Translations under genes and position numbers: made by a program | Virus record (IMG/VR): IMGVR_UViG_3300036820_000044 | Span: 1-38,364 of that record | Strand: one strand, 5' to 3' | DNA length: 38,364 nt | Origin: a virus | Notes under the pieces: generated by a model | Told to the model about the DNA's origin: nothing | Seen by the model: the letters and a program-made list of their open reading frames with translations, nothing else | The model's database searches: none | Part shown: positions 1 through 38,364 of the stretch, piece after piece | Layout: every line of letters begins with the position of its first letter | Position numbering within the stretch: position 1 is the first letter of the stretch

Positions 1-271
1 GGAAGCCACCAGCTTCAGTCGGCTTCCCCTCGACCACGCCTCCGATCCATGGCAGCAGCTGTTCGTCCTGGTAAGCGACGGTCGCCGATTGCCCGTCGCC
101 GAGCAAATGGGCGAGCTTCTCGATCGTTATGGCGAGATCGCGAAGGAAGCCACCAGCTTCAGTCGGCTTCCCCTCGACCACGCCTCCGATCCATGGCAGC
201 AGCTGTTCGTCCTGGTAAGCGACGGTCGCCGATTGCCCGTCGCCGAGCAAATGGGCGAGCTTCTCGATCGT
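1..271. repeat. Tandem direct repeat, period 144 bp
   Basis: Bases 1-127 are repeated exactly at 145-271. The 16 bases before the second copy (129-144) also equal the last 16 bases of the window (38349-38364), so on a closed circle the repeat is 143 bp with period 144, exactly 48 codons of the gene that crosses the join. Confidence 0.9.
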
Positions 272-367
272 GGGAATCACCGCCGTGCTGAGATTGTTGG
301 CGGTGACGTTCGGATCGTTCGTTTTCAGGTAGGCCAAAAGGCCACGCACTTCCTCGAGAATCGTCAT
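1..367 (-). CDS. Phage protein with 48-residue tandem repeat (5' part, leaves the window at base 1)
   Basis: Function not recognised. ATG at 367-365 is preceded by GGAGGG at good spacing and overlaps the TGA of the upstream Cys-rich gene (ATGA, 364-367). The product starts MTILEEVRGLLAYLKTNDP, then carries a 48-residue unit (TIEKLAHLLGDGQSAT... to ...FLRDLA) followed at once by a second nearly identical unit, matching the 144-bp DNA repeat. The frame runs through base 1 without a stop. Joined to the right end of the window it continues to a stop at 38231, giving 166 residues in all. It is the last gene of the small-protein cluster below the replication gene. The duplication may be real or an assembly effect at the contig join; the exact multiple of three favours neither on its own. 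Confidence 0.75.
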   Translation of the reverse strand, partial: MTILEEVRGLLAYLKTNDPNVTANNLSTAVIPTIEKLAHLLGDGQSATVAYQDEQLLPWIGGVVEGKPTEAGGFLRDLAITIEKLAHLLGDGQSATVAYQDEQLLPWIGGVVEGKPTEAGGF

Positions 368-552
368 GCGGCCCTCCGACGTTTTCGCGCCGTGCGGAGG
401 CAATTCGGATTCGTGCAGAGAGTTCTCGTTTCATCCGCCCAGGAGCAAGTGATCGGATGATCGTCGAGCTCATCTTCCGCGAGCACGCATCCTCGCCGAT
501 CCGTGCAGCCGCACACGCGGCAGACGCCGGCGCGATGTCTCGGCGCCGTCAC
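364..552 (-). CDS. Small Cys-rich zinc-type phage protein (62 aa)
   Basis: Sixty-two residues with Cys at about 11, 14, 16, 22, 36, 46 and 51 (CRVCGCTD..., later CSWAD, CTNPNC) and a basic C-terminus (RKRRR). Small proteins beginning CRVCGCT are common in phage early regions and are presumed zinc-binding; their role is unknown. The start ATG overlaps the stop of the upstream gene (ATGA at 549-552) and its own stop overlaps the next start (364-367), so the three genes are probably translationally coupled. No enzyme motif is seen. Confidence 0.75.
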   Translation of the reverse strand: MTAPRHRAGVCRVCGCTDRRGCVLAEDELDDHPITCSWADETRTLCTNPNCLRTARKRRRAA

Positions 553-833
553 GCGGCCCTCGCCTGCTCAGGCGCGGATTCGGATTCGCCGTCGCCGGGA
601 ACGCGCAGCAGGCGATCGCGGCAATCGCGGCACACGGGATGCGTGCCCTCTTGGTCGACCAGCCACACGAAATCGCACTTCGGGCACCAGCCCACTTCCA
701 CGCGTTTGGCCACGTAGCCGTTCCAAACGAATTCCAGCGTGCCGATCCGCGCGTGCCCGCTCGCGCACCGCGCGCATTCCATCACCGCTACTTCGTTCCC
801 ACAGCAAAAGCACGTTCTGCCCGGTCGGTCCAT
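549..833 (-). CDS. Small zinc-ribbon-like phage protein (94 aa)
   Basis: Ninety-four residues with an N-terminal Cys cluster (C8, C10, C11, C20, C23) and a second pair of CxxC knuckles (C50/C53, C68/C71), so probably binds one or two zinc ions. GGAGG stands 5 nt before the ATG. The 69-bp gap upstream holds a small hairpin (GGCCCC at 855-860 paired with GGGGCC at 866-871). It lies in the operon downstream of the replication gene. Function unknown; a DNA- or protein-binding accessory role is only a guess from the Cys pattern. Confidence 0.75.
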   Translation of the reverse strand: MDRPGRTCFCCGNEVAVMECARCASGHARIGTLEFVWNGYVAKRVEVGWCPKCDFVWLVDQEGTHPVCRDCRDRLLRVPGDGESESAPEQARAA

Positions 834-902
834 CGCTTCCTCCCTCTGCGAATTGGCCCCGGTAAGGGGCCCCTCTCAAGAAAAGAGCCTGCCCGAAAAA
901 AC

Positions 903-1109
903 TTAGAAGAGCGCCGGCTGCGCGTGTTCGCGCTCGCGTTTCTTTTGCGCGGCGAGCTGCCGCTTCGAATAGCCGCCCGTTTTGGATGCGACTTCGTGTT
1001 CCGTGCACCGTCCTCGCTTCCCGTCGCTCACTGCATGCTGCGTTGGCCGGCCGCAGTGGTTGCACCACGCCGTCACGGATTCCGTGTTGCGCGTGTAGTG
1101 CTCAGGCAC
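903..1109 (-). CDS. Small phage protein with Cys/His cluster (68 aa)
   Basis: Begins MPEHYTRNTESVTAWCNHCG and has a probable zinc site from C16, C19, H25 and C35, followed by a lysine/arginine-rich tail (RQLAAQKKREREH). This short type (SVTAWCNHC...GRC) recurs beside phage replication genes. It starts 9 nt after the replication protein stop, so it is probably cotranscribed. Function unknown. Confidence 0.75.
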   Translation of the reverse strand: MPEHYTRNTESVTAWCNHCGRPTQHAVSDGKRGRCTEHEVASKTGGYSKRQLAAQKKREREHAQPALF

Positions 1110-1118
1110 CGATGGCCC

Positions 1119-2246
1119 TCACGCCGCGTTTCCTGGATTCTGAGCAAACTCGTGGGGAATCCAGTCGGGATCTTCTCGCCTGATGTTGCGGATGGGCCGG
1201 CCGTGGAACGCCTTGGTCCTTCCGCACTTCCAACAAAACGACGGTTCTGGCAGATCGGGGCCTCTGCCAACGCCGACTTCCCTTTCGACGCCAGGCCTGC
1301 GCCCGTTCCCTGGCGTTGCGCCGCGATCCGCGAATTTCCGAACGGCGAAAACTTCGGCGTGTGAAGCGCGCAGCGATTGCTCCAGCACCGCGCGGATGTC
1401 CTCGCCCTGAGCCTTGAGCTCCTCGAGCTTGCGAACGATCGAGTGCGCCTGGCCTGTCGTCGCGAGGGGCCTTCGAATCGCGGCGCGCATATCCACAAAG
1501 GCCTTCCAAGCGTCTGCCGGGATCCAATCCGGCAGCGTCTCCGCCGGCAGGGATGGGGTTGCCGGTGATCCCATCCCTCCATTTGCGGACGTCCGCGAGG
1601 CGGGGGGATGGGATTGCGGTTGCGATCCCATCCCCCTGGCCGGCGCATGCTGCGGTCCGGGGGATGGGGTTGCAGTTGCAATCCCATGTACGTCCGAGTC
1701 AACAGAAGCCTGCGCGGAGTTACTTCCGGTGCACGGGGGGGGATGGGATTGCAGCCGCGATCCCACCCCGTCCGTCTCCGGCACGAGCTTCACTGTTGGC
1801 GCGAACTCCGAGATCGCCTCTTCCGAAACGCGCACGGAAATCAGCTTCGCGCCGCGAATCGTCACGATGTCGGCGGCGTGCCCCGCGGCTCGCAACCGGA
1901 TTTCCGGTTCCCCGGGAATTTCCACGCGGCCTTGCCCGCGCACGCGAAAATCGAATGCGCCGTCGCGCTGTTTCGCGGAGATCGCGGTGCCCCGCGCGCG
2001 CGGTTTTTTCGGCGCGGCGCTCGCGGGCAGCCATTCGCGCTGCGGCCGAATGCGATAGCGGTTCCACGATTGGGCAGCCTCGGTCGCATGCGCGCGAAGA
2101 TCCTCGGCCTCGATGATTTGCCGCTGCTTCATCTCGCGCAGCAGCGCCTTGAGGTTCGGCACGGACCGCTGCGAAAGCTGCGCCATCTGCTTCTGTCCGC
2201 CCGGCGGCTTGGACCATCGGCCGTTCACGAAGCGCACCAGGGCCAT
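1119..2246 (-). CDS. Putative phage replication protein with repeat-filled linker
   Basis: About 375 residues from ATG 2246, which overlaps the stop of an upstream open frame (TGATG); a GTG at 2252 is the alternative. The N-terminal 150 residues include a helical segment (MAQLSQRSVPNLKALLREM). The region starting LPDWIPADAWKAFVDMR, with IRRPLATTGQAHSIVRKLEEL after it, resembles the C-terminal region of many phage replication proteins (W-x-F-x-x-hR...RKPLT pattern). A late CWKCGRTKAFHG motif may bind zinc. Residues about 159-232 are a Pro/Ser/Gln-rich linker encoded by a run of palindromic repeats plus one copy of the 12-bp palindrome. Upstream of the start the same frame stays open and looks coding but has no start codon, so the true N-terminus may be lost to a frameshift. 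Confidence 0.6.
   Translation of the reverse strand: MALVRFVNGRWSKPPGGQKQMAQLSQRSVPNLKALLREMKQRQIIEAEDLRAHATEAAQSWNRYRIRPQREWLPASAAPKKPRARGTAISAKQRDGAFDFRVRGQGRVEIPGEPEIRLRAAGHAADIVTIRGAKLISVRVSEEAISEFAPTVKLVPETDGVGSRLQSHPPPCTGSNSAQASVDSDVHGIATATPSPGPQHAPARGMGSQPQSHPPASRTSANGGMGSPATPSLPAETLPDWIPADAWKAFVDMRAAIRRPLATTGQAHSIVRKLEELKAQGEDIRAVLEQSLRASHAEVFAVRKFADRGATPGNGRRPGVEREVGVGRGPDLPEPSFCWKCGRTKAFHGRPIRNIRREDPDWIPHEFAQNPGNAA
1550..1769. repeat. Four REP-like palindromic repeats inside the replication gene
   Basis: Units at 1550-1577, 1603-1636, 1659-1687 and 1740-1769. Each is an imperfect palindrome with arms GGGATGGGATTGC and its complement around a short centre. They encode GMGSQPQSHPP-like peptides. 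Related units lie at 6450-6558. The regular arms and repetition suggest a REP or MITE-like family rather than protein-driven conservation. Confidence 0.8.
1585..1596. promoter_or_regulatory. Palindrome GCGGACGTCCGC, copy 1 (candidate ParB or regulator site)
   Basis: Perfect 12-bp palindrome within TTTGCGGACGTCCGCGA, inside the replication gene linker between two REP-like units. The same 12-mer occurs at four other places in the window. Confidence 0.6.
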
Positions 2247-2503
2247 CAGCACGGCGAAGTGATCGAGTGTGATGTACTGCCGGTGATCGGGGGGAAGAGC
2301 GAGACACTGCTGAAGGTGCCACCAGTTGCGGGCGGGATTGCGCGGCGCGGCTGCGGCAGCTCTAGCGATGGCGCCCTCCCTCGCTGATACGCCGGGTGGA
2401 ACGCCATGCCGAAAATCCGATTGCTTTTGCCCCGATTGTTGCTATCCTGCGCCTGCCCATAGGTCGTTTGTTTCACCTCTGTGAGATTGGGGCGAGAAGC
2501 CAA
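2246..2503 (-). CDS. Uncertain open frame upstream of the replication gene (85 aa)
   Basis: Open from ATG 2503 (GTG alternative at codon 10, KQTTYGQAQDS...) to a TGA that overlaps the replication gene ATG. The first half (NNRGKSNRIFGMAFHPAYQRGR) looks protein-like; the second half is Pro/Ser/Thr-rich and looks like an out-of-frame translation. In that second half the replication frame reads NWWHLQQCLALPPDHRQYIT, which looks more like real protein. Either this is a small leader gene coupled to replication, or it is the true N-terminus of the replication protein separated by one indel. Confidence is low. Confidence 0.3.
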   Translation of the reverse strand: MASRPNLTEVKQTTYGQAQDSNNRGKSNRIFGMAFHPAYQRGRAPSLELPQPRRAIPPATGGTFSSVSLFPPITGSTSHSITSPC

Positions 2504-2561
2504 CTGCCCAGGAAACTCTCGCCCCTCTCTTTAAATTCCGGTTCTCAACTCGGACTGCCTA

Positions 2562-2659
2562 CAGCCCATCTCCCGTCAGAGGTTGCCATAAAATAGGAGG
2601 CAGGGCTCGAGACCTGGCGTCCTCCTGTCACCTCGGGGAGATGGGCTGCCAGGCAGCCC
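2562..2659. other. Large nested stem-loop with an alternative 3' hairpin
   Basis: A perfect 13-bp outer stem (CAGCCCATCTCCC at 2562-2574 with GGGAGATGGGCTG at 2636-2648) encloses GAGGT/ACCTC (2579-2583/2630-2634) and AGGAGG/CCTCCT (2595-2600/2621-2626). The 3' arm is also part of a second perfect dyad, GGGCTGCCAGGCAGCCC (2643-2659), so the two structures compete. The element sits between the replication gene and a plus-strand gene; a replication origin, attenuator or structured RNA are all possible. Confidence 0.6.
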
Positions 2660-2777
2660 GAAATCGAGAGCCGGCGAACCCACGCCAACTGCAAGGCTCC
2701 ATCCGCGCATTGCCTCGCTTCGCCGCTTCGCGCCCCGCGATCGCGGCCGAAATCTAGACGAAGCACGAGGCGATTAC

Positions 2778-2806
2778 TTGAGCGGCATCTGACGCCCAAG
2801 TATACG
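2778..2806 (+). promoter_or_regulatory. Sigma-70-like promoter for the 2846 gene
   Basis: TTGAGC (2778-2783), 17-nt spacer, TATACG (2801-2806). A start near 2813 would leave a leader of about 33 nt with GAGGAG at 2831-2836 before the ATG at 2846. Confidence 0.5.
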
Positions 2807-2845
2807 CTCCGGCCCGTCGTCACCAAAGATGAGGAGCTCCGATCT

Positions 2846-3196
2846 ATGGACGAAGTCCCGGTGGAATATTTGCTCGGCACGTCGCGGTCCGCTTTGAAGG
2901 ATCTGCGCCTGCGGAAGCTGACTCTTTCGGCCAATCTCCGGAAGCAGCTGATCGCATCGGCGCAGGAATGGGTGGAGCGGAGCGCCGAGGCGCTATTAAT
3001 CCAGTGGCTCGATGAGCACGGGGAGGAACTGCTCGTGGCGCTAACGGCGGATTCAGCGAGCGTCGAATTCGCGGGAGGGGGGAACGGTGAGGCGACGGAA
3101 CCGAAGCCGCCATTGATGCGGGCTGCCTGCGCGGGCAGGTACGACTTCTGGCGCAGCCAACGGCGGCATGCGCGCAGGCACCGCAAGATCGCGTAG
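2846..3196 (+). CDS. Hypothetical helical phage protein (116 aa)
   Basis: No family recognised. The product (MDEVPVEYLLGTSRSALKDL...) is mostly helical and charged, with a leucine-rich stretch (WVERSAEALLIQWLDEHGEELL) and a basic C-terminus (RRHARRHRK). ATG is preceded by GAGGAG and a good promoter match at 2778-2806. Codon third positions are GC-rich, as in the neighbours, which supports coding. It is the first plus-strand gene, running away from the replication operon, with a strong hairpin just after its stop. A regulatory role is plausible from position only. The upstream frame stays open to 2597 but contains no start codon. Confidence 0.55.
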   Translation: MDEVPVEYLLGTSRSALKDLRLRKLTLSANLRKQLIASAQEWVERSAEALLIQWLDEHGEELLVALTADSASVEFAGGGNGEATEPKPPLMRAACAGRYDFWRSQRRHARRHRKIA

Positions 3197-3212
3197 AGCG
3201 CCGGGCGCCGCG

Positions 3213-3241
3213 GCGGGGGCGCAGCCATTGCGCGCCCCCGC
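3213..3241 (+). terminator. GC-rich hairpin after the 2846 gene
   Basis: GCGGGGGCGC (3213-3222) and GCGCCCCCGC (3232-3241) form a perfect 10-bp stem with a 9-nt loop, 16 nt after the stop codon. No T-run follows, so termination is likely but not of the classical kind. Confidence 0.45.
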
Positions 3242-3329
3242 GTCGTCACTGCGCCTTGTGTAAGTATCCCGCGCCTAATTTTCCCGGTTAACAGCGCGCG
3301 CGCTACGGGTGTGCTCAGGACGTAACTAA

Positions 3330-3357
3330 TTGCAAATATTACCCTTATGAATATTAT
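3330..3357 (+). promoter_or_regulatory. Plus-strand promoter in an AT-rich island, antisense to the RHH gene
   Basis: TTGCAA (3330-3335), 16-nt spacer, TATTAT (3352-3357), in the most AT-rich stretch of the neighbourhood (3321-3360). Transcription would run rightward, antisense through the RHH regulator gene and towards the plus-strand genes from 3814. Confidence 0.4.
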
Positions 3358-3403
3358 GTTGGCAGTGCAGGGCAGAAAATAGAGCCAGCGCCAGGTCCTC
3401 ATC

Positions 3404-3595
3404 CTAGGCCGCCTTCCCCTTCTCGAGTTTGTCCGCCTCGAAGTGCAGTAGTTGGCGAATCAGCGTGCCGAGGCTCAAGTGGTGTACTTCCGCCAGCTTC
3501 TCGAACCGGGCCTTTTCTTCCGCCGTCACACGCACGTTCGGCAGAGCTTTGTCCCGCTTCAAATTGAGCGTCCTCTGATCAGGGTTCCGCTTCAC
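3404..3595 (-). CDS. Ribbon-helix-helix-like transcriptional regulator (63 aa)
   Basis: From GTG 3595: 63 residues. A short basic lead is followed by a strand-like segment (ALPNVRVTAEEKARFEKLAE) and then SLGTLIRQLLHFEADKLE, the beta-alpha-alpha pattern of small RHH (Arc/CopG-type) DNA-binding proteins, which bind as dimers and often repress themselves. Its promoter (-35 at 3628-3633, -10 at 3604-3609) predicts a transcript starting at or next to the GTG, so translation may be leaderless. The 10-bp palindrome ATGTATACAT covers the -10 and is a natural operator. An upstream ATG at 3640 would add 15 residues but lies within the promoter. It is the only visible candidate for a lysogeny-type repressor. 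Confidence 0.65.
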   Translation of the reverse strand: MKRNPDQRTLNLKRDKALPNVRVTAEEKARFEKLAEVHHLSLGTLIRQLLHFEADKLEKGKAA

Positions 3596-3602
3596 GGCTA
3601 CG

Positions 3603-3633
3603 ATGTATACATGTCGTAGGGAACGGCTGTCAA
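3603..3633 (-). promoter_or_regulatory. Promoter with overlapping palindromic operator for the RHH gene
   Basis: On the minus strand: TTGACA (3628-3633), 18-nt spacer, TATACA (3604-3609). The perfect palindrome ATGTATACAT (3603-3612) overlaps the -10. The expected transcription start (about 3597) is within 2 nt of the GTG start at 3595. Confidence 0.6.
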
Positions 3634-3813
3634 GCGGCATTTTCGAGTCTGTAATCGAATGGGCACACGGCCGAGATCGAGGGCGATTCCGAGCAGGGGT
3701 ACTTTTGGTCTATTGCGCCAGCCCGAACGGGTCGGCATCCTAGGCGAGTAGGGCGGGACCAGCGGGTGCTTCAACACCCACCGGCCCCTAACTCCCAAGT
3801 GAGGATAAGTCAC

Positions 3814-4002
3814 ATGGAAGCTCCGCAGATCCTATCAGTTTCAGTTGTCCCAGCAAGAACGATTCCCGCGCCGCCGGCCTACGATTGGCTCATGGGGTTC
3901 AACGCGCAGTTCCTCGTCGCGCGCTACCTCCACGCGCGCCCCGAACCGCATACGGCGTTCGGGCTCCTGCGGGAGCTGACGTCCGCGCCGGCGGCGGTGT
4001 GA
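3814..4002 (+). CDS. Hypothetical protein (62 aa)
   Basis: ATG 3814 follows a GAGG-containing site at slightly long spacing. Sixty-two residues, MEAPQILSVSVVPARTIPAPP then YDWLMGFNAQFLVARYLHARPEPHTAFGL in two stretches; no family recognised, no Cys, no membrane span. It is the first gene of the plus-strand accessory set. No clear promoter was found in the 170 bp before it; transcription could come from the AT-rich promoter at 3330-3357. Confidence 0.5.
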   Translation: MEAPQILSVSVVPARTIPAPPAYDWLMGFNAQFLVARYLHARPEPHTAFGLLRELTSAPAAV

Positions 4003-4043
4003 ACCCTGTTTGCCAATAGCTGTCTAGGTAAAGTGGTACGGAA

Positions 4044-4089
4044 GTAATCTCGCGCTCGTCGATTCGCGCTGCTACGCTGCCGAGATTAC
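4044..4089. repeat. Inverted repeat GTAATCTCG upstream of the membrane gene
   Basis: GTAATCTCG (4044-4052) and its exact complement CGAGATTAC (4081-4089) with a 28-nt loop, 34 nt before the ATG at 4123. It could be a leader hairpin or a two-half-site operator. Confidence 0.5.
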
Positions 4090-4122
4090 ACGCTAAAGCT
4101 CTTCCCGATTTGGAGGCCGAAA

Positions 4123-4368
4123 ATGGCGAAGCCGATGATCTGCGTCGACTGCGGAACCCAGGGCAAAGCAAAACGCGATATGAAGGGCTCCATCTTGATC
4201 GAGTTGTTTCTCTGGTGCTTGTTCTTGCTACCGGGTCTGATCTATTCGATCTGGCGCTTTACCACAGTGGGTAGAGCCTGCCGCTCCTGCGGATCTCGAA
4301 ATCTGATCGCTCTTGATAGTCCGCGCGGCCGAATGCTCGTGCAGCAGTTCGGCGGTAAGGGCGCATGA
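4123..4368 (+). CDS. Single-span membrane protein with split zinc-ribbon (81 aa)
   Basis: GGAGG stands 8 nt before the ATG. Two Cys knuckles, C7/C10 (CVDC) and C53/C56 (CRSC), flank a hydrophobic segment at about residues 24-44 (ILIELFLWCLFLLPGLIYSIW), an arrangement like small bacterial zinc-ribbon membrane proteins. It is presumably anchored in the inner membrane with the zinc module at the membrane surface. Its stop overlaps the next start (ATGA, 4365-4368), so it is coupled to a gene for an exported protein. A role in envelope modification or exclusion of other phages is conjecture from this pairing. Confidence 0.75.
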   Translation: MAKPMICVDCGTQGKAKRDMKGSILIELFLWCLFLLPGLIYSIWRFTTVGRACRSCGSRNLIALDSPRGRMLVQQFGGKGA

Positions 4369-4760
4369 GAAGGCTTTTGGGGATCGCGGCCTTGGCGGCG
4401 ATCCTCATGCTGTCGCTCCGCTCGCGTCCCGCGCCAGCCGCCCCGGCGCTGACTTCGATGTCGGCCGCGCAATCCGAGGCTGATGCTATCGGCAGGCTGA
4501 AAGCGGATGGCGTCGTCGCCAAAGTGGACCTGGCTCACGGGAGAATGTGGGTCACGCCGAAATTTCGCGCTATGAGCTTCGCTGATCAGGAGTCGACCGC
4601 CAGAGTGATGCACGATGTCATGCCGGACGCCAGCCATGCCGACCTGCTGCTGGTAAACGCACGCAGCGGCGCTTACTACGGCTCGTACGATCCCGGCCTC
4701 GGCCTGGTCGTGACGAAGGGCGCAACAATCATCAGCGACGCCGGCATTTTTCCGAAGTAA
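4365..4760 (+). CDS. Predicted exported protein with signal peptide (131 aa)
   Basis: Starts MRRLLGIAALAAILMLSL followed by RSRPAPAAPA, a good Sec signal peptide with a cleavage region near residue 26. The mature part, about 105 residues (SAAQSEADAIGRLKADGV..., HGRMWVTPKFRAMSF..., LLLVNARSGAYYGSYDPG), is not recognised; it has no Cys, so it is not a lipoprotein. Coupled by ATGA to the upstream membrane zinc-ribbon gene. As an exported product encoded outside the virion and lysis genes it is a candidate lysogenic-conversion factor. Confidence 0.7.
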   Translation: MRRLLGIAALAAILMLSLRSRPAPAAPALTSMSAAQSEADAIGRLKADGVVAKVDLAHGRMWVTPKFRAMSFADQESTARVMHDVMPDASHADLLLVNARSGAYYGSYDPGLGLVVTKGATIISDAGIFPK

Positions 4761-4781
4761 CAAAACACCGCAGAGTGCCCT

Positions 4782-4799
4782 GGCCCAAAGCGTTGGGCC
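4782..4799 (+). terminator. Short hairpin after the exported-protein gene
   Basis: GGCCCAA and TTGGGCC pair perfectly around AGCG, 21 nt after the stop codon at 4760 and 21 nt before the next start. No T-run, so it may be an mRNA-stabilising or pausing hairpin rather than a terminator. Confidence 0.35.
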
Positions 4800-4820
4800 G
4801 AGCAGTGGTAGGATGGGGCC

Positions 4821-5102
4821 ATGACCATCGAGACGAGAGCCACGATCCAGCTCGGAGACGTGCTGGCAGTCGAGTACGAATGCCGGGAATGTAAGGCGAA
4901 GATCGTGCGGCCGATCGTGGCCGAACGCACCAATGCCGTTCCCACCCAATGCGGCAATTGCGGGGCTGTATGGATCGAGGGTACTCAGGCGCGGCAGAAC
5001 CTCGCGGATATGCTGAACCTGATCGCCCTGCTTCGCGATCAGAATGGCTCGCGCTTCACGCTGCGCTTCGAGGTCGCTGGGCTCGCCGATCCACGGAAGT
5101 AA
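4821..5102 (+). CDS. Zinc-ribbon protein (93 aa)
   Basis: Four-cysteine zinc ribbon with C21/C24 (CREC) and C44/C47 (CGNC), a strand-rich N-terminus and a C-terminal helix (NLADMLNLIALLRDQN). No catalytic motif is seen; function unknown. Last of the plus-strand set. The bases around its stop, GAAGTAACAAAACA (5096-5109), are identical to those around the stop of the upstream gene (4754-4767). Confidence 0.65.
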   Translation: MTIETRATIQLGDVLAVEYECRECKAKIVRPIVAERTNAVPTQCGNCGAVWIEGTQARQNLADMLNLIALLRDQNGSRFTLRFEVAGLADPRK

Positions 5103-5250
5103 CAAAACAACGAAATGTGCGGGCGGTCAAGACGGTGCGTTGCCCCGATAGGTAACGCGCTGGCTCGCGAGCCGTGTCCATCACGCCGTCACTAGTCCCT
5201 TGCGGTGACCTGGACCGCCCTTGTGTGGTGTTGCTTTTGAGAAGTTCGCT

Positions 5251-5529
5251 TTACTCAGCCAGCGCACCGGGCCAAGCCGCCGTCAGGACGTGTGGCGCGC
5301 TGTCGACAAGCACCTTGCTCTGGCAAAACCCGCCGCCTGCGTGCCCCATCGCCTGAACGTAAAGCGTCGTCGCGTCGTTCGTGTTAAGCGCGAGCGCCTT
5401 CAGAATCATGTCGCGCGCTGAGTCGTACGCAGCCTGCTCGGCTGCGTCGGGGAACGATTGCTTCTCTTTCGCGCTGATGGTGGCTGCGAGCTTGTTCGGC
5501 TTGCCGTGGTACGTGAATGACCAGGACAT
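5251..5529 (-). CDS. Hypothetical protein (92 aa)
   Basis: ATG 5529 is chosen over ATG 5604 because GGAGGG stands 7 nt before it and a promoter-like sequence lies at 5552-5579. The product, MSWSFTYHGKPNKLAATISA followed by a helical part (EQAAYDSARDMILKAL) and TTLYVQAMGHAGGGF, is not recognised. Similar short ORFs are found as single-gene units in phage accessory regions, but no family assignment is made. It follows the serine recombinase on the same strand after a 193-bp gap holding one copy of the 12-bp palindrome. Confidence 0.6.
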   Translation of the reverse strand: MSWSFTYHGKPNKLAATISAKEKQSFPDAAEQAAYDSARDMILKALALNTNDATTLYVQAMGHAGGGFCQSKVLVDSAPHVLTAAWPGALAE

Positions 5530-5551
5530 CGGGATTCCCTCCTGGATGGCG

Positions 5552-5579
5552 AGTGTAGCGCGGGCCCGCAGCCGCACAA
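5552..5579 (-). promoter_or_regulatory. Promoter-like sequence for the 5251-5529 gene
   Basis: On the minus strand TTGTGC (5574-5579), 16-nt spacer, TACACT (5552-5557). The spacer holds the perfect palindrome GCGGGCCCGC (5560-5569), a possible operator. Confidence 0.4.
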
Positions 5580-5641
5580 TACCGACGGGAGTCAGCGTTT
5601 CCACTGCCGCACAAAACTAGGCGTTGTGCGGGATCCCGATC

Positions 5642-5653
5642 GCGGACGTCCGC
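5642..5653. promoter_or_regulatory. Palindrome GCGGACGTCCGC, copy 2, between recombinase and the next gene
   Basis: The only clearly intergenic copy, in the 193-bp gap downstream of the serine recombinase. Flanks (GATCGCGGACGTCCGCAGGA) differ from the other four copies. Confidence 0.55.
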
Positions 5654-5722
5654 AGGAGCGCGAGCCGCGCGCTGCGTCAAAATCGAACCATTAAAACGCA
5701 CCTTCTCCGGGCGGCCGCTGGC

Positions 5723-6358
5723 TCATTCTGGAAGACGTTTTTGACGCAGCAGCCGGCGCACTGTCGCCTCGCTGATCCCCATCCGCCGCGCGATCGCGCG
5801 GCCCGACAATCCGGAGGCTTTGAGGCTCTTGGCCGCCTCGGCCTCCACCATCAGCTTCGGGCGCCCTAGAGCCTTCCCGGAGGCCTTCACGCGCGCCAGG
5901 CCGGCCCTGGTCCGCTCGGCGCGCTTAATTCGCTCCTGCTTCGCCAGCGTCGCCATTATGGCGATGATGGCGTCCTTGAAGATTCCGCAGGAATCGAAAA
6001 ACTGCTCGGTGAAGCTCCGAAACCCCACACCACACGACGTCAGCCGGTTGAGATACTGCAACGTTTCCAGCACTCCTTCGCGCGAGAGCCGGTCGAGCGC
6101 CCAAAAAAGCAGCAGATCGAACTCGCGCCGCGAAGCGGCATCGAACATCTCGCGGAACTCGATGCGTCCGGCCTTCGCGCCGCTTTCGTAGTCCGCGTAC
6201 TCATGGACGATCGTCCAGCCCTGCTTCGCGGCGAAGTCCCGAAGCTGCGCGGCCTGATTTTCGGTTTCCTGTTTGTCGGTGGAGACGCGGAGGTACAGCG
6301 CCACTCGGATTGGCCCGGGCGTCGCGGGCGCGCACACTGGCGCGCGTTCGTGCTGCAT
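5723..6358 (-). CDS. Serine recombinase, resolvase/invertase type (211 aa)
   Basis: Catalyses site-specific DNA exchange through a serine-DNA intermediate. The N-terminal catalytic domain shows ALYLRVSTDKQ with the nucleophile at about Ser26, and FWALDRLSRE (residues 86-94) with the conserved arginines. The E-helix region and linker (RTRAGLARVKASGKALGRPK) lead to a C-terminal helix-turn-helix (LSGRAIARRMGISEATVRRL). At 211 residues it is the small Tn3-resolvase/Hin size, not a large phage serine integrase, so it more likely resolves multimers or inverts a segment than integrates the phage. About 20 residues precede the domain, so a later start is possible. The leader is AT-rich (6415-6440), but no convincing -35/-10 pair was found. 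Confidence 0.9.
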   Translation of the reverse strand: MQHERAPVCAPATPGPIRVALYLRVSTDKQETENQAAQLRDFAAKQGWTIVHEYADYESGAKAGRIEFREMFDAASRREFDLLLFWALDRLSREGVLETLQYLNRLTSCGVGFRSFTEQFFDSCGIFKDAIIAIMATLAKQERIKRAERTRAGLARVKASGKALGRPKLMVEAEAAKSLKASGLSGRAIARRMGISEATVRRLLRQKRLPE

Positions 6359-6449
6359 TTTCGGCGCGGAATCGGCCGCAAGAGGCGGGTTCCCTACTCT
6401 CTCTCTAAGGGTTTAATCTAGATTCTATGTAATATATAAGGACCACGAG

Positions 6450-6558
6450 GGGGGATGGGATCGCAATTGCAACCCCACCATGGGATCGCAATTGCAATCC
6501 CATCCCCTCGATTTTGCGCGCAATCCCATCCCCCTCGCGCGTGATCCTATCCCTCGGG
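6450..6558. repeat. REP-like palindromic repeats upstream of the recombinase
   Basis: Two full palindromes (6452-6480, 6480-6507) with arms GGGATGGGATCGC around AATTGC, then two half units (6521-6533 and 6541-6558). Same family as in the replication gene at 1550-1769. They fill the gap between recombinase and lysis genes. Confidence 0.75.
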
Positions 6559-6561
6559 CCG

Positions 6562-6891
6562 TTAGGCCTTCGCCGCTGCCGCTTTTGCCGCGGCGATCGC
6601 GGCCTTCACGTCGTTCACCACTTTCTGATCGAAGCTCACGGAGAGACCGTTCGCGCCTGCGGCCGTCCCTGCGTCTTCCACAGCTTGCGCGACGAGATCG
6701 AGCAGATTGTTCCCAAGCGTGATCACTCCGCTCGACCCGGGAATGAACTCCTCGACGATCGGCGCGATTTTCTGCTCATCGCTGATGACGTCCGCCACGA
6801 TCGCGGGCGCCTTGGCTCCGACGCTCACGAGGAAGTTCTTCACATCCAACGCGTCCTTCTTGAAATCTGAAACCAGTGTGCCGAGTTTCAT
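6562..6891 (-). CDS. Hypothetical phage protein, end of lysis cassette (109 aa)
   Basis: MKLGTLVSDFKKDALDVKNF at the N-terminus, a middle Gly/Leu segment (GVITLGNNLLDLVAQAVEDAG), and an Ala/Lys-rich end (AAIAAAKAAAAKA). Amphipathic helices are likely, but no clear transmembrane span is seen. Its start overlaps the stop of the upstream gene (6888-6891, ATGA). It is the last gene before the REP-like repeats. It is not recognised as a known holin or antiholin; the position in the lysis cassette is the only functional hint. Confidence 0.7.
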   Translation of the reverse strand: MKLGTLVSDFKKDALDVKNFLVSVGAKAPAIVADVISDEQKIAPIVEEFIPGSSGVITLGNNLLDLVAQAVEDAGTAAGANGLSVSFDQKVVNDVKAAIAAAKAAAAKA

Positions 6892-7199
6892 TTCTTTTGC
6901 TCCTCCGTTTGGAATTTACTCAGGTTGTCCGGGTCCAAGAGGTCCTGTGGGACCGTCAGACACAGAAAGTTCTTCGCCTCGAGCTGGGTGAGCGACAGAT
7001 ACATCGCTGTCGCTGCATCTTTCATGGCCTGTCCTTCGCCCGTGAACGTCGCCCACTTCGCGCTGCCGGACCGCCACATCGCAGTGATCCAGGCGCTGTA
7101 GGCCGAGCTAACGAACGAATTAACTGCTTCGCGTTCGAGGCCGGCGTTCTTCGCGCCCTCGAACATGGAAACGGGATCTGGAAAATCAATGAGTCCCAA
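6888..7199 (-). CDS. Hypothetical phage protein (103 aa)
   Basis: MGLIDFPDPVSMFEGAKNAG followed by a helical region (REAVNSFVSSAYSAWITAMW) and TQLEAKNFLCLTVPQDLLDP. One Cys, no signal peptide, no clear membrane span. It lies between the small membrane gene at 7221-7391 and the 6562-6891 gene, with a 4-nt overlap to the latter. Function unknown. Confidence 0.7.
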   Translation of the reverse strand: MGLIDFPDPVSMFEGAKNAGLEREAVNSFVSSAYSAWITAMWRSGSAKWATFTGEGQAMKDAATAMYLSLTQLEAKNFLCLTVPQDLLDPDNLSKFQTEEQKK

Positions 7200-7220
7200 G
7201 TGACGCCTCGCTTTCTCCTC

Positions 7221-7391
7221 CTACTGCTTCGGTGATCGGATCCAGTGATTGACGACGGCCAGACCGAGGGCGCCGAAAAGGCCTCCCATCGTGAAGTGCG
7301 GGTGAGTCGACAGATAACTCTGCCCGGTCTGGGCCACGACTCCCATTACGGTCAGAGCAACGGGGATGATGGTCGGAAGATACTTTTTCAT
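7221..7391 (-). CDS. Small membrane protein, holin candidate (56 aa)
   Basis: ATG 7391 is selected because GGAGG stands 7 nt upstream and the ATG overlaps the endolysin stop (ATGA, 7388-7391). The 56-residue product begins MKKYLPTIIPVALTVMGVVA and has a second hydrophobic stretch (GGLFGALGLAVVNHWI), so two membrane helices with a short loop and a basic tail (RSPKQ). Size, topology and its place immediately after the endolysin fit a class II holin; this is inference, since holins share little sequence. Confidence 0.6.
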   Translation of the reverse strand: MKKYLPTIIPVALTVMGVVAQTGQSYLSTHPHFTMGGLFGALGLAVVNHWIRSPKQ

Positions 7392-7954
7392 GTGCGAACC
7401 TCCGGTGGATTTTTGAGAGCTGCTACGAGCTGCGAGACAACGCCAGAAAAGCGCGGCCATCCGTTGAGCCCGCCGTTGACGCGGCGGCGTACCATTTCCC
7501 AATTTTGAACGTCGGCGAATGGAGCGATGTGGCGCTCGACGAAGTAGTGCGCGAAGATGTCGGCGGCCACGGCGGGATCGAGCGCGCGATCGGGAGCCTT
7601 CAGAAGATCGATTCCGATCTCGGTTCCGAAATGCTCGTAGTCCCAGCGGCCGGTAATCTGGATGAAGCCGCGGCCGCGAAAGAGGGCGCCGTCGCCCGGC
7701 TCGGTGTTGCCGAGATCCTTGCGGTTTTCGTATAGATTCTCGAGATAGGTCGGGCCGCCGCGCTCTTTCACCGGGGAGAACGTGCCCGTTTCGGTGGCGA
7801 CGGTGCCGATCGCAGCGACTTTCACCAGGTTCGAATCGAGCGTGCGCTTCGAAAGCGCGGCCTCGAGCAGAGGCCAGTTGCGCCTCACGTTGTCGATGGG
7901 CGTGGATTGGCCGAGGATCGCGGAAATGGTCTCGATCGAAAGCGGAAACATCAT
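7388..7954 (-). CDS. GH19-like endolysin (188 aa)
   Basis: Expected to cut peptidoglycan glycan strands at lysis. The GH19 (chitinase/lysozyme) fold shows as VATETGTFSPVKERGG with candidate catalytic Glu55 and Glu64, FRGRGFIQITGRWDYEHFG (residues 92-110), the following GIDLLKAPDRALDPAVAADI segment, and the late VNGGLNGWPRF motif. ATG 7954 is chosen because GGAG lies 8 nt upstream; the longer frame to 8116 has a random-looking N-terminus. No signal peptide, so release would need a holin. It sits between small membrane genes on both sides, as in a lysis cassette. Confidence 0.85.
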   Translation of the reverse strand: MMFPLSIETISAILGQSTPIDNVRRNWPLLEAALSKRTLDSNLVKVAAIGTVATETGTFSPVKERGGPTYLENLYENRKDLGNTEPGDGALFRGRGFIQITGRWDYEHFGTEIGIDLLKAPDRALDPAVAADIFAHYFVERHIAPFADVQNWEMVRRRVNGGLNGWPRFSGVVSQLVAALKNPPEVRT

Positions 7955-7968
7955 GGAGGGCTCCTTGC

Positions 7969-8178
7969 TCAGTCGCGCATTAGCTCGGCCAGGCGCTCGC
8001 GATCCTCGCGAGCGTCCGACATCACCATCAGCGCCAACACCAGGTTCCAGCGATCGCGCCGCACGATGCGGCCGAGCGCATTCACGTCTTTCTTCATGCG
8101 GAGGAAAGCGGCCCACGCGCCGCCGGCGCCGAAAATGGCTCCGGCCAGCCAGATGGCCAGAGTGACGTAGGCCTTCAT
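7969..8178 (-). CDS. Small membrane protein of the lysis cassette (69 aa)
   Basis: Starts MKAYVTLAIWLAGAIFGAGG and continues AWAAFL, one membrane helix, followed by a basic, charged region (RMKKDVNALGRIVRRDRWN...) and a helical tail. One-span proteins with a charged cytoplasmic or periplasmic part next to an endolysin are often holin-like or spanin-like, but there is no Cys lipobox. It starts on the stop of the previous gene (8175-8178, ATGA) and ends 14 nt before the endolysin start. Confidence 0.65.
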   Translation of the reverse strand: MKAYVTLAIWLAGAIFGAGGAWAAFLRMKKDVNALGRIVRRDRWNLVLALMVMSDAREDRERLAELMRD

Positions 8179-8402
8179 GCGGCCGGGCGCGCGGCGCTCC
8201 GGAGCAGCTGCTCGAGCACGCGGCAGTATTGCCGGGCAGTCTTCATCTCGCCGGCGAGCTCGGCTTCGAAAAGTTCGCGCCGCACGGTCCGCGCGATCGC
8301 GCGGGCCAGCTCGTCGCGATCGGGCACCTGGCCGCCCGCTTCGATCGCGCGCATGATTCCCACGCGCGCCGCATCCGCGATGCGCGTTATGGGCCCGGTC
8401 AC
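8175..8402 (-). CDS. Hypothetical phage protein (75 aa)
   Basis: GTG 8402 is chosen because it overlaps the stop of the upstream gene (GTGA, 8399-8402); the frame is open further up but reads as a shadow there. Seventy-five residues, mainly helical and charged (RIADAARVGIMRAIEAGGQ, RDELARAIARTVRRELFEAE), with an Arg-rich end. No membrane span. Lies between two small membrane genes. Function unknown. Confidence 0.6.
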   Translation of the reverse strand: MTGPITRIADAARVGIMRAIEAGGQVPDRDELARAIARTVRRELFEAELAGEMKTARQYCRVLEQLLRSAARPAA

Positions 8403-8620
8403 TTCTTGTCTCCGCGCGCCGATTCCCGCAAGCCTTCGATCCAGTGCGCCTTTTCGAGCTGGTGTTGCACGATCCGGGCCTCGAAGCGTCCCAGGAGATC
8501 CTCGAAGATTTGCGCGTGATATTTGCGCGTCTGCGCGATGCCGGCGGCGTAGCCGGCGAGCAGTCCGAAGAGGAGGCATAGGCCGCATGCGAGCGAGATC
8601 GCGATCCAGGCGAGGGTCAC
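8399..8620 (-). CDS. One-span membrane protein with charged tail (73 aa)
   Basis: GTG 8620 overlaps the TAG of the upstream gene. The N-terminal 28 residues are strongly hydrophobic (LAWIAISLACGLCLLFGLLAG), followed by a helical, coiled-coil-prone tail (FEDLLGRFEARIVQHQLEKA). This resembles an i-spanin or small holin in layout, but no homology can be claimed. It opens the lysis cassette. Confidence 0.6.
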   Translation of the reverse strand: MTLAWIAISLACGLCLLFGLLAGYAAGIAQTRKYHAQIFEDLLGRFEARIVQHQLEKAHWIEGLRESARGDKK

Positions 8621-9129
8621 TAGTGGACCACGCACACCGTATCGGGATCGCTGCCGGTGCGATAGAAAGCGCCGGCGGTGAGTCCGCCGGTGATCGCCGC
8701 CGCGTTGTTCGCGTATACAGGCAGCGCCGAATTGCCGGTGAGGTTGGTCTGGGCCCAGGCCGTGCCGTTGTAAAAATAAAAGCGGCCGTCGCCGGCGTTG
8801 AAGGCCAGCCAGCCCGCTTTCGGCGCGTGAAATTCCCAGGCCGGCACTTTCGTGTTCGTGTCCGTCGTCGCGATCTCGGCGGACCACACGGCCACCTTCC
8901 CTGCTTGCCCGGCCCAGGCGCCCGTGGGCGATGCGGCCACGATATAGGCGTCGCCGTCGGCGGGTGATCCGGGCGGCGTCGCGGTGGTGACGCTCAGCAC
9001 GCTCGCCTGCACCAGCGCGTCGATCGCGCGCAGAAGGGCGCGCAGCGAATTCGGGAAGTTCGCGCCGATATCGGCGTACGCCACCAGGCCGAGTTTCGGC
9101 CCGAGAACCACACTCGATGAATCAGGCAT
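8620..9129 (-). CDS. Tail-associated protein, DUF2793-like (169 aa)
   Basis: The segment TATPPGSPADGDAYIVA...PTGAWAGQAGKVAVWSA...GWLAFNAGDGRFYFYNGTAW matches the pattern of DUF2793 proteins, found in phage tail-fibre and gene-transfer-agent loci, where a Trp-rich repeat ends in F-Y-x-x-G-x-x-W. It probably forms part of the receptor-binding end of the tail. It follows the large tail-tip gene after a 36-bp gap that contains short direct repeats (TCCTCACT at 9133-9140 and 9163-9170 around two GCGCATGT copies). Confidence 0.65.
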   Translation of the reverse strand: MPDSSSVVLGPKLGLVAYADIGANFPNSLRALLRAIDALVQASVLSVTTATPPGSPADGDAYIVAASPTGAWAGQAGKVAVWSAEIATTDTNTKVPAWEFHAPKAGWLAFNAGDGRFYFYNGTAWAQTNLTGNSALPVYANNAAAITGGLTAGAFYRTGSDPDTVCVVH

Positions 9130-9165
9130 CTCTCCTCACTTCTGCGCATGTATGCGCATGTGTCC

Positions 9166-12075
9166 TCACTGCTCGATCCCGCCGAAGGCCTCGCCAAAGT
9201 CAAATCCGAATCCGGTCATGGTCGTCGTCAGCGCGTTCGGCATGAAGCTGTCGAGCGAATTCGCGTTTGAAAACACTTCGAGCGTCACGGCCTGCGTGCC
9301 GTCGGCGCCATCCGCCTGGCGCTGCAGCGCCGTATAGGTGAAGGTTTCAGGCGTAAGGCCGGTCTGCGTGCGGATCAGCGTCGCGCCGAGCAGCGTCTTC
9401 ACTGTGAAGGTTTGCCCGGTCTCGCCCGTGATGTCGGCCGAATCCTGCGTCACCAGAGTGCCGGCGGCCGTCTGGGTCAGCCGGTTGCGCGAGCTCCAGG
9501 AGATCGCGAGATCCCCCGTCACGCGCGCGTAGCGCGTGCCGTAGGCCGCTCCCTGCATGCGCAGGTTTCCCGGCGGGTAGGGCCTCGCGTAGCGCGAATT
9601 GGTGGCGAGCGTAATGGCCGAGGCGCTCGTGATCGGGAATTCGCCGAAAGCGTTCTTCGGCAGAAGCTTTGCATCGACGGTCGTGTCCGCGGCATAAGGG
9701 GACGTCTTCACCAGGCCCGAGCCATTCGAGAAAAACCAGGCCGTGGCGCCGGACGCGTGGTCGGCCGGCACCGTGTCCATCACGCCGCGCATCACGCCCG
9801 AAATCGTGTAGCTGCCGTCGGCGTTCGGCGTCACCGTTTCCCAGCTCATGATTTCCTGATCGATGAGCAGAAGATTCAGGCCATTCGGCAGATCCGCGGC
9901 CGTCGCGCTCGCGAGAAAGTCGAGGTCCACTTGCCCAGCGAGCGTAAGCGAGAAACCGGTCCCGTCCGTCGCCGGCGTCGCGGCCGGATAGAGCGCCGCC
10001 AGCTTGCCGATCGGCGTAAAGCCGTCGACCTGATTGCCGAGGTAAAATCCCGCTCCATCATTCAGCCACGCCTCGAAGCTTTTGGATGTGCCGTCTCCAC
10101 GCGCGCAGAGAGCCATCGCGTAGATTCCTTCCTGCATGCTGGCAGCGGCGAGCAGCTGATAAGGAACTTCCAGGAGCTCCTGGGCCGCGGGCGCGGCCGG
10201 CGCGCCGAGCGGATTCACCCAGCCCGAGACGGGCGGCGCGACGAAAGCGGCCTCGTTGATGCCGAAGATATCCTCCACCGCCTCAATCGTCACCTTGCCG
10301 TCCGTCAGCGTGCCGTAGGCGATGCGCGTGATGCGGAAGATCTCGTTCGAGATCCCGAGCGGCGCCCAGGTGAGCTTGAAGCAGCCGGCCGGCCGCAGGC
10401 TCCAGCCCGCGCGGTTCACCACGATCTTTAGTTTCGCGAGAGGGCAGGTCAGCGTCTTCAGTTCGCGCATCGCGACGAGCGAAGCTGTCGTTTCGCTCGT
10501 GACTCCAGGGAATTCGATCGTCTGCGGCCGGATCTCCTGCGTGACCTGGATATTCCCCGCATCGTAGGCGCGCACCAGGCGCTGGTTGAAATTGTTCGCT
10601 CGCGACGTGAAGTTGATGCCCACCAGGTTTGTGGTTTCTTCCCACGAGCCGCGCGAGAAATCCACCGTCTCGAGCACGTTGTCGACGTCGAACACCGGCA
10701 GCGTCGAAGGATCGTAATCGGCGCGCGCGAGCACGAGCGTCCAGAGCCCCGTGGCCGGATCCGTGTAGAGAATCCCGTCGATGTGCCGCAGGATCTCGGA
10801 AATCAGATTGTCCGCGGTTTCCTGCGTGTCAAACTGCATCGAGATTCCAAGGCCTTCGCTCGCGAGCGTATTGGCCGCCGTGGTGAAGCTGCCGGCGGCG
10901 TCGATGCGGCTGGGCGGGATCGACATGCCGTAATCCGTGCTCGTGAGCAGGTCGTAGATCATCTCGGCGCCGTTTGCGTCGCCGCTGATGTTCGCGATCG
11001 AGGAGCCGAGACCGAGCCCGTCCGGGCAGCGGCGCACCACGAATGCCATGGGCTTTAGGTAGCTCGTGGTGCCCATGTAGAGCTGCTTGAACACAGCCTG
11101 GCAGATGCCGGCGTACGACGGCGTAAGCGTCGAGTGCAGCGTCTCGATCGTGAAGGTGTCGCCCGGGGCGAATTGCGTCGATCCCGTGTCGATCGTGAAA
11201 TCGATCCGGTCGGGGCTTCCGGTGAACGCGGTGTCGGACCAGCAGCCGCCCGCATCGCCCGAGCCCGTGTTCACCAGCGTGCCCGAAACGGATCCCACGA
11301 TCTTCCAGTACGCTTTCTGGTAATGGCCGTTCGGGTCGCTGATGTTGTTGTTCACGCCATTGCAGATCACCGAGATCGTTTCGTTCAGCGCGGCCGCTCC
11401 CGCGGCGAGTTCCCCCATCGTGCCGTTGCCCGTGCCGCTGAAGGTGTAGCCGATCCCGCTCTGATCGGTGACCACGCGATTCTGCTTCGCGGCCAGGTAG
11501 TCGTCCGGCTGTTGCGTCGGGATCCCGCGATAGAAGCGGATCTCGCCGGCGATTCCGCCGCCTCCGCCGGGTGCCGTACCACCGAAAAGATTTGGGCTGT
11601 TCACCGCCAGCTGGATGTAGTTCTCTGTTCCGTTGCCGTTGTTGATCGTGGTCGCGTCGTACGACAGGTAGCTCTCGTTCGCCTGGATGCCCACGAGTGC
11701 GTCGACGGGACCGTGGCAGAGCGCGAATTGCACGCCCAAGAAGTATTGGTAGCCGATCACCGGGCGGGAAAACCAGCTGAACAAATCCATCGCCAGCCCA
11801 ATTAGCCCGCTAGTCACCACGGCAATGATGTCTCCGACGACGAGCCCCACGCTCGCGTTGGCCTTGTACGGATGAATTTTGAGGTCGCCCCACCAGACGC
11901 TGTTCCCTCCCTTGATCATCACCGTGCCGAAGACGATCGGCACGGCGCGACCCTCCTGCGCCGTGGGTAGCGTGAAATTGCCGAGCGCGCTCGCACGCAT
12001 CTTCGGACGCGGCGTAAGCAGCGCGCCCACGACCGTCGTCGCTACGTAGAGCAGTAATGTGACGGTGAATCCCAT
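9166..12075 (-). CDS. Tail tip / host-specificity protein, J-like (969 aa)
   Basis: Large protein at the tail tip that positions the receptor-binding parts. It begins with a hydrophobic helix (MGFTVTLLLYVATTVVGALL) and the characteristic early segment ALGNFTLPTAQEGRAVPIVF followed by GTVMIKGGNSVWWGDL, typical of J-like tail proteins. The central part (YDLLTSTDYGMSIPPSRID, ISEILRHIDGILYTDPATGL, FDVDNVLETVDFSRGSWEE) matches the hub region of phage tail-tip proteins; the C-terminal third looks like fibronectin or Ig-type beta structure. It follows the BR0599-type gene after 6 nt, as in gene-transfer-agent-like tails. Confidence 0.8.
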   Translation of the reverse strand: MGFTVTLLLYVATTVVGALLTPRPKMRASALGNFTLPTAQEGRAVPIVFGTVMIKGGNSVWWGDLKIHPYKANASVGLVVGDIIAVVTSGLIGLAMDLFSWFSRPVIGYQYFLGVQFALCHGPVDALVGIQANESYLSYDATTINNGNGTENYIQLAVNSPNLFGGTAPGGGGGIAGEIRFYRGIPTQQPDDYLAAKQNRVVTDQSGIGYTFSGTGNGTMGELAAGAAALNETISVICNGVNNNISDPNGHYQKAYWKIVGSVSGTLVNTGSGDAGGCWSDTAFTGSPDRIDFTIDTGSTQFAPGDTFTIETLHSTLTPSYAGICQAVFKQLYMGTTSYLKPMAFVVRRCPDGLGLGSSIANISGDANGAEMIYDLLTSTDYGMSIPPSRIDAAGSFTTAANTLASEGLGISMQFDTQETADNLISEILRHIDGILYTDPATGLWTLVLARADYDPSTLPVFDVDNVLETVDFSRGSWEETTNLVGINFTSRANNFNQRLVRAYDAGNIQVTQEIRPQTIEFPGVTSETTASLVAMRELKTLTCPLAKLKIVVNRAGWSLRPAGCFKLTWAPLGISNEIFRITRIAYGTLTDGKVTIEAVEDIFGINEAAFVAPPVSGWVNPLGAPAAPAAQELLEVPYQLLAAASMQEGIYAMALCARGDGTSKSFEAWLNDGAGFYLGNQVDGFTPIGKLAALYPAATPATDGTGFSLTLAGQVDLDFLASATAADLPNGLNLLLIDQEIMSWETVTPNADGSYTISGVMRGVMDTVPADHASGATAWFFSNGSGLVKTSPYAADTTVDAKLLPKNAFGEFPITSASAITLATNSRYARPYPPGNLRMQGAAYGTRYARVTGDLAISWSSRNRLTQTAAGTLVTQDSADITGETGQTFTVKTLLGATLIRTQTGLTPETFTYTALQRQADGADGTQAVTLEVFSNANSLDSFMPNALTTTMTGFGFDFGEAFGGIEQ

Positions 12076-12081
12076 GAGCCG

Positions 12082-12879
12082 TTATCCGATGCTGGCGCTT
12101 CCATCGAAGGGATTGAGAATCGGGATCAGATCGAACCCTAGAAAATTTTGGACGTTGTTGTAGTGCGTGCAGCCCTCGAAGGTGAGCGGGCAGCCGGCGA
12201 TCCCCGAAATGCTGGCGCCGACCTCGAGGCCCTCGATCGCGGAAAGCAGCGTGATGGAACTGCCCGAATGCGTGACGACCATCATCACCTGGTCGCCGAA
12301 CTGCAGGAAGCCGCCCTGGAGCGAATCGGGGATCGAAGCGAACGCCGGCACGGTCAGCACGGTGCCCGTCGAATCGATCGCCGTCACCACGCCGGCGTAC
12401 GTGTGGTCCACGAGCGCGACTCCGCAACCGGCGTCGCCGAAAATGTGCGTGCAGGGCGACTGGTAGATTTGCGTCGGGATCCGCCGCTGCAGCAGATATT
12501 GGTCGGAATTGCAGAGGAGCTCGCACTGGTCGGTGAAGCGCGCGCTCGCGATCGTGCCTGTGAAAAGCGTGGCCACGTTCGGATCGCCGAAGTGGCCGCC
12601 GAAAATCACGATGCCGATCGGCCCGGGCGGAAGATACGGCAGCATCATTTGCGCCAGCGGATGATCGCACGGCAAGTAGACCTTCACCTGGCCGGCCACG
12701 ACTTCGTTCGATTGATCGAGCTCGTCGCGAGAGATCGTGGCCGGCGTGTAGACCTGGCCGAGATAGGTGATTTCCTCGTCCGCGCTCGTGAGCGCAAAGC
12801 TCGTCCCGGTGCCCTGAAAAAGATAGAGCTCGTAGGGCTCGGCGCCGAAGCCCTGCTTTTCGATCGAGTCGAAACTCAT
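12082..12879 (-). CDS. Tail assembly/baseplate protein, phage BR0599 (DUF2163-like) family (265 aa)
   Basis: The C-terminal half carries the family signature of spaced cysteines and a late NFLGFDLIPILNPF motif: SPCTHIFGDAGCGVAL..., AGCPLTFEGCTHYNN. The N-terminus (YLFQGTGTSFALTSADEEIT, YLGQVYTPATISRDEL) is the usual beta domain. In gene transfer agents and related siphoviruses this protein lies between the distal tail protein and the tail-tip protein and is thought to be part of the baseplate hub. The conserved cysteines may bind metal. The upstream gene ends on its start codon (12879). Confidence 0.8.
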   Translation of the reverse strand: MSFDSIEKQGFGAEPYELYLFQGTGTSFALTSADEEITYLGQVYTPATISRDELDQSNEVVAGQVKVYLPCDHPLAQMMLPYLPPGPIGIVIFGGHFGDPNVATLFTGTIASARFTDQCELLCNSDQYLLQRRIPTQIYQSPCTHIFGDAGCGVALVDHTYAGVVTAIDSTGTVLTVPAFASIPDSLQGGFLQFGDQVMMVVTHSGSSITLLSAIEGLEVGASISGIAGCPLTFEGCTHYNNVQNFLGFDLIPILNPFDGSASIG

Positions 12880-14594
12880 CAGGGGATTTCCCGCGGCACT
12901 TCCTGGAGCTCGAGCTCGGCCTGGGCCAGGTCAGCGGTGGCCCAGCGAATATCGACGCGGTCCGCCAGCAGGCGCGCAAGCGTCAAGAAAGAGAGCATCG
13001 TCGTCGACGCCGGCAGAGCAACGCCCGTCGCTGAATCGAGCGTCAACGTCTCGGTGCCATCGCCGTTGTCCTCGGCCGCCGTTACGCGGCGGTAGACATT
13101 CGAGCCGCCCGATACGGGTATGAAGGCCAGATCCCGCCGCGCGACCGACGGAAAGAAGAACTTCGTGTAGAACTCGGACTGGATCTTGATTGCTCCATCG
13201 GTCGCCCCGACGTCCTGGGCCAGCACCAGGTCCTCATCCCAGGTCGGGAGCCAGAAAGGATTCATCTGGCCGAACCGGCGCAGGATGAATCCACGAAACG
13301 TGGTCACATTCGAATGGCCATCGAGCCACCAGGGAAAGCGCTGGCCCACCACGGCCGAGCCGCCCTTATCGATCACCTCGATCGGGCCGATTTTCGGATC
13401 GATGGTCACAAGCGAGCGATCGTATTTGCGGTTGAGGTCGCCGTCCCAGTTGGGCGCGATCTCGAGCACGTCGTAGCCTTTGTATTGCGTGAGGCTGACC
13501 GAGGGCGAGGGAGCCGGCTGCTGCGCTTCACCGATGAATTCGAGATCCATCTCGTCGATGAAGCTCGCGTGCCGGATCACCTCGAGGCTTTTTGGCAGCC
13601 GCGCGAGAAACACCGGCATCACCAGCGTCGCCGGCGAGGCTGTCCAGGAATTCTGCGTGGGCGAGCTCGTGGTGATGGAGTTCGCGGCTACCGACTCGAT
13701 CGAGAGCGCCTCAAAGGTGAATTCATCCTGCCAGATGGACACGAGGCCTCCGGGCGCGAATTGCCGGTCCGCCGTATTGCATGGAATCACGAACGCTCCC
13801 GGAGCGACGTCGGCAGTGAGCGCCGTTGCGTCTTGCCACCAGGGCACGCCGTAGGGTTGGTTCTGCCAGCCCCATACGAGCGATTCCATGCCTGCGGAAT
13901 TGCGCGGGGTCAATGCGACCGGGCGGATCCGCACGGCGCGACGCGGCGCCTGGCGCAAGCCGCGGCGCTGCTCGTTGTCCGAATACGCCTTCATCACGTC
14001 GGTGAGGTACTCGATCGATTCGTCGATTCCCGCGCTCCAGTCGGGAGCCACGGAAAACAGCGTGATGCGGGATCCAGTGACTTCACAGTCGGCGCCGCCG
14101 ATTCCGCTGAGAAAAACGAAGACGATATCCTGGGCGATCTGGGCGGGTCCGGTTGACGGCACGGTCGCCTCATAGATCCGCGAATCGAGCGCCGCGTAGA
14201 CCAGTGGCTCGCCCCAGGTGTCGGCAATCGAAAGGCCCCCCGATCCTGAGACGTCGATCGACGCGAGCGTCTGATCGATATCGCGGAAGGCGTTCCATAC
14301 CTCGATCGCAAACTGCGTGGCCGTAAGCACGAAGCCCAAGGCTTCGACCCGCGGAATGACCAGAACTTTTTCGAAGAGCTGGCCCCCGAACATTTCGATC
14401 TTCGCGCCGGCGCGAGCGGTGTGCGAGATCGAAACCGCACCGCGCGCGATCGCGCCAGTGCCATCGAGCGAACTCGAGAGGCTTAGATTCTGTCCGGACT
14501 GGTACGTCGCGAGCGTGAGATTCGAGGAGAAATCGCCCGGAAGCAGGCCCATGCCCCGCGCGGTGAAATCCACGCCGTTGAAGGCCGAGGGCAT
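12879..14594 (-). CDS. Tail structural protein (571 aa)
   Basis: Beta-rich protein with MPSAFNGVDFTARGMGLLPG at the N-terminus and aromatic-rich conserved-looking stretches (VWGWQNQPYGVPWWQDATAL, FGQMNPFWLPTWDEDLVLAQ). No enzymatic motif. Position between the two MSYQ-type proteins and the BR0599-type protein, directly after the tape measure group, suggests a distal tail or baseplate component. Assignment rests on context; I do not recognise a named family. Confidence 0.65.
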   Translation of the reverse strand: MPSAFNGVDFTARGMGLLPGDFSSNLTLATYQSGQNLSLSSSLDGTGAIARGAVSISHTARAGAKIEMFGGQLFEKVLVIPRVEALGFVLTATQFAIEVWNAFRDIDQTLASIDVSGSGGLSIADTWGEPLVYAALDSRIYEATVPSTGPAQIAQDIVFVFLSGIGGADCEVTGSRITLFSVAPDWSAGIDESIEYLTDVMKAYSDNEQRRGLRQAPRRAVRIRPVALTPRNSAGMESLVWGWQNQPYGVPWWQDATALTADVAPGAFVIPCNTADRQFAPGGLVSIWQDEFTFEALSIESVAANSITTSSPTQNSWTASPATLVMPVFLARLPKSLEVIRHASFIDEMDLEFIGEAQQPAPSPSVSLTQYKGYDVLEIAPNWDGDLNRKYDRSLVTIDPKIGPIEVIDKGGSAVVGQRFPWWLDGHSNVTTFRGFILRRFGQMNPFWLPTWDEDLVLAQDVGATDGAIKIQSEFYTKFFFPSVARRDLAFIPVSGGSNVYRRVTAAEDNGDGTETLTLDSATGVALPASTTMLSFLTLARLLADRVDIRWATADLAQAELELQEVPREIP

Positions 14595-15614
14595 CTATTG
14601 CTTCACCACGGCGAAGTTGGGGAAAAGCTTGTAGGTGGCCGAGCCGAGCGAGATCTCTTGAGCGTCCGAGAACCCATTGCCGACGGCGTTCGCGCAGAAC
14701 ACATTCGGAACGGTGCCGATCGGCGAATATCCGCCTGGCGTTGAATCCCGCGCCGCCCAGATCACGAGCGGCAGCAGGTTCGCGCGGCCGTCAAGAGCGG
14801 AGGTCTGGTTGTTCTGCCATTGCGAGGCGCCCGCCTGCTCTGCGTACCACGGCAGGTTCGCGGGCGGCGTGGCCAGAGCGAATACGGGGCTTCCGGCGTT
14901 CTTGCCGGTGTAGCCTTGGCCGGCCGTGGTGCCGTCGGAAAGGCCGATCCATTTCCCGGTGAACGAGTCGACGTCCGCGCGGAAATAGGCGCACTGGCCC
15001 GTGCCGCTGGTCGCGGCCCAATCGCCATAGGAGCACGGGCAGTAGCTCGAGGTGACGAACCCGGGCGACGGGTTCGTGGCCGTCACGAAACTTGCGTAGT
15101 AGCCCGACTGTGATCCGAAAAAGTAAGCGCCGCCGGTGAAGCTGCCGGCCTTCGCGATCGAGAGGCCCCATCCGAGGTAAACGTAGACTCCGGGCGTCTT
15201 CTCGACGACCACGACGATGTTGTCCGCCGTCGCATCGGCGAAGAAAAAATAATTCTGGATCGAGCCCGAGGGGAGCGCCATGCCCACGCCCACCACGTTC
15301 GTGCTCGATCCGTTCTGATATGGCGGGCCGCCGGGCTGCTGATTCCAGGGATCCGAGCCGTTGAACGCAGTCGAAAGATAGAGAGCGATGCCGGCATTGC
15401 CGCTCGAATTCGCGTTGCTAGCGAAAGGAAGGCTTGTGCCCTCATTCAGAAACGCGCGCAGGTGTACGAAGTTTCCGTTGTGATCGAGATGCGCGCGCCA
15501 GCCGGCGCCGTCCGAAGCGCTCAGGTCCGTGTTCCAGCCCAGGCCGGCGAGCCAGGCGACGAGCGTCTGGAGCAGGTTCGTAGGCGAAGATGCAGTACCG
15601 GTTTGATAAGACAT
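14595..15614 (-). CDS. Tail structural protein, MSYQ-type paralogue B (339 aa)
   Basis: Begins MSYQTGTASSPTNLLQTLVA; the upstream neighbour begins MSYQIGTATGYDDLLNQLDS, so the two are diverged tandem paralogues. Other shared features are an early FNGSDPWNQQPGG-type motif (FNSGSPFNQQPG in the paralogue), a middle strand with IVVVVEKTPGVYVYLGW against VIVVAKVSTVYVAAYLG, and a C-terminal beta region. Trp- and Tyr-rich, Gly/Ser-rich loops. Probably a virion protein at the tail end. Stop and start of neighbours abut. Confidence 0.65.
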   Translation of the reverse strand: MSYQTGTASSPTNLLQTLVAWLAGLGWNTDLSASDGAGWRAHLDHNGNFVHLRAFLNEGTSLPFASNANSSGNAGIALYLSTAFNGSDPWNQQPGGPPYQNGSSTNVVGVGMALPSGSIQNYFFFADATADNIVVVVEKTPGVYVYLGWGLSIAKAGSFTGGAYFFGSQSGYYASFVTATNPSPGFVTSSYCPCSYGDWAATSGTGQCAYFRADVDSFTGKWIGLSDGTTAGQGYTGKNAGSPVFALATPPANLPWYAEQAGASQWQNNQTSALDGRANLLPLVIWAARDSTPGGYSPIGTVPNVFCANAVGNGFSDAQEISLGSATYKLFPNFAVVKQ

Positions 15615-16796
15615 CTAAGCGAGCCTCACGGCGAAGTAGGATCCTTGCGTCGTCCGGAAGACGTTCTGCACCACGAGCCAGTTGACTCCGCCGATCGCGA
15701 TCGTGTTCTCGGATCCGTTTCCGAAGCCCGCGACCGCGGCGATGCCGTCGAGTTCGCCGTAGACGTTCGGGGCGGCGTCCGAAAGGACGATCGGCAAGAG
15801 GGCATAGCTGCCGTCCAGATTCGGCGTCCAGCCCGTGAATCCGGTGAAGTAGGGCCACACTCGGCCGTAGACGCTTTCGGTGTAGAGAACGTCGAACCCA
15901 CGCCAGACGCCGGACGGCAGGCGCAGCCGAAGCTGCGATTGGAAATCTCCGGAGGCGATCGACGAGATCGGAATCGGGAAGTCCGTGATCTCGGCGCCTG
16001 AATAACTCCAGCGCCAGTTCGCGGAGGTTAGCGCCGGCTCGCCGTTCCAGGCTACCGAGCCCGCCACGACGAGCGGAAGCGGAAACGAGCCCGGCGAAAT
16101 GTAGGAGTTCAAGAGGCCGAGATACGCCGCGACGTAGACCGTCGAGACTTTTGCGACCACGATCACGCGGCGACCGTTGGCGATGAACCAATAGGGCGTC
16201 GAGTTGTTCCACAGATTGAGCGACGGGGAGCTTTGCGCCTGACTGTTTGAGAGATAGCCGGGCTGCTGGTTGAACGGGCTTCCGGAATTGAAGCCGGTGA
16301 AGCCTCCGAGCCTCCAGTTGTAGTAGTCGGCCGCGACGTTCGTAAAAGCGCTCGCGCCGACGATGATCTGATCGAGGCCGCCGTTGCCCGGCGCCTGCCA
16401 GATCATCTGGGATCCCGCGTTTCGCTGCAGCGAAGTCCACGGCGGTGTGGTCGCGACCGTGAATTGGTCGCCGCTCGAGAAGGCGGTGCCGCCGGCGGTG
16501 ATCGTGAAGTTGATTTTCGTGGAAGTGAACGGCGTGCCGACCGTGCCCGTGCCGATCGCGCCAGTGACGGAGCCGGTCACCGTGAAGGCCGTGGAGCTCG
16601 TAAACGCGATCGAGATCGTCTCGGCCACCGCGGCCGAGCCGCCGATCGCGGATTGCCCGGCGATGGGTCCGGAGATCGTGCCGTTGCCCACGCCTGAAAA
16701 CGACGGCGTGAGACACATGCCCTGCCCCGTCAAAAAGGAATCGAGCTGATTCAGCAGATCGTCATAGCCGGTCGCCGTGCCGATTTGATAGCTCAT
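15615..16796 (-). CDS. Tail structural protein, MSYQ-type paralogue A (393 aa)
   Basis: Paralogue of the downstream gene (shared N-terminus, QQPG motif and VIVV...VYVA...YLGL strand). It has an extra Thr/Gly-rich segment at about residues 35-120 (AETISIAFTSSTAFTVTGSV, GTPFTSTKINFTITAGGTAF), which looks like an inserted beta domain absent from paralogue B. Lies directly after the tape measure gene. Specific role unknown; virion tail component inferred from context. Confidence 0.65.
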   Translation of the reverse strand: MSYQIGTATGYDDLLNQLDSFLTGQGMCLTPSFSGVGNGTISGPIAGQSAIGGSAAVAETISIAFTSSTAFTVTGSVTGAIGTGTVGTPFTSTKINFTITAGGTAFSSGDQFTVATTPPWTSLQRNAGSQMIWQAPGNGGLDQIIVGASAFTNVAADYYNWRLGGFTGFNSGSPFNQQPGYLSNSQAQSSPSLNLWNNSTPYWFIANGRRVIVVAKVSTVYVAAYLGLLNSYISPGSFPLPLVVAGSVAWNGEPALTSANWRWSYSGAEITDFPIPISSIASGDFQSQLRLRLPSGVWRGFDVLYTESVYGRVWPYFTGFTGWTPNLDGSYALLPIVLSDAAPNVYGELDGIAAVAGFGNGSENTIAIGGVNWLVVQNVFRTTQGSYFAVRLA

Positions 16797-16800
16797 GTCG

Positions 16801-19533
16801 TCAGCTCGCCCGCGAGATCGCCTTGCCTGCGGCTTTCGGATTGTTCGCGAGATGGTTCAGCACGATCCGCCCCGCGGCCTTCGAGGAAAGGTGACGCAGC
16901 ACGAGGCCTTCATCGAGCCCCACGTGCATGTTGACGCTGGCACTCGACTGGCCTGGCGGCGCCACCATGCCGCCCTCGGCGAATCGCATCGCGTGAAAGC
17001 TCGGCGGATTCACGTAGCCGCCGTTGGCGAACCGCATGCCGCGGTTGATGGCCTCGAGGTTGTGGACGCCGAAAGATTTCACGGCCGAGGCCTTCACCAC
17101 GTACTCACCGTCGGAAAGCCGCGCGGGAATCGAATCGGAGGTCGACGTTCCGCGCCCGCGAATCAACCCGCCGCCGGCGTGGCCACCGAACAAACCCGAT
17201 AGACCGAGAAAAAGCGAGCTGAAGCCCGATCCGCCGGCCGCGCCCGATTGCTGGGACGAGCCGCCTAGAAGTTTCTCCGTGAGATTTTCCGCGAGTCTTT
17301 TGGAGAGAGCCTCTTGGAACGGCTTGAGAAAATTTGCCGCAAGAGCCGAAAGCTGCCGCGCGACGGTGCCCGTGCCCTTGCCCACCGAATCGAAAAAGTT
17401 TTCGAAGCTCTGCGTCAGCGGTCCCCGCACCTGGTCGGCGACCGACTTCGTCTGCTCCTTCATATCCTGAATGGCGATGATTTCGTTCTGCGCCTTGGCG
17501 ATATTCTCTTGGTTGCCCGTTGCTTTCGCTGCGGCGAGCTCGGCCTCGGCCTGTTTTTCGAGCAGCGGCAGCCGCGCCGCGATCAGCTCATTGATCTCGC
17601 GCTCGGCCTCGAGCCTGCCGATCTTGCCGCTCTTTTCATCGATCGCGATCGATTGCTTTTCCACGTCGAAGGACTTCAGGCCTTGCTGTGTCTGGGTGGC
17701 CGTGTCCTCGAATTTCGCCTGCGCCGTCTTCCGTGCGACGAACTGATCGACCTGGGCTTTTGTCGCGCCAAGCTGCTCGTATTCTTTTTTCTCCTGATCA
17801 ATCCTGATCTTCGCGGCATCGAATGTGCGACCCTGCGCCTCAAGTTGCTGCTCCTGAAATTCAGCGAGCTTGCGTGCGCGATCGCGTTCCGCGTTCGCCT
17901 GTTCGTCGTTAAGCGACAACATCTTGGTTTGCGTCTCGATCTCCGTCTGCTGGACCTTGCCACTTAGCTCAGCAATACTCTTCTCGGCGTTCTGAGCTGC
18001 GAGAGTCTGCCGGTTGGCCTCCTCGAGGTATGCGTTCCGCACTTCCGGAGTTTGGCTCGCGTCCGCGCCCTTCCGCTGGTTCACCGCGGCTTCCGCCCGG
18101 AGACGCTGCTCAAGCGCCTGCTGCTGCTGAATCTGCTTCTGAAGATCAGCCGTTTCGTCCGCGTTTTGCTGCTCGGCGAGTGTGCGGCGCCCTGCGTAGT
18201 ATTCGGCGGTCGAGATCTCGGCGCGATCGTAATGAGCCTTGAGCTCCGCCTCCTTTTGAGCGAAGCCGGCCTTTTCGACTTCGAGCTCGCTTGCGCCCGC
18301 CTGGCGCGCCGTTTCCGCGCGAGCCTTAGCCAATTCGTCCGCCGCAGCCTCTTGGCGCACTTTCATTTCGGTAAGCTGATCGGCGGTCTCATCGGGCGCG
18401 TTTTTTTGCTGGAGATGCAAGGTCGGAGCGGCTGCGCCGCCGAAGATGTCGAGGTTGGCCTGGTCCCGCGCATCGCGATACTGCTGCTGGATGTACTGAA
18501 TCTGGGTGTGCAGCTCTTTGCCGGCCAGGCTCGCGTCCCACTCTTTTTTCGCGGCGATCGCATCGCTGATGTTTCCCGTCGCCGCATCGAAGAATACGCG
18601 CGCGGCAGTCTTCATGTGAGAGGTGGCTGCGTCCCACGTCACCTCGATCTCGGCGATCACCTCGGCGATCCTCGCGCCAGTGACAGTGAAGCCGTAGGCA
18701 ACAGCCTGAATCGCTTTGCCCGCCTCCTGTCCGAGCCACTTGAACCCTCCCGCCTTGCCCGAACCGGCGGCCGAGATTGCGTCGACGACCTGCGTGAGCG
18801 CGGGAATCAGTCCGAGCTCAAACTGCAGCGCAGCGCCTTTCGTCTCGCCCTCGATGTCGCCTAGCGATTGCTTCAGCTGCAGCATCGAGTTCGCGCCCTC
18901 GTTGTCGAGATAGATCCCGAATCGCTTGGCTTCCTCGGTGGCCTTCGCATACCCCTCTTTCGCGAGGGCGTTGATCACAGGAAGCGCTTGCGCCCCGGAA
19001 CGGCTGAAGATCAGCTGCGCGAGGCCGGCCTTCTCCGTGCCGTCCTTGAGCGCACCCAGACGATCGGTCACCAAGCGGATCTTCTGGTCCGTGTTGAGTC
19101 CGTTGAAATCCTTGGCCGAGATGCCCAGCTGCCGAAAGGCCTTCACGGCGACCGAGCTTCCCTGCTGGAACTCGATGATCGATTTCGACAGACGCACGAA
19201 GGCCTTGTCGACGACGTCGGTGCCGATGCCGAGTTCCTCGGAAGCTTTGTAGTAGGCCGCGGAAAGCGTCCCAGCGCTCGCGCCTGTCATCTGCATCATC
19301 CGCGCGACGTTGACGCCGGTTTCGAACACTTCTTTGCCGAACTCGACGAACCGGTCGATCGAAATCGCGGCGATGAGCCCCTTGAACGCTTCGGAAAGCT
19401 TGAGGGATGAGCTGGCGGTCTCCTCCTGTTGCTTCTTTAGGCTTTTCAGCTGTGAAGAAAGCTCGCGCAGCGCGGAGGAAAGGCCCTGGTCCTCTGCAGT
19501 GAGGGTGACTTTAACTTCAGGATTTTCGGCCAT
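16801..19533 (-). CDS. Tail tape measure protein (910 aa)
   Basis: Determines tail length and is ejected ahead of the DNA. ATG 19533 (MAENPEVKVTLTAEDQGLSS) is preferred over the upstream frame start at 19563. N-terminal coiled coil (LSSQLKSLKKQQEETASS), a hydrophobic-helix region, a very long Gln/Glu/Ala/Lys-rich helical middle (about residues 390-690), and a C-terminal end with the common GTSTSDSIPARLSDGEYVVK motif of tape measure proteins followed by FGVHNLEAINRGMRFANGG. With about 0.15 nm per residue (known rule), 910 residues predict a tail near 135 nm. Located directly after the frameshifted chaperone genes, as is standard. Confidence 0.9.
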   Translation of the reverse strand: MAENPEVKVTLTAEDQGLSSALRELSSQLKSLKKQQEETASSSLKLSEAFKGLIAAISIDRFVEFGKEVFETGVNVARMMQMTGASAGTLSAAYYKASEELGIGTDVVDKAFVRLSKSIIEFQQGSSVAVKAFRQLGISAKDFNGLNTDQKIRLVTDRLGALKDGTEKAGLAQLIFSRSGAQALPVINALAKEGYAKATEEAKRFGIYLDNEGANSMLQLKQSLGDIEGETKGAALQFELGLIPALTQVVDAISAAGSGKAGGFKWLGQEAGKAIQAVAYGFTVTGARIAEVIAEIEVTWDAATSHMKTAARVFFDAATGNISDAIAAKKEWDASLAGKELHTQIQYIQQQYRDARDQANLDIFGGAAAPTLHLQQKNAPDETADQLTEMKVRQEAAADELAKARAETARQAGASELEVEKAGFAQKEAELKAHYDRAEISTAEYYAGRRTLAEQQNADETADLQKQIQQQQALEQRLRAEAAVNQRKGADASQTPEVRNAYLEEANRQTLAAQNAEKSIAELSGKVQQTEIETQTKMLSLNDEQANAERDRARKLAEFQEQQLEAQGRTFDAAKIRIDQEKKEYEQLGATKAQVDQFVARKTAQAKFEDTATQTQQGLKSFDVEKQSIAIDEKSGKIGRLEAEREINELIAARLPLLEKQAEAELAAAKATGNQENIAKAQNEIIAIQDMKEQTKSVADQVRGPLTQSFENFFDSVGKGTGTVARQLSALAANFLKPFQEALSKRLAENLTEKLLGGSSQQSGAAGGSGFSSLFLGLSGLFGGHAGGGLIRGRGTSTSDSIPARLSDGEYVVKASAVKSFGVHNLEAINRGMRFANGGYVNPPSFHAMRFAEGGMVAPPGQSSASVNMHVGLDEGLVLRHLSSKAAGRIVLNHLANNPKAAGKAISRAS

Positions 19534-19612
19534 GATCGATCGCCAAATACAGCGCGCCCACAAGCACGATGCCCGTGCTCTCGAGGATCAGCAGGTTTAT
19601 CAGGGCGTGCAT
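19517..19612 (-). CDS. Tiny membrane peptide between chaperone and tape measure (31 aa)
   Basis: ATG 19612 to TGA 19517: MHALINLLILESTGIVLVGA followed by a few more apolar residues and a basic end, one likely membrane helix. Overlaps the tape measure start by 17 nt. No good Shine-Dalgarno. It fills a gap otherwise without genes; low confidence. Confidence 0.25.
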   Translation of the reverse strand: MHALINLLILESTGIVLVGALYLAIDHGRKS

Positions 19613-19622
19613 CGTCGTCTCG

Positions 19623-20299
19623 TCATTTCAGGATCGAAGGAATTTGCGGCGGTTTCTGCGAGCGCTTCTGGTAGGGCGCGAGCATGGCCCACACCAGCAG
19701 CTCCGCGCGATAGCGCTCGACGGCCGCCTGGCGCAAGCGCTCGATGAAAGCGAGGAATAAATCGCGCAGCGGCCAGTCCATCACCTCTTCGGCGCGCGCG
19801 GGATCCTGCGCCGCCACGTCGCGCACGATCGCGGAAAAAGGGCCTAGGTCGCGGCTCCCGCGCTCTTTGTAGCGCGGGCCATTTCTTTCGGGCCTTTCGG
19901 GCTCGAAGATTTCCGGGAAGTCGGCGAGGATTCCTTCCCGGACGAAAAAAAACCCAGGACGATCCTCACGATGGCCGAGCGCATGGCCAGCTTTTCATCC
20001 GCGGCCGTGATTTCGGCAAAGATCGCCGCGTTGCGGTCCGCCTCCTGGCGCGTCCACCTCTTCCCTTCCTCGGTGAGGCATCCGGCGAGAAGGTTCGGTC
20101 CGCGGCCGGAAAGCATGATCCGCGTGAGCAGCTCCTCGGCCTTCGCCTCGCTCGTGCGCTCGACGCCGTCGGCGCCGGAAAGAGCCTCGAGAGCGCCGGC
20201 CAGCCGCAGATGCCCGAGGATGTAATCGTCCTGGCTCGCCGTGAGCGCCATGCCCACGGGCCGGAATTTGCGTCCATCGAGGGTGAAGCTTTCTTCCAT
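19623..20299 (-). CDS. Tail assembly chaperone GT fusion by -1 frameshift (225 aa)
   Basis: Product of a predicted -1 ribosomal slip on eight T residues (minus strand, 19945-19952). Codons 1-118 come from the upstream chaperone gene; after TTT-TTT the ribosome would re-read base 19946 and continue as FVREGILADFPEIFEPERPE and on to the stop at 19623, adding 107 residues with no intervening stop (RDVAAQDPARAEEVMDWPLR..., ELLVWAMLAPYQKRSQKPP). The 0-frame heptamer T_TTT_TTT fits the classical X_XXY_YYZ slip site. Long-tailed phages often make G and GT chaperones this way just before the tape measure gene. A separate 67-residue start at GTG 19826 is the less likely alternative. Confidence 0.7.
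19844..20299 (-). CDS. Tail assembly chaperone G-like (151 aa, 0 frame)
   Basis: MEESFTLDGRKFRPVGMALT... reads as a beta start followed by helices (DDYILGHLRLAGALEALSGA, AKAEELLTRIML, DRNAAIFAEITAADEKLAMR), the usual composition of siphophage tail chaperones that coat the tape measure during tail assembly. After codon 118 the 0-frame tail becomes Ser/Lys-rich and low complexity (SSGKESSPTSRKSSSPKG), as expected if the important product is the frameshifted one. It lies between the tail tube and tape measure genes. Confidence 0.75.
   Translation of the reverse strand: MEESFTLDGRKFRPVGMALTASQDDYILGHLRLAGALEALSGADGVERTSEAKAEELLTRIMLSGRGPNLLAGCLTEEGKRWTRQEADRNAAIFAEITAADEKLAMRSAIVRIVLGFFSSGKESSPTSRKSSSPKGPKEMARATKSAGAAT
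19945..19952 (-). promoter_or_regulatory. Slippery T8 tract for -1 frameshift
   Basis: Eight T in the coding strand (ctg ggT TTT TTT Tcg in 0 frame). Slipping back one base at codon 118 opens 107 further codons to 19623. Confidence 0.7.
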
Positions 20300-20383
20300 C
20301 GCGATCGCCTCCCATTGTTTGTTGCAGCCTGGCGGCGTGTGCTTCTTATAGGCGCCGCCACTTCAGCCCCAGGGCGTGAAGGA

Positions 20384-21175
20384 CTAGAAATACGTCAGCT
20401 GGTAGAACGGCGCCGAGGGCGTCGCCGCGGTGTTGTCGAGGATGTCGCCCTCGAGCTCCCAGTTGCCGTAGTCGTCCGCGATCAGGCCCATCTGCCCATT
20501 GGGGCGCAGATTCACCTGCCAGATGTCGACGGAGATCTTCTGCCCGTCCACGGGATCGGGCACGAAGTGGATGTGGCCTCTCTGGAAAGGCACGGTGGCC
20601 GCCGCCACTTGGTCAAACGAGCCGGCGAGCGGCGTGTAATCGGCCGTCACGGCTAGCGTGCCGGTCGTGTCGATCCCGGAGGTGAGCGGGATGTAGATGA
20701 TCCCGTGCAGCATGTCCGCCACGACGTAGTCGGTGTTGAGCGTGAGCGCGACGGAATTCTGCTTCAGGTCCGTCCACGTCCCGATGTTGGGCGTGCCGGT
20801 TTTGAAATAGCGGCCCTTGCAGTTGGCCGTGGCCGCGGCCGAAATCAGCGGGTCGTTGGTGATGGCCGTCGCCGTGGTCGCGAGCGAGGTTTTCGCCGCG
20901 GCCATCTGCGTGATCACTCCGTGCAGGGAGCTGAAGTCCGTGCCGGTGATCGAAACCACGCCCTGCCGCTTTTTGAGGGCCGAGGCGATCAGCGTCACGC
21001 TTTTGTTCAGCGATTGGTACTGTTCAGCCACTTCGTCCTTCAGCTGGATTTCGAATTTCGTGGCGTTGCCGAGATGCTGGAAGCCGGTGGGGTTGCCGTT
21101 CGCATCGAAGATGTCGAGCAGGACGGAGCCTTTTCCGAACATCGGGAGATGCGGGACGGGATACACGATAGACAT
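20384..21175 (-). CDS. Major tail protein (tail tube) (263 aa)
   Basis: Beta-rich protein beginning MSIVYPVPHLPMFGKGSVLL. It contains FDANGNPTGFQHLGNATKFE, QYQSLNKSVTLIASALKKRQ and a C-terminal QMGLIADDYGNWELEGDIL, the kind of sequence found in siphophage tail tube subunits that describe tail-tube formation and contact the tape measure. Place in the order (tail terminator, tail tube, chaperones, tape measure) supports the call. No export signal. Confidence 0.75.
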   Translation of the reverse strand: MSIVYPVPHLPMFGKGSVLLDIFDANGNPTGFQHLGNATKFEIQLKDEVAEQYQSLNKSVTLIASALKKRQGVVSITGTDFSSLHGVITQMAAAKTSLATTATAITNDPLISAAATANCKGRYFKTGTPNIGTWTDLKQNSVALTLNTDYVVADMLHGIIYIPLTSGIDTTGTLAVTADYTPLAGSFDQVAAATVPFQRGHIHFVPDPVDGQKISVDIWQVNLRPNGQMGLIADDYGNWELEGDILDNTAATPSAPFYQLTYF

Positions 21176-21184
21176 TGCGTGCTC

Positions 21185-21670
21185 CTACGAAGCCGAAGTC
21201 GGATCGAGCCTGCTCGTCCGGTAGCGAATCAAGAAATGAAGCGTGGCCGCGGCCACGGGCACATCGCCCTCGCGCGATTTCCATTCGGTGCGCGATTCGA
21301 TGGCGCCGAGCGCGAGGCCCCCGAAAGTCTCGTCCACCAGGCCGGCCTTCACCGCCCACACCAGCACCGGATCGAGCGCCTGGTCCGGCGATACGGATCC
21401 CGAGGCCTGGGCGCGGCATTCGGCCGCGATCGCGAGCTCGCGGATCACGAGCGGCGAGCGGTACGTTTGCCGATCGAAATCCTTCACCGGATCGTCTTCG
21501 AAATACACGAAGATCGATGGCAGCGAATCCGTTTCGATCGGCCGCGTGCGCTCGCGCTGGATGGTAAGTCCCGCCGGCGCCGAATAGCCGCCCACGCTCG
21601 CGGCTTCGAGCGCGACGGTGAGCGCGGCCGCGATCTGCAGCCGGATCGATTCAGGAAGTGGCGAAGGCAT
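21185..21670 (-). CDS. Tail terminator / minor tail protein (161 aa)
   Basis: MPSPLPESIRLQIAAALTVA then LEAASVGG starts a helix, followed by PSIFVYFEDDPVKDF, RELAIAAECRA and a C-terminal ATLHFLIRYRTSRLDP. This alternation of an N-terminal helix with beta strands and the ending strand is typical of tail terminator (gpU-like) proteins that cap the tail tube and join it to the head. It lies directly before the tail tube gene. Start ATG overlaps the previous stop by one base. Confidence 0.65.
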   Translation of the reverse strand: MPSPLPESIRLQIAAALTVALEAASVGGYSAPAGLTIQRERTRPIETDSLPSIFVYFEDDPVKDFDRQTYRSPLVIRELAIAAECRAQASGSVSPDQALDPVLVWAVKAGLVDETFGGLALGAIESRTEWKSREGDVPVAAATLHFLIRYRTSRLDPTSAS

Positions 21671-22089
21671 CAGCTAAGCGTGGTGGTCGTCGTGCCCAGC
21701 ACGTACCAAACGCCCTGATAGGCCATCAGCTCGATGGAATCGCCGGCGTTTGCAAAAGTGGCGATGTGCTTCGAGCCGTTCAGGCCGTTCGAGGGAGTGG
21801 TGACGGTGTGGCCGTGCGCCGTGATGCCCTGGATCTTGAGCACCTTGTAATCGTCCGTTGTGGCCGTGGGCGCGGCGAGCGTCATGGCCAGGGCGCCGGC
21901 GCCGTTCAGCACCACGTTTCCCTGCTTCTGCGTGATCGCTCCGGACGCGGTATACGCGGCGCCGGCCGAGCGAGCCTGCAGCGCGCCGATCGCGGAATCG
22001 ATCGCCGCGAGGTTTGCGGCCGCGTTCACGTCCGTCGATTCGCCGAAATCCGGGAGAAGAAGACCTGCGTTTGCCGTTTTGACGTTCAT
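21670..22089 (-). CDS. Putative virion surface protein, beta-rich (139 aa)
   Basis: ATG 22089 is selected by GGAGG 7 nt upstream. MNVKTANAGLLLPDFGESTD is followed by a segment of alternating strands (GAITQKQGNVVLNGAGALAM, TDDYKVLKIQGITAHGHTVT) and ends ELMAYQGVWYVLGTTTT, a form common in short phage head-decoration or tail-fibre-like proteins. No enzyme motif. It sits between the secreted propeller gene and the tail terminator gene; a virion role is inferred. Confidence 0.6.
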   Translation of the reverse strand: MNVKTANAGLLLPDFGESTDVNAAANLAAIDSAIGALQARSAGAAYTASGAITQKQGNVVLNGAGALAMTLAAPTATTDDYKVLKIQGITAHGHTVTTPSNGLNGSKHIATFANAGDSIELMAYQGVWYVLGTTTTTLS

Positions 22090-22124
22090 CGAAAATCCTC
22101 CGTTTGAAAAGTGTATGCGGGGCG

Positions 22125-23819
22125 TTAAGGGCCCACCACAAATGCGCCCGCCTGGTTTCCTAACGCGAGTGTCGGATTGACGACGCTTCCGCCGCTCCAG
22201 TTGTCGAGGGCCGCGTTGGCTGTCGAAGTAACGGGCACGACGAGGAGTCCCGCGCTTCCGCTGCTGATCGGCGAGGCCGAATCCACGCCGACCCCGATGA
22301 GGGTCCCATTCTGGAAAAGCGACAACGTGTCGCCGGCGACGCAAAAAATCAGAGCATCGCTGGCGTTGATCGTCATCGTTCCCGTCGCGGTAACGGGCTT
22401 GCTCACTCCAGACTTGACGGCCTGGAAAGTCCATGTGCCCGAGTGTCCGAGCCCGGACGAGCTGGTCCAATAGAATCTGTAAACCGAGGTAGAAGCACTA
22501 GCCCGCAGATCCAATCCCAGGTAGGAATTCGCGCTCGACGTGATGGCAACGGCCGCGGCCCACTGATCGGCTGGCCAGGTGATCGCGTTGTAGAAGCTGT
22601 CCGGATCTTCGCTCACGGCCGAACTTTCGAACGCGTCCGAGACGATCTGCCCGGTCGTCCACGTTCCGCCGGCGAAGCTCCCGGTTGCCACGGGGGTCCA
22701 GTTGCCACCGATGGGATTTGCATTCGCGCGGCTGAAGTTGTCCGTCGCGAGGTTCGAGAGATTTAGCCCGGGATCGCCTGAGAGCGGAATGTCCTGCACT
22801 CCTTCGTAGGTTTCGACAAGCTGCGTCAGGGTCATCGACGAAGCGATCGCGCAGTTGATCGTGTAGTTGTCTCCGGATCCACCATTCGTTGAAGCCGTGA
22901 AATAGAAATAGAGATTGCCCGTCGCTGCGACCATCGTCGGGTCCGCGACCTGGCCGATGGCTGAGTTCACGCCCTCGCTCGTTTGAGTTCGTGGCAGCGT
23001 GATGTTGCCGAGAGGCGTCCACGGGCCGGCAGCACTAGGTGCTGACCAGCGTAAGATGTCTGAAGGGAGATTGTTGATCGAGCCGGGGAAAGCCGCCTGC
23101 GTCGTCTGTGACCAGGCGAAGTACTCGCCGTTCACATTCTCGAAAAAAAGAGCTCCGCTTCCGATCCAGGAAGCGCCGTTCGCAAACGTGCCGCTATCGA
23201 AAGCTGCGACCGGATTTCCCGCGGACTTGGACCAATGGACCAGGTCGGTCGACGTCGCTTGCCCCACGTTGTAGGCGGGATTCGCCTGAGTGTTGATGCC
23301 CCAGTAGTAGCCGTACCAGGTTGCGCCGACTTGACCGGCGACGTCGAGCTGCCCGATGGAGTTCGAATCCCATCCGGAGGCGCTCGTCGATAGCGCGCTC
23401 GCCGTCTGTTGCGTCCAGCTGAGGCCGTCCGTCGACGTGTAGGTTTGGATCGCGGTCGCAAAGACTTCGGTCGAACAGTAGAGATAGTAGGTGCTGCCGT
23501 TCTTGAAGACTCGCGAGCCCCACCGAGCCGAGATGACGGGATTGCCGGTGTAGCGTGTCCAGGTAGTCCCGTTCGAGGACTCTGCGTAGTTGATCCCGAC
23601 AGGGGTATTCGCCGGCCCCGTCGTGAACCACATCTTGAAGCATGGATTGCTGACGATCACGCAGCCGGAGGATTCGTAGAGGACGTTTGGCTGCTCGGGG
23701 GCGTCGCCGCTGACCGCGGGAATAACGGTGCCCTGGTCAGACCACACGTTGAACGTGGCAGCGGGCAGAGCTGTTGCGCAGAGAAGGAACGCGAGCAGCG
23801 AAGTTGCGATTCGTCTCAC
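22125..23819 (-). CDS. Secreted beta-propeller glycosidase-like protein with lectin-like C-terminus (564 aa)
   Basis: GTG 23819 overlaps the stop of the upstream gene (GTGA). Residues 1-22 (MRRIATSLLAFLLCATALPA) form a clear signal peptide. Residues about 25-355 repeat a blade-like S-x-D/N-G-x-x-W pattern (SSNGTTWTRYTGNPV, STDGLSWTQQ, STDLVHWSKSAGNPV), matching five-bladed propellers of the GH43/GH32 type. Residues from about 360 (DNFSRANANPIGGNWTPV to WSGG) resemble a laminin-G/concanavalin-like domain. No catalytic residue can be fixed by eye. A signal peptide on a protein in the head-tail gene block is unusual; polysaccharide binding or cutting is the likely activity. Confidence 0.6.
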   Translation of the reverse strand: MRRIATSLLAFLLCATALPAATFNVWSDQGTVIPAVSGDAPEQPNVLYESSGCVIVSNPCFKMWFTTGPANTPVGINYAESSNGTTWTRYTGNPVISARWGSRVFKNGSTYYLYCSTEVFATAIQTYTSTDGLSWTQQTASALSTSASGWDSNSIGQLDVAGQVGATWYGYYWGINTQANPAYNVGQATSTDLVHWSKSAGNPVAAFDSGTFANGASWIGSGALFFENVNGEYFAWSQTTQAAFPGSINNLPSDILRWSAPSAAGPWTPLGNITLPRTQTSEGVNSAIGQVADPTMVAATGNLYFYFTASTNGGSGDNYTINCAIASSMTLTQLVETYEGVQDIPLSGDPGLNLSNLATDNFSRANANPIGGNWTPVATGSFAGGTWTTGQIVSDAFESSAVSEDPDSFYNAITWPADQWAAAVAITSSANSYLGLDLRASASTSVYRFYWTSSSGLGHSGTWTFQAVKSGVSKPVTATGTMTINASDALIFCVAGDTLSLFQNGTLIGVGVDSASPISSGSAGLLVVPVTSTANAALDNWSGGSVVNPTLALGNQAGAFVVGP

Positions 23820-24208
23820 CGGAGAACTCTCCAGTTCAGCGTGATCGCCGTCGGGCTGATCGAAACGCCCGTGTTGTTGCAAGCCCGGAAATTCACGCCG
23901 TTAGCCGAAGGAAATTTGACGATCGTGAGCATCGCCCCAGGTTCGTAGCCGACGGTGCTCGTCGGGTCGCTGTTGAAATCGGCCAGCATGTTGTCGGTAG
24001 TCTGCACGCCGCTTGCTGCGACCGTAACCGTCGTCGCGCATGCGCCGGACGCGATCGCCGACGTTCCAAGCGTCACGGTGCCACTCGCGATATCTCTTAC
24101 GCCGCCCGAGTTCCTGATCTGCGACGAATTCTGAGTATCGCTCGTTCCGGCGGCGAACAGAGCTAAGAGCGCGAGAACGAGCGCCGCGGTGACCGATCGC
24201 CTCGTCAT
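23816..24208 (-). CDS. Predicted exported small protein (130 aa)
   Basis: ATG 24208 overlaps the preceding stop (ATGA, 24205-24208). The N-terminus MTRRSVTAALVLALLALFAA plus GTSDTQNSS is a good signal peptide. The mature part is Gly/Thr/Ser/Ala-rich and strand-forming (ASGTVTLGTSAIASGACATT, PGAMLTIVKFPSANG, SISPTAITLNWRVL), with two Cys that could form a disulphide. It is coupled to the secreted propeller gene downstream (23816-23819). Function unknown. Confidence 0.65.
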   Translation of the reverse strand: MTRRSVTAALVLALLALFAAGTSDTQNSSQIRNSGGVRDIASGTVTLGTSAIASGACATTVTVAASGVQTTDNMLADFNSDPTSTVGYEPGAMLTIVKFPSANGVNFRACNNTGVSISPTAITLNWRVLR

Positions 24209-24510
24209 TGGCTGATCTCCGTCGCGCACACCGCTCCCCCTCCGGCCGGCGCGATCGCTTGGACGGGTCCGGTCCACCAGTCGCAGATGAAGCTACCGCC
24301 GGTGCCATCGTTCGCCGTGCCGCATGGCGCCAGCGCCACGTGATAGGCCGTGCCCGTCGGTGTTCGCCCGAGGCCCAGAAACACAGGTACCGTTCCCGTG
24401 TTGACGATGATCAGCTCGGTTCGACTAGGATTCGCGCCGAGGATCTGCTCGGCCGAGTTTCCGACCGCTTGCTGTGCTGGTGACGAACTCGTGAAAAGAT
24501 TGCGCGCCAT
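24205..24510 (-). CDS. Hypothetical virion-region protein (101 aa)
   Basis: MARNLFTSSSPAQQAVGNSA then EQILGANPSRTELIIVNTGT; two conserved-looking strands, GTAYHVALAPCGTAND and a Trp-rich SFICDWWTGPVQAIAPAGGG, ending CATEISQ. A bare beta domain of this kind occurs among phage head-decoration or capsid-associated genes and in membrane-less fibre parts; no family assignment is made. Lies between the head-tail joining gene and the exported protein genes. Confidence 0.6.
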   Translation of the reverse strand: MARNLFTSSSPAQQAVGNSAEQILGANPSRTELIIVNTGTVPVFLGLGRTPTGTAYHVALAPCGTANDGTGGSFICDWWTGPVQAIAPAGGGAVCATEISQ

Positions 24511-24522
24511 GTTCTTCGTCTC

Positions 24523-24837
24523 CTACGTGCTGCCCAGCCAGAGCTTCGTCAATCCGCCGTCGCCGATGCGAAAGCGTTGCCTCACGGTGAAATTCCGGGA
24601 TCCGATCGCCACGGCCTGGCCCATGGCTGCGGCCGGAAAATCCGTCGTCCGCACAGTGACCGTGGTCGCTAAGACGACCACTTCGCCGCGATCGGCATCC
24701 TGGACGACAATCTCGTCCGCTTCGTCGAGCAGCCCGATCCCGTTCACCGCGCCCACGGTGATCGCGATTCCCATGTCTGCAAGCATGGTGGGAATGTCGG
24801 AATCACCGAAGGCGGGTGCGGTCGATGGAATCGGCAT
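24523..24837 (-). CDS. Head-tail joining protein candidate (104 aa)
   Basis: MPIPSTAPAFGDSDIPTMLA then DMGIAITVG, followed by IVVQDADRGEVVVLATTVTVRTT and a late FTVRQRFRIGDGGLTKLWLG. Small beta-barrel proteins with this D...RG...V..TTVTVRT pattern are gpFII-type head-tail joining proteins, which seal the head-tail interface in lambda-like phages. Position after the capsid and before the tail genes agrees. Confidence 0.65.
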   Translation of the reverse strand: MPIPSTAPAFGDSDIPTMLADMGIAITVGAVNGIGLLDEADEIVVQDADRGEVVVLATTVTVRTTDFPAAAMGQAVAIGSRNFTVRQRFRIGDGGLTKLWLGST

Positions 24838-24872
24838 AAGTACGCTGCGATCGCGACGTCGTTACAGCTCTG

Positions 24873-25184
24873 CTATCGGCCGGACTTCGCCTTCGGCTTC
24901 TCGTCCGCAGTTGGCGCGGCATCGACGGCCGGCTTCGCCGGCGCATCGCTCACCTTGCGCGGTTCGGGATCGTTGTGGTGCGGCGTCGCAACCGTGACGC
25001 CCAGCCGATTTTCCGCGCTGACTTCTGCAGCGTGATCTTCGTGATATTCGGCCGAGCCCGCGCCCACGAGCTCGTGGGCCAGCGGCGCCGGGCATTCGTA
25101 CACCGAGCCCTTCTCGGCGTGCTTTCCGCCCATGATGATCGATCTCTTCAGCCGGATCTTGCGAACGGGATTCTGCTTTGCCAT
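24873..25184 (-). CDS. Hypothetical head-region protein (103 aa)
   Basis: ATG 25184 (MAKQNPVRKIRLKRSIIMGG) is preferred to the upstream start at 25208. The N-terminal 50 residues look folded (HAEKGSVYECPAPLAHELVG), the C-terminal half is Pro/Ala/Lys-rich and probably disordered (SDAPAKPAVDAAPTADEKPK). The KRSIIMGGKHAEKGSVYE segment is found in several phage head-tail region proteins of unknown function. Sits just after the capsid gene. Confidence 0.6.
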   Translation of the reverse strand: MAKQNPVRKIRLKRSIIMGGKHAEKGSVYECPAPLAHELVGAGSAEYHEDHAAEVSAENRLGVTVATPHHNDPEPRKVSDAPAKPAVDAAPTADEKPKAKSGR

Positions 25185-25221
25185 TTGCGTTGACCTCGAG
25201 AGCTGCATGCCCGATTCGGAC

Positions 25222-25256
25222 GGGGCGCCGCAGGTTCGGGGGATGCGCGGCGCCCC
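25222..25256 (-). terminator. GC-rich hairpin after the capsid gene
   Basis: GGGGCGCCGC (25222-25231) and GCGGCGCCCC (25247-25256) form a perfect 10-bp stem with a 15-nt loop, about 50 nt after the capsid stop. There is no U-tract, so it may be a partial terminator or a 3' stabiliser of the capsid message. Confidence 0.45.
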
Positions 25257-25308
25257 TGCTTCATCGGGGAGATGCCCGCACGCTAGGCGGCGCGCGGGGC
25301 GGTGAAAA

Positions 25309-27981
25309 CTAGGCGATGTTGTACTTCGAGACGACGAACGCCACCGGATAGCGCAGGACGATGTCGACCAGCATGAAGGTGGTCAACTCGATCATGCCCT
25401 GCTTTTTCAGGCGGTAGGGATCGACGATGAATTCGAAGCCCGATCCCCACATGTTGATCAGCAGCGTTTCGAAGACGCCGCGGATCAGCACGTGCAAGTT
25501 CGATCCGCTGCCTTCTGTCTCGTTCGAGGGCACCTGGTTGGTCGAGCGGGCTTCGTAGCCGTCGACGGTGTCGTCGTCGGCCCAGATCGGCAGCCCAATC
25601 GTATTGCCCAACCGCGCGGTGCGCTTCAGGCGCGATTTGATGCCCGGCGTGGTGAGCCATCCGCCTTCGCCGAGCTGGTCGGCATTGGCGGTTTCGAGCA
25701 GCTCCGTCATGTTCACGATGTCGTTCCAATCGGGAGATGCGCCGTTGCCGGCATCGTTCTCGTTCGTGAAGCTCTGCACGCCGCTGGTGGCCATGATCCC
25801 GGTGGGCTGATTCGATCCGCCGCCCTGGATGGCGACGCTATCGACGGCCAGCGCGAGATCGCGGGCCAGATCTTCGCGGACGAGAGTGTCCACGTCGATC
25901 ACGGCCTGCGCGAGCAATTGCCGCGAATAGCTCGAGGAAGACTGGTAGGTCTTCGGCGAGCTCGTGATGGCGCCCAGCGTCAGGTTCGAATCGGCGACGT
26001 CGGAGCCGGGATTTTCCGTCACCCACGAACCGGTTGCCCGGCCCGTCTGTTTCGGGAAACTCACGTTGTCGCGGAGTCCCGCGATCGTGCGCGCACCCAG
26101 TTCCTTCACCCGCATGCGGTTGTAGAGATACTGGATGAATTCGCCCGGCTCGGTGAAGACGAGCGATTGCCCCACGGTCGAGCCGCCGGTGTAGAGGCCG
26201 GTGCGCTTGTTCGGCACGATCGTCGCTTCGCGCTGCTGAGGTACGAGCTGCGGAAATCGCTTCGCCAGCTCGGGTGTGACCGAGTGGCGGATCGACCAGG
26301 GCATGAAGACGCTGCCGCCCTGCACGGTGCGCCCCGCCTTCACGGCGAGCGAGCGTAGCGTGTCAGAGATTTCCATCTCCATGCAGTTTTCGGCCTTGCG
26401 GCCGTCCGCCCGGTCCGCCGCGGCCAGGATCAGGCGCGCGACGTTGTATTCCTTCTGCTCGCGATCGTTCAGATCGAAGTGCTCGGTTTCGGCCGCCGGC
26501 GTGTCCAGTGGCTTCGAACCCCGCTTCGCCACTTCGGCGAGAATCTCGCGCGAGGCTTGGTCGACCGTCTTCCCTTCCTCGACCATCTTCGCGATGCGTT
26601 CGTGATCAATGCCGTGCAGCCTGCCGAGCCTGAAGATCTCGGCAGCAGCCGCTTGGGCGTCTTTTACTTGCGTTTCCACGGTGACCTGCCTTTCAGCCTC
26701 GCTCGAGGCGGGCTGTTCTGCTGAAGTCGGGGCGCCTGGCGGCGCGGCCGGAGTAATGCGAAGTTCTCGAATTGCCTGGTCGACGGCGTCCTTCACCGTC
26801 TTTGCGTCGAGCGAAATCGTCACCTGCGATGCCGGCGCGGAGCGTGTCACGATGACGGGATAGAGGCGCTCGTTCGATTCGCTGCGGCCCACGCCGACGG
26901 TAGGATCCGCCGGCACCCCCACGGAGCTCGCTTCCATTGGCGTCCAGCTCGAGGCGCGGTAGGTATCGCCCTTTTCCTTCGACGATTCCTCGAGCTTGTA
27001 TTCCTTCACCGCGTAGCCAACGGAAATGAATTTGCGGATGCCGTCGCGCATGTCGCGCTTCACGGCCTGCGCTGGCGCATTCGCGCTGAAGCGCACCACG
27101 CCGCGCAGCTTCTTGTCCGCCACGCGAAGGCCCTCGACGATGCCCACGATCGCGCGCATGTCGTGCGAATCGAGGAAGCTCAACCCCAGCTTCGCGCGCG
27201 ACAGATCGACGGATTCCGGCGAGTGATCGAGGATCTCGCGGCCGAACCAACGCTCGACCGGATACTCCGAGCTGATGCTGATAGCGAAAGTGTTGCGGGC
27301 CTTCTTCTTTTTCTTTTTCCCCTTGCCCTCGGCCTCGGTCTCCTGATTGTTCTCATCGTCACCGCGGGGCTTGTCCGGATCGTCGAGAGGTTCATCCGCG
27401 CCCAGGTCATCGTCGCCCTCTTCGCCATCGCTGTCGTCGACGTCCTTGATCTCGTCCGGCTCGAGCGGGTCGCAGTCGCGCTTGCCTGCTGCGCGCACGA
27501 TGCGCACGGGCCGCATTTCCTCGATCTGGAAGTTGCGCGATAGCATCGGCAGCTCGTCGAGCGATTCAAGCTCTCCGTCGCGTGCCTCTGCGCAGTTCGG
27601 CTCGTCCCAGGCGATCGCGGGATCGTCCGATTCGGGATCCGCGGCCTGTTTGCGCGCGAGCCGATCGGCGCGCACCCGCATCTGGCGCTGCAGCTCGACG
27701 ATCGAGCTCTTCTTGCCGTCCTCTTCGCTCGATATCTCGATGCCGTACTTCTTAGCCGCAGCCACGATCCGGTCCCAGGCCTTTTCCTTCTCGGCCTTGT
27801 TGGGCATGTCCGTGCTGTCGTAGCGCGCGATCGCATTGCGGATGTGCCGCTTCGTTTTGGCGTCGCTTTTGAATTCGATCGGTAGCTTCCAGGTAGATTT
27901 TTTCTTTTCGTCGCCCACATAGGCGAATGCGCTCGAGGCGAGGTCCTCGCCGGCTACGCGCTTGGTGTTTTTCTCGGCCAT
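25309..27981 (-). CDS. DUF6582 - prohead protease - major capsid fusion (890 aa)
   Basis: Three parts in one frame. Residues about 28-85 (KSTWKLPIEFKSDAKTKRHI...) match DUF6582. After a strongly acidic then Lys-rich linker (about 170-228), residues 230-370 look like an S78 (HK97-type) prohead protease: SFLDSHDMRAIVG with candidate His273, and GIRKFISVGYAV with candidate Ser320. From about residue 490 a HK97-fold capsid follows (EYNVARLILAAADRAD..., TVGQSLVFTEPGEFIQYLYN, IQGGGSNQPTGIMATSGVQS, DPYRLKKQGMIELTTFML). The protease would cut itself off and mature the capsid. Fusions of protease to capsid are known; an extra N-terminal DUF6582 is less usual. Portal stop overlaps its ATG. Confidence 0.85.
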   Translation of the reverse strand: MAEKNTKRVAGEDLASSAFAYVGDEKKKSTWKLPIEFKSDAKTKRHIRNAIARYDSTDMPNKAEKEKAWDRIVAAAKKYGIEISSEEDGKKSSIVELQRQMRVRADRLARKQAADPESDDPAIAWDEPNCAEARDGELESLDELPMLSRNFQIEEMRPVRIVRAAGKRDCDPLEPDEIKDVDDSDGEEGDDDLGADEPLDDPDKPRGDDENNQETEAEGKGKKKKKKARNTFAISISSEYPVERWFGREILDHSPESVDLSRAKLGLSFLDSHDMRAIVGIVEGLRVADKKLRGVVRFSANAPAQAVKRDMRDGIRKFISVGYAVKEYKLEESSKEKGDTYRASSWTPMEASSVGVPADPTVGVGRSESNERLYPVIVTRSAPASQVTISLDAKTVKDAVDQAIRELRITPAAPPGAPTSAEQPASSEAERQVTVETQVKDAQAAAAEIFRLGRLHGIDHERIAKMVEEGKTVDQASREILAEVAKRGSKPLDTPAAETEHFDLNDREQKEYNVARLILAAADRADGRKAENCMEMEISDTLRSLAVKAGRTVQGGSVFMPWSIRHSVTPELAKRFPQLVPQQREATIVPNKRTGLYTGGSTVGQSLVFTEPGEFIQYLYNRMRVKELGARTIAGLRDNVSFPKQTGRATGSWVTENPGSDVADSNLTLGAITSSPKTYQSSSSYSRQLLAQAVIDVDTLVREDLARDLALAVDSVAIQGGGSNQPTGIMATSGVQSFTNENDAGNGASPDWNDIVNMTELLETANADQLGEGGWLTTPGIKSRLKRTARLGNTIGLPIWADDDTVDGYEARSTNQVPSNETEGSGSNLHVLIRGVFETLLINMWGSGFEFIVDPYRLKKQGMIELTTFMLVDIVLRYPVAFVVSKYNIA

Positions 27982-29582
27982 CAGCGTCTTCCTAGAATTG
28001 CGAGTTTGCGGCCGCCGGCCTCAGCCTCGACTGTGGGTTCCGGCGTTACCGATTCCTCGTCCGAAGGCGTCTCTTTCTCGTTCGGCCCTTTGTCAACCGT
28101 GGGCGCCTTCGCGTCGACCGTGAATTCCAGGCCGTACTGCTCGGCCAGGTCCTTCTCGCGCTTGATCTGCTCGAACACTTCCTCGACGTCGCCGCCCTCC
28201 TCGCCGATCACGCGATCGCGCGTCCGGAGGCCGGCGCCGATGCCCAGGATCGAGGCCTGCACGTCCTTGAGCGGGTCCACCCAGGGCCAGCCCCGGGGCT
28301 CCCACTTGCCCTCGAGGAAGCGGCTCGGATCGCGCGAATCGAGCACGAGCTCGCCGGATAGGAGCGCCATCGAGAGCCAACCCTTGAAAGTCGGCTCCAT
28401 CAAGTTCTCTTTCATGAAGCTCTGGCAGATCTTCCACTGGTCGCGCTCGATCAGCAGGCCCGAGCGCATGCTCGAATAGTTCACGCCCTCGAGATCGGCA
28501 GCGAGCGCGTTGTAGGAAACCCCCATGCTGCCGGCGATGAAGCGTAGGTTGGCCTTGAGGAAGTTCTGGAAAGCGTTCGGAGGGTGCTGCGGGTCCCACG
28601 ACTCGAGCTTTAGCCCAGGCGGAATCGTGTCAAACGTTCCGGGATTCGCGTCGACCCGGTAGTGTGCGTCGTCGTTCTCGGCTTCGTAGGAGGCGGAATC
28701 GGTGTGCGAAAAGAATCCCAGCTTCGCGGCCGCCACGCGCGCGGCCACGAGCTCCGCCTCGAGGTAGCCGCCGAGCATGCGCATCTCGAGCATGCAGCTC
28801 GAGAACCATGGAATTCCCCGCGTCTGCTGCACGCGCAGCGGATCGTAGAGATGCAGGATGTATTCGGCTTTGATGCGCTCGCGCAGCAGCGAGCCGCCGA
28901 GGTCGGAGGGGTGCGCCGGGTTGACGTGGTAGGCGACCGGCCGGCCCCACACGTCGACCTCGACGCCCATCCGGATTTCATTGTCGCTGTGATTGCCGCG
29001 CCGCCCGGGCGATGGCCACCGGCTGAACAAGTGGTCGACTTGGTCCGCGTCGATCAGCTGCAGCGCGAAGCGATATTTGTTGTCAAAGCCCGGCACCATG
29101 CGCACGAACGCTTCACCGTCCGTCGCCACCGTCTGCAGCACGAGGTTCTCCGTGGCGCGCAGGCTCAGCTTGCCGTCGACGGTGCAGTTGCCGCGGCATG
29201 ACCACTCTTTCCAGGCCTTCTCGATCTTCTGGTTGAACTGCCGATTCAGCTGGTCGTTGTTGTTGCGCACGAGCGGCTGGTAACCGATTCCCCGCTCTCC
29301 GAGCACGTTCGCGACGAGAATCTTGAGGTAGCTTCTCGCGATCGCATTGTTGCGGGCGAGCTCGCGGGCGCGGCCGCGCAGGATTCGCAGGTTGCCCTTG
29401 ATCTCCTGGTCGGCCGAAAGAATCGGCGCGTTCACCCAGTCCTGGGTGAGGCGCGAGGCAAGCGATCCGTTGAAGAGCGTCAGGTTGCGTTTGCCCGAAG
29501 ATCCCGAGCTCGCGCCAAACCACGTGGCTATGCGATCGCGCATGCCTGAGAACCATGTCGCGGAATGGTGAGTGCGCTTCAT
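27981..29582 (-). CDS. Portal protein, lambda type (533 aa)
   Basis: Forms the ring through which DNA enters and leaves the head. ATG 29582 overlaps the previous stop (29579-29582), and the extra 38 upstream residues in the longer frame do not look like protein. The sequence has the lambda-B-type pattern: ARELARNNAIARSYLKILVA, GIGYQPLVRNN, KAWKEWSCRGNCTVDGKLSL, TDGEAFVRMVPG, YDPLRVQQTRGIPWFSSCML and SYNALAADLEGVNYSSMRSG. The C-terminus is acidic and disordered. Position between terminase and capsid fits. Confidence 0.9.
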   Translation of the reverse strand: MKRTHHSATWFSGMRDRIATWFGASSGSSGKRNLTLFNGSLASRLTQDWVNAPILSADQEIKGNLRILRGRARELARNNAIARSYLKILVANVLGERGIGYQPLVRNNNDQLNRQFNQKIEKAWKEWSCRGNCTVDGKLSLRATENLVLQTVATDGEAFVRMVPGFDNKYRFALQLIDADQVDHLFSRWPSPGRRGNHSDNEIRMGVEVDVWGRPVAYHVNPAHPSDLGGSLLRERIKAEYILHLYDPLRVQQTRGIPWFSSCMLEMRMLGGYLEAELVAARVAAAKLGFFSHTDSASYEAENDDAHYRVDANPGTFDTIPPGLKLESWDPQHPPNAFQNFLKANLRFIAGSMGVSYNALAADLEGVNYSSMRSGLLIERDQWKICQSFMKENLMEPTFKGWLSMALLSGELVLDSRDPSRFLEGKWEPRGWPWVDPLKDVQASILGIGAGLRTRDRVIGEEGGDVEEVFEQIKREKDLAEQYGLEFTVDAKAPTVDKGPNEKETPSDEESVTPEPTVEAEAGGRKLAILGRR

Positions 29583-29836
29583 GCCGCTTGCTCCGCGCGC
29601 GACGCGGTCTTCTCGGATCGCCAGACGAAATTGAACTGATCCGCCGCAATTTGGACCATCGAGTACTCGTGTTCTGGATGGAGCTGCTCGATCCACTCCG
29701 CGACTTTCTCAAGCAGATCGTCAATGCCCTTTTCGGTGAAAAAACAATGAGGCGACGCCCTGAACACTTTCCGCCCGAAGCCGCGGTTGTGCGGGGCGAA
29801 GATCTTCACGTGGACGCAGCGTATAGATTTCGCCAT
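29579..29836 (-). CDS. Hypothetical head-region protein (85 aa)
   Basis: MAKSIRCVHVKIFAPHNRGF... with a helical part (IDDLLEKVAEWIEQLHPEHE) and YSMVQIAADQFNFVWRSEKT, an alpha-beta sequence with no family recognised. It starts 1 nt after the upstream gene and ends on the portal ATG (ATGA), so it is coupled to portal translation. Function unknown. Confidence 0.7.
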   Translation of the reverse strand: MAKSIRCVHVKIFAPHNRGFGRKVFRASPHCFFTEKGIDDLLEKVAEWIEQLHPEHEYSMVQIAADQFNFVWRSEKTASRAEQAA

Positions 29837-29837
29837 T

Positions 29838-30698
29838 TCAGTAATCGAGACCGGTGACGTCCTGCCACGTCGGCGGGAGATTCGTCTCTTCGTTTTCCTG
29901 GCTGAAGTGGACCTTGCGCGGCTTCGACAAGTGCCCGGGATGCTGCTGGCGCCATACCACCGAGCGATACGTGCCGCGCACGCGCAGCAGCTCGGTAAGA
30001 GACATCTTCGTCACCGCGCGGCCGGCGACGTGGTAGGCCTCGATATCGGCCGAGGGCGCCGAGCCGCTCACGCGCGCGGCGATCACGGCCTCGATCGCGG
30101 CCAGCGTCTTCTCTTCAAACGTCTGGAACGTGCCTGCCGGTGAGCTCGCGGCGCTTGGTTCGACGATGATCACGAGCGTGTCGCCCGTGATGTCGTAGAT
30201 CTGTTGCGGGCCGGCCGCCGCAGCTGCAGCTATTTCGTTGACGGCCGTCGCGTTCGGGATCGTGAAGGTGCCGCTCGAATCTCCGGTGAGCGCCGCGATC
30301 GTGCTGCTCACGTTGTTCCCGTCGTTCGCGAATCCCGTGATCGTCACGGGCATGCCCTCGTAGGGCGGTGGACCGCTGAACGATTCGTACGAATAGATCG
30401 CGTCCGCGCCGTCGACCACGACGCCGGTCAGCACCAGGCGCGTGCCCGGATTCGCCAATCTCTCGGCGTAGCGGTAAGGGCCAGGCGTGAGGGTGTTCGT
30501 CGCGGGATCGATCTCGATCAGGAACGTAGCTGGATCCATCGTCGCCGCCGGCGCGGAAAGCTTCTGCGTCAGCCCGTTCATGTAGAGCGTGTAGGTCCAG
30601 CCGTCGGATGGCGCGAAATTAGGAAGCGAGCGCGTGAATTTCACGGTCGTTCCCTGCGCGAAATGTCGCGGGACAGAATTCGGGATGATGGGAGGCAC
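29838..30698 (-). CDS. Hypothetical head-region protein with inserted Ig-like segment (286 aa)
   Basis: N-terminal PNSVPRHFAQGTTVKFTRSL reads as a short beta domain. The C-terminal region (RAVTKMSLTELLRVRGTYRS then VVWRQQHPGHLSKPRKVHFS) is a common ending of small phage head proteins encoded between terminase and portal. Residues about 90-180 (GVVVDGADAIYSYESFSGPP, GMPVTITGFANDGNNVSSTI, TGDSSGTFTIPNATAVNEIA) look like an inserted beta-sandwich with variable-loop character, which lengthens the protein. Role unknown. Confidence 0.65.
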   Translation of the reverse strand: MPPIIPNSVPRHFAQGTTVKFTRSLPNFAPSDGWTYTLYMNGLTQKLSAPAATMDPATFLIEIDPATNTLTPGPYRYAERLANPGTRLVLTGVVVDGADAIYSYESFSGPPPYEGMPVTITGFANDGNNVSSTIAALTGDSSGTFTIPNATAVNEIAAAAAAGPQQIYDITGDTLVIIVEPSAASSPAGTFQTFEEKTLAAIEAVIAARVSGSAPSADIEAYHVAGRAVTKMSLTELLRVRGTYRSVVWRQQHPGHLSKPRKVHFSQENEETNLPPTWQDVTGLDY

Positions 30699-30708
30699 GA
30701 GGAAGGGT

Positions 30709-30972
30709 TTACGGCTCGATGATCTTCAGTTCCCAGCGTCGCGCGGCACAGGGCGTCCAAATCGTGTCGCCCGCCGCGAACCGGTCGACCAGTACGGCCT
30801 TGCGGCCGGTTACGCTGAGCTCGATCTCTTCACCTGGGGCGACGGCCGCGGCGATCTCCCTCATCAGGCGATCGGAGCGCTCGTACGCTCGCTTCCCCGC
30901 AGTCCGCGCCTTCTGATAGCGGGCCACCAGCTCCGGGAGGTTGGCTTGCTTCTTTTTCGCGGGCACGCTCAC
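30709..30972 (-). CDS. Hypothetical protein (87 aa)
   Basis: GTG 30972 overlaps the previous stop (GTGA, 30969-30972). A basic, helical first half (AKKKQANLPELVARYQKART, AYERSDRLMREIAAAV) precedes a strand-rich end (EIELSVTGRKAVLVDRFAAG, ARRWELKIIEP). No family recognised; lies in the head gene block. Confidence 0.65.
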   Translation of the reverse strand: MSVPAKKKQANLPELVARYQKARTAGKRAYERSDRLMREIAAAVAPGEEIELSVTGRKAVLVDRFAAGDTIWTPCAARRWELKIIEP

Positions 30973-31268
30973 GCCTCTGTCTGGACGCACCAGGACGGTC
31001 GGTTCCGCATTTCCGTCTCGAGCATCGCCCGAATCGAAAGGGGCACCTCGAGCGAGACGCGCCCTTTGCCCGTCTCGTAATCCGGCCGCGCCAGGGACAA
31101 ATCGACGCGCTGCCAGATCTTGCCGCTCGCGCCGAGTTGCCGGATCATGCCGGCCTGCGCCAGCGCTCGCGCCTGGCGCGCCGTCACGCGTTCGAATTTA
31201 TCGAGATCGCAGGCTTCGGCGTCTGCAGCGTTGAACCCTCGAGGGACGATGGAGTGTTTTGCGGACAT
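30969..31268 (-). CDS. Hypothetical protein (99 aa)
   Basis: MSAKHSIVPRGFNAADAEAC then DLDKFERVTARQARALAQAG, a helix-turn-helix-like stretch (ARQARALAQAGMIRQLGASG), then a strand-rich end (SLARPDYETGKGRVSLEVPL). The winged-helix-like look is suggestive but unproven. First gene after the hairpin-rich gap downstream of the terminase. Confidence 0.6.
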   Translation of the reverse strand: MSAKHSIVPRGFNAADAEACDLDKFERVTARQARALAQAGMIRQLGASGKIWQRVDLSLARPDYETGKGRVSLEVPLSIRAMLETEMRNRPSWCVQTEA

Positions 31269-31472
31269 TTCGACCGTTCGCGCACACGCGTGCGCGAGGA
31301 TTTGTTCTCTAGTCGTTGGAGCTGACGGCCGCTAGAGCTGGGCCCAGCCGGAGCGCCCGGCTGCACGCGAACTGCGCAGGAAAAACTGCTGCGATTATGG
31401 CCAGGTGCCTCGACGCGCGAAAGAGGTTCGCGCAAAAGCGTCGCGAAGTCGTGACCTGTACGGAAGTACAGG
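31269..31472 (-). other. Gap with no gene between terminase and head genes, hairpin-rich
   Basis: Two-hundred bases without a supported gene. It holds GACCTGTAC-GGAA-GTACAGGTC (31453-31474, overlapping the terminase stop), CAGCCGG-AGCGC-CCGGCTG (31345-31363) and GCGCAC-ACGC-GTGCGC (31273-31288). It is likely to contain an mRNA processing, pausing or promoter region for the head operon. Confidence 0.55.
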
Positions 31473-31474
31473 TC
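31453..31474 (-). terminator. Perfect 9-bp hairpin at the terminase stop
   Basis: GACCTGTAC (31453-31461) and GTACAGGTC (31466-31474) around GGAA. On the minus strand it covers the TGA. No T-run follows, so attenuation or RNA processing is as likely as termination. Confidence 0.5.
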
Positions 31475-33401
31475 AGCTTCGCCACCCCTGCACCCAGTTT
31501 GAACCCTGGCGCGATGGTCGAGCGGACCCGCCTGCCGGCGCCGTTCCGCCGCCCTCGGGCGGCTTCTCAGGCGGCTTCTTGAGCGCCTCGGCCATCTCGC
31601 CCAGCTTGCGGATCGTGGCCTGGCCGAGCACGTAGAGCGCCGCCAGGGCGTAGACCTCGAGGTCGAGCGCCTCGTTGCGCGCGCGCGTCTTGATGTATTC
31701 GCGCACGGTGCCGCGGCCCTTCTTGTAGCGCCGCACGGCCTTTTCGGCCGTCAGCTGCGCCAGATATTCGTCCTCGATGAAGTCGGGCAAGTGGATGTAG
31801 CCGGGGCCCGGCGCCGGGATCTTCAGCCGCGCGAAGATCCGGTCTTTTGCCGTGTCGGTCCCGATCGTGAAGAGCTTCACTCGATATCGGTTGTTCACGG
31901 AGAATTTGCCGACGATTTCCTTGCCCGCCTCGCTCGAGCCTTTGAGCGCGAAGATTCGCCGCGCCTGGCGCGCAGCGACGAAGCGATAGACAGAATCCGT
32001 GTGCTGGCCTCCGGAGTCCACCATCGCGCTCGCGATCTTCACTTTGTGGCCCGTCGACGTCTCCCACGTCGAGAGCAGAAACGAGTCGAGTTCGTTCCAG
32101 ACGTCCTCTTGGCCGGGATCCCCGAAGACTTGCTGGTACGCGATGAGCCACGATTCCTCGCCGGCGCCCCAACCTTTCACCACGGCCTCGAGGCGATCGG
32201 TCTGGACGTCGACGCTCGCCGTCAGCAAGCCCACGCCCTCGGGAACTTCGGCCGAATACTTCTCGACGCGCGACTTCAGCGCGACGGCTTCAATCGAATC
32301 GCCCTGCTCTTCCCAGGTCTCGCCCAGGCGCAGATTCACGAACGCCTTTAGCTTCTCCGGATTCTTCTCGTGGTTCGCTTCGGCCCATTCCTGCGCGAGC
32401 GCTGCCCAGTTGTCGCGCCACGGCGAATAGAGCGCGTTCAGGTGGAAGCCCACCACGGCGCGGTCCGGGAATTCGGCGATCCACTCGCCGGCGTTGAGCA
32501 TCTGCTGCTTGAAGCGTTCGGGGATCTTGCCGTTGCATTTCGCGCAGACGAACGCCACGGATTCCGCGCGCACCTTCACCTGGCCGGCGATCACTTCGCT
32601 CTCGTAATAAAGCCGATACTGCTTTGTTCCGGGATCCCGCCACCAGAGCGGCTGTTTGTGCCCGCACGTCGGACACGGCACGTGAAAGCGCCGCTTGTCG
32701 CTGCGCTCGAATTCCCGCTCGATCGGCGAGATCCCTTTCGGCTTGGCCGGCGTCGATCCGCGGATAATCTTGAAATCGGTGAAGGCGTCGGTGCGCCTGG
32801 TCGCGATCGCCTGGGGATCGCCTTCGCCCTCGACATCGAGCGGATAGCCGTCCACCTCATCGAGGACCACGATCGGCACGGGATCGGAGCGAAGGCCGGC
32901 GCCGGAGTTTGCTCCCGTCAGCTTCAGGAATCCGCCGGGAAATTCCTTGAGCGCGAGCGTGTTGCCGGCGCGACGCGACGTCGCGTCCTTGATCCGCGCG
33001 CGCAGGGCCGGACACGACTGGATCATCGGCGTAATGCGCTTCTTGCCGTAATCCTTCGCGTTGTCGATCGTCGGCTGCACCATCATGATCGGCTTCGGGT
33101 CGACGTCGATGTAGTAGCCGATGATGTTGTTCAGCACGACGTCTGAGAAACCGACCTGCGTGGATTTCTGCACAGCGACTTCGTGGACGTTCGGATCGAG
33201 CACCACATCCATCATCTCGATCTGAAACTTCTCGGGGCGGAACGGGCCCGGCCGGGGCGTCGTGCCTTTCGGCATCACGCGGTTTCGGATCGCCCACTCG
33301 CTCACGCTGAGATCTGCCGGCGGCTCGAAATGCTTCCACACGCGCGCCATCACCGCGCGGAGGTTCGCCGCGGCCGATTCGTGCGTCGCGAGCTCAGGCA
33401 T
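31473..33401 (-). CDS. Terminase large subunit, GpA-type (642 aa)
   Basis: Packages DNA into the prohead and cuts it. The ATPase part shows a Walker A-like VQKSTQVGFS (residues 78-86) and Walker B VVLDE (178-182) after a PEKFQIEMMDVVLDP lead. A zinc-like knuckle (CPTCGHKQPLWW) follows, and the C-terminal nuclease part includes ASAMVDSGGQHTDSVYRF. The Lys in an Arg-poor Walker A and the GpA-specific spacing place it in the lambda-type phage_GpA family. It overlaps the upstream gene by 8 nt, and the small subunit lies two genes upstream. Confidence 0.9.
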   Translation of the reverse strand: MPELATHESAAANLRAVMARVWKHFEPPADLSVSEWAIRNRVMPKGTTPRPGPFRPEKFQIEMMDVVLDPNVHEVAVQKSTQVGFSDVVLNNIIGYYIDVDPKPIMMVQPTIDNAKDYGKKRITPMIQSCPALRARIKDATSRRAGNTLALKEFPGGFLKLTGANSGAGLRSDPVPIVVLDEVDGYPLDVEGEGDPQAIATRRTDAFTDFKIIRGSTPAKPKGISPIEREFERSDKRRFHVPCPTCGHKQPLWWRDPGTKQYRLYYESEVIAGQVKVRAESVAFVCAKCNGKIPERFKQQMLNAGEWIAEFPDRAVVGFHLNALYSPWRDNWAALAQEWAEANHEKNPEKLKAFVNLRLGETWEEQGDSIEAVALKSRVEKYSAEVPEGVGLLTASVDVQTDRLEAVVKGWGAGEESWLIAYQQVFGDPGQEDVWNELDSFLLSTWETSTGHKVKIASAMVDSGGQHTDSVYRFVAARQARRIFALKGSSEAGKEIVGKFSVNNRYRVKLFTIGTDTAKDRIFARLKIPAPGPGYIHLPDFIEDEYLAQLTAEKAVRRYKKGRGTVREYIKTRARNEALDLEVYALAALYVLGQATIRKLGEMAEALKKPPEKPPEGGGTAPAGGSARPSRQGSNWVQGWRS

Positions 33402-33702
33402 TGTTCATGGGGCGCGGCTTGAACGGTTCCGCCGGCTGGACGAAGAAGCTCAGTCTGCTCATACGAGGCGCGAGACGATCGTGCATCAGAGAATCGATCC
33501 GCTGCGCCTTCGCCCGAAGATCTTCGCCCTCGGCAAAGATTATTCCCTCCGGATCATCGCGATAGTCCCACACGCGAAGCGTGTTCGTCTCGAGATCAAG
33601 TTCGAGGGCTAGGCCGAGCGGATGGAAGAATCGGCGGTTTGCCTCCTGGAGGTAGCCCTCATCGCGAAGAGTCGTCGCGTCGAGATACTTTATTTCAGCC
33701 AT
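33394..33702 (-). CDS. Hypothetical protein between terminase subunits (102 aa)
   Basis: MAEIKYLDATTLRDEGYLQE... with NRRFFHPLGLALELDLETNT followed by LRVWDYRDDPEGIIF: the order F-hP-L-G-L-A-L and WD-RDDPEG recurs in small proteins adjacent to terminase genes in siphophages. No known role. Overlaps both neighbours by 8 nt (start in the small terminase, end in the large one). Confidence 0.7.
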   Translation of the reverse strand: MAEIKYLDATTLRDEGYLQEANRRFFHPLGLALELDLETNTLRVWDYRDDPEGIIFAEGEDLRAKAQRIDSLMHDRLAPRMSRLSFFVQPAEPFKPRPMNNA

Positions 33703-34249
33703 TCCTTTCTCCTTTGCCCGCGAGCTGCACGAGCGATTCCTTGAGTGCCTTCTCTATCTTAGCCTGCGCCATCACGCGCGACGTCTCGCCCAGGAGCTCC
33801 GGAGCCAGGCGTGGCGCGACCGACAGCACGCGCGCTTTGGTGGTGAGCACCAGGTCCGTCATCTCTTTTTCGACGTCCTCGATCGCCACCAGCTGGCCGC
33901 GGCGCTGCGCGAGATCGATTTCCTTCAGATCCGCGTCGGCGCGCATCTTGCGCACGCGCTCTTTCCGCTCGCTTGCGTATTCACCTTCCTCGAGCGGGAT
34001 GGCTCTCTTCTCGATCGCCGCCTGCAGGTAGCGGATATACCATTGCGCGCATTTGTCGAGATCGTATTTGCCGCGGAGCTCCCGCGGCAAACCTTCGGCG
34101 ACGAGCTGGTGAACGCGCTGCTTCGTCAGATTCAGGAACACGGCGAGCTTCTCTGCGTTCACGATCGTCCGCGCAGCTGCAGGCTTTGGCTTTTTGTTTT
34201 TCACGGAAAGTAAAGTCAAGTCCGCACGCCGGGGTCGATCGCTGGTCAC
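33695..34249 (-). CDS. Terminase small subunit candidate (184 aa)
   Basis: Expected to recognise phage DNA and start packaging. The N-terminal TIVNAEKLAVFLNLTKQRVH with QLVAEGLPRELRGKYDLDKC is a winged-helix/Nu1-like DNA-binding domain; a charged central helix (ERKERVRKMRADADLKEIDL) and a late helix for oligomerisation follow, as in lambda-type small terminases. The start is uncertain: GTG 34249 lies in a GC-rich dyad (34248-34275), and GTG 34204 or a TTG between them are plausible. Confidence 0.75.
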   Translation of the reverse strand: MTSDRPRRADLTLLSVKNKKPKPAAARTIVNAEKLAVFLNLTKQRVHQLVAEGLPRELRGKYDLDKCAQWYIRYLQAAIEKRAIPLEEGEYASERKERVRKMRADADLKEIDLAQRRGQLVAIEDVEKEMTDLVLTTKARVLSVAPRLAPELLGETSRVMAQAKIEKALKESLVQLAGKGERNG

Positions 34250-34275
34250 CGCGGGGCCGCGCCGTCACCCGCGGT
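34248..34275. repeat. GC-rich dyad beside the small terminase gene
   Basis: ACCGCGGG (34248-34255) and CCCGCGGT (34268-34275) form a perfect 8-bp inverted repeat with a 12-nt spacer at the 5' end of the small terminase gene, in a 75-bp gap. A packaging-recognition site is possible by position. Confidence 0.4.
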
Positions 34276-34325
34276 CGGGCCGCCCCGGGGAAGGACCCAT
34301 TCGCTTTTGATTCGCCGATGCTTTT

Positions 34326-34991
34326 TTATTTCGACGCGAGATGCACGGCGCGCGCGCGGAGCTCTTTCGCAAACTCCTCGTTGAAGATACTCGTGAAACG
34401 TTCCTTTATCGTCGCGATCATCGCGTCGCGCAGACGCACATGCGGACCGATTCGCGCAGCTTCTTTGAAGCGATACAACAGCGACGTCGCTTCAGGCCCT
34501 GTTCGTTGGAAGATGCCGACGCCGGCGATGACGAACGTTCGCTGCTTTCCCTTCCACTGCGTTCGGCCGCGCTCGGTAACGTGGCGCTCGATATCGAGCC
34601 GCTTGTACAAAAGCTTCGGTGTCACTTTGTCCGCAAACGACGGCCGCGCGGCGGACCCCGTCAACGGCACGGCGACGCCACCACCGGTCGAACCTTTCTT
34701 TTCGCCACCTTCTTCAAGCAATCCGAGAATCAGCGGCGATCCTTGCACGTTCGCGTCAACGCCGATCACTGCCGTCAGATTGTTCGCGCGCGGATAGTGC
34801 AGAATGCGGATCCGTCGCAACAGGAAGTTCTTGCGGATTTCGAGATGACCGCTCGCTTCTTGGCGAGCTGATTCGGCTGCTTCGTTCGCGGTCCGCGCGA
34901 TTGCGTTGTTCGCCGCATACGGTACCTGGCGAAGCGCTTCTGCTGCGAGGCGCACAACGGTGCTGGTATCGACGTTGATTTTCACTTCCAC
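34326..34991 (-). CDS. Virion morphogenesis protein candidate, gpZ-like (221 aa)
   Basis: GTG 34991 start. Helical N-terminus (VVRLAAEALRQVPYAANNAI followed by ARTANEAAESARQEASG), an alternating strand segment (LRRIRILHYPRANNLTAVIG, GSPLILGLLEEGGEKKGS), and a late helix (VRLRDAMIATIKERFTSIFN). The pattern fits minor virion or tail-completion proteins (gpZ or gp10-like) of siphophages, but position upstream of terminase is unusual. Ends 76 nt before the small terminase start. Family assignment is tentative. Confidence 0.5.
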   Translation of the reverse strand: MEVKINVDTSTVVRLAAEALRQVPYAANNAIARTANEAAESARQEASGHLEIRKNFLLRRIRILHYPRANNLTAVIGVDANVQGSPLILGLLEEGGEKKGSTGGGVAVPLTGSAARPSFADKVTPKLLYKRLDIERHVTERGRTQWKGKQRTFVIAGVGIFQRTGPEATSLLYRFKEAARIGPHVRLRDAMIATIKERFTSIFNEEFAKELRARAVHLASK

Positions 34992-35048
34992 GGAACGAGA
35001 ATGAAGAACTGCCGCGCGAGGCGCAATAGAACGAGCGCGTTTGGGTAA

Positions 35049-35555
35049 CTAGGGTGTCAGCGGATGCGACGCGGGATCCGGTTCCGCCGCGACGGATTCG
35101 CCCGAGCCTTTCTCCGGGCAAAACGTATGAGCCTCGTCGACGATGACGACGCACGGATGCCAGAGTTCCTTCGGAGCGTCGATGAGCGCGTCGCAGAATT
35201 TCTGGACCCATTCGTGGCGCGCGTAGGGCTTCATTTCGTAGAGATCGCACACGGCGCAGGCCCTCAGCTTCAGCAGCGTATGCGCCACAAGCGCGGCCGA
35301 TCGAGGATCTGCCGGCGTCTCGCCGCCCTTGCCCACAAGCACGTAGGCGTATTTTTCGCGCAGCGTGGGAAATTCGCCTTCGGCGTCGACCAGAATCACC
35401 TGCACTTTGCCGAAGAGCTGCTCGGCGATACGACGCAGCAGCCAGGACTTGCCCTTGCCGCTATTCGCCTGGATCAGCATGCGCGAGCGGAGCAGCTTGT
35501 CGACGTCGAGGCGAGCCGCATGTCCGCCGGCTTGTCCCAGCACGATCTGGCTCAC
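35049..35555 (-). CDS. HerA/VirB4-like ATPase, C-terminally truncated (168 aa)
   Basis: MSQIVLGQAGGHAARLDVDK with Walker A ANSGKGKSWLLRR (residues 30-42, GKS at 35-37), a VILVDAEGEF segment, and Walker B CVVIVDEAHTF (135-145) define a DUF87 HerA-type ATPase, which usually pumps DNA. Full-length relatives continue well past residue 300 with sensor and arginine-finger motifs; here the frame ends 25 residues after Walker B (ASHPLTP). The stop is followed by a gap of about 60 bp, so it is probably a deletion remnant. A truncated but functional protein cannot be excluded. Its start overlaps the upstream stop (35552-35555). Confidence 0.65.
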   Translation of the reverse strand: MSQIVLGQAGGHAARLDVDKLLRSRMLIQANSGKGKSWLLRRIAEQLFGKVQVILVDAEGEFPTLREKYAYVLVGKGGETPADPRSAALVAHTLLKLRACAVCDLYEMKPYARHEWVQKFCDALIDAPKELWHPCVVIVDEAHTFCPEKGSGESVAAEPDPASHPLTP

Positions 35556-35743
35556 GCTTTGTCCTTATGCTGGCCGCTGGGACAGTATGCCGACCTGTCC
35601 GCACGAACAGGGTGTTTCGCGGACGTCCGCAAATGGGCCTCGACCTCGGGAAACGTCAGCTGCAGGGGCTTTTTCTTTTTGCGGCGCTTTTCCGAGGATG
35701 GCAGGTTGACGCGCGCGATTTCGATCGCGTGGGAGCGCTTCAT
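35552..35743 (-). CDS. Small basic phage protein (63 aa)
   Basis: ATG 35743 overlaps the stop of the upstream gene (ATGA). MKRSHAIEIARVNLPSSEKR then RKKKKPLQLTFPEVEAHLR; strongly basic, with no recognised domain. The 12-bp palindrome copy at 35619-35630 lies inside it and encodes LRTSAKHP. Function unknown; nucleic-acid binding is possible from charge. Confidence 0.6.
   Translation of the reverse strand: MKRSHAIEIARVNLPSSEKRRKKKKPLQLTFPEVEAHLRTSAKHPVRADRSAYCPSGQHKDKA
35619..35630. promoter_or_regulatory. Palindrome GCGGACGTCCGC, copy 3
   Basis: In reverse orientation it reads ATTTGCGGACGTCCGCGAA, the same flank as three other copies. Inside the small basic protein gene, about 2 kb downstream of the ParB-like gene start. 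Confidence 0.55.
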
Positions 35744-35982
35744 TCTGTTCGCTTCCTCGCCCGGACTCTCGCCGGCTCGTCGTGGCACAGCTCGTCGGGC
35801 CAGCCGAGCGCCTTCTTGATGAAGTTGCCCCCAACCGCTGCCTGTTCGCAGTCCTGTGAGGTTTGGCCGTAGGTCACTATGTGCGTGCGGCCATCGTTTC
35901 GGTCGAAGGCGGCGATGATCACCTGGGCCAGGTCAAAACGATCAGCGATCTGTTTGGCGGCCGCGATGGGGATGCGCTTCAT
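35740..35982 (-). CDS. Hypothetical phage protein (80 aa)
   Basis: ATG 35982 overlaps the previous stop (ATGA). MKRIPIAAAKQIADRFDLAQ then VIIAAFDRNDGRTHIVTYGQ, QTSQDCEQAAVGGNFIKKAL: short alpha-beta proteins of this type (the D-R-N-D-G-R-T-H-I-V-T-Y-G core) recur in phage early regions. No function known. Ends in a basic tail. Confidence 0.65.
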   Translation of the reverse strand: MKRIPIAAAKQIADRFDLAQVIIAAFDRNDGRTHIVTYGQTSQDCEQAAVGGNFIKKALGWPDELCHDEPARVRARKRTE

Positions 35983-36314
35983 TCGCTTCTCTCTTGGCGC
36001 AGATGGCTGCACTGCGCGGTCGCGCAGTCGTGGGGATGGTGGCACTCGGTCATGTGCCCGAAGGGGCAAACGAAGCACGCGATCGGCTGCCTCGCGCCGA
36101 TGGGGCACGCGCCGGCGCGGATCACGTCGATGCCGGCAGGATATTTCGGCGCCGCGAGCAGCACCACGATTGCCGCGTTCAGCGCGTCGAGATTTTCCTG
36201 TGAGGGATTCGAGCGACAGCGTCCCTGCCGCATGATTACAGACTGACGCGCGCGGTCGCGTTCCGCCTCGCATCGCTGCCAAATGGTGGACCTAACGGCT
36301 GCGGCGTTTGCCAT
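35979..36314 (-). CDS. Cys/His-rich small phage protein (111 aa)
   Basis: Helical N-terminus (ANAAAVRSTIWQRCEAERDR) with NPSQENLDALNAAIVVLLAA, then a C-terminal Cys/His cluster (CFVCPFGHMTECHHPHDCAT, AQCSH) that probably binds zinc. Overlaps the ParB-like gene end by 23 nt and its stop overlaps the next start. Function unknown. Confidence 0.65.
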   Translation of the reverse strand: MANAAAVRSTIWQRCEAERDRARQSVIMRQGRCRSNPSQENLDALNAAIVVLLAAPKYPAGIDVIRAGACPIGARQPIACFVCPFGHMTECHHPHDCATAQCSHLRQERSE

Positions 36315-37596
36315 GAGCCGGCCTCCGCGGCTTTGCGGACGTCCGCGAGGCCTTCGCCTCGACGATTATTGCGAGCCAACCACCGCGTTCTCGCGGCATG
36401 AGCTGCGTCAAGCGAAGATTGGTGGGAAGCGCCTTCCTGACGGCCACCTCGATAAGCGGTCGCATCGCGCGCGACGTCGCGGCCAGCGTCGAGCAGAGGC
36501 GTGAATCATTTCGTCGCTTGCCTGCTGCCGGCATCTCTGCGGGATCACGGGGAAACATCCTCGGGGGCCCACTCAGCACGAATTTCTGGCCGCCACATGT
36601 GACGCTCACTCCGTGGTAGAAGCCCTTGGGATCGTTCCTGGCTTTGTCGCCCAGCAAACAGCGTGCGTTGTAGAGGATCGTTCGGCCCGCGAATTCCGAT
36701 CGTGGAACCACGCGATACGCTTCGAGGTCGGAAACACGACCTCTCTCGTGCACCGAAGCCATGCAGCACCACAGCTCGTCGCCGATCGCGAAGAGCGGAT
36801 GAATCTTCCCGCTCATGATCGCAGATCCGCTGTAGCTCGCATCAAGCGAAGCTGCCGTCGGAACGGCGCGCGGATTTGCGGACGTCCGCGAGGCATGGGG
36901 GACCGCCCCGCGATCAGCCGTGTGACTTCCGTCCTTCGCCTCGCGTATATACTCGCGAAGAGCCATGACGCTGAGGTCCGCCCGAGCTGCAACGCGCACG
37001 ACGTCGTCCTGCCGTACGGGATCGAGGCGCGCGACCTCCGCGGCGTGTCCCGCCGAGATCTTCCCGTCCTGCAACGCCAGGCGTGCGTATGGCGTCAGCT
37101 TCAGCAGCTCCAGCCGGTCGTAGACGTAGCGCGGAGACTTGCCGATCCGCGCCGCGATATCGGCTACGCCGATCTTGGCTGTCCCATCGCTATTCGTCGC
37201 CTTCAGCAGCGCCTGGTAGCTCGCCGCTTCCTCGAGCGGCGCAATGTCGCGCCGCTGCAAATTTTCCACGATCTGCGCCTCGAGCGCGGCCGTGTCCGTC
37301 ATCATGCGCACCAGGCACGGCACGTGCGCCAGATTCGCCAGCTTAGCGGCGCGCCATCGCCGCTCGCCGATGACGATCTCGTAGCTGCTCTCGGTCAACG
37401 GCCGCACCGTTAGTGGCTGCAGCACCCCGCTCCTCGCGATCGATTCGGAGAGTTCCCGAAGTTCGTCCTGCGAGATTCGCTTGCGCGGGTTGGACGCCGA
37501 CGGTGTCAGAGCATTGATCGGAACGAGATAGAACTTTTGCTCCAGCTTCGGCATCGGTTCGGGCGCCTGCGCCGTTGCTTGTGCTCCGGTGCTCAT
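36292..37596 (-). CDS. ParB-like protein with long C-terminal extension (434 aa)
   Basis: ParB/Spo0J-type proteins bind a palindromic centromere-like site and, using CTP, spread on DNA; many phage relatives act as regulators instead. Residues about 22-120 form the ParB N-domain with GERRWRAA (77-84) and ENLQRRD (111-117), the CTP-binding motifs; residues 142-170 are a helix-turn-helix (IADIAARIGKSPRYVYDRL region). Residues 230-434 are unlike classical ParB (WCCMASVHERGRVSDLEAYR, ILYNARCLLGDK). No ParA is encoded in the window. Two copies of the 12-bp palindrome lie within the coding sequence (ASRTSANPRA and ASRTSAKPRR). Confidence 0.75.
   Translation of the reverse strand: MSTGAQATAQAPEPMPKLEQKFYLVPINALTPSASNPRKRISQDELRELSESIARSGVLQPLTVRPLTESSYEIVIGERRWRAAKLANLAHVPCLVRMMTDTAALEAQIVENLQRRDIAPLEEAASYQALLKATNSDGTAKIGVADIAARIGKSPRYVYDRLELLKLTPYARLALQDGKISAGHAAEVARLDPVRQDDVVRVAARADLSVMALREYIREAKDGSHTADRGAVPHASRTSANPRAVPTAASLDASYSGSAIMSGKIHPLFAIGDELWCCMASVHERGRVSDLEAYRVVPRSEFAGRTILYNARCLLGDKARNDPKGFYHGVSVTCGGQKFVLSGPPRMFPRDPAEMPAAGKRRNDSRLCSTLAATSRAMRPLIEVAVRKALPTNLRLTQLMPRERGGWLAIIVEAKASRTSAKPRRPAHGKRRSR
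36335..36346. promoter_or_regulatory. Palindrome GCGGACGTCCGC, copy 4
   Basis: CTTTGCGGACGTCCGCGAGGC near the 3' end of the ParB-like gene. Confidence 0.55.
36878..36889. promoter_or_regulatory. Palindrome GCGGACGTCCGC, copy 5
   Basis: ATTTGCGGACGTCCGCGAGGC in the middle of the ParB-like gene, between the helix-turn-helix and the C-terminal extension. Confidence 0.55.
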
Positions 37597-38227
37597 CTAC
37601 GCGCTCCTTTCGGACTTTAGGCGAAGCCTTAGCATCGCGTGGTTGCGTCGCCACCAGCGGTATCGCGGACACGCGATCACGGATTCCGTGCGCTGCGCCA
37701 GTGTCTCGCCGCACGCGCACCTTCCGTTGACGATCAGCTCCTCGATCGCCAGCCAAGCTCCCGGCGCCGGGACGCGAGCCTCCCGACTTTGGGTCGTCTC
37801 CACGATCATGTTCGTCCTCCGCGGGCGCGGCGGAATTCCGCCGGCTGAGGATATGGGCGACGCGCGCATCGATAGCAGGCATCGAAGAATGGTCCGCGCG
37901 CGCTGCGATCTTCGGCTCTCGCGTATCCGGCTTCGGGCGCTCCGCAGAAATGGCAGCGATCGTTTTCGTAGCCGACGCCGGCCGCGTTGTGGCTTTCATG
38001 CGTCCCGCGATCCGCCGCAGCGTCGACGAGATCGAGTTGCATTCCACTGCCTCCACCGCGATTTCCGCCCGCGTGATTTCCATGATGGCCTGGCCGATGT
38101 CCTGCGGACCCTGCGGATCTTCCGCCGCGAGCGCCAGGCGATAGAGATGCCGGCGCGCGCGTTGCAGGTGCCGCATCACGATCGACTTCGTCCACCGTTC
38201 GGGCCTCCATTTGTGCGATTCGCTCAC
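37343..38227 (-). CDS. Open frame with coding-like N-terminus overlapping the zinc-finger gene
   Basis: From GTG 38227 the first 80 or so residues look like a real helical protein (SESHKWRPERWTKSIVMRHL, QDIGQAIMEITRAEIAVEAV). Further on the translation turns Arg/Ala/Asp-rich and featureless and runs over the zinc-finger gene, the 70-residue gene and the first 250 bases of the ParB-like gene, which is unlikely for one gene. The real product may end near 37970 by frameshift or may merge with the zinc-finger frame. The start is close to the previous stop (38231-38233). Low confidence in its 3' part. Confidence 0.35.
   Translation of the reverse strand: MSESHKWRPERWTKSIVMRHLQRARRHLYRLALAAEDPQGPQDIGQAIMEITRAEIAVEAVECNSISSTLRRIAGRMKATTRPASATKTIAAISAERPKPDTREPKIAARADHSSMPAIDARVAHILSRRNSAAPAEDEHDRGDDPKSGGSRPGAGSLAGDRGADRQRKVRVRRDTGAAHGIRDRVSAIPLVATQPRDAKASPKVRKERVDEHRSTSNGAGARTDAEAGAKVLSRSDQCSDTVGVQPAQANLAGRTSGTLRIDREERGAAATNGAAVDREQLRDRHRRAAMARR
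37597..37809 (-). CDS. Small Cys-containing phage protein (70 aa)
   Basis: ATG 37809 (MIVETTQSREARVPAPG) overlaps the stop of the upstream gene (ATGA, 37806-37809); a start at 37869 is the alternative. A single zinc-like knuckle (CACGETLAQRTESVIACPRY) precedes a basic, helical end (RWWRRNHAMLRLRLKSERSA). Located directly before the ParB-like gene, whose start is 1 nt downstream. Function unknown. Confidence 0.6.
   Translation of the reverse strand: MIVETTQSREARVPAPGAWLAIEELIVNGRCACGETLAQRTESVIACPRYRWWRRNHAMLRLRLKSERSA
37806..38042 (-). CDS. Small zinc-finger-like protein (78 aa)
   Basis: ATG 38042 is selected by GGAGG 7 nt upstream; an in-frame start at 38234 is the alternative. Cys pairs CHFC and CYRC, spaced by about 26 residues (GAPEAGYARAEDRSARGPFF), suggest one zinc site. 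The gene overlaps a longer open frame on the same strand. The stop overlaps the next ATG. Function unknown. Confidence 0.55.
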   Translation of the reverse strand: MQLDLVDAAADRGTHESHNAAGVGYENDRCHFCGAPEAGYARAEDRSARGPFFDACYRCARRPYPQPAEFRRARGGRT

Positions 38228-38230
38228 GGT

Positions 38231-38364
38231 TCATTTCGTTGAGCGTGCGATCCAGAGTGGGTCGCGGTAGCGTGGATATTTCTGCGCCATCGCCATGATG
38301 GCCGGGCGCAGCACGGGATAGTTTTCGTGGTCACCCTTGAGCGCCACCATGGCGAGATCGCGAA
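38231..38364 (-). CDS. 3' end of the repeat protein gene that starts at base 367
   Basis: Forty-four codons open from the right edge (RDLAMVALKGDHENYPVLRP then AIMAMAQKYPRYRDPLWIAR) to TGA 38231-38233. Joined to base 1 it continues the frame entering from 367 without change. Upstream neighbours on the circle are the replication-region small proteins. Function unknown. Confidence 0.7.
   Translation of the reverse strand, partial: RDLAMVALKGDHENYPVLRPAIMAMAQKYPRYRDPLWIARSTK

Follow-up and report, generated by a model that had tools for sequence, protein, structure and literature searches.

A long quasi-palindromic hairpin beside the O-like replication gene of a phage

Genomic setting

What is the role of a strongly palindromic stretch of DNA that lies between the replication gene of a phage and its divergent neighbour? 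The question is raised by a 38,364-base virus record of IMG/VR, the whole of which is referred to below as the window. An earlier note on this DNA described a nested stem-loop between the replication gene and a plus-strand gene, and regarded its competing pairings as typical of attenuators or replication-control RNAs.

The genes of the window include those for lambda-type portal, major head and tail proteins, ParB and a serine resolvase. The terminase has 60 IMG/VR relatives at 63-89% identity; among named phages and plasmids the terminase finds matches below 60% identity only, and so does the portal among named phages. No match to the window's rep was found among the terminase relatives, and no further relatives of the Rep N-terminus or of ParB were found. 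Judging by its ends, the record probably derives from a circle and retains an assembly overlap. It carries a 127-nt direct repeat (1-127 equals 145-271), its last 16 bases (38349-38364) are those directly before the second copy of this repeat, and the gene order around the record ends matches that of relatives.

The location of the structure is borne out: to the left is an O-like replication gene, and the plus-strand gene to the right, of which seven phages have homologues, is real (Table 1). The rep open frame extends to 2441, with no ATG, GTG or TTG upstream before 2252. The minus-strand frame 2252-2441 looks like a continuous N-terminus despite lacking these codons, and the start may be the ATC at 2369-2367, which follows GGGAGGG and fits the extended N-terminus. 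Ahead of the 116-aa gene, the TTGAGC-17-TATACG sequence is promoter-like by eye and fell under the threshold of the promoter/terminator scan. As it sits between the hairpin and the 116-aa gene, the hairpin would on this reading be outside the leader of that gene. The terminator-like stem on the rep side of the hairpin was not called by the terminator scan. Nearby, 2469-2488 (TGTTTCACCTCTGTGAGATT) has three mismatches to the chromosomal parS palindrome TGTTTCACNTNTGTGAAACA, where 0.02 such sites are expected by chance.

A divergent HTH-like gene lies upstream of most of the seven homologues of the 116-aa gene, and an HTH (repressor-like) gene diverging from a 116-aa-type gene, on its upstream side, is the recurrent layout in the loci L085-L091 of related phages. 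An RHH-type protein gene is convergent to the 116-aa gene in the window, as it is to the 116-aa-type gene in L087.

Structure of the hairpin

The full unit is a quasi-palindrome of 138 nt with CCGG at both ends and about 40 bp of pairing. It is non-coding and intergenic. Outermost in its fold are helices of 9, 4, 6 and 13 bp, and the inner helices lie within them. The stem-loop of the earlier note is real and makes up the core of this unit; its span of 2562-2659 was too short. The 13-bp perfect stem, with further helices inside, and the second perfect dyad that shares its 3' arm are both present exactly as described. In each arm of the element GGGAGAT adjoins a small palindrome, the two arms being inverted around a 61-nt spacer; this inner dyad is GGGCTGCCtGGCAGCCC in one arm and a degenerate copy in the other.

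Table 1. Coordinates of the hairpin, its parts and the flanking features in the window.
Feature	Position	Strand	Basis or remark
rep, phage lambda O-like replication gene, phrog_678	1119..2369	-	profile match, E 7e-10 (replication initiation)
Dyad GGGGCGAGA / TCTCGCCCC, then CTCTTTAAATT on the plus strand; weak terminator-like stem for rightward transcription	2484..2530	.	
Whole quasi-palindrome, long imperfect hairpin	2538..2675	.	folding, half-to-half alignment
13-bp perfect stem, 5' arm CAGCCCATCTCCC	2562..2574	.	
Apical stem AGGAGGCAGG / CCTG..TCCTCCT, 8-nt loop GCTCGAGA	2593..2628	.	folding
13-bp perfect stem, 3' arm GGGAGATGGGCTG	2636..2648	.	
Small perfect dyad GGGCTGCC-A-GGCAGCCC, rival of the long stem	2643..2659 (2643-2650/2652-2659)	.	
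Operator-like dyad ACTTGAGCG-N8-CGCCCAAGT	2770..2807	+	overlaps promoter-like TTGAGC-17-TATACG before the 116-aa gene
116-aa gene, no assigned function	2846..3196	+	seven related phages have homologues, 29-41% identity

The fold is strong on both strands. Its minimum free energy (MFE) is -80.4 kcal/mol on the plus strand and -84.3 kcal/mol on the minus strand (2538-2675). The folding-energy check that had been proposed gave z = -6.3 for 2540-2680 on each strand, with none of 200 dinucleotide shuffles as low on either. In a GC-corrected MFE scan of the whole window no fold of the minus strand ranked above the 138-nt hairpin, and only one of the plus strand did. Aligned half against half, it scored 49, against 9 +/- 6 for shuffled letters (maximum 35.5, n = 2000). 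With DNA parameters, z was -5.5. Four of the differences between the arms are wobble-compatible on the minus strand versus two on the plus strand, which is too few to show a strand preference. A 13-bp perfect stem as good arose in 13 of 60 whole-window shuffles and in 2 of 1000 shuffles of the intergenic region alone. Since chance would thus yield a 13-bp arm in roughly one of five windows with the same composition, the weight rests on the whole unit, which is stronger and longer than first noted.

Other palindromes of the window

The perfect palindrome GCGGACGTCCGC occurs five times (1585-1596, 5642-5653, 35619-35630, 36335-36346 and 36878-36889), two copies lying within parB (36292-37596, minus strand) and one within rep. 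With at most one mismatch it is seen 7 times, against 0.6 expected by chance. These copies are candidate parS-type sites for the phage ParB; the exact sequence was not found in the related loci compared.

Palindromic repeats of about 33 nt, GGGGATGGGATTGC..GCGATCCCATCCCC, occupy 1550-1769 in the rep linker and 6449-6553 beside the resolvase gene, and form the strongest plus-strand fold in the window. The GGGATGGGATYGC repeats lie within rep and, again, at 6449-6553. The GGGGATGGGATTGC..GCGATCCCATCCCC repeats are possible origin iterons or resolvase sites. They are absent from the related loci compared, and their 32-nt pattern had no match in 398 genomes of one phylum. The GCGGACGTCCGC and GGGATGGGATYGC repeats are better candidates than the hairpin for partition and replication/resolvase sites, which also lowers the chance that the hairpin is the origin.

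Search for relatives of the hairpin

No Rfam family was found at the gathering threshold or at a permissive E-value, the best hits being sub-threshold microRNA models attributable to chance. The hairpin DNA had no blastn match in phages and plasmids, the exact arm pattern had none in IMG/VR, and 398 genomes from a single phylum gave none by blastn of the whole element. When the intergenic region was compared by blastn with 49 related records, only scraps of 14-37 nt matched. A covariance model, built from both strands, had the window itself as sole match against 1.27 Mb of relatives and gave no further match in the 49 whole related records. No comparable hairpin was seen in the upstream regions of the seven 116-aa-gene homologues, and no second copy within the phage record.

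Several candidates were discarded. A gapped stem pattern gave two matches in IMG/VR that were unlike the hairpin in sequence and loop and were judged to be chance. Half-arm patterns, run on IMG/VR and GTDB contigs, gave partnerless single arms at about the chance level by estimate. A stem-seed scan of relatives found other hairpins, none of them homologous.

Relatives hold palindromes of their own: a hairpin of L042 lies just past the end of an integrase-like gene, and at 6764-6914 of L050, about 3 kb upstream of the terminase, there is a near-perfect inverted repeat with arms of about 50 bp and a folding energy of -129 kcal/mol.

As no relative carries the element, covariation is not computable. 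The earlier note had tied its interpretation to conservation in relatives. None of the related phage records searched has the hairpin, and by the note's own measure that interpretation is weakened. Since the replication modules of the relatives differ, with no match to rep, this absence is no strong refutation of function. In general kind the hairpin is a known one: a single structure that is well supported but not conserved.

Alternative explanations

The proposed exclusivity of the two pairings holds, for the dyad at 2643-2659 needs the outer helices broken in order to form. A balanced switch between them is not supported. Forcing the dyad against the long stem costs 16.7 kcal/mol on the plus strand and 19.1 on the minus strand; at equilibrium the dyad pairs with a probability of about 1e-11 and 1e-14, respectively. 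Only on the minus strand, and for a short while at a prefix of 60 nt, does growing-prefix folding give it as the best structure. With one fold dominating by 17-19 kcal/mol and a dyad probability of about 1e-11 or less, the attenuator-type competition suggested earlier finds no support. An attenuator or antisense-type replication-control RNA acting as a true two-state switch would suit the two perfect, incompatible pairings and the adjoining rep gene, but this energy gap, the lack of conservation and the absence of a U-tract terminator after either state make it very improbable. No intrinsic terminator near the hairpin was called in either direction by the terminator scan. As to sequestration of a Shine–Dalgarno (SD) sequence, the candidate SD of rep is about 160 nt away from the hairpin. 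RNA-based control of replication by the hairpin is, more broadly, a possible role.

Clearly more weight, almost as much as for the leader reading below, is due to the view that the hairpin is a mobile or repetitive palindrome of REP doublet/REPIN, BIME or MITE type that came from an unsequenced host and sits passively in the intergenic region, although its probability too falls well short of even. A REPIN consists of two REPs in inverted orientation, separated by a spacer able to form a hairpin, and has two alternative folds (PMC3116915). These two folds would then correspond to the long stem (long hairpin) and the small dyad (clover). The inverted arms, each of GGGAGAT and a small palindrome, around the 61-nt spacer do form one hairpin from two inverted palindromic units, and the element is lineage-restricted and sharply bounded by CCGG. 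Against this, the phage record contains a single copy where many would mark such a repeat, and plasmids, phages, IMG/VR and GTDB contigs yielded no copy with the patterns used. There is no target duplication, the flanks TTTAAATT/CCGG and CCGG/CGAACCC sharing no direct repeat, and of the ten proteins scanned none was recognised as a RAYT. GGGAG, which resembles a REP head, points inward; REPs of Pseudomonas have the opposite arrangement. Less probable again is a site acting at the DNA level, in which two inverted copies of one protein-binding palindrome (operator, recombinase, or replication/partition) could extrude as a cruciform. The inner dyad in each arm, the folding as DNA and the ParB and resolvase encoded by the phage are in keeping with such a site. 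However, the palindromes that recur in this genome are different ones and better candidates for Rep, ParB or resolvase sites, and the pairing of the hairpin runs far past its inner dyads.

A possible structured leader of rep

The reading tentatively favoured, at rather less than an even chance, is that the hairpin acts in cis as a structured leader of the leftward transcript of rep, of the type that serves as a substrate for RNase III. A transcript starting to the right of 2676 and running leftward would carry the hairpin of about 40 bp, the end of which would fall about 170 nt before the probable rep start. RNase III would cut the long helix, or the helix would stabilise and pace the leader, and the leader hairpin would in this way set the amount of Rep made. 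Transcription of the hairpin, the relevance of the minus strand, processing and an effect on rep are our inferences from the sequence.

The first rank of the fold on the minus strand, its slightly better energy there and the larger number of wobble-compatible arm differences on that strand (four against two, few as they are) point to such a leader. So does its location, flanked by rep and by a divergent gene, the promoter-like site of the latter being situated beyond the hairpin. The helix is long enough for RNase III, which is specific for double strands. On the other side, the promoter scan found no promoter for a leftward leader, the fold is nearly as good with DNA parameters, and likewise on the plus strand, and no relative has the hairpin from which covariation could be drawn.

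It is quite improbable that the hairpin is a phage-specific structured RNA controlling an O-like Rep, in a phage with ParB and parS-like sites (possibly plasmid-like) and with no sequence relative in the collections searched. If transcribed and functional, the hairpin would add a new element to the cis-control of phage replication; if it is mobile, the phage would be carrying a palindromic repeat of its host at the replication locus.

Comparison with known systems

With REPINs the hairpin shares two inverted short palindromic units and a spacer, one long hairpin, alternative self-closed units and an intergenic position. It differs from them in its single copy, the lack of a recognised RAYT, the inward GGGAG and the lack of a host family among the collections searched.

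The replication module of lambda type has an O protein and an origin inside its gene. The O-like Rep of the window likewise has repeats inside its gene, as lambda O does, whereas the hairpin lies outside the rep gene. To our knowledge, the hairpin has no counterpart in lambda. The lambda N leader is an example of a leader hairpin processed by RNase III in the early transcripts of a phage. No sequence similarity to such leaders is claimed for the present hairpin; the likeness is that of a long helix placed before an early gene.
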